Source: Oscillospiraceae bacterium
GTDB taxonomy: Bacteria; Bacillota; Clostridia; Oscillospirales; Oscillospiraceae
DNA length: 51,617 nucleotides
Assembly: GCA_017621795.1 (NCBI GenBank)
Contig: JAGASJ010000002.1
Location: 1-51,617 of the forward strand
Reading direction: 5' to 3'
Part shown: positions 1 to 51,617 of the stretch, piece by piece
How positions within the stretch are numbered: the stretch's first letter is position 1
How the letters are laid out: each line of letters opens with the position of its first letter
Made by a program: the position numbers and the translations under genes
The notes under the pieces: model-generated
Told to the model about the DNA's origin: nothing
What the model saw: the letters and a program-made list of their open reading frames with translations, nothing else
Databases searched by the model: none

Positions 1-228
1 AGCACCTGAAAAGGATGGGGATTTTCTCAGGATGAACCAAAATTCTGCGGGAATCCTTTGTGGATTTTAAAGGATTTTGGTGAAATGCTGGGGAAATCCA
101 CGCCTTTTCAGGCAATTTATCACTGTGGCGCACTGCCCAAGACGCGTGGTTTAATAAGGCAGAATGATACGATTTAAGCTGTACACTTCGTGTCATATTC
201 AATACGACTGCTATCTTATGCAAAGTCA

Positions 229-471
229 TTATTTGATTTCCTGTTCAAGCTCGGCAAACAGATTAGAATGGAAGAACTCGTCAATTGTAATACCCAAACC
301 ATCACACAGCTTTTTAATTGTAGATACAGTCGCACTATTGTTTCTGCCGCTAACGATGTTGTTCACGGTGGACTGCGTAACACCACTAATGCTGCTCAGC
401 TTGTTAATTGAAATATCGCGTTCCTGGCACAGTTGAATAATTCTCTGCCGGACAGCTTCGCCTACGGTCAT
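229..471 (-). CDS. XRE-family HTH regulator (module copy 1)
   Basis: A single-domain Cro/C1-type DNA-binding protein of 80 residues, expected to be a cytoplasmic dimeric repressor. A five-helix HTH fills residues ~5-62; the segment ISGVTQSTVNNI looks like helices 2-3 with the recognition helix, and ITIDEFF near the end is typical of XRE proteins. No effector domain is visible. I start at ATG 471 because AGAGG sits 8 nt upstream; an in-frame GTG at 480 falls inside that site. It is transcribed away from a SLOG-family gene, with a 91-bp region between them that holds a long palindrome, so autorepression and control of the neighbour are likely (inference). The same arrangement recurs at 33.5-34.4 kb. 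Confidence 0.87.
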   Translation of the reverse strand: MTVGEAVRQRIIQLCQERDISINKLSSISGVTQSTVNNIVSGRNNSATVSTIKKLCDGLGITIDEFFHSNLFAELEQEIK

Positions 472-512
472 CGGTATCACCTCTTTCTAAGTAAAATGAT
501 ACCTTTATGTAC

Positions 513-541
513 TTGAAAAGATTACCCCTTTTGAGTTAAAA
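513..541 (+). promoter_or_regulatory. Promoter of SLOG gene copy 1
   Basis: -35 TTGAAA at 513-518, a 17-bp spacer and -10 TTAAAA at 536-541, giving a short leader to the ATG at 563. The spacer and -10 lie inside the palindrome at 524-556, as expected of a repressor-controlled promoter. Confidence 0.5.
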
Positions 542-556
542 TAACCCAAAAGGGGT
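524..556. promoter_or_regulatory. Palindromic operator between XRE and SLOG genes
   Basis: Arms ACCCCTTTTG (524-533) and CAAAAGGGGT (547-556) with an inner pair GTTA (535-538) / TAAC (542-545) and a 3-nt centre, nearly continuous over 33 bp. It overlaps the putative SLOG promoter and lies between divergent genes. The likely ligand is the adjacent XRE protein (inference). Confidence 0.6.
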
Positions 557-562
557 GAAACT

Positions 563-1006
563 ATGTCAACATGTACATTTTTTGGTCACCGGGATTGCCC
601 GGGGACGATCAAGCCGAAGTTAAGAGAGGTGCTCGTAGATCTGATAACCAACCACGGTGTGGATATGTTCTATGTTGGGCACCAGGGCCAGTTTGATGCC
701 TGTGTGCATAATGAGCTGAAGAAATTAAAGCGAGAATATCCACAAATACACTACGCAGTCGTACTGGCCTATATGCCTGGAAAGAAGACAGAATACCACG
801 ACTACTCCGACACCATGCTCCCGGAGGGAATAGAGTCTGTCCACCCGCATTACGCCATCTCCTGGCGCAATAACTGGATGCTCAAACAATCGGACTACGT
901 TGTCACCTATATCACCCACTCCTGGGGCGGCGCATACAGGTGCGCCGAAAAAGCAAAACGGCAACAGAAGGTCGTGTTTAATTGTGCGGATTTATTGGAT
1001 ATATAA
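563..1006 (+). CDS. SLOG-family (DUF1273/YpsA-like) Rossmann protein, copy 1
   Basis: A 147-residue stand-alone Rossmann-like protein. The N-terminal strand ends in FFGHRDCPG (the GHR signature of this family), followed by a VGHQGQFD loop at ~36-43 and a C-terminal THSWGGAYRCAEKA segment whose glycine pair resembles the phosphate-binding turn of SLOG proteins. SLOG domains are known to bind nucleotides or nucleotide-derived ligands, for example in ThsA and lonely-guy-type enzymes; the ligand here cannot be read from sequence. The start at ATG 563 is the first ATG after the palindrome; its SD (GGGGTGAAA) lies in the palindrome's right arm, so the operator may also affect translation. Its partner is the divergent XRE gene. 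Catalytic activity is uncertain. Confidence 0.8.
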   Translation: MSTCTFFGHRDCPGTIKPKLREVLVDLITNHGVDMFYVGHQGQFDACVHNELKKLKREYPQIHYAVVLAYMPGKKTEYHDYSDTMLPEGIESVHPHYAISWRNNWMLKQSDYVVTYITHSWGGAYRCAEKAKRQQKVVFNCADLLDI

Positions 1007-1280
1007 TGTGATGATCTCATATTGGCTTGGGAAAGGAGGGCTGTAAGAATTAGGAGAGGGTTTGACATTTTAGTTGGTTTATTTATGCTGTGCTCTTGAT
1101 GTATTTTAATTTTTTGAACGGAAAGATGGGTCAAAAGATCCGCTGATAAACGCAGACGATTTAATCAGCGGTTACTGCAGGGGAGCTGTCGTCGAAGCTG
1201 ACTGAGGGGTTATCGGAGGGCATACCACATTCACTGGTGCGCAATGACAATTCCTTTTAGCCACACATGATCCTTTAGGT
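1007..1280. repeat. Intergenic stretch with repeat fragments
   Basis: No gene is seen. It contains a hairpin CCGCTGAT/ATCAGCGG (1140-1171). A repeat fragment at ~1177-1210 (gcaggggagctgtc then gactgaggggtt) resembles the element at 34561-34716. A tail at ~1222-1256 (cactggtgcgcaatgacaa) matches the repeats at 34933 and 35279. These look like remnants of dispersed elements. Confidence 0.5.
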
Positions 1281-1316
1281 AAAAAAAGAGCGTATCGGAA
1301 ATCCGATACGCTCTTT
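1281..1316 (-). terminator. Terminator of the S10-spc-alpha operon
   Basis: A 14-bp perfect stem (1285-1298 with 1303-1316; core GAGCGTATCGG), 4-nt loop, and on the minus strand a run of seven T, 17-50 nt past the rplQ stop. It is a canonical intrinsic terminator. Confidence 0.93.
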
Positions 1317-1332
1317 CAGCTTTTATAGAAGA

Positions 1333-1674
1333 TTAAATCAGCTCGATGATCGCCATCTCAGCAGCGTCGCCGCGGCGAGCGCCGATACGAGTCACTCTGG
1401 TGTAGCCGCCATTACGGTCAGCATACTTGGGAGCAATCTCCTTGAACAGCTTCTGAACAACATCTTCCTTGGTGATGAAGGACATTGCCTTGCGGTAAGC
1501 AGCCAAATTGCCCTTCTTGCCCAGGGTGATCATCTTCTCAACAACGGGCTGTACTTCCTTTGCACGGTAGAAGGTGGTCTCCATCTTGCCGTTTTCCAGC
1601 AGATCGGTGACCTGCTGACGCAGCAGAGCCTTTCTCTGTGCGGTAGTCTTGCCCAATTTACGAGTTCCGAACAT
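1333..1674 (-). CDS. rplQ: 50S ribosomal protein L17
   Basis: Large-subunit protein near the peptide exit tunnel. The length (113 aa) is normal for the bacterial core form without C-terminal extension. The start is recognisable as [20 protein letters not shown], a variant of the usual MxxxRKLGRxxxHR opening, and the end carries the family's [33 protein letters not shown] precedes the ATG. It is the last gene of the ribosomal operon, 14 bp after rpoA and directly before the terminator, the usual position in Bacillota. Confidence 0.98.
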
Positions 1675-1688
1675 GAACCTTTCCTCCT

Positions 1689-2642
1689 TTAACCATTAGA
1701 ATCTTCGCTGGCCAGGGACAAGCCCATCATCTCCAGCTTCTTCTGCACTTCGTCCAGGGACTTCTTGCCCATATTACGGACCTTCATCATATCCTCGCCG
1801 GTCTTGCTGATCAGATCAGCAACGGTGTTGATATTGGCCCGCTTCAGGCAGTTAAAGCTCCGCACGGACAAATCCAGTTCGTCAATGGTCATCGCAAGTT
1901 TTGCATCGGGACGATCGGTGGACTTCTCAACCACGGTAGAGCCTGCGGTGACGGAATCAGACAGGTTGGTGAACACAGTCAGATGGTCAGACAGGATCTT
2001 TGCGCCCAGGGAAACAGCGTCCTTTGCGCAGATGGTGGAATCGGTCCAGACCTCAAGGGTCAGCTTATCGAAGTCAGTCTTGTCACCAACACGGGTGGGC
2101 TCCACACTGTAGTTCACCTTCTGAACAGGAGAATACAGGGAGTCAACAGGAATCACACCGATCACTGTTTGAGCAGTCTTGTTCCGGTCTGCGGGCACAT
2201 AGCCGCGGCCCTGAGACAGTGTGATCTCCATATTGAAGGTGGCACCCTCACCCAGAGTGCAAATGTGCAGCTCGGGGTTCAGGATCTCAACTTCACCGTC
2301 TGCCTTGATATCGCCGGCAGTGACCTCACAGGGGCCCACTGCATCGATATAGACAGTCTTTATCTCCTGCGTGTGCAGCTTCAAAATGAGCTGCTTCACG
2401 TTCAGGACAATTTCGGTAACATCCTCAGAAACACCGGCAATGGTGGAAAACTCATGCTGTACACCGGCAATCTTCACAGAAGTTGCGGCGTAGCCGGGCA
2501 GGCTGCTCAGAAGAATCCGACGCAGGGAGTTGCCCAGGGTCATACCATAGCCACGCTCCAAAGGCTCCACAACGTACTTGCCGTACGCAGGAGACTCAGG
2601 ATCGTCAAAACAGGTGATGCGAGGCTTTTCAATTTCAACCAT
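1689..2642 (-). CDS. rpoA: RNA polymerase subunit alpha
   Basis: Core RNA polymerase assembly subunit, 317 aa, the normal length. Residues ~1-230 are the dimerisation domain ([20 protein letters not shown] near residue 30 binds beta/beta'). After a linker, residues ~250-310 form the C-terminal DNA/activator-binding domain with helix-hairpin-helix ([33 protein letters not shown]). It sits between rpsD and rplQ in the alpha-operon part of the block and is preceded by a GGAGGGTTATGATTC site. Confidence 0.98.
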
Positions 2643-2717
2643 GAATCATAACCCTCCTTGTGATTGGCGCAGTAGAATGCTACGCCATAATACAAATAAG
2701 AACGTTTAGGGGGCCGA

Positions 2718-3314
2718 TTACTTGGAGTACAACTCGACGATCAAGTGTACAGCGATGTCGAAGTCGATATCCGCCTGAGTCGGCATTGCGATAACCTTAC
2801 CGGTCAGGGTGTTCTTATCGCGATCCAGCCACTTGGGAGCAGCTACAAAGGAATCGTCCTCCTTCAGCTTCTTGAAGAAGTTGTTGGAAGCGGCCTTTTC
2901 GGAAACAGCGATCACATCACCAACCTTGATCAGGTAGCTGGGGATGTTCACGCGGCTGCCGTTCACAGTGAAGTGGCCGTGGTTGACCAACTGACGAGCC
3001 TGACGGCGGGAGTTGGCGAAGCCCAGACGGTAAACAACGTTATCCAGACGGCGCTCAACCAGGGTCAGCAGCACTTCACCGGTGTTGCCCTCTGCACGAG
3101 CTGCCTTTTCGTAGTAGTTACGGAACTGCTTCTCCTGGATGCCGTATACAAACTTCACCTTCTGCTTCTCGGTCAGCTGAGTAGCATACTCAGACTTCTT
3201 TGCTCTTCTCTGGCCGCCGGGGTTCTTATTGGAAGACTTGTTATAACCCATTGCGGCAGGAGAAACGCCCAGCGCTCTACAGCGCTTCAGCACAGGCTGC
3301 ATATTCTTAGCCAT
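2718..3314 (-). CDS. rpsD: 30S ribosomal protein S4, cysteine-poor form
   Basis: Primary 16S-binding protein; in many bacteria it also represses its own operon. 198 aa. The N-terminus MAKNMQPVLKRCRALGV lacks the four-cysteine zinc knuckle and has the variant NPGGQRRAKKSEYATQL segment that I associate with clostridial S4. The S4 RNA-binding domain follows at ~90-155 (RRLDNVVYRLGFANSRRQAR, then VNHGHFTVNG). The C-terminus is longer than in short S4 proteins (VIAMPTQADIDFD). RBS GGAGG. It follows rpsK and precedes rpoA with a 75-nt gap. Confidence 0.97.
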   Translation of the reverse strand: MAKNMQPVLKRCRALGVSPAAMGYNKSSNKNPGGQRRAKKSEYATQLTEKQKVKFVYGIQEKQFRNYYEKAARAEGNTGEVLLTLVERRLDNVVYRLGFANSRRQARQLVNHGHFTVNGSRVNIPSYLIKVGDVIAVSEKAASNNFFKKLKEDDSFVAAPKWLDRDKNTLTGKVIAMPTQADIDFDIAVHLIVELYSK

Positions 3315-3338
3315 AATTCAATTTCCTCCTTGCTTCGA

Positions 3339-3740
3339 TTAGACGCGACGTCTCTTGGGGGGACGGCAGCCATTGTGAGGAATGGGTGTGACGTCCTTAA
3401 TCATAACAACTTCCAAACCTGCAGTCTGCAGAGCGCGGATAGCAGCTTCACGTCCCTGGCCGGGGCCCTTCACGTAAACCTCAACAGACTTCAGTCCGCA
3501 GGAGTCGATCGCAGCCTTGGCAGCGGTCTCTGCAGCAGTCTGTGCGGCGAAGGGGGTGGACTTACGGGAACCACGGAAGCCCAATCCACCGGAGGAAGCC
3601 CAGCTCAGAGCGTTGCCTTCCAGGTCGGTGATGGTCACCATGGTGTTGTTGAAAGAGGAACGGATATGTGCCGCGCCCTTTTCAACTACTTTGCGCTCGC
3701 GACGGCGCTTGATTACTTTTTTACCGGTTTTTGCAGCCAT
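3339..3740 (-). CDS. rpsK: 30S ribosomal protein S11
   Basis: Platform protein of the small subunit, 133 aa. Diagnostic segments are [16 protein letters not shown] near the start, [19 protein letters not shown] in the middle and a C-terminal [18 protein letters not shown], which is nearly universal. It lies between rpsM (16 nt) and rpsD and has an AAAGGAGGG binding site. Confidence 0.98.
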
Positions 3741-3755
3741 TACATATCCCTCCTT

Positions 3756-4124
3756 TTACTTCTTCTTGTTTGCAATGGTCTTCTTGGGACCCTTGCGGGT
3801 ACGAGCATTGGTCTTGGTACGCTGGCCATGCACAGGCAGGCCACGGCGGTGCCGCAGACCACGGTAGCAACCGATTTCACTCAGACGCTTGATGTTCATT
3901 GCGTTCTCACGGCGCAGGTCACCCTCGATGGCGTAGTTGCTTTCGATGGTGTCACGGAGCTGTGCTTCCTGGTCCTCAGTCAGGTCCTTAACGCGGGTAT
4001 CGGGGTTGATACCGGTCAGTTCCAAAACCTTGGCAGCGCGGGCAGGTCCAATGCCGTAGATATAAGTCAGTGCTACTTCAATCCGCTTCTCGCGGGGAAG
4101 GTCAATACCAGAAATACGTGCCAT
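3756..4124 (-). CDS. rpsM: 30S ribosomal protein S13
   Basis: Small-subunit head protein contacting the P-site tRNA and the inter-subunit bridge. 122 aa, opening [19 protein letters not shown] and carrying the family hallmarks [10 protein letters not shown] (~22-31) and [15 protein letters not shown] (~89-103), with a basic tail ending in KKK. It follows rpmJ by 19 nt and precedes rpsK, the canonical alpha-operon order. Confidence 0.98.
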
Positions 4125-4143
4125 ATTCGTTCAGCACCTCCTA

Positions 4144-4257
4144 TTAGCCTTGTCTTTGCTTATGCTTGGGGTTTTCGCAAATTACCATTACGCGACCCTT
4201 GCGCTTAATGATCTTACATTTCTCGCACATGGGTTTTACGGACGGTCTTACTTTCAT
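4144..4257 (-). CDS. rpmJ: 50S ribosomal protein L36 (zinc form)
   Basis: A 37-codon gene read directly from the complement. It begins [17 protein letters not shown], continues with [20 protein letters not shown] and ends at TAA (4144-4146). The CxxC...C...H ligands (CEKC, then C and H in ICENPKH) show the zinc-binding form. It occupies the expected slot between infA and rpsM and has a GGAGGTTAAACAGT site upstream. Confidence 0.96.
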
Positions 4258-4286
4258 ACTGTTTAACCTCCAATAGAGATAGATGT

Positions 4287-4505
4287 TTACTTACTTCTCC
4301 ATGTGATTCGGCCATGGGTCAAATCATAGGGAGACATTTGAACGGTTACCTTGTCACCGGGCAAGATCTTAATGAAGTTCATACGGAGCTTGCCGGAAAT
4401 ATGTGCCAGAATGATGTGTCCGTTGCCGATGTCGACATTGAACATGGCATTCGGCAGTGCATCGGTTACGATGCCCTCAATTTCGATTACGTCGTCTTTT
4501 GCCAA
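4287..4505 (-). CDS. infA: Translation initiation factor IF-1
   Basis: An OB-fold factor that occupies the ribosomal A site during initiation. 72 aa, the exact family length: [11 protein letters not shown] at the start, [20 protein letters not shown] in the centre (RNA-binding face) and [13 protein letters not shown] at the end. The RBS is GGAGGGTAAAAAAC. It is flanked by a KOW gene and rpmJ, as in many Clostridia. Confidence 0.98.
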
Positions 4506-4510
4506 GTTTT

Positions 4511-4813
4511 TTACCCTCCAAGGTTGTTACTTTGCAGTTCCCGGCTTAAATATGCCAGGTCTCTTCGTAATTCGCTGTTGAGCACCTTCTCGCCGTTTCT
4601 TAGCTTTTCGGCGACTCTGGTCTCAGAGCGAAGGACCTTCTTTGTGTGCTTGCGTTTTTTACGCTTGGGTTTTTCAATTCCGCGATCTCGCCCATTTACC
4701 AGGGTCAGCCAGTTTTCATCCGTTTCAAGCACATAAAACAGATGCCCGGCATCACGCCCTGCAGTAGACTCGACCACATCTGCAATTGTTAAATCCGATA
4801 AGTCAGGGTCCAT
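4511..4813 (-). CDS. KOW-domain RNA-binding protein of the ribosomal operon
   Basis: A 100-residue basic protein whose first half ([20 protein letters not shown] then [19 protein letters not shown]) matches the KOW/L14e-like fold found in eukaryotic L6e/L14e/L27e and in small clostridial proteins encoded at this position. The C-terminal half is charged and predicted helical ([13 protein letters not shown]). RNA or ribosome binding is inferred from family and context; no precise function is known to me. I start at ATG 4813, which overlaps the map stop region, with AAGGA 8 nt upstream; the upstream TTG at 4819 is unlikely. Confidence 0.83.
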
Positions 4814-4815
4814 AA

Positions 4816-5571
4816 TCAAAGTCCTTCGGCGACGGTGAGTATTTCCGGCTCCCCGTCGGTGATCAGTACAGTATTTTCATAGTGGGCAGAGAGTTTCCCG
4901 TCGGCAGTCACTGTTGTCCAGTGGTCCTTCAGGATTTTTACGTCCGGCGTTCCTACATTGACCATGGGTTCAATAGCCAATGTAATACCCGGCAGTAATC
5001 TCGGTCCACGCCCGGGGGCTCCAAAATTGGGAACCTCCGGCTCCTCATGGAGCTGTGCGCCTACGCCGTGACCTACGAAAGCACGCACAACCGAAAAACC
5101 GTTTGACTCCACATACGTCTGTATGGCGTGGGAGATATCGGACACTCGATGTCCGTATTTCGCGAAGCGAATACCCTCATAAAAGCTTTGCTTCGTGACA
5201 TCAATCAGCTTCTGTGCCTCTGCGGAAATTTTTCCACAGGCATAGGTTGCTGCGCAATCGCCATGAAACCCCTTGTAATAAGCGCCCACATCCACGGAGA
5301 CAATGTCGCCTTCCTGCAGCACATAGCCGCCGGGAATCCCGTGAATGACCGTAGAATTTACGGAGATACAGGTGCTATTGGGAAAGCCGTTATAATGCAG
5401 GAACGACGGTTTTGCGCCCTGCCCCACGATGAACTCGTAGACGGCTCTGTCGATCTCCTTCGTGGATACGCCCGGTTTTACCATTTCTCCTGCCAAAGCA
5501 CGAGCTGCCGCGGTAATTTTACAAGCCTGGCGCATCTGAAAAAGCTCTTGTTCATTTTTGATTGCAATCAT
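4816..5571 (-). CDS. map: Methionine aminopeptidase type I
   Basis: M24A dinuclear metalloprotease removing the initiator methionine from nascent proteins; cytoplasmic and essential in most bacteria. 251 aa. The five metal ligands are visible in their usual contexts: Asp in VSVDVGAYYKGFHGDCAATY (two aspartates), His in FVGHGVGAQLHEEP, Glu in LAIEPMV and Glu in HYENTVLIT. No N-terminal SH3-binding or zinc extension. Its ATG overlaps the adk stop by ATGA, giving translational coupling, and the KOW gene follows immediately. Confidence 0.97.
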   Translation of the reverse strand: MIAIKNEQELFQMRQACKITAAARALAGEMVKPGVSTKEIDRAVYEFIVGQGAKPSFLHYNGFPNSTCISVNSTVIHGIPGGYVLQEGDIVSVDVGAYYKGFHGDCAATYACGKISAEAQKLIDVTKQSFYEGIRFAKYGHRVSDISHAIQTYVESNGFSVVRAFVGHGVGAQLHEEPEVPNFGAPGRGPRLLPGITLAIEPMVNVGTPDVKILKDHWTTVTADGKLSAHYENTVLITDGEPEILTVAEGL

Positions 5572-6206
5572 AATTTCGCTCCGATCGCCGCAAGAATTTC
5601 TGCGTTGGCACCTTCAATGGACTGATTACCCTCCACCAGACGCAATTTGCCCTGGCTCTTGTAATAGTCCTTCAGGACCTCGGTGAGCTGGTGGTATACC
5701 TCCAGGCGGTGACGCACCGTTTCGGGTGCATCGTCCTTCCGGATGGAAACCTCCGCGCCGCACTGGTCGCAGATGCCTTCGGTTTTCGGAGGATTCGCCA
5801 CAATGTGATAGCTGGCGCCGCACTTGGTGCACACCCGACGGCCGGTCATCCGGCCCTCGATCACATCGTCGCTAAGTTCAATGGACACCACATGGTCGAT
5901 CCGCACGCCCTTTGCGTTCAGCGCCTCCGCCTGGGCCAGGGTGCGAGGCACCCCGTCCAGGATAAAGCCGTTGGCGCAGTCGGGCTGAGCAGTGCGCTCG
6001 GCGACGATGCTCAGCACCAGATCGTCGGGCACAAGACTGCCTTCGTCCATAAACTGTTTTACTTGTTTGCCCAGGGCACTGCCGTTTGCAATAGCCTCCC
6101 GGAGCATATTCCCGGTGGAAATAGCAGGGATTTGGAGCTGCTGTGTCAGCATCTCCGCCTGAGTCCCCTTACCGGCGCCGGGCGCACCTAAAAGAATCAG
6201 GTTCAT
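5568..6206 (-). CDS. adk: Adenylate kinase (zinc-LID type)
   Basis: Interconverts ATP + AMP and 2 ADP. 212 aa. The P-loop GAPGAGKGTQ is at residues 7-16, the AMP-binding segment is STGNMLREAI (~30-39), DGVPRT lies at ~84-89, and the LID domain has a structural zinc site CTKCGASYH...CDQCG (~127-153), typical of Gram-positive adenylate kinases. It follows secY by 13 nt and overlaps map by ATGA, the standard spc-operon arrangement. Confidence 0.98.
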   Translation of the reverse strand: MNLILLGAPGAGKGTQAEMLTQQLQIPAISTGNMLREAIANGSALGKQVKQFMDEGSLVPDDLVLSIVAERTAQPDCANGFILDGVPRTLAQAEALNAKGVRIDHVVSIELSDDVIEGRMTGRRVCTKCGASYHIVANPPKTEGICDQCGAEVSIRKDDAPETVRHRLEVYHQLTEVLKDYYKSQGKLRLVEGNQSIEGANAEILAAIGAKL

Positions 6207-6219
6207 CGGAAACCTCCGA

Positions 6220-7503
6220 TTAGTCCAGGAAGCCCTTGTAGTGCCGCATCAGCAGCTGTGCTTCCAAAGCCTTCACAGTTTCCAATGCAACACCAACAAC
6301 GATGATGATGGAAGTACCACCGATTGCAAGATACTGGAAGTTGTGGTTTGCCGCGCTGGCGACCATGGGAATCATTGCCACGATTGCCAGGTAGATGGCA
6401 CCGAACACCAGGATCTTGTTGATCACCTTTTTAATGAAGTCGGAGGTGGGCTTACCGGGGCGGAAGCCGGGGATAAAACCACCGTTCTTCTTCAGGTTGT
6501 TGGAGATCTCTGTGGGATCGTACTGGATGGTGGAATAGAACCAGCTGAAGAAGAAGATCAGCAGGCCATAAAGCACCAGGTAGATCACAGAGTCACTGGA
6601 AAATACGTTCTTATACAAGAAGCCGTTCTTGTTCCAGCTGGGGATGAACTGATACAAAGTAGCGGGCACGTTGATGATGGAGCTGGCGAAGATCACAGGC
6701 AGAACGCCGGACATGCTCACCTTGATGGGCAGGTTGGTGCTCTGACCGCCGTAAACCTTGCGGCCCACAACGCGCTTTGCGTACTGAATGGGAATGCGGC
6801 GCTCAGCATCGTTCACAAACACGATGAACACAATGAGCAGCAGCAGAACCACACCGATGATCACAGCAACCCACCAGTCGAACAGACCGCTGGTCAGGGA
6901 GCTGAACATAGAGGGCAGGCTGGCAACGATACCGGCGAACAGCAAAACGGAGATGCCGTTGCCAATGCCGTGAGCAGTAATCTGCTCGCCCAGCCACATC
7001 ACAGCAGAAGAACCTGCGGTGAATGCCAGCACGATCACCAAGCCGGGCCAGAAGCCGGTCTCGGTCAGAATCTGACTGCCATCAGCGGGATTTGCAATCA
7101 TGGTGTAGTAGGCGAAGCCCAAAAGCAAGCCTAATGCCACCGTGGTGTAACGGGTGATGCGCTCAATCTTCTTCTTACCGATCTCGCCCTGCTCCTTTGC
7201 CATACGCTCCAGAGGAGGAATAGCAACGGTCAGCAGCTGAACGATAATGGAAGCATTGATGTAGGGCTGAATGCCCAATGCAAGCACAGATGCCTGAGAG
7301 AAGGCAGAGCCGGACATTGCATTGTACAGGCCCAAAACAGTGCTGTTCAGAGCGCTGTCGAAATATGCGCCCATAGCACCTGCATCAACAAAAGGAACAG
7401 GGATCACGTGGCCGATTCTGAACAAAAGCAGAGCGAACACAGTGAACATCAGTTTCTTACGGAGCTCAGGAATGGCCCAAGCGCTACGCAGTGTTTTAAA
7501 CAC
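6220..7503 (-). CDS. secY: Preprotein translocase channel SecY
   Basis: Central pore of the Sec translocon. 427 aa with ten hydrophobic segments. Recognisable parts are the N-terminal WAIPELRKKLMFT, the LGIQPYINASIIVQLLTV motif around TM2/plug, PIQYAKRVVGRKVYGGQ in the cytoplasmic loop and DPTEISNNLKKNGGFIPG near TM8-9. The ATG abuts the rplO stop directly (no gap). It is the only integral membrane protein of this operon. Confidence 0.98.
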   Translation of the reverse strand: MFKTLRSAWAIPELRKKLMFTVFALLLFRIGHVIPVPFVDAGAMGAYFDSALNSTVLGLYNAMSGSAFSQASVLALGIQPYINASIIVQLLTVAIPPLERMAKEQGEIGKKKIERITRYTTVALGLLLGFAYYTMIANPADGSQILTETGFWPGLVIVLAFTAGSSAVMWLGEQITAHGIGNGISVLLFAGIVASLPSMFSSLTSGLFDWWVAVIIGVVLLLLIVFIVFVNDAERRIPIQYAKRVVGRKVYGGQSTNLPIKVSMSGVLPVIFASSIINVPATLYQFIPSWNKNGFLYKNVFSSDSVIYLVLYGLLIFFFSWFYSTIQYDPTEISNNLKKNGGFIPGFRPGKPTSDFIKKVINKILVFGAIYLAIVAMIPMVASAANHNFQYLAIGGTSIIIVVGVALETVKALEAQLLMRHYKGFLD

Positions 7504-7944
7504 TTAAACCACCTCGGTCTTTCCGCCTGCCTGCTCGATTTTTTCCTTTGCAGACTGGGAGAAAGCAGCTGCCTTTACGGTGAGCTTCTTTTCCAGCTTA
7601 CCGTTGGACAGAACTTTCAGGCCGTAGGGGCAGGAAGAAATGATGCCCTTTTCAATCAATGCAGCGGCGTCAACAACAGCGCCGTCTTCGAAACGATTCA
7701 AAACTGCCACGTTGATAGCAGTCAGGGGCTTTGCAAAGATGTTGATGAAGCCACGCTTCGGCACGCGCCGAACCAGAGGCATCTGGCCACCTTCGAAGCC
7801 CACGCGGGTCTTGCCGCCGGAACGGGCATGCTGACCCTTGTGACCACGGCCACCGGTCTTACCGTTACCGGAACCAATGCCGCGACCTTTACGTTTTCCT
7901 ACCTGGGTAGACCCAGCGACAGGAGCAAGCTCATGCAGTTTCAT
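7504..7944 (-). CDS. rplO: 50S ribosomal protein L15
   Basis: Late-assembly large-subunit protein, 146 aa. The glycine/arginine-rich N-terminus ([31 protein letters not shown]) threads into 23S rRNA and [17 protein letters not shown] is diagnostic. It lies between rpmD and secY with a 14-nt gap to rpmD and an AAGGAGGGC site. Confidence 0.98.
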
Positions 7945-7958
7945 AAACTTAGCCCTCC

Positions 7959-8141
7959 TTACTCAACTTCGGTGACGCGCAGCAGATAGCCGATCAGAGC
8001 GATCTTGCCACGGGTCTGGGTGTTATCGGGCTGAATGGTGACCTGGCCAATCTTGCGCAGACCCAGGGAATGTGCAGTGGCGATGTGCTTCTCCAAACGG
8101 CCGTTCAGGCTCTTAACAAGTTCAATCTTCAAATTTGCCAT
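7959..8141 (-). CDS. rpmD: 50S ribosomal protein L30
   Basis: Small alpha-beta large-subunit protein of 60 aa, the normal bacterial length: [15 protein letters not shown] at the start, then [23 protein letters not shown]. It is preceded by AAAGGAGGGC and sits between rpsE and rplO. Confidence 0.97.
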
Positions 8142-8156
8142 GTTAATTGCCCTCCT

Positions 8157-8663
8157 TTAGCGGATTTCTTCCACGGACTTGCCGCGGATTGCAGCCACCT
8201 GCTCGGGGCTGCGCAGAGACTTCAGGCCTTCCATAGTAGCCTTAACCACGTTCTGGGGGTTGTTGGAACGCAGGCAGCGAGCAGTGATGTTGCGGATGCC
8301 AACAGCTTCCATAACAGCACGGCAAGCACCACCGGCGATAACGCCGGTACCCTCAGGGGCGGGCTTCATCAGAACCTTACCGGCACCGAAAATGCCGATT
8401 GCTTCGTGGGGAATAGAACCGTCAGCCAGAGCAACCTTGACCATATTCTTCTTTGCATCAGCGATGCCCTTCAGAATAGCCTCGGAAACTTCAGCAGCCT
8501 TACCCAGGCCATAGCCAACAGTGCCGTTGCCGTCGCCGACGACAACCAGTGCGGAGAACTTCATGACACGGCCGCCCTTAACGGTCTTGCTGACACGGTT
8601 CAGGTAAACAACCTTCTCAATAAGCTCAGGAGCTTCATTGTTAGCAGTCTTATTGTAAGCCAT
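8157..8663 (-). CDS. rpsE: 30S ribosomal protein S5
   Basis: Small-subunit accuracy protein (site of spectinomycin and ram mutations in other bacteria). 168 aa. The double-stranded-RNA-like N-domain has [20 protein letters not shown] (~19-38) and [11 protein letters not shown]; the C-domain has [19 protein letters not shown]. The loop after VKGGR is intact, with no obvious resistance change. The gene lies between rplR and rpmD. Confidence 0.98.
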
Positions 8664-8681
8664 TTCTTTATCCTCCTTACC

Positions 8682-9041
8682 TTAGAACTTCAGGCCGCCT
8701 TCGCGGGCGCCCTCAGCCAGAGCAGCCACACGGCCGTGATACAGATAGCCACCGCGGTCGAAAACGACCTCTTCGATGCCCTTTGCCTTAGCACGCTCTG
8801 CCAAAGCCAGGCCAACCTTCTTGGCGGCTTCAATGTTGCCGGTAGCACCCTCAAAGCCCTTTTCCAGGGTGTTGGCGGAAGCCAAGGTCACGCCGTTTAC
8901 ATCGTCGATGAGCTGGGCGTAGATGTTGGCATTGCTGCGGAACACATTTAAACGGGGGCACTGTGCAGTGCCGGAGATCTTGCCACGAACACGGATATGC
9001 CGCTTCAGGCGCATTGCTTTCTTATTGAAATTACTGACCAT
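8682..9041 (-). CDS. rplR: 50S ribosomal protein L18
   Basis: 5S rRNA-binding protein of the central protuberance. 119 aa: an N-terminal basic helix region ([18 protein letters not shown]), then [18 protein letters not shown] and the terminal [27 protein letters not shown]. The tail is canonical. It follows rplF by 15 nt. Confidence 0.98.
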
Positions 9042-9056
9042 TTCGGCACACCTCCA

Positions 9057-9602
9057 TTACTTCTTGCCACCGGTCTTACCAACCTTACGGCGGATAACTT
9101 CGGTGGAGTACTTGATGCCCTTGCCCTTGTAAGGCTCGGGGGGACGCTTACCACGGACTTCTGCGGCAAACTGGCCGACGACCTGCTTGTCGATGCCCTG
9201 GATGATAATCTTATTGGGGGTGGGCACTTCTACGGTGATGCCGGGGATTTCGTCCACGATGACCTCGTGAGAGAAGCCCAGACGCATAACCAGCTGATTG
9301 CCCTTCTTCTCGGCGCGGTAGCCAACACCGTTGACTTCCAGCTCCTTGGTGTAGCCCTTCTCTACGCCCTCGACCATATTGTTCAGCAGTGTACGGGTCA
9401 GGCCGTGCAGAGACTTGTGCAGATGCTCCTCATCGGGGCGCTCCACAGTCAGGACATTGCCTTCCAGCTTCAGGATCATATCGGGGTGGAAGGTGTAGTT
9501 CAAGGTGCCCTTGGGGCCCTTTACGGTAACAGCGTTGCCAGCGGCAACATCAACTGTTACGCCTGCCGGAATGATAACCGGCTTCTTACCAATTCTTGAC
9601 AT
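9057..9602 (-). CDS. rplF: 50S ribosomal protein L6
   Basis: Two-lobed large-subunit protein near the sarcin-ricin loop. 181 aa: [15 protein letters not shown] at the start, [20 protein letters not shown] at the lobe junction, and the diagnostic [21 protein letters not shown] followed by a short VGKTGGKK tail. It follows rpsH by 13 nt with AAGGAGGAAAG upstream. Confidence 0.98.
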
Positions 9603-9615
9603 TGTGCTTTCCTCC

Positions 9616-10014
9616 TTACCAAACGAAAGCCAGCACTTCGCCGCCGATGTGCAGCTCGCGAGCCTTCTTGTCGGTCATAACACCCTTGGAAGTGGAAACG
9701 ATGGCAATACCCAGGCCCTTCAGGACGCGGGGCATATCCTCAGCGCCAGCGTATACACGCAGACCGGGCTTGGAAATGCGGCGCAGACCGGAAATAACCT
9801 GCTGCTTCTTAGCCAAATACTTCAGGGTGATGTGGATGATGCCCTGATTGCCATTGTCCACCAGGGAGTAGGACTTGATGTAGCCCTCGTCCAACAGGAT
9901 CTGTGCAATAGACTTCTTCAGGTTGGAAGCAGGAACATCCACAGTGTCGTGCTTTGCAGAATTCGCATTCCGAATGCGGGTCAGCATATCTGCTACGGGA
10001 TCGGTGATTTGCAT
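9616..10014 (-). CDS. rpsH: 30S ribosomal protein S8
   Basis: Primary 16S central-domain binder; in E. coli it represses the spc operon. 132 aa. The true start is ATG 10014 ([18 protein letters not shown]), with GGAGGA placed 7 nt upstream; an open frame runs 23 codons further up into the repeat-bearing gap but has no support. The C-terminus [28 protein letters not shown] is canonical. It is separated from rpsN by a 259-nt gap, the only large interruption in this part of the operon. Confidence 0.97.
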
Positions 10015-10273
10015 GTTAATAATCCTCCTCTTAGAAGTTACGGGCTTAACCCGTTGAGATCCGGGGGTATCCGAAGAATGCAAGCTTCGCCTGCAGTGAA
10101 GAGATCAGAGTGAAAAGTGAAGAGTTGCGGTATCCGCTTCGCGGATCATTTAAAATCTTTTCCGAAGGAAATACCTTTTCTCTTCTCTCTTCTCTCTTCT
10201 CTTTTCTCTGCCATGCGCCGCCCCATGTTCTCGGGACGAACCGAATCTTTAATACACTTTAATACTTACGACC
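10015..10273 (-). repeat. Repeat-bearing insertion between rpsN and rpsH
   Basis: A 259-nt non-coding gap where neighbouring genes are only 13-20 nt apart. Read on the minus strand it has a purine-only tract of GAGAA units (10175-10209), hairpin ATCCGC-GAA-GCGGAT (10130-10146), a tract of short repeats reading actcttcacttttcactc, and a CGGG/CCCG hairpin just upstream of the rpsH SD. The purine tract matches one at 51377-51428, so it is a dispersed element. No gene or terminator with a T-run is seen. Confidence 0.75.
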
Positions 10274-10459
10274 TTACCAGCTTGCCTTCCGCACACCGGG
10301 AATCTGACCCTTGTAGGCCAGCTCACGGAAGCAGATACGGCAAACGCCGTAGTCGCGCAGGTATGCATGAGGTCTGCCGCAGATCTTGCAGCGATTGTAG
10401 CGGCGGCTGGAGAACTTTGCCTCAGCCTGCTGCTTCAGGATCATAGACTTCTTTGCCAT
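10274..10459 (-). CDS. rpsZ: 30S ribosomal protein S14, type Z
   Basis: The short zinc-binding S14 (61 aa). The zinc ligands are in [10 protein letters not shown] and [10 protein letters not shown] (CxxC...CxxC), and the C-terminus [11 protein letters not shown] is typical. Zinc-type S14 is the form normally encoded in the spc operon of Bacillota. It follows rplE by 16 nt and is followed by the repeat-bearing gap. Confidence 0.97.
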
Positions 10460-10475
10460 ATTGTCGTCCTCCTAA

Positions 10476-11018
10476 TCAAGCGTGGAAGGGAGCGCCAAGC
10501 TGGGTCAGCAGCTCTTTTGCTTCCTCGTCGGTGGTAGCGGTGGTGCAGATGCAGATGTCCATACCACGAATCTTGTCTACCTTATCGTACTCGATTTCGG
10601 GGAAAATCAACTGTTCCTTCAGGCCAAAGGCATAGTTGCCGCGGCCATCGAAGGCGTTGGGGTTGATGCCACGGAAGTCACGGACACGGGGCAGCGCAAC
10701 GCTGAACAGACGGTCCAGGAATTCGTACATCTTGTCGCCACGCAGGGTGACCTTTACACCAACAGTTTCGCCCTCACGGAGCTTGAAGTTTGCAACGGAC
10801 TTACGAGCCTTGCAGGTCACGGGCTTTTGGCCGGTGATGGTGGCGATGTCCTTGCAGATTGCTTCAATTTCCTTGGCGTTGTTCTTGCTGTCGCCGCAGC
10901 CAACGTTTACGATGACCTTAGCCAGCTTGGGGATCTGCATAACGCTCTTGTAGCCGAACTTCTTGTTCAGGGCAGGAGCGATCTCGGCAGTATACAGTTC
11001 TTTCAGTCTTGCAGCCAT
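10476..11018 (-). CDS. rplE: 50S ribosomal protein L5
   Basis: 5S rRNA-associated protein contacting S13 across the subunit bridge. 180 aa. Diagnostic segments are [38 protein letters not shown], and [24 protein letters not shown]. It lies between rplX and rpsZ, with TAGGAGGAGTTAATCA upstream. Confidence 0.98.
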
Positions 11019-11037
11019 TGATTAACTCCTCCTAAAC

Positions 11038-11343
11038 TTAGATTTCGGTGCCGCACTTGCGGCAGATACGGGTCTTCTTGCCGTCTTCCACCTTGAAGCC
11101 TACACGCACGCCCTTGTCGCACTTGGGGCAGTACAGAGCAACCTTGCAGGAACGGATGGGGGTCTCGCGCTTCACAATGCCGCCCTCATCGCCCTGCTTG
11201 CGGGGCTTGGTGTGGCAGGTGGCAACGTTGACCTTCTCGACAACGACCTTGTTTTCAGCGGGCATAGCAACCAGTACCTTGCCCTTTACGCCCTTGTCCT
11301 TACCGGACAGGACTACTACGGTATCATTCTTCTTAATGTTCAT
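11038..11343 (-). CDS. rplX: 50S ribosomal protein L24 with C-terminal CxxC pairs
   Basis: Assembly-initiating large-subunit protein with an N-terminal KOW motif (IKKNDTVVVLSGKDKGVKGKV). 101 aa. The C-terminus has two CxxC pairs (YCPKCDKG and RICRKCGTEI), suggesting a small zinc ribbon, seen in many Gram-positive L24 proteins. The order rplN-rplX-rplE is standard. Confidence 0.97.
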   Translation of the reverse strand: MNIKKNDTVVVLSGKDKGVKGKVLVAMPAENKVVVEKVNVATCHTKPRKQGDEGGIVKRETPIRSCKVALYCPKCDKGVRVGFKVEDGKKTRICRKCGTEI

Positions 11344-11357
11344 ATCTTGGTTCCCCC

Positions 11358-11726
11358 TTAGATGACTTCGGGAGCCAGGGACAGGATCTTCATAAATTCT
11401 CTGTCGCGCAGCTCACGTGCCACCGGTCCAAAGATACGGGTACCACGGGGATTGTGGTCTTCCTTGATGATCACAGCAGCGTTCTCATCAAAGCGCACAT
11501 AGGTGCCGTCCTCACGACGGACGCCCCGCTTGGTACGGACGATCACAGCCTTAACGACTTCGCCCTTCTTCACAGTGCCGCCGGGAGCAGCCTTACGAAC
11601 GGAAGCAACGATAACATCACCGATATTACCGAATTTACGCTTGGAGCCGCCCAGAACCCGGATGCAGTGGATTTCCTTAGCGCCGGTGTTGTCGGCAACC
11701 TTCAGGTAGCTTTCCATCTGAATCAT
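11358..11726 (-). CDS. rplN: 50S ribosomal protein L14
   Basis: Intersubunit-face protein, 122 aa, the standard length. [19 protein letters not shown] opens it; the centre has [20 protein letters not shown] and the end has [21 protein letters not shown] and LAPEVI. The RBS is AAGGAGG. Confidence 0.98.
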
Positions 11727-11740
11727 AATTACCGACCTCC

Positions 11741-12004
11741 TTACTTAGCCTTTTCAATGATTCGGACCAGTCTCCATCTCTTATCCTTAGACAGAGGACG
11801 GGTCTCCATGACCTCAACGGTATCGCCGATGCCACACTCGTTGTTCTCGTCGTGTGCCTTCAGCTTGTAAGTCCGCTTCATGGTCTTCTTGTACAGAGGA
11901 TGCTGCACGCTATCCTCGATCGCAACCACAATGGTCTTGTCCATCTTATCGGAGACGACCTGACCGATTCTGGTTTTGCGGAATGCTCTTGTATTTTCAG
12001 TCAT
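11741..12004 (-). CDS. rpsQ: 30S ribosomal protein S17
   Basis: OB-fold protein binding 16S helix 11. 87 aa: [39 protein letters not shown] and [21 protein letters not shown] are typical. It sits between rpmC and rplN with 14-nt gaps. Confidence 0.98.
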
Positions 12005-12018
12005 TTACGCTTTCCTCC

Positions 12019-12222
12019 TCAGACGTTGGTCTCTTTCTCGCGAATAATGGTCTTGATGCGGGCAATGTCTTTCTTAGCAGCCGCAATCTTCATCGGGTTG
12101 TCCAGCTGGTTGGTGGCATGCTGCATTCTGAGCATAAACAGGTCCTTCTTCAGCTCTTGGAGCTTCTCCTCCAGCTTCTCAACGGACAGGCCACGCAGAT
12201 CCTTGATTTCTTTTGCCTTCAT
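12019..12222 (-). CDS. rpmC: 50S ribosomal protein L29
   Basis: Two-helix protein at the exit tunnel rim. 67 aa: [20 protein letters not shown], then [19 protein letters not shown]. The start ATG 12222 lies one base past the rplP stop. Upstream is GGTGGTGAATAAG, a weak SD, so translation is probably coupled to rplP; a TTG at 12237 is in frame but less likely. Confidence 0.96.
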
Positions 12223-12223
12223 C

Positions 12224-12655
12224 TTATTCACCACCAATCTCAGTTTCTACTTCCCGAGCGATGATGCGGGTCTTGATAGGCAGCTTGTGCTGTGCAAGAC
12301 GCATTGCCTCGCGGGCCACTTCCTCAGAAACGCCAGCGATCTCAAACATCACCTTCTGGTTCTTCACAACAGCGACCCAGCCTTCAGGAGCGCCCTTACC
12401 GGAACCCATACGGGAACCCAGGCCCTTCTTGGAATAAGGCTTGTCGGGGAAAATCTTGATCCAGACCTTACCGCCACGCTTGGTGTAACGGGTCATGGCA
12501 ATACGAGCTGCCTCGATCTGGTTGCCGGTGATCCAGCCGGGCTCCAGGGCCTGGATGCCGAAATCACCATAGGAAACCTTGTTACCGCGGGAGGCGGTAC
12601 CGGTCATACGACCACGCTGTACCTTGCGGTACTTAGCTCTTTTGGGCATTAACAT
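12224..12655 (-). CDS. rplP: 50S ribosomal protein L16
   Basis: Large-subunit protein organising the A-site region. 143 aa. [19 protein letters not shown] is the canonical start; [20 protein letters not shown] and [20 protein letters not shown] follow. Its ATG overlaps the rpsC stop (TAATG); GGAGG nine bases upstream supports ATG 12655 rather than the ATG two codons later. Confidence 0.98.
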
Positions 12656-13431
12656 TAGCGGTTGCCTCCTTCTTTGCGGTAGTTGGGTCTGTCACCCTGA
12701 CGGCGTTCACCACCCTGGCGACGGTCACCACCCTGACGGCGGTCACCACGACGCTCGCGGCGCTCACGGGGAGCGGGCTCAGGGGTGGTGCTGCGCAGAG
12801 TAGTATTCAGGACTTCACCCTTGTAGATCCATACCTTCACACCGATGCGGCCGTAAGTGGTGGCAGCTTCAGCGAAGCCGTACTCGATATCAGCACGGAT
12901 GGTCTGCAGAGGAATGGTGCCCTCGTGATAACTCTCAGAACGGGCAATTTCTGCACCGCCCAGACGGCCACTACAGGTAACCTTGATGCCCTTGGCACCC
13001 AGGCGGGTAGCCTGCTGCATAGCCTTCTTCATTGCGCGGCGGAAGGAGATACGCTTCTCCAGCTGCTGAGCAATGTTCTCGGCAACCAGCTGAGCGTTCA
13101 GGTCGGGGCTGCGAACCTCAACGATGTTCAGGTTCACGCTCTTGCCCAGGCGATTTTCCATATCCTTGCGCAGGTTTTCAATCTCAGCACCGGCCTTACC
13201 GATGACCACACCGGGGCGGGAGCAGTTGATGTTGATCTTGACCTTGCCGTTGGAACGCTCGATCTCGATCTTAGCGACGCCTGCGGCGTACAGCTTTTCT
13301 TTCAGATACTTACGGATGTTGTAATCTTCGACGACCAGGTCACCAACCTTGTCCTCGCGGGCGTACCAGCGGGAATCCCAATCCTTGATAACGCCTACCC
13401 GCAGTCCATGGGGATTAACTTTCTGTCCCAT
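12655..13431 (-). CDS. rpsC: 30S ribosomal protein S3 with repetitive Arg/Gly tail
   Basis: Head protein at the mRNA entry tunnel. 258 aa: [22 protein letters not shown] domain at ~40-110 ([20 protein letters not shown]), then the C-terminal domain with [16 protein letters not shown]. After residue ~220 the family core ends and a tail of near-repeats RRx[18 protein letters not shown] runs to the end, with the DNA also tandemly repeated (~12690-12765). Such tails vary among Clostridia; they may extend the RNA contact or be slippage products (inference). Confidence 0.97.
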
Positions 13432-13444
13432 AGCTACCTCCTGA

Positions 13445-13780
13445 TTAAGCCTTCTCGCTCACACCGATGGTGATGTGAGTGGTTCTCTTTAAAATCCGAA
13501 CAAATCCGCGTCTGCTGGCGATTCTGCCGCGCTTGATCACAGAACCGGGGTTCGCGAACACGGTGGAAACGTACAGATTGTCGGAATTCATGCCGTGGTT
13601 GTGCTCGGCATTTGCCACAGCACTCTTCAGCAGCTTGGCCATAGGCTCACAAGCAGCCTTGGTGGTCTGAGACAGGTATGCGGCAGCGGTCTTGACGTCC
13701 TTGCCCCGGATCATATCGCAAACGAGCTTTACCTTACGGGGAGACATACGGACGTACTTTACATGTGCAAATGCTTCCAT
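13445..13780 (-). CDS. rplV: 50S ribosomal protein L22
   Basis: Lines the exit tunnel through an extended beta-hairpin. 111 aa: [58 protein letters not shown] and VSEK near the end. The hairpin tip is of standard length, without the deletions that confer macrolide resistance elsewhere. It lies between rpsS and rpsC. Confidence 0.98.
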
Positions 13781-13792
13781 TTCAGTACCTCC

Positions 13793-14071
13793 TTACTTGG
13801 AATTGGCGGTCTTGCTGCCGGAGTGACCACGGAAGGTCCGGGTCGGAACGAACTCGCCCAGCTTGTGACCGACCATATCTTCAGTGATATAGACAGGAAC
13901 GTGCTTGCGGCCGTCGTGGACAGCGATGGTGTGACCGACAAAGGAGGGGAAGATGGTGGAAGCTCTGGACCAGGTCTTCAGGACCTTCTTTTCACCGGCC
14001 TTATTCAGCTCCTCGACGCGCTTGTACAGCTCAGGAGCGACGAAAGGGCCCTTTTTGATACTTCTGCTCAT
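13793..14071 (-). CDS. rpsS: 30S ribosomal protein S19
   Basis: Head protein partnering S13. 92 aa: [59 protein letters not shown] and RTFRGHSG. It follows rplB by 12 nt with GGAGG upstream. Confidence 0.98.
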
Positions 14072-14083
14072 TTCATTTCCTCC

Positions 14084-14920
14084 TTACTTGCTGTTTCTGC
14101 GCTTGACAATGAACTTATTGGTGGGGTTCTTTGTCTTGCGAGTCTTATAACCCAGAGCAGGCTTGCCCCAGGGAGTTACAGGGCCGGGGCGACCGACAGG
14201 TGCGCGGCCCTCACCACCACCGTGGGGGTGGTCATTGGGGTTCATAACAGAACCGCGAACGGTGGGACGGATACCCATGTGACGGGTACGGCCGGCCTTA
14301 CCGATGTGGATGTTCTCGTGGTCCAAGTTGCCAACCTGACCGATGCAGGCAGTGCAGTTGGTACGCACATAGCGAACTTCGCCGGAGGGCAGACGAACCT
14401 GAGCCAGGTCGCCTTCCTTCGCCATCAGCTGAGCAGCGGTGCCGGCAGAACGAACCATCTGTGCACCGTGACCGGGCTGCAGCTCCACATTGTGGATCAC
14501 AGTACCAACAGGAATGTTGGCAATGGGCAAGCAGTTGCCGGGCTTGATGTCGGCAGCGGCAGAGGATACTACCTGGTCGCCGGCCTTCAGACCGTTGGGA
14601 GCCAGGATATAGCTCAGGGTGTTGTCCTCATACTTGATGAGGGCGATGAAAGCACTGCGGTTGGGATCGTACTCAATGCGCTCTACAGTAGCGGGCATAT
14701 CCAGCTTCTGACGCTTGAAGTCGATGATGCGGTACTTTCTCTTGTTTCCGCCGCCACGATGACGGACGGTGATGTGACCGTAGCTGTTGCGACCGGCATT
14801 CTTCTTCAGGGTCTCAACCAGGCTACGCTCAGGTTTTGCCTTCTTATCTACGCCTTCAAAGCCGGACACGGTCATATTACGACGGGCCGGGGTATAAGGC
14901 TTGAAAGTTTTAATAGCCAT
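14084..14920 (-). CDS. rplB: 50S ribosomal protein L2
   Basis: Core 23S-binding protein required for peptidyl-transferase activity and subunit joining. 278 aa. Signatures are [20 protein letters not shown], the RNA-binding [18 protein letters not shown], and [20 protein letters not shown] containing the conserved catalytic-centre histidine region. It ends [20 protein letters not shown]. Confidence 0.98.
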
Positions 14921-14947
14921 TTGCGTTTACTCCTTTTTGAGATTGGA

Positions 14948-15241
14948 TTACACCATACCCTCGAAGAACTCGATGGTCTTGGAGTTGGCGGTCAGAGTGA
15001 CCACAGCCTTCTTGTAAGCTGCGCGGGGGCCTGCGGGATAAGCGCCGGTGCGCTTTACCTTGCCCTGCATACGGATGGTGTTGACCTTGGCAACCTTCAC
15101 GTCGAAGATTTCCTCAACAGCAGCCTTGATTTCTGTCTTGGTGGCATTGATGGCAACCTGGAATACGTACTTCTTGTCAGCAACGGACTCCATGGACTGC
15201 TCAGTGATCACCGGTCTGCGGATAATATCATAAGCGTTCAT
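14948..15241 (-). CDS. rplW: 50S ribosomal protein L23
   Basis: Exit-tunnel rim protein and docking site for SRP and trigger factor. 97 aa: [56 protein letters not shown]. Its ATG shares a base with the rplD stop, so the two are coupled. Confidence 0.98.
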
Positions 15242-15864
15242 TATGCGAATACCTCCTCGATCTTCCGCAAAGCTTCCTGGTCAACGACCAGCTTCTTTGC
15301 ATTGATTACGTCGTAGACGTTGATCAGGTTGGCGAAGGTAACCTCGCAGCCGGGAATGTTGCGGCCGGACTTGACAACGTTTGCATCAGGTGCGGCAGTA
15401 ACTACCAGGGCCTTGCAATCTGCACCGACTGCCTTCAGGAAAGCAGCGAAATCCTTGGTCTTGGGTGCGTCCATCTTGATGGAGTCGATCACGATCAGGT
15501 TTTCCTCTGCAACCTTGGCGCTCAGTACGGACTTCAGAGCCAGGCGGCGGGTCTTCTTGTTGAGCGTGTAGCTGTAGTCACGGGGCTTCGGTGCGAATAC
15601 CACACCACCGTGGGTCCACTGGGGAGCACGGGTGCTGCCCTGACGGGCGCGGCCGGTGCCCTTCTGCTTCCAGGGCTTTCTGCCGCCGCCGGAAACTTCT
15701 GCACGAGTCAGAGCAGACTGGGTGCCCTGACGCTTGTTGGCCAGATGATTCTTAACAACATCGTGGACAACAGACTGATTGGCCTCTACGCCGAACACAG
15801 CTTCGGACAGTTCGATCTCGCCAACCAGCTTGCCGGACATATCATAAACATTGGTCTTAAGCAT
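15241..15864 (-). CDS. rplD: 50S ribosomal protein L4
   Basis: Tunnel-lining protein; in E. coli it represses the S10 operon. 207 aa: [20 protein letters not shown], the internal loop [20 protein letters not shown] and [19 protein letters not shown] that reach the tunnel, and a globular domain with [17 protein letters not shown]. The loop sequence [10 protein letters not shown] is intact. It follows rplC by 19 nt. Confidence 0.98.
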
Positions 15865-15883
15865 GATTTAAGATCTCCTTTCC

Positions 15884-16597
15884 TTAGCCTCTTGCGGAAG
15901 CCTTCTGCGGGTTTCTGCCGGAAGCCTTCTGCGGGTTCTTGCTGATGCCGGCCTCGGCACCCTTGGCCTTGACGTTCTTGACAGTGTTGCGCAGGTAAAC
16001 CAGACCGCCCTTGGGGCCGGGGATGGCGCCGCGGATAACGATCATATTCAGCTCTGCATCAACCTTGACGATTTCCAGATTCTCGATGGTGACCTGCTCA
16101 TTGCCCATCTGGCCTGCGCCGATCTTGCCCTTGAAGATGCGAGCTGCATCCAGAGCGCCCATGGAACCTGCGTGACGGTGGACAGGGCCGCCGCCGTGGG
16201 TCATATCAATGCGGTGCGCGTTGTGACGCTTGATAACACCCTGATATCCGTGACCCTTGGAAATACCGGTGACATCGATCATATCGCCGGATGCGAAGGT
16301 ATCGGCCTTTACAACATCACCCACGTTCAGGGTGCTGTTTTCCAGCTTAAATTCCTTCAGGTGCTTGACAGCCTCTACCCCGGCCTTCTTCAGGTGGCCG
16401 GCTTCAGGCTTGCTCAGCTTGGATTCCTTAACGGACTCAAAGCCAAGCTGTACGGCTTCATAGCCGTCGGTTTCGATGGTCTTCTTCTGAGTGACGACGC
16501 AGGGGCCTGCTTCCACAACGGTAACAGGGATCACCTTGCCGTTCTCATCGAAGATCTGGGTCATACCCACTTTCTTGCCGATGATTGCTTTCTGCAT
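15884..16597 (-). CDS. rplC: 50S ribosomal protein L3 with short repeat tail
   Basis: Core protein reaching the peptidyl-transferase centre. 237 aa, longer than the ~209-aa norm. [39 protein letters not shown], and [18 protein letters not shown] are canonical. After KGAEAGISK comes a tail with two copies of NPQKAS separated by GR, matched by a DNA repeat at 15892-15940. It is preceded by an unusual 133-nt gap after rpsJ. Confidence 0.97.
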
Positions 16598-16730
16598 TTT
16601 TGGTTTTCTCCTTTTTTATAGGTTATTGGTTGACGGATGCATTGGGAACACCTGTCAACATGACCCGTCCGCCCGATGCCAGACAGTGCGGGCAGCGGTA
16701 ATTCCTATATATTATAATAATGTATAGGGA
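16598..16730 (-). promoter_or_regulatory. Structured gap between rpsJ and rplC
   Basis: On the minus strand, from the rpsJ stop, this 133-nt gap holds an AT-rich quasi-palindrome CCTATACATTATT...ATATAGG, a GC-rich hairpin GCCCG/CGGGC, and an inverted repeat GTTGAC(A)GG ... CCGTCAAC with a 14-nt loop ending about 25 nt before the rplC start. No terminator T-run follows. A regulatory RNA site for L3/L4-type feedback is possible, but this is inference only. Confidence 0.4.
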
Positions 16731-17039
16731 TTACAGCTTTATCTCTATCTCAACGCCAGCGGGAAGGTCCAGGCTCATCAGGGCCTCGATGGTCTTCTGG
16801 TTGGGGTTGAGGATATCGATCAGTCTCTTATGGGTTCTGCGCTCGAACTGCTCACGGCTATCCTTGTACTTGTGGACAGCGCGAAGGATGGTAACGACTT
16901 CCTTCTTGGTGGGCAGGGGGATGGGACCGGAAACAGAAGCGCCGTTGCGCTTTGCGGTCTCAACGATTTTGGCTGCGCTGGAATCGATCAGCTGGTGATC
17001 GTAAGCCTTCAGCCGAATGCGGATCATTTGGTTTGCCAT
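16731..17039 (-). CDS. rpsJ: 30S ribosomal protein S10
   Basis: Head protein and, as NusE, a transcription antitermination factor. 102 aa: [60 protein letters not shown] and a VEIEIKL end. It is the first gene of the ribosomal block; the RBS is AAGGAGGAAACC. Confidence 0.98.
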
Positions 17040-17306
17040 GGTTGGTTTCCTCCTTGAATTTCGTACTCAGTTTCTTTCGTCTGGGTACGGTCGAACTGAT
17101 TTGTTCACGCCGCCGTGCGTATCACTCCCAGCCATGAAAAATGGCCGACGCAAGGCCGACCTTTTCCTGCCGCGGCGATATACGCAAGCGTAAACAGGAC
17201 AGTTCAGCCGCCCGATGACCGGACATACTCCGCAGAAGTTACCGCCTTTCGGCGCAATCTCCTGCATCATCGCAGTACGCGCAGGGCAAAGTGCCCCTAT
17301 ACGCGC
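17040..17306 (-). promoter_or_regulatory. Long leader of the S10 operon
   Basis: About 265 nt lie between the promoter and rpsJ. Several short hairpins are visible on the minus strand: CGCC-GAAA-GGCG (GNRA loop), TACGC-TT-GCGTA, and GCCAT-TTTTC-ATGGC beside a TCGGCC direct repeat followed by T5. The arrangement could support attenuation or r-protein feedback; no known leader class is recognised. No protein gene is seen. Confidence 0.45.
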
Positions 17307-17312
17307 TCGATT

Positions 17313-17341
17313 ATGTTACCATCAAATGGGTATTTTGTCAA
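17313..17341 (-). promoter_or_regulatory. Promoter of the S10-spc-alpha operon
   Basis: On the minus strand -35 TTGACA (17336-17341), a 17-bp spacer and -10 TAACAT (17313-17318): a near-consensus housekeeping promoter placed before the 31-gene block and after the terminator of the upstream ABC gene. Confidence 0.85.
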
Positions 17342-17386
17342 GCATTATTTTTATAAATTTGTTTATTTTTCCGCATTTTCCCCATC

Positions 17387-17422
17387 AAAAAAACGAGAGG
17401 CTTCTGCTTTCGCCTCTCGTTT
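17387..17422 (-). terminator. Terminator of the ABC transporter gene
   Basis: Arms AAACGAGAGGC (17391-17401) and GCCTCTCGTTT (17412-17422), 10-nt loop, and on the minus strand a run of seven T. It lies 10 nt beyond the ABC stop codon. Confidence 0.93.
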
Positions 17423-17432
17423 CTTTGCTCAT

Positions 17433-19100
17433 TTAGTGCAGTGTTCGTACAATGCACTTGCCTTCCTTCATCTCCAGCGCCCAGTCTGCAACATCCGTAG
17501 CAGCCGGACGGTGCGTTACCGCAATGCAGGTCTTACCCGGCAGTTCCCGGATGCGCTCCAAAACCGTGCGCTCCGTAGCATCGTCCAGTGCGGAGGTCGC
17601 TTCATCCAACAGCAAAATAGGTGCATCGCTTAGTACCGCGCGGGCAATGCTTAGGCGCTGTGCCTGTCCTTCGGAAAGACCCAGGGCATTTTCACCTACC
17701 ACCGTCTCCAGTCCTTCGGGAAGAGTGTACAGGTAATCGTCCATGGCGCTGATGTGGATCGCCCGTTCGATCTCCTCCCGGGTGGCGTTGGGATTGGTCA
17801 CCAGCAGATTATCCCGCAGACTGCCACTGAGCAGCAGGTTACCCTGGGGAACGTATGTAAAGAGTCTGCGGGTGGTGTAATCCACGGTCACATCCTCTTC
17901 CCCATCCAAAAACAGCCGTCCGGAAGCAGGCGGGAAGATGCCCAGCAGCAGCTTGAGCAAGGTGCTCTTACCGATGCCGGAATGTCCCACAATGACCCCA
18001 AAGCTGCCCTTCGGCAGGAAGAAGTCTGCGTTATCCAGCACGTAATCCCGATCGTAAGCAAAGGTCAGGGCTTCGCCCCGAATGCCGGTCATTTTCTCAT
18101 AGATCGGTGCTGCTTCCTTGCGCTGCGTGGTGGCGGTATTGCAAATAGACTCCAGCTCCTGCAAACGCTCTGCGGCGGCGCACATTGCCGCATACTGAGG
18201 TCCGATACGGGACATATTGGTAAACGGTATGCGCACCTGCGCCACTAGATTGTTAATGGCCATCATCGTGCCGTAGGTCATCTGCCCCGCCAAAATGGCT
18301 GAAGAACACCACACCAGTGAGCCAAAGGATGCACCGTAGGCCAAAACGCTCATCATGGTGCTGCTGACCAAGGAAACATTCTTTCTTTTGCGATGCAGTT
18401 CATAACGCTCTGCCAGCAGCTTGTCGGAGCGATTTTCTATCACCTGGGAGATATCCATCGCCTGTACCATCAAAAGCTTTTCCATCGTTTCCTGAATAAA
18501 GCCGGACACCTTTCCCTGGGCTTCACTGTTGCGCTTATTCAGGGTCTTCAGCTTGCGGCGGATGAACGAGGACACGATCACTACCAAAATACCTACCACC
18601 ACAACTACTACGGTAAGCATCGGCTCCAACGCGATCAGCACCGTCATTGCCGCAATCAGCTTTGTGGCCATAGAAGCCACAGAGGGCAGAATATTCAGAA
18701 GACTTGTGATCAGCACCGAAACATCGTGGTTCATCAGATTCAGCAGCTCGCCGGTGTGATACTTGGTCACCGCGGAATACTCACCCCGCAATAAACCGTG
18801 GAGCAATGTTCTTTTCCACTGCATATCCATCCGTCCGGTCAGCTGATCCTTCAGGTGGTGGATCAGCGCGCCGGTTAAAATGGTCGCCACGATCAAAATG
18901 CCCTGCTGTACACAGGCGCGGATGAAAGCCTGCTTATCCGGTGCGGCACCTGTGACCGCGTCCACTACCCTGCGGGTACCCAATGCAAACCACACGCCAA
19001 ACAAAGACATTGCCACGTTGCAGATCAGCAGCAAAAGCAATGCGGGTATCCATCTGCGATTGGTGCGAAGCATCCACCGCATCGTCCCCTGCTTTTTCAT
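17433..19100 (-). CDS. ABC exporter half-transporter (TMD-NBD fusion)
   Basis: A membrane exporter of the ABCB type with fused permease and ATPase, 555 aa. Six hydrophobic helices span residues ~15-300 (for example LLLLLICNVAMSLFG and VVVVVVGILVVIV). The nucleotide-binding domain has Walker A GHSGIGKST (~372-380), signature LSEGQAQRLSIARA (~477), Walker B ILLLDEATSALD and H-loop THRP. It must work as a homodimer or with a partner encoded elsewhere, as no second half-transporter is adjacent. The substrate (lipid, peptide or drug) cannot be told. Start ATG 19100 is chosen because AAGGAGG lies 8 nt upstream; an in-frame GTG at 19109 overlaps that SD. Own promoter and terminator: a single-gene unit. 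Confidence 0.9.
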   Translation of the reverse strand: MKKQGTMRWMLRTNRRWIPALLLLLICNVAMSLFGVWFALGTRRVVDAVTGAAPDKQAFIRACVQQGILIVATILTGALIHHLKDQLTGRMDMQWKRTLLHGLLRGEYSAVTKYHTGELLNLMNHDVSVLITSLLNILPSVASMATKLIAAMTVLIALEPMLTVVVVVVGILVVIVSSFIRRKLKTLNKRNSEAQGKVSGFIQETMEKLLMVQAMDISQVIENRSDKLLAERYELHRKRKNVSLVSSTMMSVLAYGASFGSLVWCSSAILAGQMTYGTMMAINNLVAQVRIPFTNMSRIGPQYAAMCAAAERLQELESICNTATTQRKEAAPIYEKMTGIRGEALTFAYDRDYVLDNADFFLPKGSFGVIVGHSGIGKSTLLKLLLGIFPPASGRLFLDGEEDVTVDYTTRRLFTYVPQGNLLLSGSLRDNLLVTNPNATREEIERAIHISAMDDYLYTLPEGLETVVGENALGLSEGQAQRLSIARAVLSDAPILLLDEATSALDDATERTVLERIRELPGKTCIAVTHRPAATDVADWALEMKEGKCIVRTLH

Positions 19101-19132
19101 TGGGTACACCTCCTTATCTTATCATTACAGGT

Positions 19133-19161
19133 AGTATACCATTTTTTTCGTTTCCCGTCAA
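19133..19161 (-). promoter_or_regulatory. Promoter of the ABC transporter gene
   Basis: Minus strand -35 TTGACG (19156-19161), 17-bp spacer, -10 TATACT (19133-19138), about 25 nt before the SD. Confidence 0.75.
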
Positions 19162-19455
19162 CCACCCCAAAAAGTGAGGCACAATGCGAAATGTATAACG
19201 CATAATGCAAACCGGTTATGTCAGCACAAAGCTGACTTCGCATGCAAGTCGTTTGGCCTGTTTTATTTTTATGCTTAAAAACATCATTTTTGTACATTAT
19301 GCTATTTTGCTATAACTAATATTTTATTTTTCTTCAATTTAGTTGCTGTTTGTCTATAATTATTATAAAAAAGTTATCTTTTAGTTATAAAAAAGTTATT
19401 TTCTCACTTTTATGCATCTTGTGCATTTTGCACATTTTCAGTTTTTTTCGAGCAT
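19162..19455. other. AT-rich intergenic stretch
   Basis: No gene is seen. It contains a small hairpin GTCAGC-acaaa-GCTGAC (~19217-19234) and a 22-bp tandem direct repeat of TTATAAAAAAGTTAT (~19362-19399) upstream of the DUF4417 promoter, a possible protein-binding site. Base composition is much lower in GC than in the ribosomal block. Confidence 0.45.
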
Positions 19456-19484
19456 TTGACAGAACATATTGTGCTGTGTATTAT
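19456..19484 (+). promoter_or_regulatory. Promoter of the DUF4417-EndoU-immunity cassette
   Basis: -35 TTGACA (19456-19461), 17-bp spacer, -10 TATTAT (19479-19484); predicted transcript start near 19491, exactly where the first structured leader arm begins. Confidence 0.75.
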
Positions 19485-19490
19485 ATAGAA

Positions 19491-19638
19491 AAGCACCCCA
19501 TACATTGCGGCAACAATGTACGAGATGCTTTGTGGCGTCGGATCTGCTACGCAAATCTAACTTCTCCGTTGGTTAGTATAGCAGATCTCCGCCACAATGT
19601 CAAATTGCACATTAAAGCAAATAAGAAAGGAGATCTGC
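19491..19638 (+). ncRNA. Structured leader RNA with anti-SD arm (candidate cis-regulator)
   Basis: Stem P1: AAGCA (19491-19495) with TGCTT (19526-19530), internal loop CCCCA/CGAGA, then a 7-bp stem TACATTG/CAATGTA closed by CGGCAA. Stem P2: TTGTGGCG (19530-19537) with CGCCACAA (19590-19597), GATCTGCTA (19541-19549) with TAGCAGATC (19579-19587), and CTAAC (19557-19561) with GTTAG (19572-19576). The 3' arm GCAGATCTCC (19581-19590) is also perfectly complementary to the downstream SD region GGAGATCTGC (19629-19638), so P2 and SD sequestration exclude each other. A short frame ATG 19516-TAA 19560 ends inside P2. All pairings are visible in sequence; the switching role is inference. Confidence 0.6.
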
Positions 19639-20319
19639 ATTATTACCAACCTATTTTACGACGGTTTTAATTCCAAGCTGATAGAAACCGCCTTGTTTGA
19701 GGGCTTCCTTGAAATACCCATTATGGATGCCCCCAAAAAAATCGTTGTACCTTCGGTTGCCATTCCTTTTTCAAAAAGAAAAGCAATCACAAGCCCAGCA
19801 GAAGAAATGCTTGTATTTTACGAGCAAGATTCCAAATTCAGAGGATTCCTCAGCATGCCGCAAAATTACACTGATGAGCTGCGAGACATTCAAATAATCT
19901 CTACGCCCGATTGCTCTCTCTACCGGGATATGCCGCTTTGGGAACAGATCGCAAATATCGGTGTAAGCCGTTCCGTGGGGTATTATTTACAACAGCAAGG
20001 GAAATACGTTATTCCAAATGCCCGTTGGGGTGACGAAAGAACATACACAAAGGGCATTTTTGATTACATACCCGCATTTTCGGGTATCCCAAAAAACAGT
20101 ATCGTCTCTATCGGCACCTACGGCTGCAGCAAAAGCAAAGAGGACAAATACTTCCTTGAAGCAGGTCTTGAAGCAATGCTTGCCGAATTAACGCCGCAGG
20201 ATGTGATCGTGTATGGCTCATATAACCCTAAGATTTTTGATAAGTACGAGCACTATACTCATTTTCACCACCTGCCCGATTGGACCACCTATATCCACAA
20301 AAGAAAGAAGGTGGTCTAA
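19597..20319 (+). CDS. DUF4417-like protein
   Basis: A soluble protein of 226-240 aa with no membrane segment. Family-like segments are LIETALFEGFLEIPIMDAP, VPSVAIPFSKR, LSMPQNYTDELRDIQIISTP-type text, GVSRSVGYYLQQQGKYVIPN, and a C-terminal VIVYGSYNPKIFDKYE. DUF4417 proteins occur in mobile and phage-related loci; their function is unknown to me. The first ATG (19597) has no SD and falls in the leader hairpin. A strong SD (AAAGGAG, 19626-19632) instead points to an ATT codon at 19639, 6 nt downstream, which would be a rare AUU start; ATG 19724 would cut into the conserved region. The stop TAA overlaps the EndoU start by one base, so the two are coupled. Confidence 0.7.
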   Translation: MSNCTLKQIRKEICIITNLFYDGFNSKLIETALFEGFLEIPIMDAPKKIVVPSVAIPFSKRKAITSPAEEMLVFYEQDSKFRGFLSMPQNYTDELRDIQIISTPDCSLYRDMPLWEQIANIGVSRSVGYYLQQQGKYVIPNARWGDERTYTKGIFDYIPAFSGIPKNSIVSIGTYGCSKSKEDKYFLEAGLEAMLAELTPQDVIVYGSYNPKIFDKYEHYTHFHHLPDWTTYIHKRKKVV

Positions 20320-20810
20320 TGGGTACAAGCAAAAGCGGGCGTTATCTTAATACAAAAGGTGCAGGACACAGTGTGAGTGATTTTGCGCTCGTTCATTCCA
20401 ATGAGGGCAAATATACGAAGCCTTCCCGCAAAGGTGATAGATTACGTCTTGTCAGCGGTGGACACGGTCAAACAGGTATGGATCAGCTTGATAAATACGG
20501 CATTAAATACAATATCGAAAAAACCTATCCTAATGGTGTCCGTGTGGGAAATGTCCCCGACCACAAAAACCCGGGAAAGCAAAAGAGTATGGGGCAGGCT
20601 TGGTTTCCTAAATCCTGGACAGATAAGGATATCCGTCGTGCAGGCGAACACGTAGCAGGACTTAAAGGAAATCGCCATATTGCAGACGGCAAAAAGATAT
20701 ATGGCGTTTATAAAAGAGTGCGGGTCGGAGTAATCCGCACGAACGGTAAAATAGCCACAGTTTTTCCAGACTCAGACCAAAGCTCAGTATTAAAGAAACG
20801 GAGAAGATAA
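20319..20810 (+). CDS. EndoU-type RNase toxin domain, stand-alone
   Basis: A 163-residue basic protein. Its features match the bacterial EndoU (PF14436-type) toxin domain: a histidine in RLVSGGHGQTG (~50-58), a second in VGNVPDHKNPGKQ (~85-95), the hallmark AWFPKSWTDKDIRRAGEHV (~103-121), and a terminal VRVGVIRTNGKIATVFPD with the conserved Thr/Pro strand. EndoU toxins cleave RNA and usually form the C-terminal tips of secreted polymorphic toxins; here there is no signal peptide, LXG, PAAR or other export domain. It starts at ATG 20319, overlapping the DUF4417 stop, and is followed two bases later by the probable immunity gene. Lower GC than neighbouring housekeeping genes suggests transfer. 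Confidence 0.72.
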   Translation: MGTSKSGRYLNTKGAGHSVSDFALVHSNEGKYTKPSRKGDRLRLVSGGHGQTGMDQLDKYGIKYNIEKTYPNGVRVGNVPDHKNPGKQKSMGQAWFPKSWTDKDIRRAGEHVAGLKGNRHIADGKKIYGVYKRVRVGVIRTNGKIATVFPDSDQSSVLKKRRR

Positions 20811-20811
20811 T

Positions 20812-21192
20812 ATGAATATCAAACTATTGAGGGAGCTTCTTTCTCGCTATCTATCCCTTGATCCCAATGATGATTTTAGTATAGAAAAATATTGGAAAGA
20901 AATGAGTGCGATTCTTTCGGACGATATTTCAGCAACAATTCATTTTTTTGAAAGCGAATGTACGGAGGAAGAATTTTATTGGCTCGGCTCAATATTTGAG
21001 GATATAGCCGAAAAGACGCAAAGCAAAGAACTGATAGGAGTTCTTCGTGATCGTCTTGCAAAAGTCACGCCCGAAACATATTGTCAGCAGAACTTCAAAA
21101 CCGAGCATATGCAAAAGTGGGTTGATTATACAGAATATGTTAGGAGTGTCAATATGAATATCGATTATGCAGAAGGCAGAATTGACGAATAA
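20812..21192 (+). CDS. Probable immunity protein for the EndoU toxin
   Basis: An acidic, helical 126-residue protein with no signal or membrane segment. It reads FSIEKYWKEMSAILSDD, then FFESECTEEEFYWLGSIFED, IAEKTQSKELIGVLRDRL and HMQKWVDYTEYVRSVN. The start ATG 20812 follows the toxin stop by one base with GGAGAAGATAAT as SD. Small acidic proteins directly after a basic toxin gene are typical immunity partners that bind and block the nuclease; the assignment rests on position, charge and size. I do not place it in a numbered immunity family with confidence. Confidence 0.65.
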   Translation: MNIKLLRELLSRYLSLDPNDDFSIEKYWKEMSAILSDDISATIHFFESECTEEEFYWLGSIFEDIAEKTQSKELIGVLRDRLAKVTPETYCQQNFKTEHMQKWVDYTEYVRSVNMNIDYAEGRIDE

Positions 21193-21246
21193 CGCTCGCA
21201 CAGCAGAGAACTTCTGTCCCTTGCGGTTTGGAATCGGTATGAACGC

Positions 21247-21280
21247 AAAAACAGCGGGCGGATGAGATCATCCGCCCGTG
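21247..21280 (-). terminator. Hairpin between immunity gene and flavin reductase
   Basis: Arms CGGGCGGATGA (21255-21265) and TCATCCGCCCG (21268-21278). On the minus strand it is followed by CTGTTTTTG, so it can end the flavin reductase transcript; it also lies between convergent genes. The stem sequence is the same as the dispersed GGGCGGAT...ATCCGCCC repeats of the window. Confidence 0.7.
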
Positions 21281-21287
21281 CGCCCTT

Positions 21288-21812
21288 TTATTCCAAAATA
21301 TATGCGGCGGTTATTTCGCCGTAGTACGCGGTGTGGTAATCCTCGCAATCCCGGGGACTTTCCGGATTATAGTAGCGATTTCTGTTCTCCTCATTGATGG
21401 CGTTTATGTCCTGCTCCTGCTTGTAGATCACCTTGCATTCCAGTGTCAGCGGCAGCTGACGAATGGCAGGTGCACCAACCGTCTCTCCCGGTACGGTCTC
21501 CAGCCCCAACTCCTTGAATTTGTCTACATCCCGTCCGGACTTTGTGCCGCAATAACCGATAATGGAATGGTCGTACTCCCCCCAGGGGATATTGACCGTA
21601 AATTCTCCGCTTTTATCCAGCAGCTTCTTGGTGTGGCGACTGCGGCGCACAAAGGCAATATACATCGGCTTGTGCCACTGGTTTCCCATCGTGCCCCAGC
21701 CAATAGCCATCGTATCCGTCTCGCCGTCGGCGGCAGTGGTCAGCAGAACGCCCTTGTCGGTGGCCTCCAAAATGTGCCCTGCGTATTCCCATATATTGAT
21801 GTATTTTTTCAT
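21288..21812 (-). CDS. Flavin reductase / FMN-binding split-barrel protein
   Basis: A 174-aa protein of the flavin reductase-like split-barrel superfamily. Characteristic parts are GVLLTTAADGETDTMAIGWG (substrate/FMN strand), GNQWHKPMYIAFVRRSRHTK, the TVNIPWGEYDHSIIGYCGTK segment and GAPAIRQLPLTLECKVIYKQ. These proteins bind FMN and reduce flavins with NAD(P)H or act as unknown redox proteins; the substrate is not evident. RBS AAGGAGGCAATCAG. It is a monocistronic unit with its own promoter. Confidence 0.85.
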   Translation of the reverse strand: MKKYINIWEYAGHILEATDKGVLLTTAADGETDTMAIGWGTMGNQWHKPMYIAFVRRSRHTKKLLDKSGEFTVNIPWGEYDHSIIGYCGTKSGRDVDKFKELGLETVPGETVGAPAIRQLPLTLECKVIYKQEQDINAINEENRNRYYNPESPRDCEDYHTAYYGEITAAYILE

Positions 21813-21842
21813 CTGATTGCCTCCTTATTATAATATAGTATT

Positions 21843-21871
21843 ATTCTACCCTACCCCCAACCGGTTTGCAA
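21843..21871 (-). promoter_or_regulatory. Promoter of flavin reductase gene
   Basis: Minus strand -35 TTGCAA (21866-21871), 17-bp spacer, -10 TAGAAT (21843-21848). Confidence 0.55.
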
Positions 21872-21893
21872 GAAAAAGTTGTCACCTTTCGTA

Positions 21894-21922
21894 TTGACTT
21901 CTCCTCGCTCCCGTCTTATAAT
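21894..21922 (+). promoter_or_regulatory. Promoter of azlCD
   Basis: -35 TTGACT (21894-21899), 17-bp spacer, consensus -10 TATAAT (21917-21922). The leader to the azlC ATG is about 42 nt and carries AGAGGA far upstream of the start, so ribosome binding looks weak. Confidence 0.8.
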
Positions 21923-21970
21923 GCAAAACAGCAAAATCTTTATGAGAGGACTCGAATCTAAGCAGTAACA

Positions 21971-22663
21971 ATGAAAAGAAAGCATTTGAAAGCCGTATTC
22001 TTAGATACCATCCCGGTGCTCACCGGATATTTGTTTTTGGGTATGGGCTTTGGTATTTTATTAAGTGAAAACGGATACGGCGTTTTGTGGGCACTGGCTA
22101 TGAGCATTTTTGTCTTTGCAGGCTCCGGGCAATACCTGGCAGTCAGCCTGCTGGCAAACAGTGCAGGTCTGCTTAGCGCCGCCATTGCCACACTGCTGGT
22201 AAACGCGCGGCATCTGTTTTACGGCATCTCTCTTTTGGAAAAATACAAGGGTGCAGGCAAGAAAAAGCCTTATATGATCTTCGCCCTTACCGACGAAACC
22301 TACTCTTTGGTGACCCAAAACGAGCCGCCGGAGGGTATGTCACGCCACAGCTACTGTTTTGCGGTATCCATGCTGGATCACATTTACTGGATCATCGGCT
22401 GTACCCTGGGCGCACTGGCCGGTCAGTTCATCCCCATCAATTATGAGGGTATTGAATTTGTACTCACTGCCCTGTTCGTCACCATGTTTGTGGATCGCTG
22501 GCTCACAAACAAGGACCACTTCCCTGCGGTAGTGGGCGTGTGCGCCACCTTGGTATCCCTGCTGATTTTTGGCTCGGAGATCTTCCTCATCCCCGCAATG
22601 GTACTGATCGCCTTGCTGTTGATGCTCTCCCCCAAGACCGGAAGGAGGGACGTCCATGCATGA
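21971..22663 (+). CDS. azlC: AzlC-family branched-chain amino-acid exporter, large subunit
   Basis: Integral membrane protein of 230 aa that with AzlD exports branched-chain amino acids (known for B. subtilis AzlCD; B. subtilis AzlC mutants resist azaleucine). Hallmarks are the N-terminal AVFLDTIPVLTGYLFLGMGF, the FAGSGQYLAVSLLA motif (~45-58), VNARHLFYGISLLEKYKG and FALTDETYSLVT; further helices follow through LIFGSEIFLIPAMVLIALLL. The start at ATG 21971 lacks a strong SD. It overlaps azlD by 8 bp. Confidence 0.93.
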   Translation: MKRKHLKAVFLDTIPVLTGYLFLGMGFGILLSENGYGVLWALAMSIFVFAGSGQYLAVSLLANSAGLLSAAIATLLVNARHLFYGISLLEKYKGAGKKKPYMIFALTDETYSLVTQNEPPEGMSRHSYCFAVSMLDHIYWIIGCTLGALAGQFIPINYEGIEFVLTALFVTMFVDRWLTNKDHFPAVVGVCATLVSLLIFGSEIFLIPAMVLIALLLMLSPKTGRRDVHA

Positions 22664-22973
22664 TATTTGGCTGATCATCGTCATCGCACTGGTCACCGCT
22701 GCCACCCGTTTTGTGCCCTTTTTGCTGTTCAGCGGCAAAAAAGAGCCGCCCGCCGCAGTGCTTCGCCTGGGCAGATTGCTCCCCTGCGCGATCATCGGTA
22801 TGCTGGTGGTATACTGTATGAAAGACATACAGCCCAGCCTCTACCCCTACGGTCTGCCGGAGCTGATCGGCTGTACGGCAGTGGCGCTGCTCCACATTTG
22901 GAAGCGGAACAGTCTGCTAAGCATCGGCGTGGGCACAGTGCTTTATATGCTTTTGGTCCAGCTTGTTTTTTAG
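22656..22973 (+). CDS. azlD: AzlD-family transporter small subunit
   Basis: A 105-aa protein with three to four hydrophobic helices (IWLIIVIALVTAATRFVPFL; LPCAIIGMLVVYCM; SIGVGTVLYMLLVQLVF). The TRFVPFLLF segment and PAAVLRLGRLLPCAIIGML are typical of AzlD. It overlaps azlC; AGGAGGGACGTCC precedes its ATG. It is needed with AzlC for export. Confidence 0.92.
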   Translation: MHDIWLIIVIALVTAATRFVPFLLFSGKKEPPAAVLRLGRLLPCAIIGMLVVYCMKDIQPSLYPYGLPELIGCTAVALLHIWKRNSLLSIGVGTVLYMLLVQLVF

Positions 22974-22980
22974 ATTTTGA

Positions 22981-23022
22981 AAAAGGACCTGTTGCAAAAA
23001 GTTTTGCAACAGGTCCTTTTTT
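22981..23022. terminator. Bidirectional terminator between azlD and DUF1846 gene
   Basis: AAAAGGACCTGTTGCAAAA paired with TTTTGCAACAGGTCCTTTT around a 3-4 nt loop, giving a stem of about 18 bp with A-run and T-run on either side. It serves the convergent genes on both strands. Confidence 0.95.
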
Positions 23023-24484
23023 ATGCTTTAAATTGGGGCTGGCAGGTCAGATTCATGCCTAGGCGCTTGAATACCTTTTCGTCCACCGAGGACAAAATCA
23101 CAGAGGAATGCACCTGGCATCCCCGCAGCTTGTCCAGCTGCTCCATAGCAAGCTCTGCAGTGGGGTTGGTGGCGGCGCAAACGGAAAGCGCCAATAAGAT
23201 CTCATTGGTATGCAGTCGGGGGTTGCGGTTTCCCAAATGGTCTACCTTCAGGTGTAAAATAGGATCGATGACCTTGGGCGACAGCAGATGGATATTCTTA
23301 TCCAGTCCCGCCAACGCCTTCAGCGCATTAAGCATCAGCGCAGAGGACGCGCCCAGCAGAGGGGTGGTCTTTCCGGTGATGATCCTGCCGTCCGGCAGCT
23401 GCATTGCGGCAGCCGGATCGCCGGTCTCCTCTGCCCGCTTCAGAGCAGGCTCTACCACCGTGCGGTCTGCGGCGGTCACGCCCGCCTTTTTCATCAGCAT
23501 TTCCAGCTTGATGATCTGCGATTGCTCCGCCTTGCCCTTTTTTTGCTCGCAAAGGGCATCATAGTATCGGCGAATGATCTCCTGCCGGGCTGCCTCACAC
23601 ACCACTTCATCATCAGTGATGCAGTTGCCTGCCATATTGACACCCATATCCGTGGGAGATTTATAGGGGCAGGCCCCTAAGATCCGCTCAAAAATCGCCT
23701 GCAGTACCGGAAATGCCTCCACGTCCCGATTGTAATTGACCGTGGTTTTGCCGTAGGCCTCCAGGTGGAAGGGGTCCAGCATATTCACATCGTCCAGATC
23801 CGCGGTAGCCGCCTCATAGGCTAAGTTTACCGGATGATTCAGGGGCAGATTCCATATAGGGAAGGTCTCGAACTTGGCATAGCCCGCCTGCACCCCCTTT
23901 TGGTATTCGTGGTATAGCTGGCTCAAACAGGTTGCCATTTTGCCACTGCCCGGTCCGGGGCCGGTAATGACCACCAATTCCCGGGTAGTCTCAATATACT
24001 CGTTCTTGCCAAAGCCCGCCTCCCCCACAATGTTTGCCACATCATAGGGATAGCCCTCAATATCGTAGTGGTGATACACCCGCAGCCCCATTCCCTCCAA
24101 CCGTGCCTGGAATGCACGGCTCAGGGGCTGGTCTTTGTAGCGGGTCAGCACCACAGAACTGACGTATAGGCCAAAATCTCTGAAAATATCGATCAGGCGG
24201 ATCACATCACGGTCGTAGGTGATGCCTAAGTCACCGCGGACCTTGTTCTTTTCAATATCGTCGGTGTTAATGACGATCACCATTTCCACCTGGTCTGCCA
24301 TCTGCAGCAGCATTTGCATCTTACTGTCCGGCTTAAAGCCCGGAAGCACCCGCGCCGCGTGATGGTCGTCGTACAGCTTGCCGCCAAATTCCAAAAACAG
24401 CTTGCCGCCGAATTTTTCAATTCTGTCCCGAATCCGTGCGGATTGGGTTTTAATGTATTGTTCGTTATCAAATCCGCATTTCAT
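23021..24484 (-). CDS. DUF1846 family protein
   Basis: A cytoplasmic protein of 487 aa with the usual length and opening of DUF1846: MKCGFDNEQYIKTQSARI, then KLFLEFGGKLYDDHHAARVL and LPGFKPDSKMQMLLQMAD. Other conserved parts are GLGYSS-like loop ITGPGPGSGKMATCLSQLY (a P-loop-like glycine-rich turn, ~165-185) and INMAGNCITDDE-type text near 300. The biochemical role of the family is unsettled. Start ATG 24484 is chosen from family alignment and AAGAGGT upstream; an ORF extension to 24541 overlaps the upstream gene. It is last in the metY-patB operon, 7 nt after patB. Confidence 0.88.
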   Translation of the reverse strand: MKCGFDNEQYIKTQSARIRDRIEKFGGKLFLEFGGKLYDDHHAARVLPGFKPDSKMQMLLQMADQVEMVIVINTDDIEKNKVRGDLGITYDRDVIRLIDIFRDFGLYVSSVVLTRYKDQPLSRAFQARLEGMGLRVYHHYDIEGYPYDVANIVGEAGFGKNEYIETTRELVVITGPGPGSGKMATCLSQLYHEYQKGVQAGYAKFETFPIWNLPLNHPVNLAYEAATADLDDVNMLDPFHLEAYGKTTVNYNRDVEAFPVLQAIFERILGACPYKSPTDMGVNMAGNCITDDEVVCEAARQEIIRRYYDALCEQKKGKAEQSQIIKLEMLMKKAGVTAADRTVVEPALKRAEETGDPAAAMQLPDGRIITGKTTPLLGASSALMLNALKALAGLDKNIHLLSPKVIDPILHLKVDHLGNRNPRLHTNEILLALSVCAATNPTAELAMEQLDKLRGCQVHSSVILSSVDEKVFKRLGMNLTCQPQFKA

Positions 24485-24491
24485 CGGAGAA

Positions 24492-25673
24492 TTACCTCTT
24501 ATATTCCCGAACTGCTTTTTCCAGTCGGTCCATTGCTTCAACGATCACACTGCGGGGACAGGCCAGTGCCAAACGGATAAACTGGCCGGTCTTTTCGCCG
24601 AATTTGGTGCCCATATCCGGCCAAATATTAGCCTTGTGCAGCAGCAGATCCTCCAGCTCCTCCGGGCTCAGTCCCAATCCGCTGCAATCCATCCACAGCA
24701 GGTATGTACCCTGGGGCTCAATAATATGGATCTGCGGCAGCTTCTCTGCCACAAACTTCTGAATGTACTGCACATTTTCCCAAATATAGGCCTTGCACGC
24801 TTCCAGCCACTGCTCGCCCTCTGAATATGCGGCACAGCAGGCCACCATCCCCATATAGTTACATTCATTATAACCGACGATATCAATGGTTTTGCGGAAT
24901 TTTGCCCGCAGCTCCTCCCCGGGAATAAAAATGTTGGAGATCTGCAAGCCTGCAATATTAAAGCCCTTACTGGGAGAGGTGCTGACGATCAGGTGCTCCA
25001 GCATCTCGGGGCATACGGTGGCAAAGGGGGTGTGGGTATAGCCGGGGGAGAAGAAATCACAGTAAATCTCATCGGCGAAAACCACCACATTGTGCTTTTT
25101 GCAAATGCGGCCCATTTCCTTCAATTCCTCAGGTGTCCATACACGGCACACCGGATTGTGGGGGCTGCACATAATAAACAGCTTAATGCTGTTTTTTGCG
25201 ATCTTTTCCTCAAAATCAACGAAATCTATAGAGTATTTTCCGTCCTCGTAGCGCAGTTCATTTTCCACCACGGTGCGGCCATTGCGGTTGATGACGTTGA
25301 AAAACTGGTGATATACGGGAGACTGGATCAGCACCCCGTCACCGGGCTCGGTCACTGTGCGCACAGCGGCAGACAGCGCCGTCACCACGCCGGGAGTATG
25401 GATGATCCAGCTGCGGTCCGTTTTCCAACCATAACGGCGGGAAAACCAGCCTTCCACTGCGCTGTAAAAATCATCGCCTGCCAGGCTGTAGCCGAAAATA
25501 CCCCGATCCACCGCCTCATGCATTGCCTTCTTGACACAATCGGGCAGCGTAAAGTCCATATCCGCCACCCAAAGGGGGATCATATCCTCCGGGTATCCGT
25601 TTTGGGTGATGGTGTCGTATTTTTCACAATTCGTTTTCCAACGATTGATCACCCTGTCAAAATCGTATTCCAT
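24492..25673 (-). CDS. PatB/MalY-type PLP C-S lyase (cystathionine beta-lyase-like)
   Basis: Fold-type I PLP enzyme of 393 aa. The family N-terminus is clear: YDFDRVINRWKTNCEKYD then PLWVADMDF, and later VIQSPVYHQF-like text, NPVCRVWTPEEL, VFADEIYCDF (PLP-binding Asp) and the Schiff-base lysine in STSPSKGFNIAGLQISN. PatB/MalY proteins cleave cystathionine or cysteine conjugates, giving homocysteine, pyruvate and ammonia. The start at ATG 25673 has GGAGGAGTAAT upstream, inside the end of metY. The position between metY and DUF1846 supports a sulfur amino-acid role. Confidence 0.9.
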   Translation of the reverse strand: MEYDFDRVINRWKTNCEKYDTITQNGYPEDMIPLWVADMDFTLPDCVKKAMHEAVDRGIFGYSLAGDDFYSAVEGWFSRRYGWKTDRSWIIHTPGVVTALSAAVRTVTEPGDGVLIQSPVYHQFFNVINRNGRTVVENELRYEDGKYSIDFVDFEEKIAKNSIKLFIMCSPHNPVCRVWTPEELKEMGRICKKHNVVVFADEIYCDFFSPGYTHTPFATVCPEMLEHLIVSTSPSKGFNIAGLQISNIFIPGEELRAKFRKTIDIVGYNECNYMGMVACCAAYSEGEQWLEACKAYIWENVQYIQKFVAEKLPQIHIIEPQGTYLLWMDCSGLGLSPEELEDLLLHKANIWPDMGTKFGEKTGQFIRLALACPRSVIVEAMDRLEKAVREYKR

Positions 25674-25674
25674 A

Positions 25675-26946
25675 TTACTCCTCCAAAGCACGGGCAAGAT
25701 CCGCAATCAGATCATCAATATCTTCAATACCCACCGACAGACGCACCAAATCCGGACCGACACCTGCCGCCAACAGCTCCTCGTCGTTCATCTGACGATG
25801 GGTGGCAGAAGCAGGATGCAGCACGCAGGTTTTGGCATCGGCCACGTGGGTGGCAATAGAACACAGCTCCAGCTTGGCCATAAACCGCTCTGCCGCACTG
25901 CGTCCGCCCTTTACGCCAAAGGAAACCACGCCGCAGCAGCCCTTGGGCAGATATTTTTTAGCCAAGTCGTAGTATCGGTCACCTTCAAGGCCTGCATAGT
26001 GTACCCAGGTGATATTGGGATGATTTTGCAGGAACTTGGCAACTGCCAGCGCATTATCGCAGTGCTTTTGCATACGCAGGGGCAGTGTTTCCATACCCAT
26101 GCCCAAAAGCCAGGAATTCATCGGTGCGGGTGTAGAGCCGAAGTCCCGCATCAGCTGAACGGTCGCTTTGGTGATATACGCACCCTCCAGGCCAAACTTC
26201 TTGGTGTAGGTCACCCCGTGATAGCTGTCATCGGGAGTGGTCAGGCCGGGGAATTTGTCGCTGTAGCGATCCCAGTCAAAATTGCCGGAATCTACGATCG
26301 CTCCGCCCACTGCGGCGGCGTGACCGTCCAAATATTTGGTGGTGGAGTGGGTAACAATATCCGCGCCCCACTGGAAGGGACGGCACAAATAAGGTGTTGC
26401 AAAGGTATTATCCACGATCAGGGGTACACCGTGGGCGTGGGCAACCTTGCTGAATCGCTCAATATCCAGCACCGTCAGTGCGGGATTTGCAATGGTCTCG
26501 CCGAACAGCGCCTTCGTATTGGGCTGCATCGCCGCCGCCAGCTCCTCTTCGCTTGCATCGGGGCTGACAAAGGTAAAGGAAATGCCCATACGCTTCATCG
26601 TCACCGCAAACAGATTATAGGTGCCGCCGTAGATAGAGGCAGAGCTTACGATATGGTCCCCCGCGGAAGCAATGTTGAAGATGGCGAAGAAGTTTGCCGC
26701 CTGTCCGCTGGACAGAAGCATTGCCGCCGTGCCGCCCTCCAGCGCGCACAGCCGTGCCGCCACCGCATCGGAGGTGGGGTTTTGCAGGCGGGTATAAAAA
26801 TAGCCGGATGCCTCCAGGTCGAACAGCTTGCCCATATCCTCACTGGTTTCATATCGGAAGGTGGTGGACTGGATGATTGGAATGTTACGGGGTTCACCGC
26901 CGGCAGGCTTATAGCCGGCGTGGAGACAGTTGGTATCAAATTTCAT
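25675..26946 (-). CDS. metY: O-acetylhomoserine sulfhydrylase (Cys/Met PLP family)
   Basis: PLP enzyme making homocysteine from O-acetylhomoserine and sulfide (direct sulfhydrylation). 423 aa, the usual length for MetY. Signatures: NCLHAGYKPAGGEPRNIPI, YTRLQNPTSDAVAARLCALE (~55-75), LIVDNTFATPYLCRPFQWGA and the PLP lysine in THSTTKYLDGHAAAVGG, with VRLSVGIEDIDDLI at the end. ATG 26946 is preceded by AAAAAGGACCG; upstream in-frame codons are not family-like. First gene of the operon metY-patB-DUF1846. A related gamma-synthase/lyase cannot be fully excluded. Confidence 0.92.
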   Translation of the reverse strand: MKFDTNCLHAGYKPAGGEPRNIPIIQSTTFRYETSEDMGKLFDLEASGYFYTRLQNPTSDAVAARLCALEGGTAAMLLSSGQAANFFAIFNIASAGDHIVSSASIYGGTYNLFAVTMKRMGISFTFVSPDASEEELAAAMQPNTKALFGETIANPALTVLDIERFSKVAHAHGVPLIVDNTFATPYLCRPFQWGADIVTHSTTKYLDGHAAAVGGAIVDSGNFDWDRYSDKFPGLTTPDDSYHGVTYTKKFGLEGAYITKATVQLMRDFGSTPAPMNSWLLGMGMETLPLRMQKHCDNALAVAKFLQNHPNITWVHYAGLEGDRYYDLAKKYLPKGCCGVVSFGVKGGRSAAERFMAKLELCSIATHVADAKTCVLHPASATHRQMNDEELLAAGVGPDLVRLSVGIEDIDDLIADLARALEE

Positions 26947-26979
26947 AGAAACACGGTCCTTTTTGTAATATATGAGGTT

Positions 26980-27008
26980 ATTATACACCCCCCGCAAGGC
27001 GCTGTCAA
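26980..27008 (-). promoter_or_regulatory. Promoter of metY operon
   Basis: Minus strand -35 TTGACA (27003-27008), 17-bp spacer, -10 TATAAT (26980-26985): perfect consensus hexamers. The leader is only about 27 nt, leaving no room for a SAM riboswitch or T-box. It begins 17 nt past the stop of the upstream nucleotidyltransferase operon, with no clear terminator between. Confidence 0.9.
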
Positions 27009-27024
27009 CGCCGCAAGGGACTTG

Positions 27025-28227
27025 TTATTTTGTTTCAAAGATCTGCAGCTTTTCATAAACCGCACGCCGTTGGTCCGCACAATCGGCGGCCTTTATAATA
27101 CTGGTGCGTTTTCCAAACAGCCGCAAAAAGCCGAAGCGAAGCACCTTCATACTCATATAAAGAAAGCGTCTGATGGGGCGTTTTTCCAATTTGGGATGGT
27201 GGGCTACCGCGCTTTGACGCAATGTTTTCCAAAGAAGCCGAACTTTTCCGTATTCTTCTTCCTGCTTTTGCCGGGGCAGCATATTGGTACTGCGGCGGCG
27301 ATCTTTGTCTTTTCTGCCAAAGTTTCCGCCGGCTATAGAGTCCTCCATCAGCTGCCGGCAAAGCTTTTCCGGTGCGTTACTTGCCCACGGAGGACAAGCC
27401 GTTCCCAAATACAGGCTGCACATTTTTGTTAAAACTGCCCCGTAAAATCTGAGCCCTACCTCCTCCAAAAGAGGCAATAGCTGCTGTGTCCAAAACGCAC
27501 AATCAGCGGTTTGGTGAACATAGCAGGCCCAGTCCATAATATGGCGCAGGCCCAAGCCCTGCCCCCACATGTGATGCTGCATGTGCAAAAGCAGGATCAA
27601 CCCGTGGTGGGCATATGCCGGTGCGCAAAACGCGCCGGAAGGTGTTTGGACCACGCGGAAATCTTTATAAAGGCTTTCCAAAAAGGATTCGATCAGTCCT
27701 CTTTTTTCATCCGAAGGCATCCCCGCCGGTTCTAAGTGGATCTCTAAGTTTTCCCCTTCCTTGAAGAGTACCTGATGATAGTCGTCCTCTTCACAGGAAT
27801 GGGCAAAGCCCCGCGCCTTCAGCTTTTCAACCGTTGGCTCTACGCGGTTGCGGGGGACCATAAAGTCCACATCCCCCAAATGGCGCAGTTCCGGCTTCGG
27901 GTAGTAGGCGGCGGCCGCCTCCCCTTTTAAGATCACATACCGTTCCTGTTCTTCCTCCAAAAAAGCGACCAGCTTGCATCGGGCATACTCTACCGCCGCA
28001 TTGGAGGCCGTCACCTTTCGGGCAACATAAGCGGCCTTTTCCGCTAAATCAGCGGGGATCTTGCTCCGGTGGGGTGTCAGCGCATCCACGCACAGGGGCA
28101 TTACTGTTTGGACGTGGGCCTCCCGAAAAAGCACTCTCCAGTCCAGTTGCTCCGGAAGGGTCACCGCATCCTTTGTACCGATCGCGACAGACATCAGTTC
28201 CAACAAGATCTGCTGTTCTTTTGTCAT
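27025..28227 (-). CDS. Nucleotidyltransferase-fold protein (NTP_transf_5-like), paralogue A
   Basis: A 400-aa protein of the uncharacterised nucleotidyltransferase family. After a helical N-terminal domain the core has YVILKGEAAAAYYPKPELRH (~112-131) followed by LGDVDFMVPRNRVEPTV, the GDVDF metal-binding aspartate pair. A YAHHGLILLLHMQHHMWGQG helix and GLRHIMDWACYVHQ (typical of this family) come later. It is a diverged paralogue of the next gene. Such proteins occur with surface-polysaccharide and peptide-modification genes; the substrate is unknown. It is the last gene of the five-gene operon, 24 nt after paralogue B. Confidence 0.82.
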   Translation of the reverse strand: MTKEQQILLELMSVAIGTKDAVTLPEQLDWRVLFREAHVQTVMPLCVDALTPHRSKIPADLAEKAAYVARKVTASNAAVEYARCKLVAFLEEEQERYVILKGEAAAAYYPKPELRHLGDVDFMVPRNRVEPTVEKLKARGFAHSCEEDDYHQVLFKEGENLEIHLEPAGMPSDEKRGLIESFLESLYKDFRVVQTPSGAFCAPAYAHHGLILLLHMQHHMWGQGLGLRHIMDWACYVHQTADCAFWTQQLLPLLEEVGLRFYGAVLTKMCSLYLGTACPPWASNAPEKLCRQLMEDSIAGGNFGRKDKDRRRSTNMLPRQKQEEEYGKVRLLWKTLRQSAVAHHPKLEKRPIRRFLYMSMKVLRFGFLRLFGKRTSIIKAADCADQRRAVYEKLQIFETK

Positions 28228-28251
28228 TTTATCCCCTTCCTTCTATTCTTA

Positions 28252-29472
28252 TCAGCTGTTATGCCAGCTCTTCCTTTGTTCCTCGCTATGGGCGTTTTCC
28301 TGCAGGTCGTATTGAAGCCCCACAAAGCTCAGCTCCCGATAGTATGCCGAGGTGGCATCATCGTTGATCTGATTTAAGCGTTTCTGCCCGCTGCGGATTT
28401 TGGACCGTTTGAACAGCACGATGTTCAGCAGTCTGTAAATCCACATAAAAGGCAGTAAAAACGGCAGCTTTCTTAAAATGGGATACTGCTGCTTCATATA
28501 GAACATCGCGGGAAACAGCATCCCCCATTTTTGCTTCTTGCGGGCTGCCTGGGCAGAACCCTCACGGGCGCTTTTTTTCGCCGCATCGGCGATCTTGCAT
28601 TTTTCCCGCAGACCGTAAGCGCCACTTTCCACAAAGCGCTCGATCATATATTCCGTAACCTGATCCTCGGCACCACCTGAAAACAGCGCGCAGATGGCTT
28701 TTTCCACATTTTTATAGAATGTGCCCAGTTTCATCTTTTCCATTTCCGTCTCAATGTATGCCCAGTCTATATCCGGATTTTTCAGGCGGTACAGCCACAG
28801 ATCCGTAATGTGCCGCAAGCCGATGCCGCCGTCACGGAAATGCTTGGTCATGTGGGTAAACAGGTAAATATACTCATCCTCCCTGTTCATCCAGTACTGG
28901 TTGGGCTTTTGCGCATCCGGCTTAAATTTTTCCCAGGGATCTGTATAATACCGATAATAGTCCTCGTTATAGCTGGGAATGACCCGCTTATGCAGCTCCA
29001 CCACTATATAAGGCTTTTTCTTCCACACGATCTCGTGGTCGCTTTCGGTGGTATGGGTATAGCCCAGGTTTTGCATACACCGGCGAACAGCCTCATACTG
29101 CTCCTGTCGGATCAGAATGTCGATATCGCTCATCAGGCGCATTTCCGATGCGGGATACATTTTTTTCAGAGCAGCGCCCTTTAAAAGGGCGTAATCCACT
29201 CCCTCTTCATCAAAAGCCTCCTGCAGACGGCGCAGGCTGTCTGCCTGATAATTGTCACTGGCGACGATTTGCAGTGCGTGCATCATCGTTTCTTCCCAAT
29301 CGGTCAGATCTGCACCTGCTTTATACAGCCCGTCTATGAGCATCGGAAGGGTCTGATGCTTTTTGCCGATTTTTAAGATCGCACCGATATTTTCCGAATG
29401 TATCGGCAAGGCGCTATGGGGCAATACGGCATTTTGAATCACTGCCGCAATGTCTTTATACAGCGTTTTCAT
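28252..29472 (-). CDS. Nucleotidyltransferase-fold protein (NTP_transf_5-like), paralogue B
   Basis: A 406-aa paralogue of the neighbouring gene with the same layout: YALLKGAALKKMYPASEMRL followed by MSDIDILIRQEQYEAVRRCM (metal-site aspartates in SDIDIL), then YIVVELHKRVIPSY, YIYLFTHMTKHFRDGGIGLR and HITDLWLYRLKNPDIDW. A basic C-terminal region (FLLPFMWIYRLLNIVLFKRS) could associate with the membrane. ATG 29472 is selected by GGAGGAGCGTCA upstream; the frame opens 7 codons earlier. The function is not known; context suggests transfer of a nucleotide or phosphate-linked group in glycan synthesis (inference). Confidence 0.82.
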   Translation of the reverse strand: MKTLYKDIAAVIQNAVLPHSALPIHSENIGAILKIGKKHQTLPMLIDGLYKAGADLTDWEETMMHALQIVASDNYQADSLRRLQEAFDEEGVDYALLKGAALKKMYPASEMRLMSDIDILIRQEQYEAVRRCMQNLGYTHTTESDHEIVWKKKPYIVVELHKRVIPSYNEDYYRYYTDPWEKFKPDAQKPNQYWMNREDEYIYLFTHMTKHFRDGGIGLRHITDLWLYRLKNPDIDWAYIETEMEKMKLGTFYKNVEKAICALFSGGAEDQVTEYMIERFVESGAYGLREKCKIADAAKKSAREGSAQAARKKQKWGMLFPAMFYMKQQYPILRKLPFLLPFMWIYRLLNIVLFKRSKIRSGQKRLNQINDDATSAYYRELSFVGLQYDLQENAHSEEQRKSWHNS

Positions 29473-29483
29473 TGACGCTCCTC

Positions 29484-30386
29484 CTATCGGCATTCCCGAG
29501 ACAGATTTTCCAAGATCACGTTCCCCAGACGCAGGCTGTTATGGTCTCCCACGAAGCTGTTGTGGGGAGTAATAAGCACGTTTTCCATATCCCACAGGGG
29601 ATGATTTTCCGGCAGGGGCTCTTCCTCAAAAACATCCAGCACCGCACCGCCCAAGCCGTTTTGCAGTGCCCGGGTCAGATCCTCCGTAGATACCACGCCG
29701 CCACGGGCGATATTTACCAAAACCGCACCCTTTTTCATTTTGGAAAGGGTCTTTTCATTCATTAAGTGCTTCGTTTGCTCTGTAAGCGGCAGGGTCAGCA
29801 CCACCACATCACTTTTGGGGAGCACCTGCTCCAGCTGCTCCACAAGGTACATTTTGGAGATGTGGGGCAGCTCTGCCGTGAACACGTCCACACCGACGAC
29901 CTGACAGTCGAAGGCACTGAACCGTTTGGCACATTCCTGCCCAATATTACCACAGCCCACGATGCAGACCTGCTTGCCCCATAATTCCAAAAGCCCCCGG
30001 TGTTTCATCCACTGGTGCTTTTGCTGATTTTGGGCAAAAAACCGGCTTTGCTTATAGATCTGCAGTACCCCTGCAACAGCAAACTCTGCCATAGGAATGC
30101 CGTATACGCCCCGTGCATTATAAATCGTAATGCCTCTGCGCTGTACCTCTTCCATGGGCACCCGATCAAAACCGGCACTGGTCAGCTGAATCAATCGCAG
30201 GTTTTTAAAAAGACCGATATCGTGATGCAAAAACAGACCGTTACACACCAGCCCTTCTACCCAGGACGGGTCAACCGGCAGTGCGTCCTGCTCGTATTGC
30301 ATAAACGCCACCTCGTGGCCCATTGCGCGGATCTGCTCCAACTGCTCCGCAGTACAATTCCAGGCACCTGTAATCAGTAGCTTCAT
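29484..30386 (-). CDS. D-isomer specific 2-hydroxyacid dehydrogenase
   Basis: NAD(P)-dependent oxidoreductase interconverting a 2-oxoacid and a D-2-hydroxyacid. 300 aa. The N-terminal substrate domain starts MKLLITGAWNCTAEQLEQI. The Rossmann motif GCGNIGQECAKRF is at ~139-151; the catalytic arginine lies in VNIARGGVVSTEDL, the glutamate in LDVFEEEPLPENHPLW and the histidine in LITPHNSFVGDHN. The exact substrate is unclear. It follows the aldolase gene by 3 nt, so the pair may act in sequence on a short-chain oxo- or hydroxyacid. Confidence 0.88.
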   Translation of the reverse strand: MKLLITGAWNCTAEQLEQIRAMGHEVAFMQYEQDALPVDPSWVEGLVCNGLFLHHDIGLFKNLRLIQLTSAGFDRVPMEEVQRRGITIYNARGVYGIPMAEFAVAGVLQIYKQSRFFAQNQQKHQWMKHRGLLELWGKQVCIVGCGNIGQECAKRFSAFDCQVVGVDVFTAELPHISKMYLVEQLEQVLPKSDVVVLTLPLTEQTKHLMNEKTLSKMKKGAVLVNIARGGVVSTEDLTRALQNGLGGAVLDVFEEEPLPENHPLWDMENVLITPHNSFVGDHNSLRLGNVILENLSRECR

Positions 30387-30389
30387 TAT

Positions 30390-31232
30390 TTACCCTCTTT
30401 GCATTTGCAAAATTTCGTCTACCTTTTCGCAGACGATGCGGTGATTTTGTACATAGTCCTGAGGCGCTGTCTGACACAGCAGCTCCTGCCCGCGGATCTC
30501 CTGTACACCCTTTTGGAAAATTTCTTCAATTTCCTGCAGAGAGTCAATTTTCGCTGCATTGCAGAAGCTTCGGGACAGAATCACCCGGGAAGAGCCCAAA
30601 CGATAGTGCTCCTTCAGCACATAAGAGCCGGGAAGCAGGCCGCCGTGCATTGCGGCAATGCCGCCAAATCCAAAGGGCAGGCCCTTTTTTTGGAACTTCT
30701 CTGCCAGGCGGTCCACCGTGCCGTCTGCCAGCAGCTTAAACATAAAACGGTGACCGTAGGCAAGGGACATATCGTTGAGCCCCACATAGATCTCGTCAAT
30801 GCCGTCTACCTGCAGGATCTCGTCTGCCCCTTCGTTGGCCTCGGCAGTTTCCATCAGCGGCAGGGTCTTTGCCCGACCGTCTACCAGACGGACAAACTGC
30901 TCCACTTCCTTCGGGGTTTTGAAATAGGGCAGCATGATCACGTCGGCGCCGCGTTCAATGATCCCGTCGATCTCCTCTTTGGAGGAAGAATGATCTGCCG
31001 TTTTTTCGTGAATGGGATTACATCGCACCAACAGCTCCGCCTTTTTAACGGTTGCACGTATCCGCGCCACATCCTCCAGGGTATGGTGGCTTTGCACCGT
31101 GTCCATCCCGCCCTGACGCAAACTTTTTCCAATATACTCCATATCCACGAAAATGCGGTCTACACCGGCATTTTCCGCAATGGTGGCAACATCCGGGTTG
31201 TTGGTGATGTACATCAGCTTGATATGTTCCAT
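30390..31232 (-). CDS. HpcH/HpaI-type aldolase
   Basis: Class II pyruvate/oxoacid aldolase or lyase fold (TIM barrel), 280 aa. Typical features are DRIFVDMEYIGKS at the N-terminus, ADVIMLPYFKTPKEVEQFVR (~95-114), the metal-binding glutamate in LMETAEANEG and the aspartate in YVGLNDMSLAYGH, then PFGFGGIAAMHGG. The family cleaves or forms C-C bonds between pyruvate-like donors and aldehydes. Its neighbours suggest synthesis or remodelling of a sugar acid or acyl substituent (inference). It starts 1 nt after the sugar transferase stop. Confidence 0.85.
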   Translation of the reverse strand: MEHIKLMYITNNPDVATIAENAGVDRIFVDMEYIGKSLRQGGMDTVQSHHTLEDVARIRATVKKAELLVRCNPIHEKTADHSSSKEEIDGIIERGADVIMLPYFKTPKEVEQFVRLVDGRAKTLPLMETAEANEGADEILQVDGIDEIYVGLNDMSLAYGHRFMFKLLADGTVDRLAEKFQKKGLPFGFGGIAAMHGGLLPGSYVLKEHYRLGSSRVILSRSFCNAAKIDSLQEIEEIFQKGVQEIRGQELLCQTAPQDYVQNHRIVCEKVDEILQMQRG

Positions 31233-31233
31233 T

Positions 31234-31872
31234 TTATTTACCGCTTTCTACCGGCGTCTGCTCCGACTGTTCTTCTTTCACGACGGTTTCGCCCTTGTTT
31301 TCGTTATCCGCATTGGAAAGCACCTTAAACACCGTTTTGAACATGATCTTAATGTCCAGCCAAAAGCTCAGATGGTCTACATACCACACACTCAGCTCAA
31401 TGCGGTGGTGCCATTCCACGTCCTTTCGTCCGTGTACCTGCGCCCAGCCGGTAATACCGGGGCGCACCTCAAACATTCTGCGCTGAAAATCTGTATATTC
31501 CTCCAGCGGCCAGGGATGATAGGTCAGCGGCGGACGGGGACCGATCAGACTCATATCCCCCTTCAGGATGTTAAAAAACTGGGGCAGCTCGTCCAGGCTG
31601 GTGGCGCGGATAAACTTCCCCACCTTGGTGACCCGCTTGTCCTGTTTGTCGGAATAGACGCCGGATCTCTCCGCGCCCACACACATCGAGCGGAATTTAT
31701 AGATGTGAAACTGCTTGCCGTTTTTGCCTAAACGGACCTGCTTGAACAGCACCGGGCCGGGGGAATCCAGCTTAATGAGCAGCGCCACGATCAGCATGGG
31801 AATACCGCCTACCAAAATACCGATTAAAGAAATGATGATATCAATGAAGCGCTTGAAGAAATGTCTGTACAT
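31234..31872 (-). CDS. Polyprenyl-phosphate sugar-1-phosphate transferase
   Basis: Membrane-associated initiating phosphoglycosyl transferase, 212 aa. One N-terminal hydrophobic helix (FIDIIISLIGILVGGIPMLI, ~8-27) leads into the catalytic core: DSPGPVLFKQVRLGKNGK, FHIYKFRSMC, ATSLDELPQFFNILKGDMSL (Asp-Glu catalytic dyad) and GPRPPL, PGITGWAQVHGR. This is the short PglC-like form without the extra transmembrane domain of WbaP. The C-terminal tail is charged (ENKGETVVKEEQSEQTPVES). It is the first gene of the operon and would load a sugar phosphate onto undecaprenyl phosphate, starting a surface glycan. No other glycosyltransferases are in this window. Confidence 0.93.
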   Translation of the reverse strand: MYRHFFKRFIDIIISLIGILVGGIPMLIVALLIKLDSPGPVLFKQVRLGKNGKQFHIYKFRSMCVGAERSGVYSDKQDKRVTKVGKFIRATSLDELPQFFNILKGDMSLIGPRPPLTYHPWPLEEYTDFQRRMFEVRPGITGWAQVHGRKDVEWHHRIELSVWYVDHLSFWLDIKIMFKTVFKVLSNADNENKGETVVKEEQSEQTPVESGK

Positions 31873-31926
31873 TCATCGGACCTCTTTTCTTGGCTTATAC
31901 ACATAAAAGCCCATAATATCAATCGT

Positions 31927-31956
31927 ATTATACAAAAATACACCCCCCATTGTCAA
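31927..31956 (-). promoter_or_regulatory. Promoter of the sugar transferase operon
   Basis: Minus strand -35 TTGACA (31951-31956), 18-bp spacer containing a G6 run, -10 TATAAT (31927-31932). It resembles the metY promoter spacer, which also carries a G6 run. Confidence 0.85.
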
Positions 31957-32022
31957 CCAATACAGGTATAAAAGTACTTAAAAAACAACAAAAGGAAATC
32001 GAAATTTTGGTGTATTTCGCTC

Positions 32023-32051
32023 TTGCCAAAATGTGCAAACGGTGGTATGAT
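32023..32051 (+). promoter_or_regulatory. Promoter of the antiporter gene
   Basis: -35 TTGCCA (32023-32028), 17-bp spacer, -10 TATGAT (32046-32051). Confidence 0.6.
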
Positions 32052-32089
32052 TCACTACGCCTAAATAAATAAGAAAAGAAGTGTTTTTC

Positions 32090-33361
32090 GTGGAAACTCA
32101 TTTGATCGTGCTGGCAGTTGCCTTGATTGGCGGACTGATGCTTTCCCGTTTGACTAAACTGATCAATCTGCCCGCAGTAACCGCTTATTTGGTAGCAGGT
32201 CTGCTGCTGGGACCGTTCTGCTTAGGTGCGCTGAAGGTCCCGGGACTGGGCTTTAATTCCGCAGAGCAGGTAGAGGGGCTTGGCATCATTACCCAAACCG
32301 CTTTGGGCTTTATTGCCTTTACCATCGGTAACGAATTTCGCATCAGTCAGTTAAAAGCCACCGGCAAGCAGGCCATCACCATTGGCATCCTGCAGGCGGT
32401 GCTGACCACTGTGGTGGTGGACATTGTGCTGATCGTTCTGCACTTTCTGTTCCCTCACATCATCTCCGTTCCCTGCGCAATTACCTTGGGCGCCATCGCT
32501 TCTGCCACCGCCCCTGCCGCCACATTGATGGTCATTCGGCAGTATAAGGCAGACGGTCCGCTGACCAAGCTGCTTTTACTGGTGGTCGCCATCGACGATG
32601 CTGTGGGACTGCTGCTGTTTTCCATCTCCTTCGGCATTGCTACCGCCCTTTCCGCAGGCCAGGTCAGTGTTTTGTCGGTGGTGGTAGAGCCCCTTTTGGA
32701 TATTATTTTGTCTTTGGGCTTGGGCGCAATTATGGGCGTTTTGCTGGATCGGGTGGAATGGTTCTTCCACTCCCGCAGTAAGCGCACCTCCATTTCCGTG
32801 GCCTTCGTGCTGCTCACCGTTGGTCTTTCTATGCTGAAATTCCAAATCGGACCGGTGCATATCAGCTTCTCCTTGCTGCTGGTGTGTATGATGACCGGTA
32901 CGGTCTTTTGCAACATCTGCGATACTTCCGAAGAGCTGATGAGTCGTATTGAGGGCTGGACCGTTCCCATCAATATTCTGTTTTTCGTCATTTCCGGCGC
33001 GGAATTAGACCTGAATGTGCTGGCGCAGCCCCTTACTTTGATGGTGGGACTTGTGTACATTTTAGCCCGTTCCGCAGGTAAATACTACGGCGCAGATATA
33101 AGCTGCCGCCTGATGCGGCAGAGCCTGCCCATCACCAAAAACTTAGGCACGACCCTGCTGCCTCAGGCCGGTGTAGCGCTGGGTATGGTGCACAGTGCCG
33201 CCTCCCTGCCGGACGGCGCGCTGGCGCGGAATGTGGTGCTGTTTGCGGTGCTGATCTATGAGCTGATCGGACCGTCCCTGACCCGACACGCGCTGATGTC
33301 CGTGGGCGAAATCCGTCCGGAAGGACGCACCAGCGCACGTACCATCAACAGCTCCAAATAA
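32090..33361 (+). CDS. Cation:proton antiporter (CPA2/Na+-H+ exchanger family)
   Basis: Integral membrane transporter of 423 aa with about 12 hydrophobic segments. The N-terminal ETHLIVLAVALIGGLMLSRL and PAVTAYLVAGLLLGPFCLG are typical of the Na_H_Exchanger fold (KefB/NapA-like). The ion-binding region reads AITLGAIASATAPAATLMVI and VAIDDAVGLLLFS, in which the paired acidic residues fit the CPA2 ion site. There is no C-terminal TrkA-N/RCK domain. The ion (Na+ or K+) is not decided by sequence alone. I prefer GTG 32090 as start (AGAAG 8 nt upstream); GTG 32081 is also in frame. Confidence 0.9.
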   Translation: METHLIVLAVALIGGLMLSRLTKLINLPAVTAYLVAGLLLGPFCLGALKVPGLGFNSAEQVEGLGIITQTALGFIAFTIGNEFRISQLKATGKQAITIGILQAVLTTVVVDIVLIVLHFLFPHIISVPCAITLGAIASATAPAATLMVIRQYKADGPLTKLLLLVVAIDDAVGLLLFSISFGIATALSAGQVSVLSVVVEPLLDIILSLGLGAIMGVLLDRVEWFFHSRSKRTSISVAFVLLTVGLSMLKFQIGPVHISFSLLLVCMMTGTVFCNICDTSEELMSRIEGWTVPINILFFVISGAELDLNVLAQPLTLMVGLVYILARSAGKYYGADISCRLMRQSLPITKNLGTTLLPQAGVALGMVHSAASLPDGALARNVVLFAVLIYELIGPSLTRHALMSVGEIRPEGRTSARTINSSK

Positions 33362-33381
33362 TCCCGAAGTACATAAAAATT

Positions 33382-33409
33382 ACGGGACGGCATTGCCGTC
33401 CCGCTTTTT
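33382..33409 (+). terminator. Terminator of the antiporter gene
   Basis: CGGGACGGC-att-GCCGTCCCG stem (33383-33403) followed by CTTTTT, 20 nt past the stop codon. Confidence 0.9.
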
Positions 33410-33426
33410 GCTGCACATACCGACTC

Positions 33427-33460
33427 CAATTTGTAGGGACACCGCTCCTGCGGTGTCCGA
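33427..33460. repeat. GTAGGG-flanked palindromic repeat
   Basis: Reads TGTAGGGACACCGC-tcct-GCGGTGTCC. It belongs to the window's dispersed palindromes whose outer end is GTAGGG/CCCTAC. Confidence 0.6.
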
Positions 33461-33523
33461 GATACAAAAACAGCACAAAACCTGCGTAAATTTGCAGGGT
33501 TTGTGCTGTTTTTATGTGCTCAC

Positions 33524-33727
33524 CTATTCATCCGGGGTATATTCTGCAATATCTTCCAAGCGGCAATCCAAAGCAGCACACAGCTTGCTTAAAGTTTTTG
33601 TTTCGGTGTTTTCATTTGCCCGCAATCTGCGTATGGTTTTGCTGTCAATGCCGCATTGTTCCCGTAAATAATATGTGGAAATATTCCGTCTGTCCATCAC
33701 TTCCCATAGCTTATCAAATCGAATCAT
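33524..33727 (-). CDS. XRE-family HTH regulator (module copy 2)
   Basis: A 67-residue single HTH domain: IRFDKLWEVMDRRNISTYYL, then LREQCGIDSKTIRRLRANEN (helices 2-3) and LSKLCAALDCRLEDIAEYTP. It belongs to the short YozG/Xre type and has only weak similarity to copy 1. ATG 33727 is chosen because GGAGG lies 10 nt upstream; another ATG at 33742 is part of that SD. It is divergent from the SLOG gene, with two GGGG(N)TATAATCC-type sites between; autoregulation is likely (inference). Confidence 0.87.
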   Translation of the reverse strand: MIRFDKLWEVMDRRNISTYYLREQCGIDSKTIRRLRANENTETKTLSKLCAALDCRLEDIAEYTPDE

Positions 33728-33743
33728 CGCTATAACCTCCATC

Positions 33744-33773
33744 TTGACATAGTTCTATTATGGGGGTTATAAT
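33744..33773 (+). promoter_or_regulatory. Promoter of SLOG gene copy 2
   Basis: -35 TTGACA (33744-33749), 18-bp spacer, -10 TATAAT (33768-33773). The -10 lies in the sequence GGGGTTATAATCC, which resembles the palindrome at 33786-33800. On the minus strand a possible XRE promoter TTGAAT-18-TAATAT reads across the same region. Confidence 0.7.
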
Positions 33774-33800
33774 CCTTTATATTAAGGGGATATAATCCCC
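33761..33800. promoter_or_regulatory. Paired operator-like sites between XRE and SLOG copy 2
   Basis: Site 1 GGGGTTATAATCC (33763-33775) and site 2, the palindrome GGGGAT-ATA-ATCCCC (33786-33800), share GGGG(N)TATAATCC. Their centres are about two helical turns apart, and site 1 contains the -10 of the SLOG promoter. They are likely sites for the divergent XRE repressor. Confidence 0.6.
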
Positions 33801-33821
33801 ATATTCAAAGGTGAGGCTGCG

Positions 33822-34355
33822 GTGAAAAGTTTGATATTTCAGAACAACGATATGAAAAACGTGTGCTGTTTTATTGGGCACAGAGAGATTGACGAGACCG
33901 AAGATCTTAAAACAGAACTATACGAAACTATTGAGATGCTGATCATCGACGAATGCGTGGATACGTTCTTATTTGGCAGCAAAAGTCGGTTCAACAGTCT
34001 GTGCTATGAAATAGTCACTCAAATGCAGGAAAGGTTTCCCCATATAAGGCGCATTTATGTCCGCGGAGAATTTCCCGTCATTGGCGACGATTACAAAGCC
34101 TATCTGCTGGAAAAATACGAGGATACTTATTATCCGGAAGGAATTGTCGGCGCAGGTCCGGCGGTGTATGTGGAACGAAATTACGAAATGATTGAAAGAA
34201 GCCGTTTTTGCATATTCTATTGCCAGGAAAGCTACAACCCAAACGGAAGAAAAAGTGGGACAAAAATTGCCTTAAATTTTGCAACGAAACGCCATAAGCA
34301 GATATACACATTTCCCCTTTTGCGATCTGCACCACAGGATGCGATCAAAGACTAA
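33822..34355 (+). CDS. SLOG-family (DUF1273/YpsA-like) Rossmann protein, copy 2
   Basis: A 177-aa protein of the same family as the gene at 563. It contains CCFIGHREIDETEDLKTEL (family GHR signature), LFGSKSRFNSLCYEIVTQMQ (ligand-loop region), then YYPEGIVGAGPAVYVERNYE and a C-terminal NPNGRKSGTKIALNFATKRH that corresponds to the glycine-containing phosphate turn. It starts at GTG 33822 (AGGTGAGG upstream) or at ATG 33852, which aligns better with copy 1; I give the longer form. Similarity to copy 1 is low outside the motifs, so the two modules diverged long ago or arrived separately. Confidence 0.8.
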   Translation: MKSLIFQNNDMKNVCCFIGHREIDETEDLKTELYETIEMLIIDECVDTFLFGSKSRFNSLCYEIVTQMQERFPHIRRIYVRGEFPVIGDDYKAYLLEKYEDTYYPEGIVGAGPAVYVERNYEMIERSRFCIFYCQESYNPNGRKSGTKIALNFATKRHKQIYTFPLLRSAPQDAIKD

Positions 34356-34560
34356 CATTTTCAAAAACACAAAATCGGCCGTTTAAAGAGTAGACACACC
34401 CGCCCCGATTTACGGGAGAAAAAGGCCCCCTTGTGTAAAAAGGGGCTATGAATGTTGTCGGCGCTGTCGACGGATTAAGATCATTGCGGGCAGATGATAT
34501 CTGCCCCTACGATGATGGACGTACCGATTCCGGTTTGTAGGGACAGGTGTCCGGATAATG

Positions 34561-34716
34561 CCTCCCCTTGCAGGGGAGGTGGATCGCCGCAAGGCGAGAC
34601 GGAGGGGTTAACGGAGTTTCTGTTTATTATAAACCTGCAGCAAAGAATCCACTCTGCAAACCCCTCAGTCATATTGCCTAAAATCGGCAATATGACAGCT
34701 CCCCTGCAAGGGGAGC
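34561..34716. mobile_element. MITE-like element with inverted terminal repeats
   Basis: About 156 bp bounded by CTCCCCTTGCAGGGGAG (34562-34578) and its reverse complement CTCCCCTGCAAGGGGAG (34699-34715). A second inverted pair (GGAGGGGTT / AACCCCTCA) lies just inside, with small hairpins CGCC-GCAA-GGCG and ATATTGCC/GGCAATAT. It codes for no protein, and a half-copy sits near 1177-1210. No target duplication was confirmed. Confidence 0.55.
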
Positions 34717-34722
34717 CGTTGC

Positions 34723-34851
34723 GGGCCAATGTGGGCATTGGTCCCTACAATGATGGACGTACCGATTCCGGTTTGTAGGGACAGGCATCCTCGACTGTCC
34801 GGTAGCGCGGCATCGGCGGACGCCCGGGGACGGGCGTCCCTACGAGGTCTT
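34723..34851 (+). repeat. 129-bp repeat, copy 1
   Basis: Nearly identical to 35125-35253, differing at only about four positions. It contains GGGCCAATGTGGGCATTGG-type and GACGCCCGGGGACGGGCGTC palindromes, each followed by CCCTACxA. Confidence 0.9.
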
Positions 34852-34932
34852 ACCGTAGGTGGGTGCGCTTTTGTGAACGATCAATCCTCCCACCGCAAGC
34901 GGTCCCCCCTCCTTTACACAAGGAGGGCTTTG

Positions 34933-34998
34933 AAACGGATTGCCACACCAGTGACATCGGTCACTGGTTCGCAATGACAGTTCCTTCGGACGCAGGTG
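34933..34998 (+). repeat. 66-bp repeat, copy 1
   Basis: AACGGATTGCCACACCAGTG ... CACTGGTTCGCAATGAC, ending TTCGGACGCAGGTG. A near-identical copy lies at 35279-35344; related partial copies are near 1222, 46175 and 49273. Confidence 0.85.
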
Positions 34999-35124
34999 TA
35001 TTAAAACAGGCGCGTAGGGAATGACCTATGTGTCATTCCGCAAAATTGTTTCTCATAATGTGCAGCAAGGAACGGCACGCAGGCCGTTCCCTACGGTGCT
35101 TTCTTGTATAGGGGAAGACATTTC

Positions 35125-35253
35125 GGGCCAATGTGAGCATTGGCCCCTACAATGATGGACGTGCCGATTCCGGTTTGTAGGGACAGGCATCCTCGACTGT
35201 CCGGTAGCGCGGCATCGGCGGACGCCCGGGGACGGGCGTCCCTACGAGGTCTT
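35125..35253 (+). repeat. 129-bp repeat, copy 2
   Basis: Second copy of the unit at 34723-34851. With the 66-bp unit it forms a compound duplication in the same order and orientation, with different sequence between the units. Confidence 0.9.
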
Positions 35254-35278
35254 TCGATCAGTGGGCGCGAACACGAGA

Positions 35279-35344
35279 AAACGGATTGCCACACCAGTGA
35301 CATCGGTCACTGGTTCGCAATGACAATTCCTTCGGACGCAGGTG
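35279..35344 (+). repeat. 66-bp repeat, copy 2
   Basis: Second copy of the unit at 34933-34998, differing by a single base in the GACA(G/A)TTCC segment as far as read. Confidence 0.85.
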
Positions 35345-35373
35345 CTCTAATTTGGATCACCACGGGCACAAAG

Positions 35374-35411
35374 CACAGGGCGCGTTGCAAGCAACGCGCC
35401 CTGTGTTTTTT
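35374..35411. terminator. 15-bp perfect hairpin after the DUF1934 gene
   Basis: CACAGGGCGCGTTGC (35374-35388) and GCAACGCGCCCTGTG (35391-35405), 2-nt loop. The T-run (TTTTTT) is on the plus strand; on the minus strand it comes right after the DUF1934 stop but lacks a U-tract. It probably acts as a transcription barrier. Confidence 0.65.
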
Positions 35412-35844
35412 ACTTTTGGATGTTTTTGGGTTTGATTTCCAGGTGGTAATCCACTGTTCCGGCGGCGGAATTTTCTATGTCGATATTATAATTCAAATCT
35501 ACGACACCGCCTTCAAAAGACAGATCCCACCGGATCTTTGTGGCACAAACCGTAATCATCAGTGCGCCAAACGCCATCTGATACAGCGATTCGTGGGGCA
35601 CATCCTTTTTAAAGACCATCTGTGATTGCAGTGCACCGGTACGGGTCAGGGTGACACAGTTTTTTTCCACCAAAAAGGTGGTGCGTACCCCTTCAAGCCC
35701 GGTCAGCGCACTCTCCTCGTAGCTGATCTCCCAGCCGTTTTCCACATTCTTCAGCGTACCGTCGGTGACAAATTCGATGGTATCCGGCTCCTGCCCCACA
35801 TAGGTCTGCTGCCCTGTCAGGGACAGCACCATTTCCTTCATCAT
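35410..35844 (-). CDS. DUF1934 (YwiB-like) beta-barrel protein
   Basis: A small cytoplasmic protein of 144 aa in the DUF1934 family, predicted to form a lipocalin-like beta-barrel. Visible parts are MVLSLTGQQTYVGQEPDTIE at the N-terminus, GWEISYEESALTGLEGVRTT in the centre (a conserved YEExxxTGLxG pattern) and LNYNIDIENSAAGTVDYHLE near the end. The function is unknown. Its ATG overlaps the ddl stop (ATGA) and GGAGG lies 7 nt upstream. It is the third gene of the murC-ddl operon. Confidence 0.85.
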   Translation of the reverse strand: MMKEMVLSLTGQQTYVGQEPDTIEFVTDGTLKNVENGWEISYEESALTGLEGVRTTFLVEKNCVTLTRTGALQSQMVFKKDVPHESLYQMAFGALMITVCATKIRWDLSFEGGVVDLNYNIDIENSAAGTVDYHLEIKPKNIQK

Positions 35845-36911
35845 CAGAATGCCTCCAGTGCCAGACCGATCAGTCTGTCCAGCAGCTCGCCGTAAGCAAT
35901 GCCGCTGGCGGCAAACAGCTTGGGATACATGGAAATGGAGGTAAAGCCGGGCAGTGTGTTGATCTCGTTGAATACCACCCGATTCCCCACATAGGTCACA
36001 AAGAAATCCACACGGCTCAGGCCCTTACATCCGATGGCCGTGTAAATCTTTACCGCCTGCTCACGAACCTGCTCTGCCACCTCATCATCAATGCGGGCAG
36101 GAATATATGCCACAGAAGTATCGGTAATATACTTGGCATCGTAATCATAGAACTCTGCGCCGGAATCAATTTCACCGCACACAGAGGCAACCGGGGTTTC
36201 GTTGCCCATAACCGCAACTTCCACTTCCCTGCCGTGAATAAACTCTTCAACCAAAATCTTGCTGTCGAATTTACCGGCAACGGTCAGTGCCTCACTGAGC
36301 TTCTCCCGATTTTGCGCCTTGGAAACGCCTACAGAAGAGCCTGTACCGGCAGGCTTTACAAACACAGGGTACTGGAATTTGGCTTCAATACGGTCTAAGA
36401 CCTGCTCCATACGGCAGCGCAGCTCCGCAGACATAACCAAAAGCCAGTCCGCCTGGGGCACACCGGCGTGGTCGGCGACCAGTTTGGTCAGTGTCTTATC
36501 CATAGATACCGCAGATTCTGCCACGTGGGGACCTACATAGGGAATGCCTGCCATTTGCAGAAGGCCCTGCATTGTGCCGTCTTCCCCGTTTTCGCCGTGC
36601 AAAACAGGAAAAACCACGTCGATCATTTCCCGTATCACGCAGTCGCCCTCAAAGCACAAAAGTCCCTGACCGCGCACAGGAGAGATGGCCGCACGGCGAT
36701 TATCGGGATGATCCACCCAGGAGCCGTCGGGAAGCAGAGAATAATCGGTGCCGCCAAAACGGATCCAGTCGCCGTCCCGGGTAATGCCCACGGGAACAAT
36801 ATTGTATTTTTCAGGGTCCAAATTGTTCAGCACAGATTCCGCAGAACGAAGAGAAACCTCATGCTCCGGACTGATGCCGCCAAACAAAACGCATACATTC
36901 AGCTTGCTCAT
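35844..36911 (-). CDS. ddl: D-alanine--D-alanine ligase
   Basis: ATP-grasp ligase making D-Ala-D-Ala for peptidoglycan. 355 aa: N-domain VCVLFGGISPEHEVSLRSAE, FPVLHGENGEDGTMQGLLQM, ATP-grasp KPAGTGSSVGVSKAQNREKL and LVEEFIHGREVEVAVMGN, and the metal/phosphate motif FNEINTLPGFTSISMYPKLF. The omega-loop reads YDYDAKYI, with the tyrosine expected in D-Ala:D-Ala rather than D-Ala:D-lactate ligases. It follows murC by 3 nt. Confidence 0.95.
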   Translation of the reverse strand: MSKLNVCVLFGGISPEHEVSLRSAESVLNNLDPEKYNIVPVGITRDGDWIRFGGTDYSLLPDGSWVDHPDNRRAAISPVRGQGLLCFEGDCVIREMIDVVFPVLHGENGEDGTMQGLLQMAGIPYVGPHVAESAVSMDKTLTKLVADHAGVPQADWLLVMSAELRCRMEQVLDRIEAKFQYPVFVKPAGTGSSVGVSKAQNREKLSEALTVAGKFDSKILVEEFIHGREVEVAVMGNETPVASVCGEIDSGAEFYDYDAKYITDTSVAYIPARIDDEVAEQVREQAVKIYTAIGCKGLSRVDFFVTYVGNRVVFNEINTLPGFTSISMYPKLFAASGIAYGELLDRLIGLALEAF

Positions 36912-36914
36912 TTA

Positions 36915-38285
36915 TTAGCCTTCCTTATTTTCGATCATCGCCTCAATGGCTTTATAAATATCACCACAGCCGGAAGAGATGATAATGTCGCCCTCACGGG
37001 CAATAGAACACAGGTACTCTGTGACCTCCGGCAATGTCTCTTTGTATACACTGCCCTCGATCTTTTCCTGCAGGTGACGGGAGGAAATGCCCAAGGTATC
37101 GGTTTCACGGGCGGCGCAGATCTCTGCCAGCACCAAATGGTCTGCCCGCTTCAATTCCTTCACAAAATCATCAAAGAAGGATACCGTGCGGGTGTAGGTA
37201 TAGGGCTGGAACACAAATACAAAGCGCTTATATGGCAGCGTCTTCACCACGTCTATCAGGGCACGAATCTCATCGGGATGGTGGGCAAAATCATCAAAAA
37301 GATCTGCGCCGTTATATGTACCCTTGAACTGCATACGGCGGTTTGCGCCATTAAAGTCCCGCAGTGCATCGGTAACTACCTGACCGGGAACGCCCAGCAT
37401 CCAAGCAACACCGGCAGCGGCAATAGCATCAAAAGCATTATGCCAGCCCATCACCCGCAAATCCAGGTGACAGTAGAAGGCTCCGTCGCACACCACATCC
37501 AGGTGCTGCCAGTCGGAGCTGATATTGGTGCCGTGAATAATATTCTGCTCCCCGAAGCCAAAGGTCAGATAGGATAGGCCGTCCACTGCCTGCAGGCAAT
37601 GGGGGTCATCCCCGTTGATCAGCACCCTGTCGGATGCCAGCTCCGCAAATTTGCGGAAGGACTTTTGGATGTCCTTTAGATCCTTAAAGTAATCCAAGTG
37701 GTCCTCTTCAATGTTCAGGATCACGGACAGGCTGGGATAGAAGCTCAAAAAGGAATCGCAGTACTCGCAGGACTCCAAAATAATGGTATCGCCCTGACCG
37801 ACCCGATGACAGGACTGGATCAGCGGCAGGTATGCGCCGATCATAACCGTGGGATCGCGCTGTGCTTCCATCATAATATGGGTCACCATTGCAGTAACCG
37901 TGGTCTTGCCGTGGGTGCCGGAAATGCAGATCGCATCCTTATACCCCTGCATAATCACACCCCACGCCTGCGCTCTTTCAAAAACAGGAATGCCCAAACG
38001 GTGGGCAGATACAATTTCAGGATTGTCGTCGTGTACCGCAGAGGTACGGATCACGCAGTCTGCACCTACCACGTTATCCTCGTAATGGCCGATGATGATC
38101 TTGATACCTTGCTCCTCCAGCTCCTTGGTGGAAGAGGACGCATCACGGTCAGAGCCTGTTACACGCACGCCCATACGCATCAGCACAGGGCCCAGTGAAC
38201 GCATAGAAACGCCACCAATACCAATCAGGTGAACGGTTTTACCGGGCACAAGGTACTGCTTTAATTCGTTGTTCTGATGTTCCAT
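36915..38285 (-). CDS. murC: UDP-N-acetylmuramate--L-alanine ligase
   Basis: Cytoplasmic Mur ligase adding the first amino acid of the stem peptide. 456 aa. The N-domain has the dinucleotide-like VHLIGIGGVSMRSLGPVLMR (MurC signature GIGG), the ATP P-loop ISGTHGKTTVTAMVTHIM (~112-129), LESCEYCDSFLSFYPSLSVI (MurC-typical ExCEY) and the C-domain FDDFAHHPDEIRALID. The RBS is CGGAGGGAAAA. First gene of a three-gene operon with ddl and DUF1934. Confidence 0.96.
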   Translation of the reverse strand: MEHQNNELKQYLVPGKTVHLIGIGGVSMRSLGPVLMRMGVRVTGSDRDASSSTKELEEQGIKIIIGHYEDNVVGADCVIRTSAVHDDNPEIVSAHRLGIPVFERAQAWGVIMQGYKDAICISGTHGKTTVTAMVTHIMMEAQRDPTVMIGAYLPLIQSCHRVGQGDTIILESCEYCDSFLSFYPSLSVILNIEEDHLDYFKDLKDIQKSFRKFAELASDRVLINGDDPHCLQAVDGLSYLTFGFGEQNIIHGTNISSDWQHLDVVCDGAFYCHLDLRVMGWHNAFDAIAAAGVAWMLGVPGQVVTDALRDFNGANRRMQFKGTYNGADLFDDFAHHPDEIRALIDVVKTLPYKRFVFVFQPYTYTRTVSFFDDFVKELKRADHLVLAEICAARETDTLGISSRHLQEKIEGSVYKETLPEVTEYLCSIAREGDIIISSGCGDIYKAIEAMIENKEG

Positions 38286-38327
38286 TCGGTTTTCCCTCCG
38301 AATACATTATTTATACAAAGCCAATAT

Positions 38328-38356
38328 ATTATATACGAAGTTTACAATTTTTACAA
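38328..38356 (-). promoter_or_regulatory. Promoter of murC-ddl-DUF1934
   Basis: Minus strand -35 TTGTAA (38351-38356), 17-bp spacer, -10 TATAAT (38328-38333). Confidence 0.7.
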
Positions 38357-38396
38357 CCTTTACTTATATGGCAAAATATCCAAAAATATGCGATCA

Positions 38397-38423
38397 GGAA
38401 CGGCAAACATGCCGTTCCCTACA
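38397..38423. repeat. Short palindromic repeat GGAACGGCA...TGCCGTTCC
   Basis: GGAACGGCA-aaca-TGCCGTTCC followed by CTACA. It resembles the element at 35070-35096 and the other CCCTAC-ended palindromes. Confidence 0.6.
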
Positions 38424-38450
38424 TTTAGTGTCTAATAAATATCCATTTTC

Positions 38451-38481
38451 GGGGATGCCGCATTCATTCTGAGGCATCCCC
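38451..38481 (-). terminator. Hairpin after the HAD phosphatase gene
   Basis: GGGGATGCC (38451-38459) with GGCATCCCC (38473-38481), 13-nt loop. It lies 37 nt past the stop of the minus-strand gene. The T-rich side is on the plus strand, so terminator strength on the minus strand is uncertain. Confidence 0.55.
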
Positions 38482-38517
38482 GTTGATGTTTTTAATTTTG
38501 CAAATTCGCCTTTCAGA

Positions 38518-39360
38518 CTATTTTTTCAGTGCCTTCTTTTGCGTCTCATTGATGGTCTTCAGCTCGTTGTAGTAAGACAGATTCTGCAGAAGCAGCTTCA
38601 TCGCCCGGTCCAGCTCACTGCCCTCGGTATAGTCCGCCTCGAACATCCAGTCCACCCGTTCGTGGGCAAGCAACGGCGCCGCCTTATGGGCATTGCCTGC
38701 ATCATAAAGCGCAATGGAATGACCGCCGGACTGCTTTACCAGCTTCATACAGGGCACATCCGTCAAGCCGTCGCCAATGTAAATCATATTGCTGAAAAAT
38801 ACCCGCTTCTTCCAGTCCGGGCTGGAGTTGTTCAGATCCACATCGTTGTTGATGTCCAGCACGCCCTTGTTGATACGGTATACAAACTGGGTCTTATTGG
38901 TGTAGTTAACCGCCATCTTCGGCCAAATGGGTCTGCCGTCCTTGTACAAAAATTCACAGGCATAGATCCGCTTAAAATATTTTGCAATGGATGTGCCCTC
39001 AATGATCTCCTTCAGACCGGAGGACAGCACATAGTGCTCCACCGTCACGCCTGCCTCTTCGCCGTAGCGGTTAATGCGCTCAAACCACTGCTCCACACCG
39101 GGGTGATACTGAATATCCTTGCCGCAGGCTACCAGGGATTCACGGGTCAGCACCGCCCCTGTTTGCCGGGCTTTTTCCACCATACAGTACATATAGGTGA
39201 GGATGGAGTCCATCATTTCCTCCTGGGCAACATCTCTGGTATGACCCCAAAATTCCGATGCCTCCATACCAATGCTGGGAATAAAGGTATACTCCTGCAT
39301 ATCACGGGTACACAGAGTCTTATCAAAATCGTACATAATGGCAACAATGGGCTTTTTCAT
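38518..39360 (-). CDS. HAD-family phosphatase
   Basis: Cytoplasmic HAD-superfamily hydrolase, 280 aa. Motif I is YDFDKTLC (~9-16, nucleophile Asp and acid Asp), motif II is VLSSGLKEII (~115-124), the conserved lysine is likely in WPKMAVNYTNK, and motif IV is MIYIGDGLTDVPCMK (~195-209). The arrangement suits the subfamily IB (SerB/phosphocholine-phosphatase-like). The substrate is unknown. ATG 39360 is preceded by AAAGGAGATGCCCCA; an ATG at 39378 overlaps the upstream stop but lacks an SD of its own. Last gene of the SPFH operon. Confidence 0.88.
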   Translation of the reverse strand: MKKPIVAIMYDFDKTLCTRDMQEYTFIPSIGMEASEFWGHTRDVAQEEMMDSILTYMYCMVEKARQTGAVLTRESLVACGKDIQYHPGVEQWFERINRYGEEAGVTVEHYVLSSGLKEIIEGTSIAKYFKRIYACEFLYKDGRPIWPKMAVNYTNKTQFVYRINKGVLDINNDVDLNNSSPDWKKRVFFSNMIYIGDGLTDVPCMKLVKQSGGHSIALYDAGNAHKAAPLLAHERVDWMFEADYTEGSELDRAMKLLLQNLSYYNELKTINETQKKALKK

Positions 39361-39374
39361 TGGGGCATCTCCTT

Positions 39375-39569
39375 TCATTTGGACGAGTCGTTGATCCGCA
39401 CACGGGATTGGGTGCGGTGTGTAAAGCGGTCATATTTCGCCGAGACCGCTATGCCGTTTCCGGAAGCATAGGAATCGGCAGTACCCGGCGTGGACATCTT
39501 CATACCGGACCACAGCACCGCGCACACAATAAGCGCAATAACCACCGCAATAATCACTGCTGTCAGCAT
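39375..39569 (-). CDS. Small single-pass membrane protein
   Basis: A 64-residue protein with one N-terminal helix (LTAVIIAVVIALIVCAVLWS, ~2-21) and a polar tail containing GMKMSTPGTADSYASGNGIA. No family is recognised. GAGGTGGTCAA precedes ATG 39569. It lies 9 nt after the zinc-ribbon gene and its stop overlaps a downstream ATG, so it is part of the SPFH operon. By position it may replace the membrane partner found in ydjGHI-like loci (inference). Confidence 0.72.
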   Translation of the reverse strand: MLTAVIIAVVIALIVCAVLWSGMKMSTPGTADSYASGNGIAVSAKYDRFTHRTQSRVRINDSSK

Positions 39570-39578
39570 TTGACCACC

Positions 39579-40628
39579 TCACATAAATAGAGAAATAATA
39601 CCGGTCAGTACCGCGGAAAGTCCCACAAATACACCGGAAAGCTTTAGCCAGCTTACAGGCAGGTCTCCCACGATCTTTCCTGTCTGACCGTTCATCGCAA
39701 ACAGAAAATCCTTGTTTTTATACTTGGTATACAGCATCCATACCGGCAAAAGACCGTACTGGGTATGGGTACAGGTCATTTTGCCGGAAGTATTGGTTGT
39801 AACACAGCTTTCATAGCCGCTGACCGTTCCCCGCAGAGCATCCACCACCGACTCGCAGCAGCGCTTCTCCGCCCGGGGCATACACTCCTCAAGCTCCACA
39901 TCGTACTTGCTGGCCATAAAGCCGGGCAAATAGGCGGTAGAAAAAGGCTTCATATCCTCAAAGCAAAACGGCTCAATAGCATCCATGTGGCGATCCGGCA
40001 TTTTTGTGGATGCATCCACAGGCACCTGATGGAAGGTCATACTGCCTGCCCGAAACACATCGTAATGATCGGTGACCGTCACCCGATAGTCCCCGGACAG
40101 GTAGCTGCGGGAACGGGTACATTTAAAATGCACCTTGGCATCCGCTTCCCCGTCGAAAAACCAAAACGGCACATATACGCCCTGTATTTCCTCAATATGA
40201 TGCTGCTGCTTGAATGCCCGGGGCAGCAGGAAACGCCCCTTATAATGCTTCTTAAGCGCCTCGATCGCCTGTTCCTTGGTTTGGGCAAAGGGAATGATCA
40301 GATCCGGCTTTCTCATACCGGAAAACTGACCGGGCACAACACTGGGATTGCCGCAGTAAGGGCACCCCGTTGCCGCAGTATGCTGGTCGATGATCAGCTC
40401 CGCACCACAGGACGGGCAGGTCATTTGCCGCAGGTTTTCATCCGTCCACTGGGGCGGATTTTCAAACTGCACTTCAGCCGCTGTCTCTTTTTCCTCATAA
40501 AGTGCCTGAATTTCCTCCGGCGTGAAGCTGCTTTCACAGTATTCGCATTTGAGCTTTCCTGTCTCGGGAGAAAAGTGCAACGGACCTGTACAGGCCGGAC
40601 ACTGGAAATTGGTTATGGCTGTGGCCAT
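39579..40628 (-). CDS. Zinc-ribbon (TFIIB-type) membrane protein, YdjG-like
   Basis: A 349-aa protein with two N-terminal zinc ribbons: FQCPACTGPLHF...LKCEYCESSF (residues ~8-38) and MTCPSCGAELI...TGCPYCGNPSV (~68-100). A long middle domain contains FARTKEQA-like text (IIPFAQTKEQAIEALKKHYK) and GVYVPFWFFDGEADAKVHFK, and one hydrophobic C-terminal helix (LSGVFVGLSAVLTGIISLFM). The combination matches B. subtilis YdjG-type proteins, which act with an SPFH protein and PspA at the membrane. No PspA gene is in the window. It starts 12 nt after the SPFH gene. Confidence 0.8.
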   Translation of the reverse strand: MATAITNFQCPACTGPLHFSPETGKLKCEYCESSFTPEEIQALYEEKETAAEVQFENPPQWTDENLRQMTCPSCGAELIIDQHTAATGCPYCGNPSVVPGQFSGMRKPDLIIPFAQTKEQAIEALKKHYKGRFLLPRAFKQQHHIEEIQGVYVPFWFFDGEADAKVHFKCTRSRSYLSGDYRVTVTDHYDVFRAGSMTFHQVPVDASTKMPDRHMDAIEPFCFEDMKPFSTAYLPGFMASKYDVELEECMPRAEKRCCESVVDALRGTVSGYESCVTTNTSGKMTCTHTQYGLLPVWMLYTKYKNKDFLFAMNGQTGKIVGDLPVSWLKLSGVFVGLSAVLTGIISLFM

Positions 40629-40640
40629 AATAACGCCCCC

Positions 40641-41945
40641 TTACGCAAGGTCCTTTTGATCGAAGATATCGCCGCATTCAGGGCAGAACTTGGGCGGATT
40701 CTGAGGGTCGACGGGCTCCCAGCCGCACTTGTCGCAACGGTATTTCGGCGTTCCCGCAGGCTTTTTGGCTCCGCATTCTGAGCAGAAATTACCACGGTTC
40801 AATGTGCCGCAGCTACAGGTCCAGCCCTGCTTGTTTTCAGGGCGCTTTGCACCGCATTCGGTGCAGAATTTACCGGTAGACACCGCACCGCAGCTGCAGG
40901 TCCAGCCCTGTGCCACCGGCTGGGGTGCAGGATTCTGAGCACCCATTGCATACAGGTTTTGCACACTGGCGCCGCCTGCATTTCCCGCCATATTCATCCC
41001 CATAAAGGCCATCGCCGCGCCTGCACCTTCGTTCTTTGCGGCACTCTGCATCGCCTCTGCCTGTGCGCCTACCAAATGCGCCGCCGCCATTGTGGGGTCA
41101 CGGAAGGCCGCATTGCGCTGCAGCTGCTTGATCATTTCCTCGTCTTCTTCCGTTGCCTTGACGCTGGACACGCCGAAGGAAACGATTTCCAGACCCCGCA
41201 TTTCACGCCACTTGTTAGACAGCACATCATTGAGCGCTTCCGCAAGTTCCATGGTATGACCAGGCAGTGCGGAATAACGGATGCCCATCCCGGAAATACG
41301 GGCAAATGCAGGCTGCAAAGCGGTCAAAAGCTCTGTTTTCAGCTGGCTGTCCAGCTGACCGCGGGTGTAATCCTCCTCCACATTGCCGCACACATTGGTG
41401 TAAAACAGCATGGGGTTACAAATGTGATAGCTGTACTCGCCAAAGCAGCGAATGGCAATATCAATATCAATGCCGGCTCTCTGGTCTACCACACGGAAGG
41501 GTACGGGATTGGGTGTGCCGTACTTGTTGCCCACCAGTTCCTTGGTGTTGAAATAGTAGACCCGCTGGTCCTTGGGGGCTTCACCGCCGTATGTAAAACG
41601 CTTGCCGATATTCTTAAAGGTGTCGATAAGCGCTTTTCCGAATTTGCCCTCGAAAATGGTAGGCTCCGTGGAGCTGTCGTACACAAATTCACCGGGCTCT
41701 GCGCAAAACTCCACCACCTTGCCCTGATCCACGATCATCATACACTGACCGTCTGCAACCGCAATGACAGAGCCGTTGGAGATGACATTCTCGCTGCCTC
41801 TGGTGTTGCTGGAACGGCCGGATACCCGCTTTTGACCCTTCGCTGCAATCACATCCGCATCCAGTGCGTCACAATAAAAGTATTCCTTCCACTGATCGGC
41901 CAGCACGCCGCCCAATGCACCAAATCCTGCTTTTAAAAGACCCAT
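40641..41945 (-). CDS. SPFH/virion-core-like protein with three C-terminal zinc ribbons (YdjI-like)
   Basis: A 434-aa protein. The N-terminus MGLLKAGFGALGG is followed by an SPFH-like domain (~20-270) with SNGSVIAVADGQCMMIVDQG, VVEFCAEPGEFVYDSSTEPT, VRVVDQ-type strand PVPFRVVDQRAGIDIDIAIR and EMRGLEIVSFGVSSVKATEE. An alanine/methionine-rich linker comes next, then three Cys4 ribbons: WTCSCGAVSTGKFCTECG, WTCSCGTLNRGNFCSECG and YRCDKCGWE...FCPECG. SPFH proteins form membrane scaffolds; the role here is inferred from YdjI. ATG 41945 has GGGAGGTATTTTT upstream. First gene of the operon. Confidence 0.85.
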   Translation of the reverse strand: MGLLKAGFGALGGVLADQWKEYFYCDALDADVIAAKGQKRVSGRSSNTRGSENVISNGSVIAVADGQCMMIVDQGKVVEFCAEPGEFVYDSSTEPTIFEGKFGKALIDTFKNIGKRFTYGGEAPKDQRVYYFNTKELVGNKYGTPNPVPFRVVDQRAGIDIDIAIRCFGEYSYHICNPMLFYTNVCGNVEEDYTRGQLDSQLKTELLTALQPAFARISGMGIRYSALPGHTMELAEALNDVLSNKWREMRGLEIVSFGVSSVKATEEDEEMIKQLQRNAAFRDPTMAAAHLVGAQAEAMQSAAKNEGAGAAMAFMGMNMAGNAGGASVQNLYAMGAQNPAPQPVAQGWTCSCGAVSTGKFCTECGAKRPENKQGWTCSCGTLNRGNFCSECGAKKPAGTPKYRCDKCGWEPVDPQNPPKFCPECGDIFDQKDLA

Positions 41946-41981
41946 AAAAATACCTCCCAAATAATATATTGCTTTATTACT

Positions 41982-42010
41982 ATAGTATCACTACGGGCAT
42001 ATCTTGTCAA
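41982..42010 (-). promoter_or_regulatory. Promoter of the SPFH operon
   Basis: Minus strand -35 TTGACA (42005-42010), 17-bp spacer, -10 TACTAT (41982-41987). It begins just past the rpmE terminator. Confidence 0.8.
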
Positions 42011-42012
42011 AT

Positions 42013-42049
42013 AAAAAACCGCACGGCGCATTTGCGCAGTGCGGTTTTT
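42013..42049 (-). terminator. Terminator of rpmE
   Basis: AAAACCGCAC ... GTGCGGTTTT with an inner TGCGC/GCGCA stem, followed on the minus strand by a T-run, right after the rpmE stop. Confidence 0.93.
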
Positions 42050-42051
42050 GA

Positions 42052-42252
42052 TTATTTGATGCCGAATCTCTTGTTGAAACGGTCAACACGTCCACCGGTG
42101 TCAACCAGCTTCTGCTTGCCGGTGTAGAAAGGGTGGCACTTGGAACAGATTTCCACACGAATCTCCTTCTTGGTGGAACCGGTGGTAAAAGTATTGCCAC
42201 AGGCGCAACGAATGGTGGTCTGCTCGTAGTTGGGATGGATGCCTTCTCTCAT
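42052..42252 (-). CDS. rpmE: 50S ribosomal protein L31 (zinc form)
   Basis: 66 aa: [20 protein letters not shown] opens it, and CACG...[17 protein letters not shown] carries the four cysteine ligands of the C+ type; it ends [16 protein letters not shown] 42252 is preceded by AGAGGTGAACAA; a GTG three codons upstream overlaps that SD. It is monocistronic, with its own promoter and terminator. Confidence 0.97.
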
Positions 42253-42319
42253 GTTGTTCACCTCTTTCTTGTAAGCTAAAAGGGCATAAAAACCCTGAGC
42301 AATCTTTAATCGCTGGGCT

Positions 42320-42348
42320 ATTGTAGCACATTAGCATACAAAATGCAA
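42320..42348 (-). promoter_or_regulatory. Promoter of rpmE
   Basis: Minus strand -35 TTGCAT (42343-42348), 17-bp spacer, -10 TACAAT (42320-42325); leader about 60 nt. Confidence 0.7.
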
Positions 42349-42377
42349 GTGTTTTTTGATTATTTTTTCGCCTTTTT

Positions 42378-43601
42378 TCAGAATGCCCACGTACCGTTGC
42401 GGAAAATGGGTACAATCTTGCCGTCCGCAGTCTTTGCGTCAATATTCATTGTATCGCAACCGATCATAAAGTCCTCGTGGATCATAGAATCATTCACGCC
42501 CAGTGCCTTGCACTCTTCCAGTGTTTTGCTGTGGTGGTCACGAATGGTATCGGCAAAGCCCATACCCAGTGCCAAATGGCACACCGCATTTTCGTCGAAC
42601 AGGGTGTTGTAGAACAGCATACCGGTCTGATTGATGGGGCTTTCCTGGGGCACTAATGCGCATTCGCCCAAATAGGCGGCGCCTTCATCCATAGAAACCA
42701 TCGTCTTGAGCAGCTCCTCCCCTACTTCGGCAGTGGCTTTTACCACCTTGCCGTTTTCAAAGTGGAGGCAGAACTTGTCGATGATCTGGCCGTTATAAGA
42801 AAGAGGCTTAGTGGAATAGACCACGCCCTCTGCCTTGCCCCGCATGGGGGAAATAAAGCATTCCTCGGTGGGGATGTTGGGGTTAAAGGCAATGCCCTGA
42901 CGAGAAATTTCCTGTCCGCCGCAGAACTGGGCCTCGGGAATCATCCCCACTGTCAGGTCGGTGCCGTTATCGGCAGTATAGTGCAGCTCGGTGATGCCCA
43001 GGCTATTGAGGTAGGCACAGCGGTCGTGGATGTTTTTATTGTGCTCGTCCCAATTCTTCACAGAATTCTCGCCCACACGGGAGGTATCCAAAATCGCCTT
43101 CCACAGCTTTTCCATTGCCACGCTCTTACGGTCGTTGGGGAACAGCTTTTTTGCCCACGCCGGACCGGGCACAGCGGCAATACACCACTGCTGTTTGCCC
43201 TCCAGTGCATCGCTAAAAGGCTTGATGATGGGATAAATCATTTGACGGGACTTGGCAAGCTTTTTCATATTGATGCCCTTCAGACCGTCCGGGTCTTCGG
43301 AAATCAGGTGGATGCGTGCAGGAACGGTGTCCACCATGTGCTGACGGCGCTCGATCTGCCATTTTGCCAGTGTGCCCAGTGTTTTCAGGCTTTGATGGCG
43401 CACGTGGATCTTCTGCAAAGGCTGATAGTTCCACTCCACGATCACCTTGGAAGCTTTAGCCTTATATGCCTCCTCCACCACCATTGCCACAAATTCAGGC
43501 TGGTCCAGATCGGCATAAACCATTACCTCCTGCCCCTTCTGCACATTGATGCCGCAACGGACGATCAGCTTGGCATATTCACGCAATACGGATTTTTTCA
43601 T
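42378..43601 (-). CDS. M29 family aminopeptidase
   Basis: Cytoplasmic dimetal aminopeptidase of the thermophilic aminopeptidase family (AmpS/PepS-like), 407 aa. The N-terminal domain has REYAKLIVRCGINVQKGQEV. The C-terminal metal domain includes PTEECFISPMRGKAEGVVYS (metal Glu), ATAEVGEELLKTMVSMDEGA, YLGECALVPQESPINQ (second Glu), LFDENAVCHLALGMGFAD (His) and the terminal IHEDFMIGCDTMNIDA (His and Asp). ATG 43601 follows AAAAAGGAGAAAATAT; the frame opens earlier but that part overlaps the promoter. Confidence 0.92.
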   Translation of the reverse strand: MKKSVLREYAKLIVRCGINVQKGQEVMVYADLDQPEFVAMVVEEAYKAKASKVIVEWNYQPLQKIHVRHQSLKTLGTLAKWQIERRQHMVDTVPARIHLISEDPDGLKGINMKKLAKSRQMIYPIIKPFSDALEGKQQWCIAAVPGPAWAKKLFPNDRKSVAMEKLWKAILDTSRVGENSVKNWDEHNKNIHDRCAYLNSLGITELHYTADNGTDLTVGMIPEAQFCGGQEISRQGIAFNPNIPTEECFISPMRGKAEGVVYSTKPLSYNGQIIDKFCLHFENGKVVKATAEVGEELLKTMVSMDEGAAYLGECALVPQESPINQTGMLFYNTLFDENAVCHLALGMGFADTIRDHHSKTLEECKALGVNDSMIHEDFMIGCDTMNIDAKTADGKIVPIFRNGTWAF

Positions 43602-43631
43602 ATATTTTCTCCTTTTTGGAATTTTTCCTCT

Positions 43632-43660
43632 ATAATAACAAAGGAAAAACATTTCGTCAA
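43632..43660 (-). promoter_or_regulatory. Promoter of the M29 peptidase gene
   Basis: Minus strand -35 TTGACG (43655-43660), 17-bp spacer, -10 TATTAT (43632-43637). Confidence 0.75.
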
Positions 43661-43666
43661 TCACTG

Positions 43667-43695
43667 TTGCAATATTTCACAAGCTGATTTATACT
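43667..43695 (+). promoter_or_regulatory. Promoter of the homocysteine methyltransferase gene
   Basis: -35 TTGCAA (43667-43672), 17-bp spacer, -10 TATACT (43690-43695), back to back with the M29 promoter. Confidence 0.7.
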
Positions 43696-43726
43696 GATAT
43701 TAAACTATACTTCCGAGGACATTTTT

Positions 43727-44608
43727 ATGCTGAAAAAACAGGAAATTTATAAGCTTTTGGAAAAAGGGCCTCTATTTTTGGACGGTGCCACCGGCTCCAA
43801 TCTGCAAAAAGCGGGGATGCCCCGTGGATGCTGTACGGAGCAGTGGATCTTAGATCATCCCGATGCCCTTGCCGCGCTGCAAAGCGCATACGCCGCCGCC
43901 GGCAGTCACATCGTCTATGCCCCCACCTTTCAGGCACAGCCCATTGCCCTTGAGCGGGTGGGTCTGGACCAAAGCACCGAAAAAATCAACAAAAACCTTG
44001 TGGAGCTCAGTCGGCAAAGTGCCCCCGGCTGTCTCATTGCCGGCAATCTCACCACCCTTGCCGCCTTTACCGACAGTTTCGATGAAAATAATATGGAGCT
44101 GATGATCGAAAACTACCGCCGGCAGATCGTGGGGCTTTTAGAGGGCGGCGCAGATCTCTTGGCGGCAGAGACGCTGATGTATCCCACCGAGGCAGAAGCC
44201 ATCTTCACCGCGGCAGAATTAGAAGGGGCAGAAACGGTTTTTTACACCTTCACCATGCAATCTGACGGCAGTTTATTTTCCGGTCGGGAGGCCGGTCCGA
44301 TCTTGCGGGAGCTGGAGCAGTCCGGTGCCGCCGCTGTGGGCTTTAACTGCGTTGCCGCAGATCAATTTACTCCCGGACTTGTGAGCAAGCTGCGCCGCTA
44401 TGTAAAAGGTCCGCTGATCTGCAAGCCCAATGCAGGCACGCCTTATATCGGCCCGGAAAATCTGCCTGTATATCCGATGGAGGAACAGGAATTTGCAGAT
44501 ATTTTGGCACAGTGCCATCAAATGGGCGCAAAGATCTTAGGCGGCTGCTGCGGCACGTCCCCCGACTATATCCGTGCAGTCAGACAGCGTATTTTCAGTA
44601 AGCCTTAA
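43727..44608 (+). CDS. Homocysteine S-methyltransferase family protein
   Basis: Zinc-dependent methyltransferase barrel, 293 aa. The glycine-rich start LFLDGATGSNLQKAGMPRG and CCTEQWILDHPDALAALQSA, then IVYAPTFQAQPIALERVG, match the Hcy-binding domain of MetH/MmuM. Zinc ligands are Cys in GFNCVAADQ (~205) and the CC pair in LGGCCGTSPDYIRA (~275). There are no cobalamin- or folate-binding domains, so it is either a MetH N-terminal module working with separate partners or an S-methylmethionine/betaine-type enzyme. It starts at ATG 43727 with CCGAGGAC upstream. Confidence 0.88.
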   Translation: MLKKQEIYKLLEKGPLFLDGATGSNLQKAGMPRGCCTEQWILDHPDALAALQSAYAAAGSHIVYAPTFQAQPIALERVGLDQSTEKINKNLVELSRQSAPGCLIAGNLTTLAAFTDSFDENNMELMIENYRRQIVGLLEGGADLLAAETLMYPTEAEAIFTAAELEGAETVFYTFTMQSDGSLFSGREAGPILRELEQSGAAAVGFNCVAADQFTPGLVSKLRRYVKGPLICKPNAGTPYIGPENLPVYPMEEQEFADILAQCHQMGAKILGGCCGTSPDYIRAVRQRIFSKP

Positions 44609-44620
44609 AATTGAGATGAT

Positions 44621-44651
44621 GCCCCCATAAGAAACAGATTTTCCCTGTCTC
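44621..44651. terminator. Long hairpin between convergent genes
   Basis: GCCCCCATAAGA (44621-44632) with TCTTATGGGGGC (44640-44651), and inner ACAG/CTGT pairing. It lies between the convergent methyltransferase and M56 genes; the U-tract is weak. Confidence 0.6.
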
Positions 44652-44706
44652 TTATGGGGGCAATCAAATTTCTATGCCGGTGCAATGTATTTGCCACTTG
44701 CATTTG

Positions 44707-45666
44707 TTATTCTTCACGGCTTTGGTGCATAGTCTGCTCCTGCAATGCGATCAATTGCCGTATGGCGGCATTTTCCGCTTCTATCCGGTCTTTTTCATTC
44801 TGAACGGCAGAAAAATCAGCCGATGGATTCTGCTGCTTTGGGCTCGTCGCAAAGCACAGTGCAATAACCGCAAAAGCTGTCACTGCAGCGGCGGTCACCC
44901 ATCTTTTGGATTTTTTGCAGGAAAGCACATTGCGGATGCGTTTTTTTACCACACCGCCGCCAAACGCCGCCCTGCAAGACAGTGCATCCGGCGCACCGGA
45001 GGAAAACGCCAGTAAAGTATCACAATACGCACTTCGTTCATAGGCATTCATATTGCGCACAGCCAGTTCATCACAGTTAAGCTCCATATCCCTGCCCAAG
45101 CATACATAAAGCACCCAGACTAACGGGTGAAACCAGTAGATGCTTAAAATCACAAATGCTATGGGCTTTATGCGATGGTGACGGAGTTTGATGTGTGCCC
45201 GCTCATGGGCAAGCACACTTTGAGTTTGCGCTTGCTCCAATCCGAAGGGCACATAGATCCGTGGGGAGAAAAAGCCCAAAACAAAGGGTGTCTGAATACA
45301 GTCGCTTTGATAAACATCTGCTGTCAGCTTCACCGCTGTTGCCAGTTTTCTTTTGATTCTTCCATAGCTTATTACGCCATAAAGGAGCATACACGCCACG
45401 CCCGCGACCCATACAATTGTGCCGTAGGGCAGTGCTTTCAGGGGTGTATCCGCAATAGATTCTGCTGTCCCGCCGCTGACAGGCATCAGACTAAGACCGC
45501 TTTGGGGTGTATAGGGCATCATCAGCCGCAAAATTACCGTACACCACAAAAGAGGAAATAGCCTCTTGGGGGCATTGCGAAAAATGCACCGAATCACCAG
45601 CACCGCCGCAATCAGCCACGCACCTGCCAGGCTGTTTTCCATCAGCCTCGCCAAGAGTTCACGCAT
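44707..45666 (-). CDS. M56 family (BlaR1/MecR1-like) membrane metalloprotease
   Basis: Membrane zinc protease of 319 aa. Four hydrophobic segments span residues ~15-110 and ~205-225. The zinc site is HExxH-like in VLAHERAHIKLRHHRIKPI (~145-160), and MELNCDELAVRNM supplies the downstream acidic ligand. The C-terminal region has one more helix (WVTAAAVTAFAVIALCFATS) and a short coiled-coil tail. It lacks the extracytoplasmic penicillin-binding sensor of true BlaR1, so the signal is probably not a beta-lactam bound in that way. It overlaps its BlaI-type partner by 8 bp. ATG 45666 has AAAGGAG 8 nt upstream. Confidence 0.88.
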   Translation of the reverse strand: MRELLARLMENSLAGAWLIAAVLVIRCIFRNAPKRLFPLLWCTVILRLMMPYTPQSGLSLMPVSGGTAESIADTPLKALPYGTIVWVAGVACMLLYGVISYGRIKRKLATAVKLTADVYQSDCIQTPFVLGFFSPRIYVPFGLEQAQTQSVLAHERAHIKLRHHRIKPIAFVILSIYWFHPLVWVLYVCLGRDMELNCDELAVRNMNAYERSAYCDTLLAFSSGAPDALSCRAAFGGGVVKKRIRNVLSCKKSKRWVTAAAVTAFAVIALCFATSPKQQNPSADFSAVQNEKDRIEAENAAIRQLIALQEQTMHQSREE

Positions 45667-46033
45667 CACAATGCTCCTTTCTGAAGCGATCAATCATCTG
45701 CTGAAGCTCCGCAATTTCCTTTGCGTTCAGTCGTCTGTTTTTGGTAAAGGCGGCTAAAAAGCCCGGCACAGAGCTATCAAATCTTTTCTCGATCAGCTCC
45801 TCTATCTCTGCCGCCTCTGCCTCCTGCCTGGAAACCAGGGACGAGACAACCGTATGCTCGTTTTTAATGACCCCACGGTCAGACAGGCGTTTGATCACCG
45901 TATAGGTCGTGGTAGTCTTCCAGCCCAGTTGCTCAGCACACAGCCGTGCAAGGTCTCCGCTCTTGATCGGCTCATTCTCCCACAGAATTTTGCAAAAGCG
46001 GTATTCGCTTTCAAATATTTTCGGACTTCTCAT
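45659..46033 (-). CDS. BlaI/MecI/CopY family repressor
   Basis: Winged-helix dimeric repressor of 124 aa. FESEYRFCKILWENEPIKSG, LGWKTTTTYTVIKRLSDRGV (recognition helix region, ~36-55) and the C-terminal dimerisation helices are typical. In this system the M56 protease inactivates the repressor on stimulation. A cleavage site like the N-F of BlaI cannot be pinned down. Two palindromes of CTAAxxxxTTAG type in the promoter suggest autorepression. The target genes beyond its own operon are not evident; no beta-lactamase is present. Confidence 0.9.
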   Translation of the reverse strand: MRSPKIFESEYRFCKILWENEPIKSGDLARLCAEQLGWKTTTTYTVIKRLSDRGVIKNEHTVVSSLVSRQEAEAAEIEELIEKRFDSSVPGFLAAFTKNRRLNAKEIAELQQMIDRFRKEHCDA

Positions 46034-46051
46034 TCCGTTTCCCTCCCATTT

Positions 46052-46088
46052 ATTCTAATGCGTTAGTATAATTCTAACAGATTAGAAT
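46052..46088. promoter_or_regulatory. Two operator palindromes for the BlaI-type repressor
   Basis: ATTCTAATGCGTTAGTAT (46052-46069) and ATTCTAACAGATTAGAAT (46071-46088), the second a near-perfect palindrome. It covers the -10 and spacer of the operon promoter. Confidence 0.75.
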
Positions 46089-46099
46089 GACCTTGTCAA
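46071..46099 (-). promoter_or_regulatory. Promoter of the BlaI/M56 operon
   Basis: Minus strand -35 TTGACA (46094-46099), 17-bp spacer, -10 TAGAAT (46071-46076). Confidence 0.85.
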
Positions 46100-46174
46100 C
46101 CGCCATTTTTCTCTGCTCTCATTTATCAGGCAGGTGCAATATGATACGGAGCCTAACACGGTATTGGTACCTTT

Positions 46175-46220
46175 GGGATTACGGATCGCCACGCCGATTT
46201 GCGCATCGGCTCGCAATGAT
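46175..46220 (+). repeat. Partial 66-bp-family repeat
   Basis: GGATTACGGATCGCCACGCC ... CGGCTCGCAATGATG resembles the repeats at 34933 and 35279, with changed inner arms (CCGAT/ATCGG). Confidence 0.5.
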
Positions 46221-46254
46221 GAATCCCTCGTATACGGCAAAATGCAAATTTTTA

Positions 46255-46283
46255 TTGCCAAATTCCGCAGAAAATGATACAAT
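46255..46283 (+). promoter_or_regulatory. Promoter of the membrane E2-like gene
   Basis: -35 TTGCCA (46255-46260), 17-bp spacer, -10 TACAAT (46278-46283). The ATG at 46293 lies only 9 nt beyond the -10, so the transcript would have almost no leader. Confidence 0.6.
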
Positions 46284-46292
46284 AGTACTGCT

Positions 46293-47741
46293 ATGAAAAA
46301 GAATACAAGATTATACATGCGTGCAAATAATCCCTACGCGTGGGTAATGGCCCTTTTCATGGTCGGTTCGGCAGTGGCCCGCATCCTGATTGTCGGTGGG
46401 AAAGGCACCGATCTGTGGAGCCAAATCATATTGCCGATTGCAGCCGCTGTGCTATTTGTTGCCATTGCTTTTATAGGGGGCAAAAGACACTTTTATCGCA
46501 CCGCCGTTCCTGTGTGGATGATGATGTTTTACTTCTTCTTCGTCATTAAGGGCAGTGATTTCGGTCGTTTTGACACCATGATCACCGTTCTTTACGGCGT
46601 GGTATTCCTCGCAATTGCCATTGTCTACACCCAGATCACATCGGATAAAACCAGCAATCTATGGATGCTGTCGGTGGTTTTGCTGATTCCCGTTGCTGCT
46701 CTGCTGTTTTTGTATCGCCATAATTTGCAGAATTTTGGGGATATTATTACAGGCAAGCTCTCTTTGGAGTTTATGAACGGCTATCGGGCATTCAGCGCAG
46801 ATCTGCTGATGTCTTTGGGTCTGCTGTTTGCGGTATTTTCTGCGGAGCACCGTCCTGTGGGTGGTCCTTACTATCCCACCTGGGGTGATCGCGTCGATGG
46901 TCGCCGCATTCGCTCCGAGCCTCCGATGAATCAGCTAACGCCTTATATTATGGTAGAGCGCAGCGGATGTATGAACTACCTGCACACTTCGGTGGATATC
47001 ACCAAAGCAGAGCGTTACTGCCGTCAAAAGCGGCGGGAAGGTCTGACCAATTTCGGCTTGATGCACGTCATTATGACCGCCTACTGCCGCGGTGTTGCCA
47101 AGTATCCCGCCATCAACCGCTTTATTTCCGGGCAGAAGCTCTACTCCCGGGGTGAGGACCTGGTAGTTTCCATTACTGTGAAAAAGGAAATGACCGTGGA
47201 CGCACCGGAGACGATCATCAAGTTCCATCTGTCACCCTACGACACCGCTGAGGATGTTTATCACAAGATCCAAAAAGAAGTGGATGCCGTTAAGGACACC
47301 CCCCTGGATTCTGATTTTGACAATCTTGCCCACATTTTCAATATGATTCCCGGCGTATTTTTGAAGTTTACCATTTGGCTGCTGAAGCTGTTGGATTACT
47401 TCGGACTTCTGCCCAAGTTCCTGCTGGAGTTCAGCCCCTTCCACGGCTCGATCTACTTCACCTCTATGGGTTCGCTGGGCATTCCCCCGGTGTACCATCA
47501 CCTGTATAACTTCGGCAACATTCCCATGTTTACATCCTTCGGCTGTAAGTACCGGGTCAATGAGCTTCAGGAAGACGGCACGGTGGTGCAGAAGAAGTTT
47601 ATGGACTGCAACATTACCGTGGATGATCGGGTATGCGATGGCTTCCACTACGCCGCTTTCTTCAAAAACTTCCAGCGGGTCATGGCCAATCCCGAGCAGC
47701 TGGATCTCCCCCCGGAGACCGTCGTGCAGGACGTAGACTGA
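46293..47741 (+). CDS. Membrane-anchored E2 acyltransferase-like protein
   Basis: 482 aa. The first ~185 residues hold six hydrophobic helices (for example AWVMALFMVGSAVARILIVG, IILPIAAAVLFVAIAFIGG, TAVPVWMMMFYFFFVIKG). Residues ~200-470 resemble the catalytic domain of 2-oxoacid dehydrogenase E2 / chloramphenicol acetyltransferase: PYIMVERSGCMNYLHTSVDI, YRGVAKYPAINRFI-like text (CRGVAKYPAINRFISGQKLY), FHGSIYFTSMGSLGIPPVYH, and the C-terminal ITVDDRVCDGFHYAAFFKNF. The catalytic His of the usual DHRxxDG motif is Asp here (DDRVCDG). No lipoyl domain is present. Substrate and activity are unknown. It has no SD and sits just after its -10, so it may be translated from a leaderless mRNA. birA follows 1 nt later. 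Confidence 0.75.
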   Translation: MKKNTRLYMRANNPYAWVMALFMVGSAVARILIVGGKGTDLWSQIILPIAAAVLFVAIAFIGGKRHFYRTAVPVWMMMFYFFFVIKGSDFGRFDTMITVLYGVVFLAIAIVYTQITSDKTSNLWMLSVVLLIPVAALLFLYRHNLQNFGDIITGKLSLEFMNGYRAFSADLLMSLGLLFAVFSAEHRPVGGPYYPTWGDRVDGRRIRSEPPMNQLTPYIMVERSGCMNYLHTSVDITKAERYCRQKRREGLTNFGLMHVIMTAYCRGVAKYPAINRFISGQKLYSRGEDLVVSITVKKEMTVDAPETIIKFHLSPYDTAEDVYHKIQKEVDAVKDTPLDSDFDNLAHIFNMIPGVFLKFTIWLLKLLDYFGLLPKFLLEFSPFHGSIYFTSMGSLGIPPVYHHLYNFGNIPMFTSFGCKYRVNELQEDGTVVQKKFMDCNITVDDRVCDGFHYAAFFKNFQRVMANPEQLDLPPETVVQDVD

Positions 47742-47742
47742 T

Positions 47743-48543
47743 ATGGTAAACCCCATTTGCAGTATGCTCCCCGAGGATTTTCCCTGGGGCAGCCGTATTC
47801 ATCTTTTTGATTGTCTGCCCTCCACCAACGACTACGCCAAGGAGCTGGCAAGGCAGGGCGCGCCCCACGGCACGGTGATCGTCGCCGATATGCAGACCGC
47901 CGGTCGGGGACGTATGGGACGCAGCTTTCACGCCCCAAAGAATCAGGGCTTGTACCTTTCCCTGATTTTAAGACCTGAATGTCCACCTGACCAGCTGATG
48001 CATCTGACCTGCGCTGTGGCAGAAGCCGCATGCAACGCTGTAGAGCAGCTGTGCGGGATCCGTCCCCAAATCAAGTGGATCAACGACCTGATCATGGGCA
48101 GCAAAAAGTTAGGCGGGATCCTGACCGAGCTTTCTGTAGACTCCAAAACAGGGCGAAGTGATTGGGCCGTTATCGGCATTGGTATCAACTGCTGCCAGGA
48201 TCGGAGCGATTTCCCGCCTGAATTGCAGGATATGGCCACTTCCCTGCTCCTATCAACCGGAAGCGGCTACAGTCCCTACAGCTTGGCCTGTGCCCTTATT
48301 CGGGAGCTTTACGATCTGTCCGATCAGCTGCTTTCCGGCAAGGACGAAATGCTGAAGCAGTATCGGCAGGACTGCCTGACCATCGGAAAAGAGATCTCCG
48401 TAAGTAAAGGCGGAGCAGTTTTCCACGGGAAGGCTTTGGACATCGACCGTGACGGCGGTCTGATCGTTATGCTTGAAGACGGCACAATACAGACTGTTCA
48501 GGCGGGGGAAGTCAGCGTTCGGGGATTATACGGTTATGTATAA
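47743..48543 (+). CDS. birA: Biotin--[acetyl-CoA-carboxylase] ligase
   Basis: Class I biotin protein ligase without the N-terminal DNA-binding domain, 266 aa; it joins biotin to acetyl-CoA carboxylase and similar enzymes through biotinyl-AMP. FDCLPSTNDYAKELARQGAP, GTVIVADMQTAGRGRMGRSF (biotin/AMP loop, ~46-65), QGLYLSLILRP, and the KWxND motif IKWINDLIMGSKKLGGILTE are clear, then VIGIGINC. The small C-terminal SH3-like domain ends VQAGEVSVRGLYGYV. The ATG follows the upstream stop by one base with no strong SD, so translation is probably coupled. Confidence 0.93.
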   Translation: MVNPICSMLPEDFPWGSRIHLFDCLPSTNDYAKELARQGAPHGTVIVADMQTAGRGRMGRSFHAPKNQGLYLSLILRPECPPDQLMHLTCAVAEAACNAVEQLCGIRPQIKWINDLIMGSKKLGGILTELSVDSKTGRSDWAVIGIGINCCQDRSDFPPELQDMATSLLLSTGSGYSPYSLACALIRELYDLSDQLLSGKDEMLKQYRQDCLTIGKEISVSKGGAVFHGKALDIDRDGGLIVMLEDGTIQTVQAGEVSVRGLYGYV

Positions 48544-48551
48544 AATTTCTA

Positions 48552-48580
48552 TTGCTTTTTTAAAAATTAGTGGTTATACT
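48552..48580 (+). promoter_or_regulatory. Promoter of the small membrane protein gene
   Basis: -35 TTGCTT (48552-48557), 17-bp spacer, -10 TATACT (48575-48580). Confidence 0.6.
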
Positions 48581-48614
48581 GATTATAGGTAAAATGAAAG
48601 ATGGAGGGAAAATT

Positions 48615-48833
48615 ATGAAAGTATTAAACACCATTATGAAGGTCGTTTTGGCCATTGCCGCTATTGCCGGCATCGTATACATCGCCGCTAAATATGGCAG
48701 TGCTATCTCCGCATGGGCCAAGAGAACCCTTGCAAAGATCAACAACACCATCAGCGGTATGCGCCGCGGCAACAAGGTCCGCAACGTAGAGGTTGCAGAG
48801 GACGTTCAGGCCGAAGAGCTGGATTTTGAGTAA
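48615..48833 (+). CDS. Small membrane protein
   Basis: A 72-residue protein with one helix (TIMKVVLAIAAIAGIVYIAA, ~6-25), a basic middle (SAWAKRTLAKI; GMRRGNKVRN) and an acidic end (EDVQAEELDFE). The start ATG 48615 is fixed by GGAGG 9 nt upstream; the frame is open further back without support. It has its own promoter and a strong terminator, so it is a real, probably well-expressed single gene. No family is recognised with confidence. Confidence 0.78.
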   Translation: MKVLNTIMKVVLAIAAIAGIVYIAAKYGSAISAWAKRTLAKINNTISGMRRGNKVRNVEVAEDVQAEELDFE

Positions 48834-48867
48834 GCACGTAAACAAAAAGCACTAAAGCGCTATACTG

Positions 48868-48904
48868 AAGAGCCCCAAACCGCACGGTTTGGGGCTCTTT
48901 TATA
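48868..48904 (+). terminator. Terminator after the small membrane protein gene
   Basis: AAGAGCCCCAAACC-GCAC-GGTTTGGGGCTCTT, a 14-bp stem followed by TTTT. Confidence 0.95.
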
Positions 48905-49350
48905 TCTTAAAGGGCAATGGGCGGGGCTCTGTCTTGCAAAAAACGACGAATTATGCTATGCTTAGATATAATAATTCTATATCTAAAGTCGAAAACAGGG
49001 GCGCCAACGCAGAGCAATGTCACTTCGTTAAATGTCTTGTAAGGGACGGTTTTACGCGGGCGGATAATATCCGCCCCTACGAGATTTATCGCACTATACA
49101 CGAAAAACAGGGGCACGGAAGCAGAGCTTTACGCGGGCGGATGATATCCGCCCCTACGGTCTATAACGCGCGTACCGTACACCCTTGTCATTCCGAGCCA
49201 GTGCGCACACTGGCGTGGGAATCCGTTTTCTTGCGGTGCGAAGTATCGCGCCGCCTTCGGCGGCAGGGGTTACGGATTGCCACTTATCGTAAACGCCCTC
49301 GCAATGACACAAACTGAATGGCATTGCCCCGATCCCCTGATTTTTGTGTG
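48905..49350. repeat. Repeat-rich gap before the sigma factor
   Basis: No gene is supported. Two copies of GCGGGCGGAT(A/G)ATATCCGC followed by CCCTACG lie at 49056-49082 and 49133-49159, separated by a unit containing ACGAAAAACAGGGGCACGGA; a related GAAAACAGGGGCGCC lies at 48990. A block at 49187-49315 has GTCATTCCGAGCCAGTGCGC, CACTGGCGTGGGAATCCG, the palindrome GCCGCCTTCGGCGGC and the CGGATTGCCAC ... CTCGCAATGACAC end seen in the 66-bp repeats. An open frame across it is fortuitous. Confidence 0.8.
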
Positions 49351-49405
49351 TTGTATTAAAAATGTAACATTTGTGACTACAAATTTTCCAAGGAGCGCTA
49401 CCGGA

Positions 49406-49891
49406 ATGAAAGCTCAATACAAATCCGAGATCAAGCGATTGTATCTCAATATGTATGCATTCTTATTTGAATATGCCCGCAGCACATTACCTACAGATGC
49501 GCTGGCGGAGGAAGCGGTGCAGGATACCTTCCAAATAGCCTGTCAGAAGCCGGAGGCGGTGCTAAGCTCCCCTAACCCGGAAGGCTGGATCGTGAAGACT
49601 CTAAAGAATGTTCTGCGGAATACAGTCAAGGAACAGAACACGTCCCGAAGGATCTTACTGAATTACTTTGCGTCGAACATAGATGATATTACCGTTACCG
49701 AAGATCGGGTCAAATTAGAAATACTTTACGAGAATGTGGCCGACCTGGAAGAGTTCAAGCTGATCAAAGCGATGGCCCTGGAAGGAAAATCGTACTTAGA
49801 AATATCCCGGGAGCTGGGCATCAGTTTGGCGGCTTGCCGAAAGCGAATGCAGCGGGCAAGAGAAAAACTTCGAAAAAAAATGAAAATTTAA
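49406..49891 (+). CDS. ECF-like sigma-70 family RNA polymerase sigma factor
   Basis: A 161-residue two-domain sigma factor. Region 2 is YAFLFEYARSTLPTDALAEE followed by AVQDTFQIACQ (~12-45), and region 4 is MALEGKSYLEISRELGISLA followed by ACRKRMQRAREKL (~120-155), the DNA-binding HTH for -35 recognition. Start ATG 49406 follows AAGGAG by ~11 nt; an upstream open frame runs through repeats and is rejected. The next gene encodes a membrane protein that could be its anti-sigma factor. A motif TGTCACAAA-N13-(T)ACACA directly after its stop recurs at the window end and could be its target promoter (inference). Confidence 0.87.
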   Translation: MKAQYKSEIKRLYLNMYAFLFEYARSTLPTDALAEEAVQDTFQIACQKPEAVLSSPNPEGWIVKTLKNVLRNTVKEQNTSRRILLNYFASNIDDITVTEDRVKLEILYENVADLEEFKLIKAMALEGKSYLEISRELGISLAACRKRMQRAREKLRKKMKI

Positions 49892-49920
49892 TGTCACAAA
49901 TCACCTTTGAAGGACACATA
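49892..49920 (+). promoter_or_regulatory. TGTCACAAA-type motif, copy 1
   Basis: TGTCACAAA (49892-49900), 13 nt with CTTT and GG at fixed places, then ACACATA. It begins right after the sigma-factor stop codon and precedes the DUF4367 gene. It shares this layout with 51587-51617. An inverted copy of its first half (ATTTGTGAC) lies at 49369-49377, upstream of the sigma gene. Confidence 0.5.
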
Positions 49921-49941
49921 TAGATGAAAGGAGGAGTAGAA

Positions 49942-50805
49942 ATGCCCGAAAACCAAAACCGCAATGAGGATGTATTTGCCAAATATAGTGCCATGAGCAC
50001 AGCGCAGCTTCAGCAGATTTTGCGGGAGGATGCTTCAAAACCTGAAGGGCAGGAAGAGACTTCAGCGGAAGCTCTGCTTTATATTATGGAGGTGCTTGCC
50101 CAGCGGCGGCGCGCCCGAAACGAGGGAAAAACTCCGGAAGAAGCACTGGAGGAATTCCACAAATACTACGAGAATAATGATGTATCTATTCAAATTGAGA
50201 GAAAACCTGATCATCGCAAAAAGATTTCTGCCTCCCCCCGATGGGTCAAGCGCCTGGCGGCGGCCGCAGCTGTTGTGGTGTTGATTTTCAGCATCTCCTT
50301 CACTGCAGAGGCTTTTGGCGTTCATATTGGCAAGCGGATCATCAACTGGACGCGGGATACATTCTCCTTCGGAAAAATGGAGGAGGATTTAAAAGATGTC
50401 CCGGCAAAGACCGATCCTGCGGTGTTTCAGGGGCTCAGGGAAGCACTTGATGCGTATGATATGACGGATTGCCCCATTCCCAGCTGGCTTCCGGAGGGCT
50501 ATACAGAGCACTCTGTCAAAGCGGCAAATACATCTGTGCAAAGAATGATTATCGCAAGATACAGATGCGAAGATGGCGATATCGTAATATGGATCGCGGA
50601 TCATCTTGAGGAAAGCCCTACTTATATAGAGCAAAGTGAGGGCCACGCTGAAATTTATGAGGTCGCAGGTGTTCCGTATTACATATTCCGGGACAACCGT
50701 AATCTGAACGCAGCCTGGATCTACGGCTCCTATGAATGCTGTATTTCAGGTCCCCTCTCAATTGAACAGATCAAGTTCATGATCGATTCTATAAGGAAAG
50801 GATAG
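49942..50805 (+). CDS. DUF4367-type membrane protein, possible anti-sigma factor
   Basis: A 287-residue protein with a cytoplasmic N-terminal part (~1-100; helical, with MSTAQLQQILREDASKPEGQ and a charged RRRARNEGKTPEEALEEFHK), one transmembrane helix (LAAAAAVVVLIFSISFTAEA, ~103-122) and an extracytoplasmic C-terminal domain with PIPSWLPEGYTEHSVKAANT, DIVIWIADH and YEVAGVPYYIFRDNRNLNAA, as seen in DUF4367. Placement behind a sigma gene and this topology suggest an anti-sigma or stress sensor; the family is often found so. ATG 49942 follows GGAGGAGTAGAA; an upstream ATG at 49924 precedes the SD. Confidence 0.8.
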   Translation: MPENQNRNEDVFAKYSAMSTAQLQQILREDASKPEGQEETSAEALLYIMEVLAQRRRARNEGKTPEEALEEFHKYYENNDVSIQIERKPDHRKKISASPRWVKRLAAAAAVVVLIFSISFTAEAFGVHIGKRIINWTRDTFSFGKMEEDLKDVPAKTDPAVFQGLREALDAYDMTDCPIPSWLPEGYTEHSVKAANTSVQRMIIARYRCEDGDIVIWIADHLEESPTYIEQSEGHAEIYEVAGVPYYIFRDNRNLNAAWIYGSYECCISGPLSIEQIKFMIDSIRKG

Positions 50806-50810
50806 ATAAT

Positions 50811-51266
50811 ATGTATAAGAAAAACCGTATAATCCTTCGCATTTGCGCGCTTATGCTGGCGTGCTTCCTTCTTCTGCCGGGCACAGCCCACGGGGCGGTG
50901 ATCGAGCCGGCGCAGCCATACGCCAGCGACTACATAATATTGTACAACGCACACATCAGCGCAATGGGCGACGGCATCTTGCAGATTTGGTTTGACGTGG
51001 TGGGAGATACGGATATGGATGAGATCGGTGCGCAGGCCATCATCCTATACGAATCCATCAATCAGACCAATTGGACACAGGTAATAAAATTTTCATACCA
51101 GAATTTCCCTTCTATGCTCATTGAAGATAATTGCACGCATTCCTCCTACATCCCCTATAGGGGGGTAGCAGGCCGATACTACAAGGCCCTTGTCTGCATT
51201 TGGGCCGGCAAGGACGGCGGCGGCGATTCCCGTTATGTATGGACCGCGCCAGTAAAAGCAACTTAA
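50811..51266 (+). CDS. Secreted protein of unknown function
   Basis: A 151-aa protein with a clear signal peptide: basic MYKKNRIILR, hydrophobic ICALMLACFLLLPG and probable cleavage after AHG (~residue 28). The mature part is predicted beta-rich and reads YASDYIILYNAHISAMGDGI, LQIWFDVVGDTDMDEIGAQA, IILYESINQTNWTQVIKFSY and GRYYKALVCIWAGKDGGGDS. It resembles small clostridial secreted proteins of the DUF6147 kind (low confidence in that name). It follows the DUF4367 gene by 5 nt with GGAAAGGATAGATAAT upstream, so it is the third gene of the sigma operon and may be the exported product under its control. Confidence 0.75.
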   Translation: MYKKNRIILRICALMLACFLLLPGTAHGAVIEPAQPYASDYIILYNAHISAMGDGILQIWFDVVGDTDMDEIGAQAIILYESINQTNWTQVIKFSYQNFPSMLIEDNCTHSSYIPYRGVAGRYYKALVCIWAGKDGGGDSRYVWTAPVKAT

Positions 51267-51278
51267 TATTACACATAG

Positions 51279-51308
51279 GAGGGCGCTGCTTTTTATGGCA
51301 GCGCCCTC
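51279..51308 (+). terminator. Hairpin after the sigma operon
   Basis: GAGGGCGCTGC-ttttta-tgGCAGCGCCCTC, a stem of 11 bp; no T-run follows, so its strength as a terminator is uncertain. Confidence 0.7.
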
Positions 51309-51586
51309 ATACTATGCATAAACCTACGTCCCACACCGTAGGGGCGGATATCATCCGCCCGGTGTTTCCCGGATACGAAAAGAAGAGAGAAGAGAGAAGA
51401 GAGAACATAGAACAGAGACGAGAAAAGGTGTCGGCAGAGCCGACGGATTAAAATTATTGCGGGCAGATCATATCTGCCCCTACGAGTTCCACCGCACGTT
51501 TTCGTCCAATCCCGTCGATTTGCAACAGGCTGAAAATGCCTGATTTTTTAATTATTTAAAAAAATAAAAAAATTTTTAAAAAAAGA
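51309..51586. repeat. Repeat-rich window end
   Basis: No gene is seen. Present are a palindrome GGGGCGGATATCATCCGCCC (51343-51362) preceded by GTA; a purine tract of GAGAA units (51377-51428) like that at 10175-10209; the palindrome GTCGGCAGAGCCGAC (51432-51446) followed by GGATTAAAATTATTGCGGGC and TATCTGCCCCTACGAG, closely matching 34456-34512; and an A/T-only tract (51541-51584). Confidence 0.75.
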
Positions 51587-51617
51587 TGTCACAAAGTGGC
51601 TTTCCCGGTACACACAT
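51587..51617 (+). promoter_or_regulatory. TGTCACAAA-type motif, copy 2 (window end)
   Basis: TGTCACAAA (51587-51595), 13 nt with CTTT and GG at the same offsets as copy 1, then TACACACAT. It is directed out of the window, so a further gene with the same control probably starts just beyond 51617. Confidence 0.5.

Follow-up and report, generated by a model that had tools for sequence, protein, structure and literature searches.

We analyzed a stretch of 51,617 nt (hereafter, the window) from an Oscillospiraceae bacterium (GenBank assembly GCA_017621795.1, contig JAGASJ010000002.1). It carries on its plus strand a cassette of three genes, coding for a DUF4417 protein, an EndoU nuclease that is the likely toxin, and a likely immunity protein, preceded by a structured leader (Table 1). 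The third gene has no Pfam family at the cut-off and was taken to encode the immunity protein because of its place and of the look-alikes seen by eye after EndoU in relatives. The search of solved structures with the DUF4417 profile gave at best an E value of 0.14, the other hits being worse. In relatives, the ATG of DUF4417 aligns with the ATT codon of the window, behind the Shine-Dalgarno motif (SD), where the window has no ATG. This suggests that the gene either starts with AUU or has a start that decayed. No SD is visible before the ATG at 19597.

Table 1. Features of the leader and of the cassette (window coordinates), and loci of relatives with a leader ORF.
Feature	Position	Strand	Basis and remarks
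Plus-strand promoter-like site TTGACA-17-TATTAT, 11/12	19456–19484	+	Promoter scan; predicted start ~19491
U-rich tail behind the minus-strand terminator stem	19483–19492	-	By eye; short in the window (UUUUCUAUAU)
Predicted antisense RNA, ~84 nt, two stem-loops	19485–19568	-	Ends estimated from promoter and terminator
Hairpin 1 (H1)	19492–19529		Would serve the sense leader as 5' hairpin and the predicted antisense RNA as terminator stem; folds, stem covariation
Arm A, 5' arm of hairpin 2, anti-anti-SD	19530–19549	+	Lies under the predicted antisense RNA; fold, A:B swap test
Putative antisense promoter TTGACA-17-TATACT, 11/12, TG before the -10	19575–19603	-	Promoter scan; quality equal to that of the plus-strand site
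Arm B, 3' arm of hairpin 2, anti-SD	19579–19597	+	Overlaps the antisense promoter; fold, repeats, B:C swap test
C, SD AAAGGAG (19626–19632) and translation start	19626–19644	+	Probable start codon ATT 19642–19644; by eye
DUF4417 protein (PF14386)	19642–20319	+	E 5.9e-40; PHROGs 8680 (unknown) and 940 (named nuclease)
EndoU nuclease (PF14436), likely toxin	20319–20810	+	E 2.5e-17
Likely immunity protein	20812–21192	+	PHROG 19054, of unknown function
Leader-ORF loci	L103, L088, L092, L083, L090, L096, L105, L066, L071, L075, L095, L085, L099, L094		ORF start pairs with arm B

The start MG[TSA]..SG.Y.NTKG is often conserved in the gene that follows DUF4417, while the rest of this gene varies (window 20319–20360 and relatives, by eye). 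The variable part corresponds to EndoU, to DUF6883, or to sequences without a family. This looks like a polymorphic toxin with a shared tag. The MuF-type polymorphic toxin cassettes of phages, in the passages of PMC5576092 that describe them, also combine a variable toxin and its immunity gene in mobile elements; the cassettes studied here differ from that description in that the shared partner is DUF4417, together with the short MG..SG..NTKG start of the toxin gene (by eye). In the Mycobacterium phage Centaur (L034, 642–2624), the DUF4417 relative is gp2, annotated as a nuclease at the left end of the genome; after it come a hypothetical protein and an annotated immunity protein, and no leader element was found there. 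The window also contains an S10-Clostridia ribosomal protein leader at 17205–17278 (minus strand, 37.6 bits) and, near the end of the third cassette gene, a 12/12 promoter-like site on the minus strand (TTGACA-16-TATAAT, 21152–21125).

The leader had been described, in a reading of the sequence alone, as two hairpins in which the 3' arm of the second can pair either with its 5' arm or with the SD region of DUF4417. The coordinates given for these arms are correct: A is GATCTGCTA (19541–19549), B is GCAGATCTCC (19581–19590), and the SD region C is GGAGATCTGC (19629–19638). The two hairpins were recovered by folding, the region 19491–19660 having a minimum free energy of -48.4 kcal/mol, against -32.4 +/- 3.8 kcal/mol in 200 dinucleotide shuffles (z = -4.23), none of which was as stable. 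The match between B and C is perfect over 10 nt and was extended by the repeat search to arms of 17 nt that are 82% complementary (19574–19590 and 19629–19645). The plus-strand promoter-like site is also present, such that a leader transcript could start around 19491. The earlier reader recognized no known riboswitch class, and the element matched no Rfam family either, whether at the gathering score or, within 19300–19700, at E values up to 10.

We then searched for relatives. DUF4417 has a relative in 26 of 200 genomes of the same family, and the source genome itself has one DUF4417 match and one copy of the element. From the scan of genome contigs we retained the best 80 of 278 confirmed loci. 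A first model (R1) had a plus-strand match at an E value of 0.01 or better in 47 of 81 sources, 26 of which had been used to build it, and none at this threshold in the other 34. R1 matched 3 of the 200 genomes of the family. A second model (R2) matched 5 of 398 genomes of the phylum, two of them probably by chance (the matches L134 and L135 look like chance and were excluded from counts), and 31 of 291 genomes of the class, own genome included; eight places in class genomes came without a locus and are outside the set of loci read. R2 also matches stretches upstream of recombinases in viral contigs, and gave no match in the phage loci L033–L035 or the plasmid loci L251–L253. Two of the hosts carrying the element are Pseudobutyrivibrio ruminis DSM 9787 (L103) and Lacrimispora saccharolytica An861 (L066). 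Searches with the neighboring genes in genomes of the same genus revealed no clear synteny. At the gathering score, Rfam found no family in the elements of 16 and 14 relatives; in one relative it gave two matches with E values of 2.7 and 4.1, i.e., at chance level. A description of the element was absent among the literature matches listed, from whose coverage subscription papers are mostly missing.

The element does precede the DUF4417-EndoU cassette in the window, as the sequence-only reading had proposed, but this link is not exclusive: copies also lie before integrases, recombinases, and an AAA ATPase. Among 16 proteins encoded by the first downstream gene, Pfam identified six tyrosine integrases, three serine recombinases, two AAA_25 ATPases, and four DUF4417 proteins, with one protein left without a family. 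Further recombinases and integrases were recognized by eye among 44 loci read. Two of the viral contigs bearing recombinases contain Rfam RNAs, respectively a skipping-rope RNA (L207, 1397–1474) and a pemK RNA (L213, 6776–6837). Across the 36 and 32 upstream regions that were read, the same order of parts recurs, namely an A-tract, hairpin 1, arm A, a loop, arm B, and the motif TTGTCAA. Read on the minus strand, this is a U-tract, a terminator stem, an RNA, a -10, and a -35. As judged by eye, conservation of the primary sequence is mostly confined to the A-tract, the minus-strand -10 and -35, and the short loop of H1.

The genes upstream of the element were also inspected. The preceding gene encodes an ImmA/IrrE (Peptidase_M78) protease (L039, L041, L047, L055, L103, L066) or a Fic protein (L058, L045, L112, L104), and has no family in L107. 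PADLOC gave a match to capP for L039 and to SoFic for L045. A motif before H1, GGAGGTGATG..ATGATTGTA, was first taken as a leader ORF and then as the end of ImmA/IrrE; it is the end of that gene in L103, and in L039 the upstream gene stops before it. In many of the loci L036–L063, a strong SD with a short frame (GGAGGTGATGC.TATGATTGTA and variants) lies upstream of H1; it was not seen in the window. The tRNA-like look of the sequence upstream of L022 and L025 was unconfirmed by ARAGORN.

To assess the pairings, we used a swap test, in which the pairing of each arm with its partner in the same locus was compared with its pairing to partners taken from other loci (20000 permutations). In a first set of 29 loci, chosen by eye for carrying the pattern, the H1 stem (z = -10.1), A:B (z = -11.5), and B:C (z = -8.9) all paired specifically, with values reached by 0 of 20000 permutations each; these figures keep a few loci where the automatic choice of H1 was wrong (e.g., L055, L007, L008) and three where the start window was misplaced (L007, L008, L010). 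The control pairings gave +2.2 for A:C, +0.5 for H1:C, and -0.7 for the pairing of C with the antisense segment A'. A direct action of A' on the SD is thus not supported, and C pairs better with B than with A' in 26 of the 29 loci. A further set of 44 loci, or 39 after the removal of five duplicates, was not chosen for B:C. With a B window of 34 nt, it gave z = -2.9 for B:C (62 of 20000 permutations), -6.3 for A:B, and -1.2 for the control A:C. After the value of -2.9 had been obtained, B was lengthened to the end of the element and seven of the 39 loci were dropped on the basis of start distance and SD; with the longer B, the remaining 32 gave -9.4 for B:C, -9.5 for A:B, and +0.3 for the control. 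The further set includes weak model matches (L216, L193, L174, and L213, with E values from 0.017 to 0.27). In many loci, B:C extends to the start codon.

The alignments agree with these tests. In alignment A4 (26 rows), 79.4% of the cells in paired columns are paired, against 68.9% when shuffled. In alignment A6 (36 rows, aligned by the model), the values are 83.9% against 66.6%, slid versions giving 27–43%, and double changes occur in 22 of 24 pairs. Hence, arms lacking covariation or conservation, the outcome that the sequence-only reading had set against itself, are not what the relatives revealed, and the proposed succession of anti-anti-SD, anti-SD, and SD is real and kept by compensatory change. 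A leader switch is well supported by this covariation.

Arm B carries a second signal, left unmentioned by the earlier reader. When read on the minus strand, the element resembles the gene of a small RNA, with a promoter-like site inside arm B (19603–19575) and H1 followed by a U-rich tail as the terminator. In the window, promoter-like sites alone prove nothing because five were found over 18800–21600 while shuffled sequences yield 6.1. The consensus terminator scan of the window did not list the H1/U-rich-tail site. In relatives, minus-strand promoters scoring at least 10/12 are found in 24 of the 29 loci of the first set (1.7 expected) and 22 of the 39 further loci (2.0 expected), a TG precedes the -10 in 24/29 and 32/39 loci, and the A-rich flank (plus strand) is found in 35 of the 39 further loci against 4% of background windows; these counts are not blind, because the first set was picked by eye and the model, with which most of the 39 further loci were found, includes these columns, those of the A-rich flank among them. 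Six loci have minus-strand promoters scoring 12/12 (L036, L038, L039, L041, L051, and L063). Plus-strand promoters scoring at least 10/12 were found in 3/29 (1.6 expected) and 3/39 loci (1.9 expected). The plus-strand promoter is therefore not conserved with the element: a good one is present in the window and lacking in most loci. The layout, the A:B and B:C covariation, and the conservation of the minus-strand promoter and terminator signals are established at the level of the sequences compared.

We think that the region is probably a two-strand RNA switch run by an antisense RNA of about 84 nt, both transcripts being predicted. In the ON state, a sense leader starting around 19491 would fold as H1 and A:B, leaving the SD of DUF4417 free. 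The antisense RNA would start on the minus strand in the loop between A and B, run back through A, and end at the terminator H1. Once made, it would occupy H1 and A, and the released B would then pair with the SD and the start codon (OFF state). A build-up of the antisense RNA would silence the first gene of the operon and, by way of this gene, perhaps the toxin-immunity operon too; expression would take place when this RNA is absent or outrun by sense transcription. What we infer here is the synthesis of the two RNAs, their pairing with each other, and the direction of the control. The antisense RNA is likely the best-supported signal for the exchange between A:B and B:C, and would be encoded within the same 130 nt. 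In the window, its predicted fold has two stem-loops, and the freed B:C hairpin has a predicted energy of -26.0 kcal/mol. When H1 and A were blocked in simulations, the openness of the SD and start fell in 54 of 61 loci, from 0.42 to 0.29 on average. With swapped starts as a control, it fell from 0.46 to 0.38 (p = 0.031 for the difference in drop, p = 4.5e-7 for the openness of the OFF state). A first simulation, on 48 loci with rough start sites, gave p = 0.13 against swapped starts. These simulations suggest that the closed state is locus-specific and that the switch itself is weakly so in equilibrium folding.

In some relatives, EndoU is the first gene and DUF4417 lies further downstream, with a small gene between the two where this was read. 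We listed 18 such loci, 14 after removal of near-duplicates (model matches of L099 and L094 at E = 0.02). In these 14 loci, B shows no specific pairing to the EndoU start (z = +1.0), and A:C, the intended control, gave z = -3.2. A leader ORF of 22–25 codons, often with ..CLS..TGG..YGNN, overlaps the EndoU start in all 14; its stop lies 14 nt past this start in 13 loci and 11 nt past it in L094, where the EndoU start had been set one codon late. The start of this ORF pairs with B (z = -5.3, control +1.2, 14 loci), a partner that was sought only after the test of B against the EndoU start had failed. In the folds of 11 of these loci, a second hairpin hides the EndoU SD (by eye in most). Translation of the leader ORF would therefore open the EndoU SD. 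In R1 CopA/Tap and ColIb-P9 Inc/RepY, an antisense RNA controls a leader ORF, and it is the translation of this ORF that frees the SD of the following gene; the control proposed for the EndoU-first loci resembles them in this logic. By eye, L136 seems to have two additional arms that pass the same logic on.

Other explanations can be given for these observations. A metabolite, an ion, or heat might drive the exchange between A:B and B:C, with the minus-strand promoter being incidental. Covariation does show the exchange and not its driver, which leaves room for such a sensor, but the conserved primary sequence corresponds (by eye) to the needs of a minus-strand promoter and terminator, Rfam riboswitches have no match in the window or in the relatives scanned, and the first downstream genes scanned share no pathway. 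We thus regard this explanation as unlikely. An antisense RNA acting mainly by transcription termination, in the style of pT181 or pIP501 and with B:C as the terminator stem, seems quite improbable as the general mode. By eye, a run of 5–7 T lies behind the SD with which B pairs in L133, L232, L233, L234, and L242, all with a tyrosine integrase except L233, which has a serine recombinase, so termination may be part of the control in these loci. Yet C is followed in the window by GCATTATTACC, without a T-run, and B:C reaches the start codon in many loci.

Ribosome stalling in the 5' half of the leader might also choose between A:B and B:C, as had been suggested for the window on the basis of a frame at 19516–19560. 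This frame of 14 codons does exist, and a short frame behind GGAGGTG precedes H1 in many relatives (by eye). Stalling on the former is however unsupported because no SD is visible and the ATG is absent at these columns from all 25 other rows of A4 (by eye); the frames before H1 vary in length and sequence, with none seen in the window. No conserved translated frame was found inside the leader, and we consider a leader-peptide attenuator very unlikely. We give equally little credit to a purely DNA-level element, in which the hairpins would be a terminator between transcription units and a protein-binding palindrome, the match to the SD being secondary. That H1 and the A-tract read as a minus-strand terminator in most loci, that the palindrome overlaps the minus-strand promoter, and that several loci have HTH and ImmA/IrrE genes on the upstream side would fit such an element, but a palindrome cannot explain why B tracks the start region of its own locus in 61 loci from two sets, nor why it changes partner to the leader ORF.

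The proposed two-strand switch has close counterparts in plasmids. The passages of PMC5703833 on the rep leader of staphylococcal RepA_N plasmids describe RNAI of pSK41 as an antisense RNA of about 83 nt that has two stem-loops, is transcribed against the leader about 100 nt before the start, and is proposed to induce a stem-loop hiding the rep RBS. As far as these passages go, the logic proposed for the leader of the window would be the same, with a short leader antisense RNA predicted here from the minus-strand promoter and terminator signals. The predicted fold likewise has two stem-loops, and the B:C covariation points to an OFF structure that would hide the RBS. Common descent was not apparent, since R2 gives 17 bits in 601 nt (filters off), and R2 did not find the place of pSK41 RNAI in a search of 7 records. 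The element differs in having the putative antisense promoter inside the anti-SD arm and in preceding DUF4417 cassettes, integrases, recombinases, and AAA_25 ATPases rather than a plasmid rep gene. For pT181 RNAI and pIP501 RNAIII, the same source (PMC5703833) describes antisense binding that removes a pre-emptor arm and leads to an OFF hairpin, mainly by transcription termination. The removal of the pre-emptor would be shared with them, as that account presents it, whereas the window has no T-run behind C. Given the T-runs of some integrase loci, translational and terminating modes may both occur across loci.

There is also some likeness to type I toxin-antitoxin systems, in which an antisense RNA acts against a small hydrophobic toxin, since the antisense RNA would keep a toxin operon from being translated. 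The element differs from them in that the gene under its putative control is often DUF4417 or a recombinase, and in that a likely immunity protein accompanies the toxin. No small hydrophobic toxin was found in the cassette, which opens with DUF4417 and has EndoU as its likely toxin. The only match to Rfam SR6_antitoxin came from one relative, with an E value of 4.1 and 15 bits against a gathering score of 55. With its transcripts predicted, the element would be a form of antisense control common to integrases, recombinases, and DUF4417-toxin cassettes.

We tentatively propose, as a possibility that we still find doubtful, that a single antisense translational switch was recruited across the mobile elements of Clostridia as an entry timer and an RNA-based immunity. 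If so, entry into a naive cell would lead to a burst of translation of the integrase, the recombinase, or the DUF4417-toxin-immunity operon before the antisense RNA accumulates and shuts it, and the antisense RNA of a resident element would silence related incoming elements in trans. This would amount to a control resembling plasmid incompatibility moved to integrative elements. It makes direct predictions, i.e., a burst on entry, silence in residents, and cross-silencing of relatives. More generally, our results suggest a compact family of RNA switches without a match in Rfam, located before genes that decide the integration of mobile elements or the expression of toxins. With this family, antisense control of the plasmid type would reach integrases and toxin-immunity cassettes, and there would be a handle on DUF4417, a family of phages and mobile elements without a settled function.
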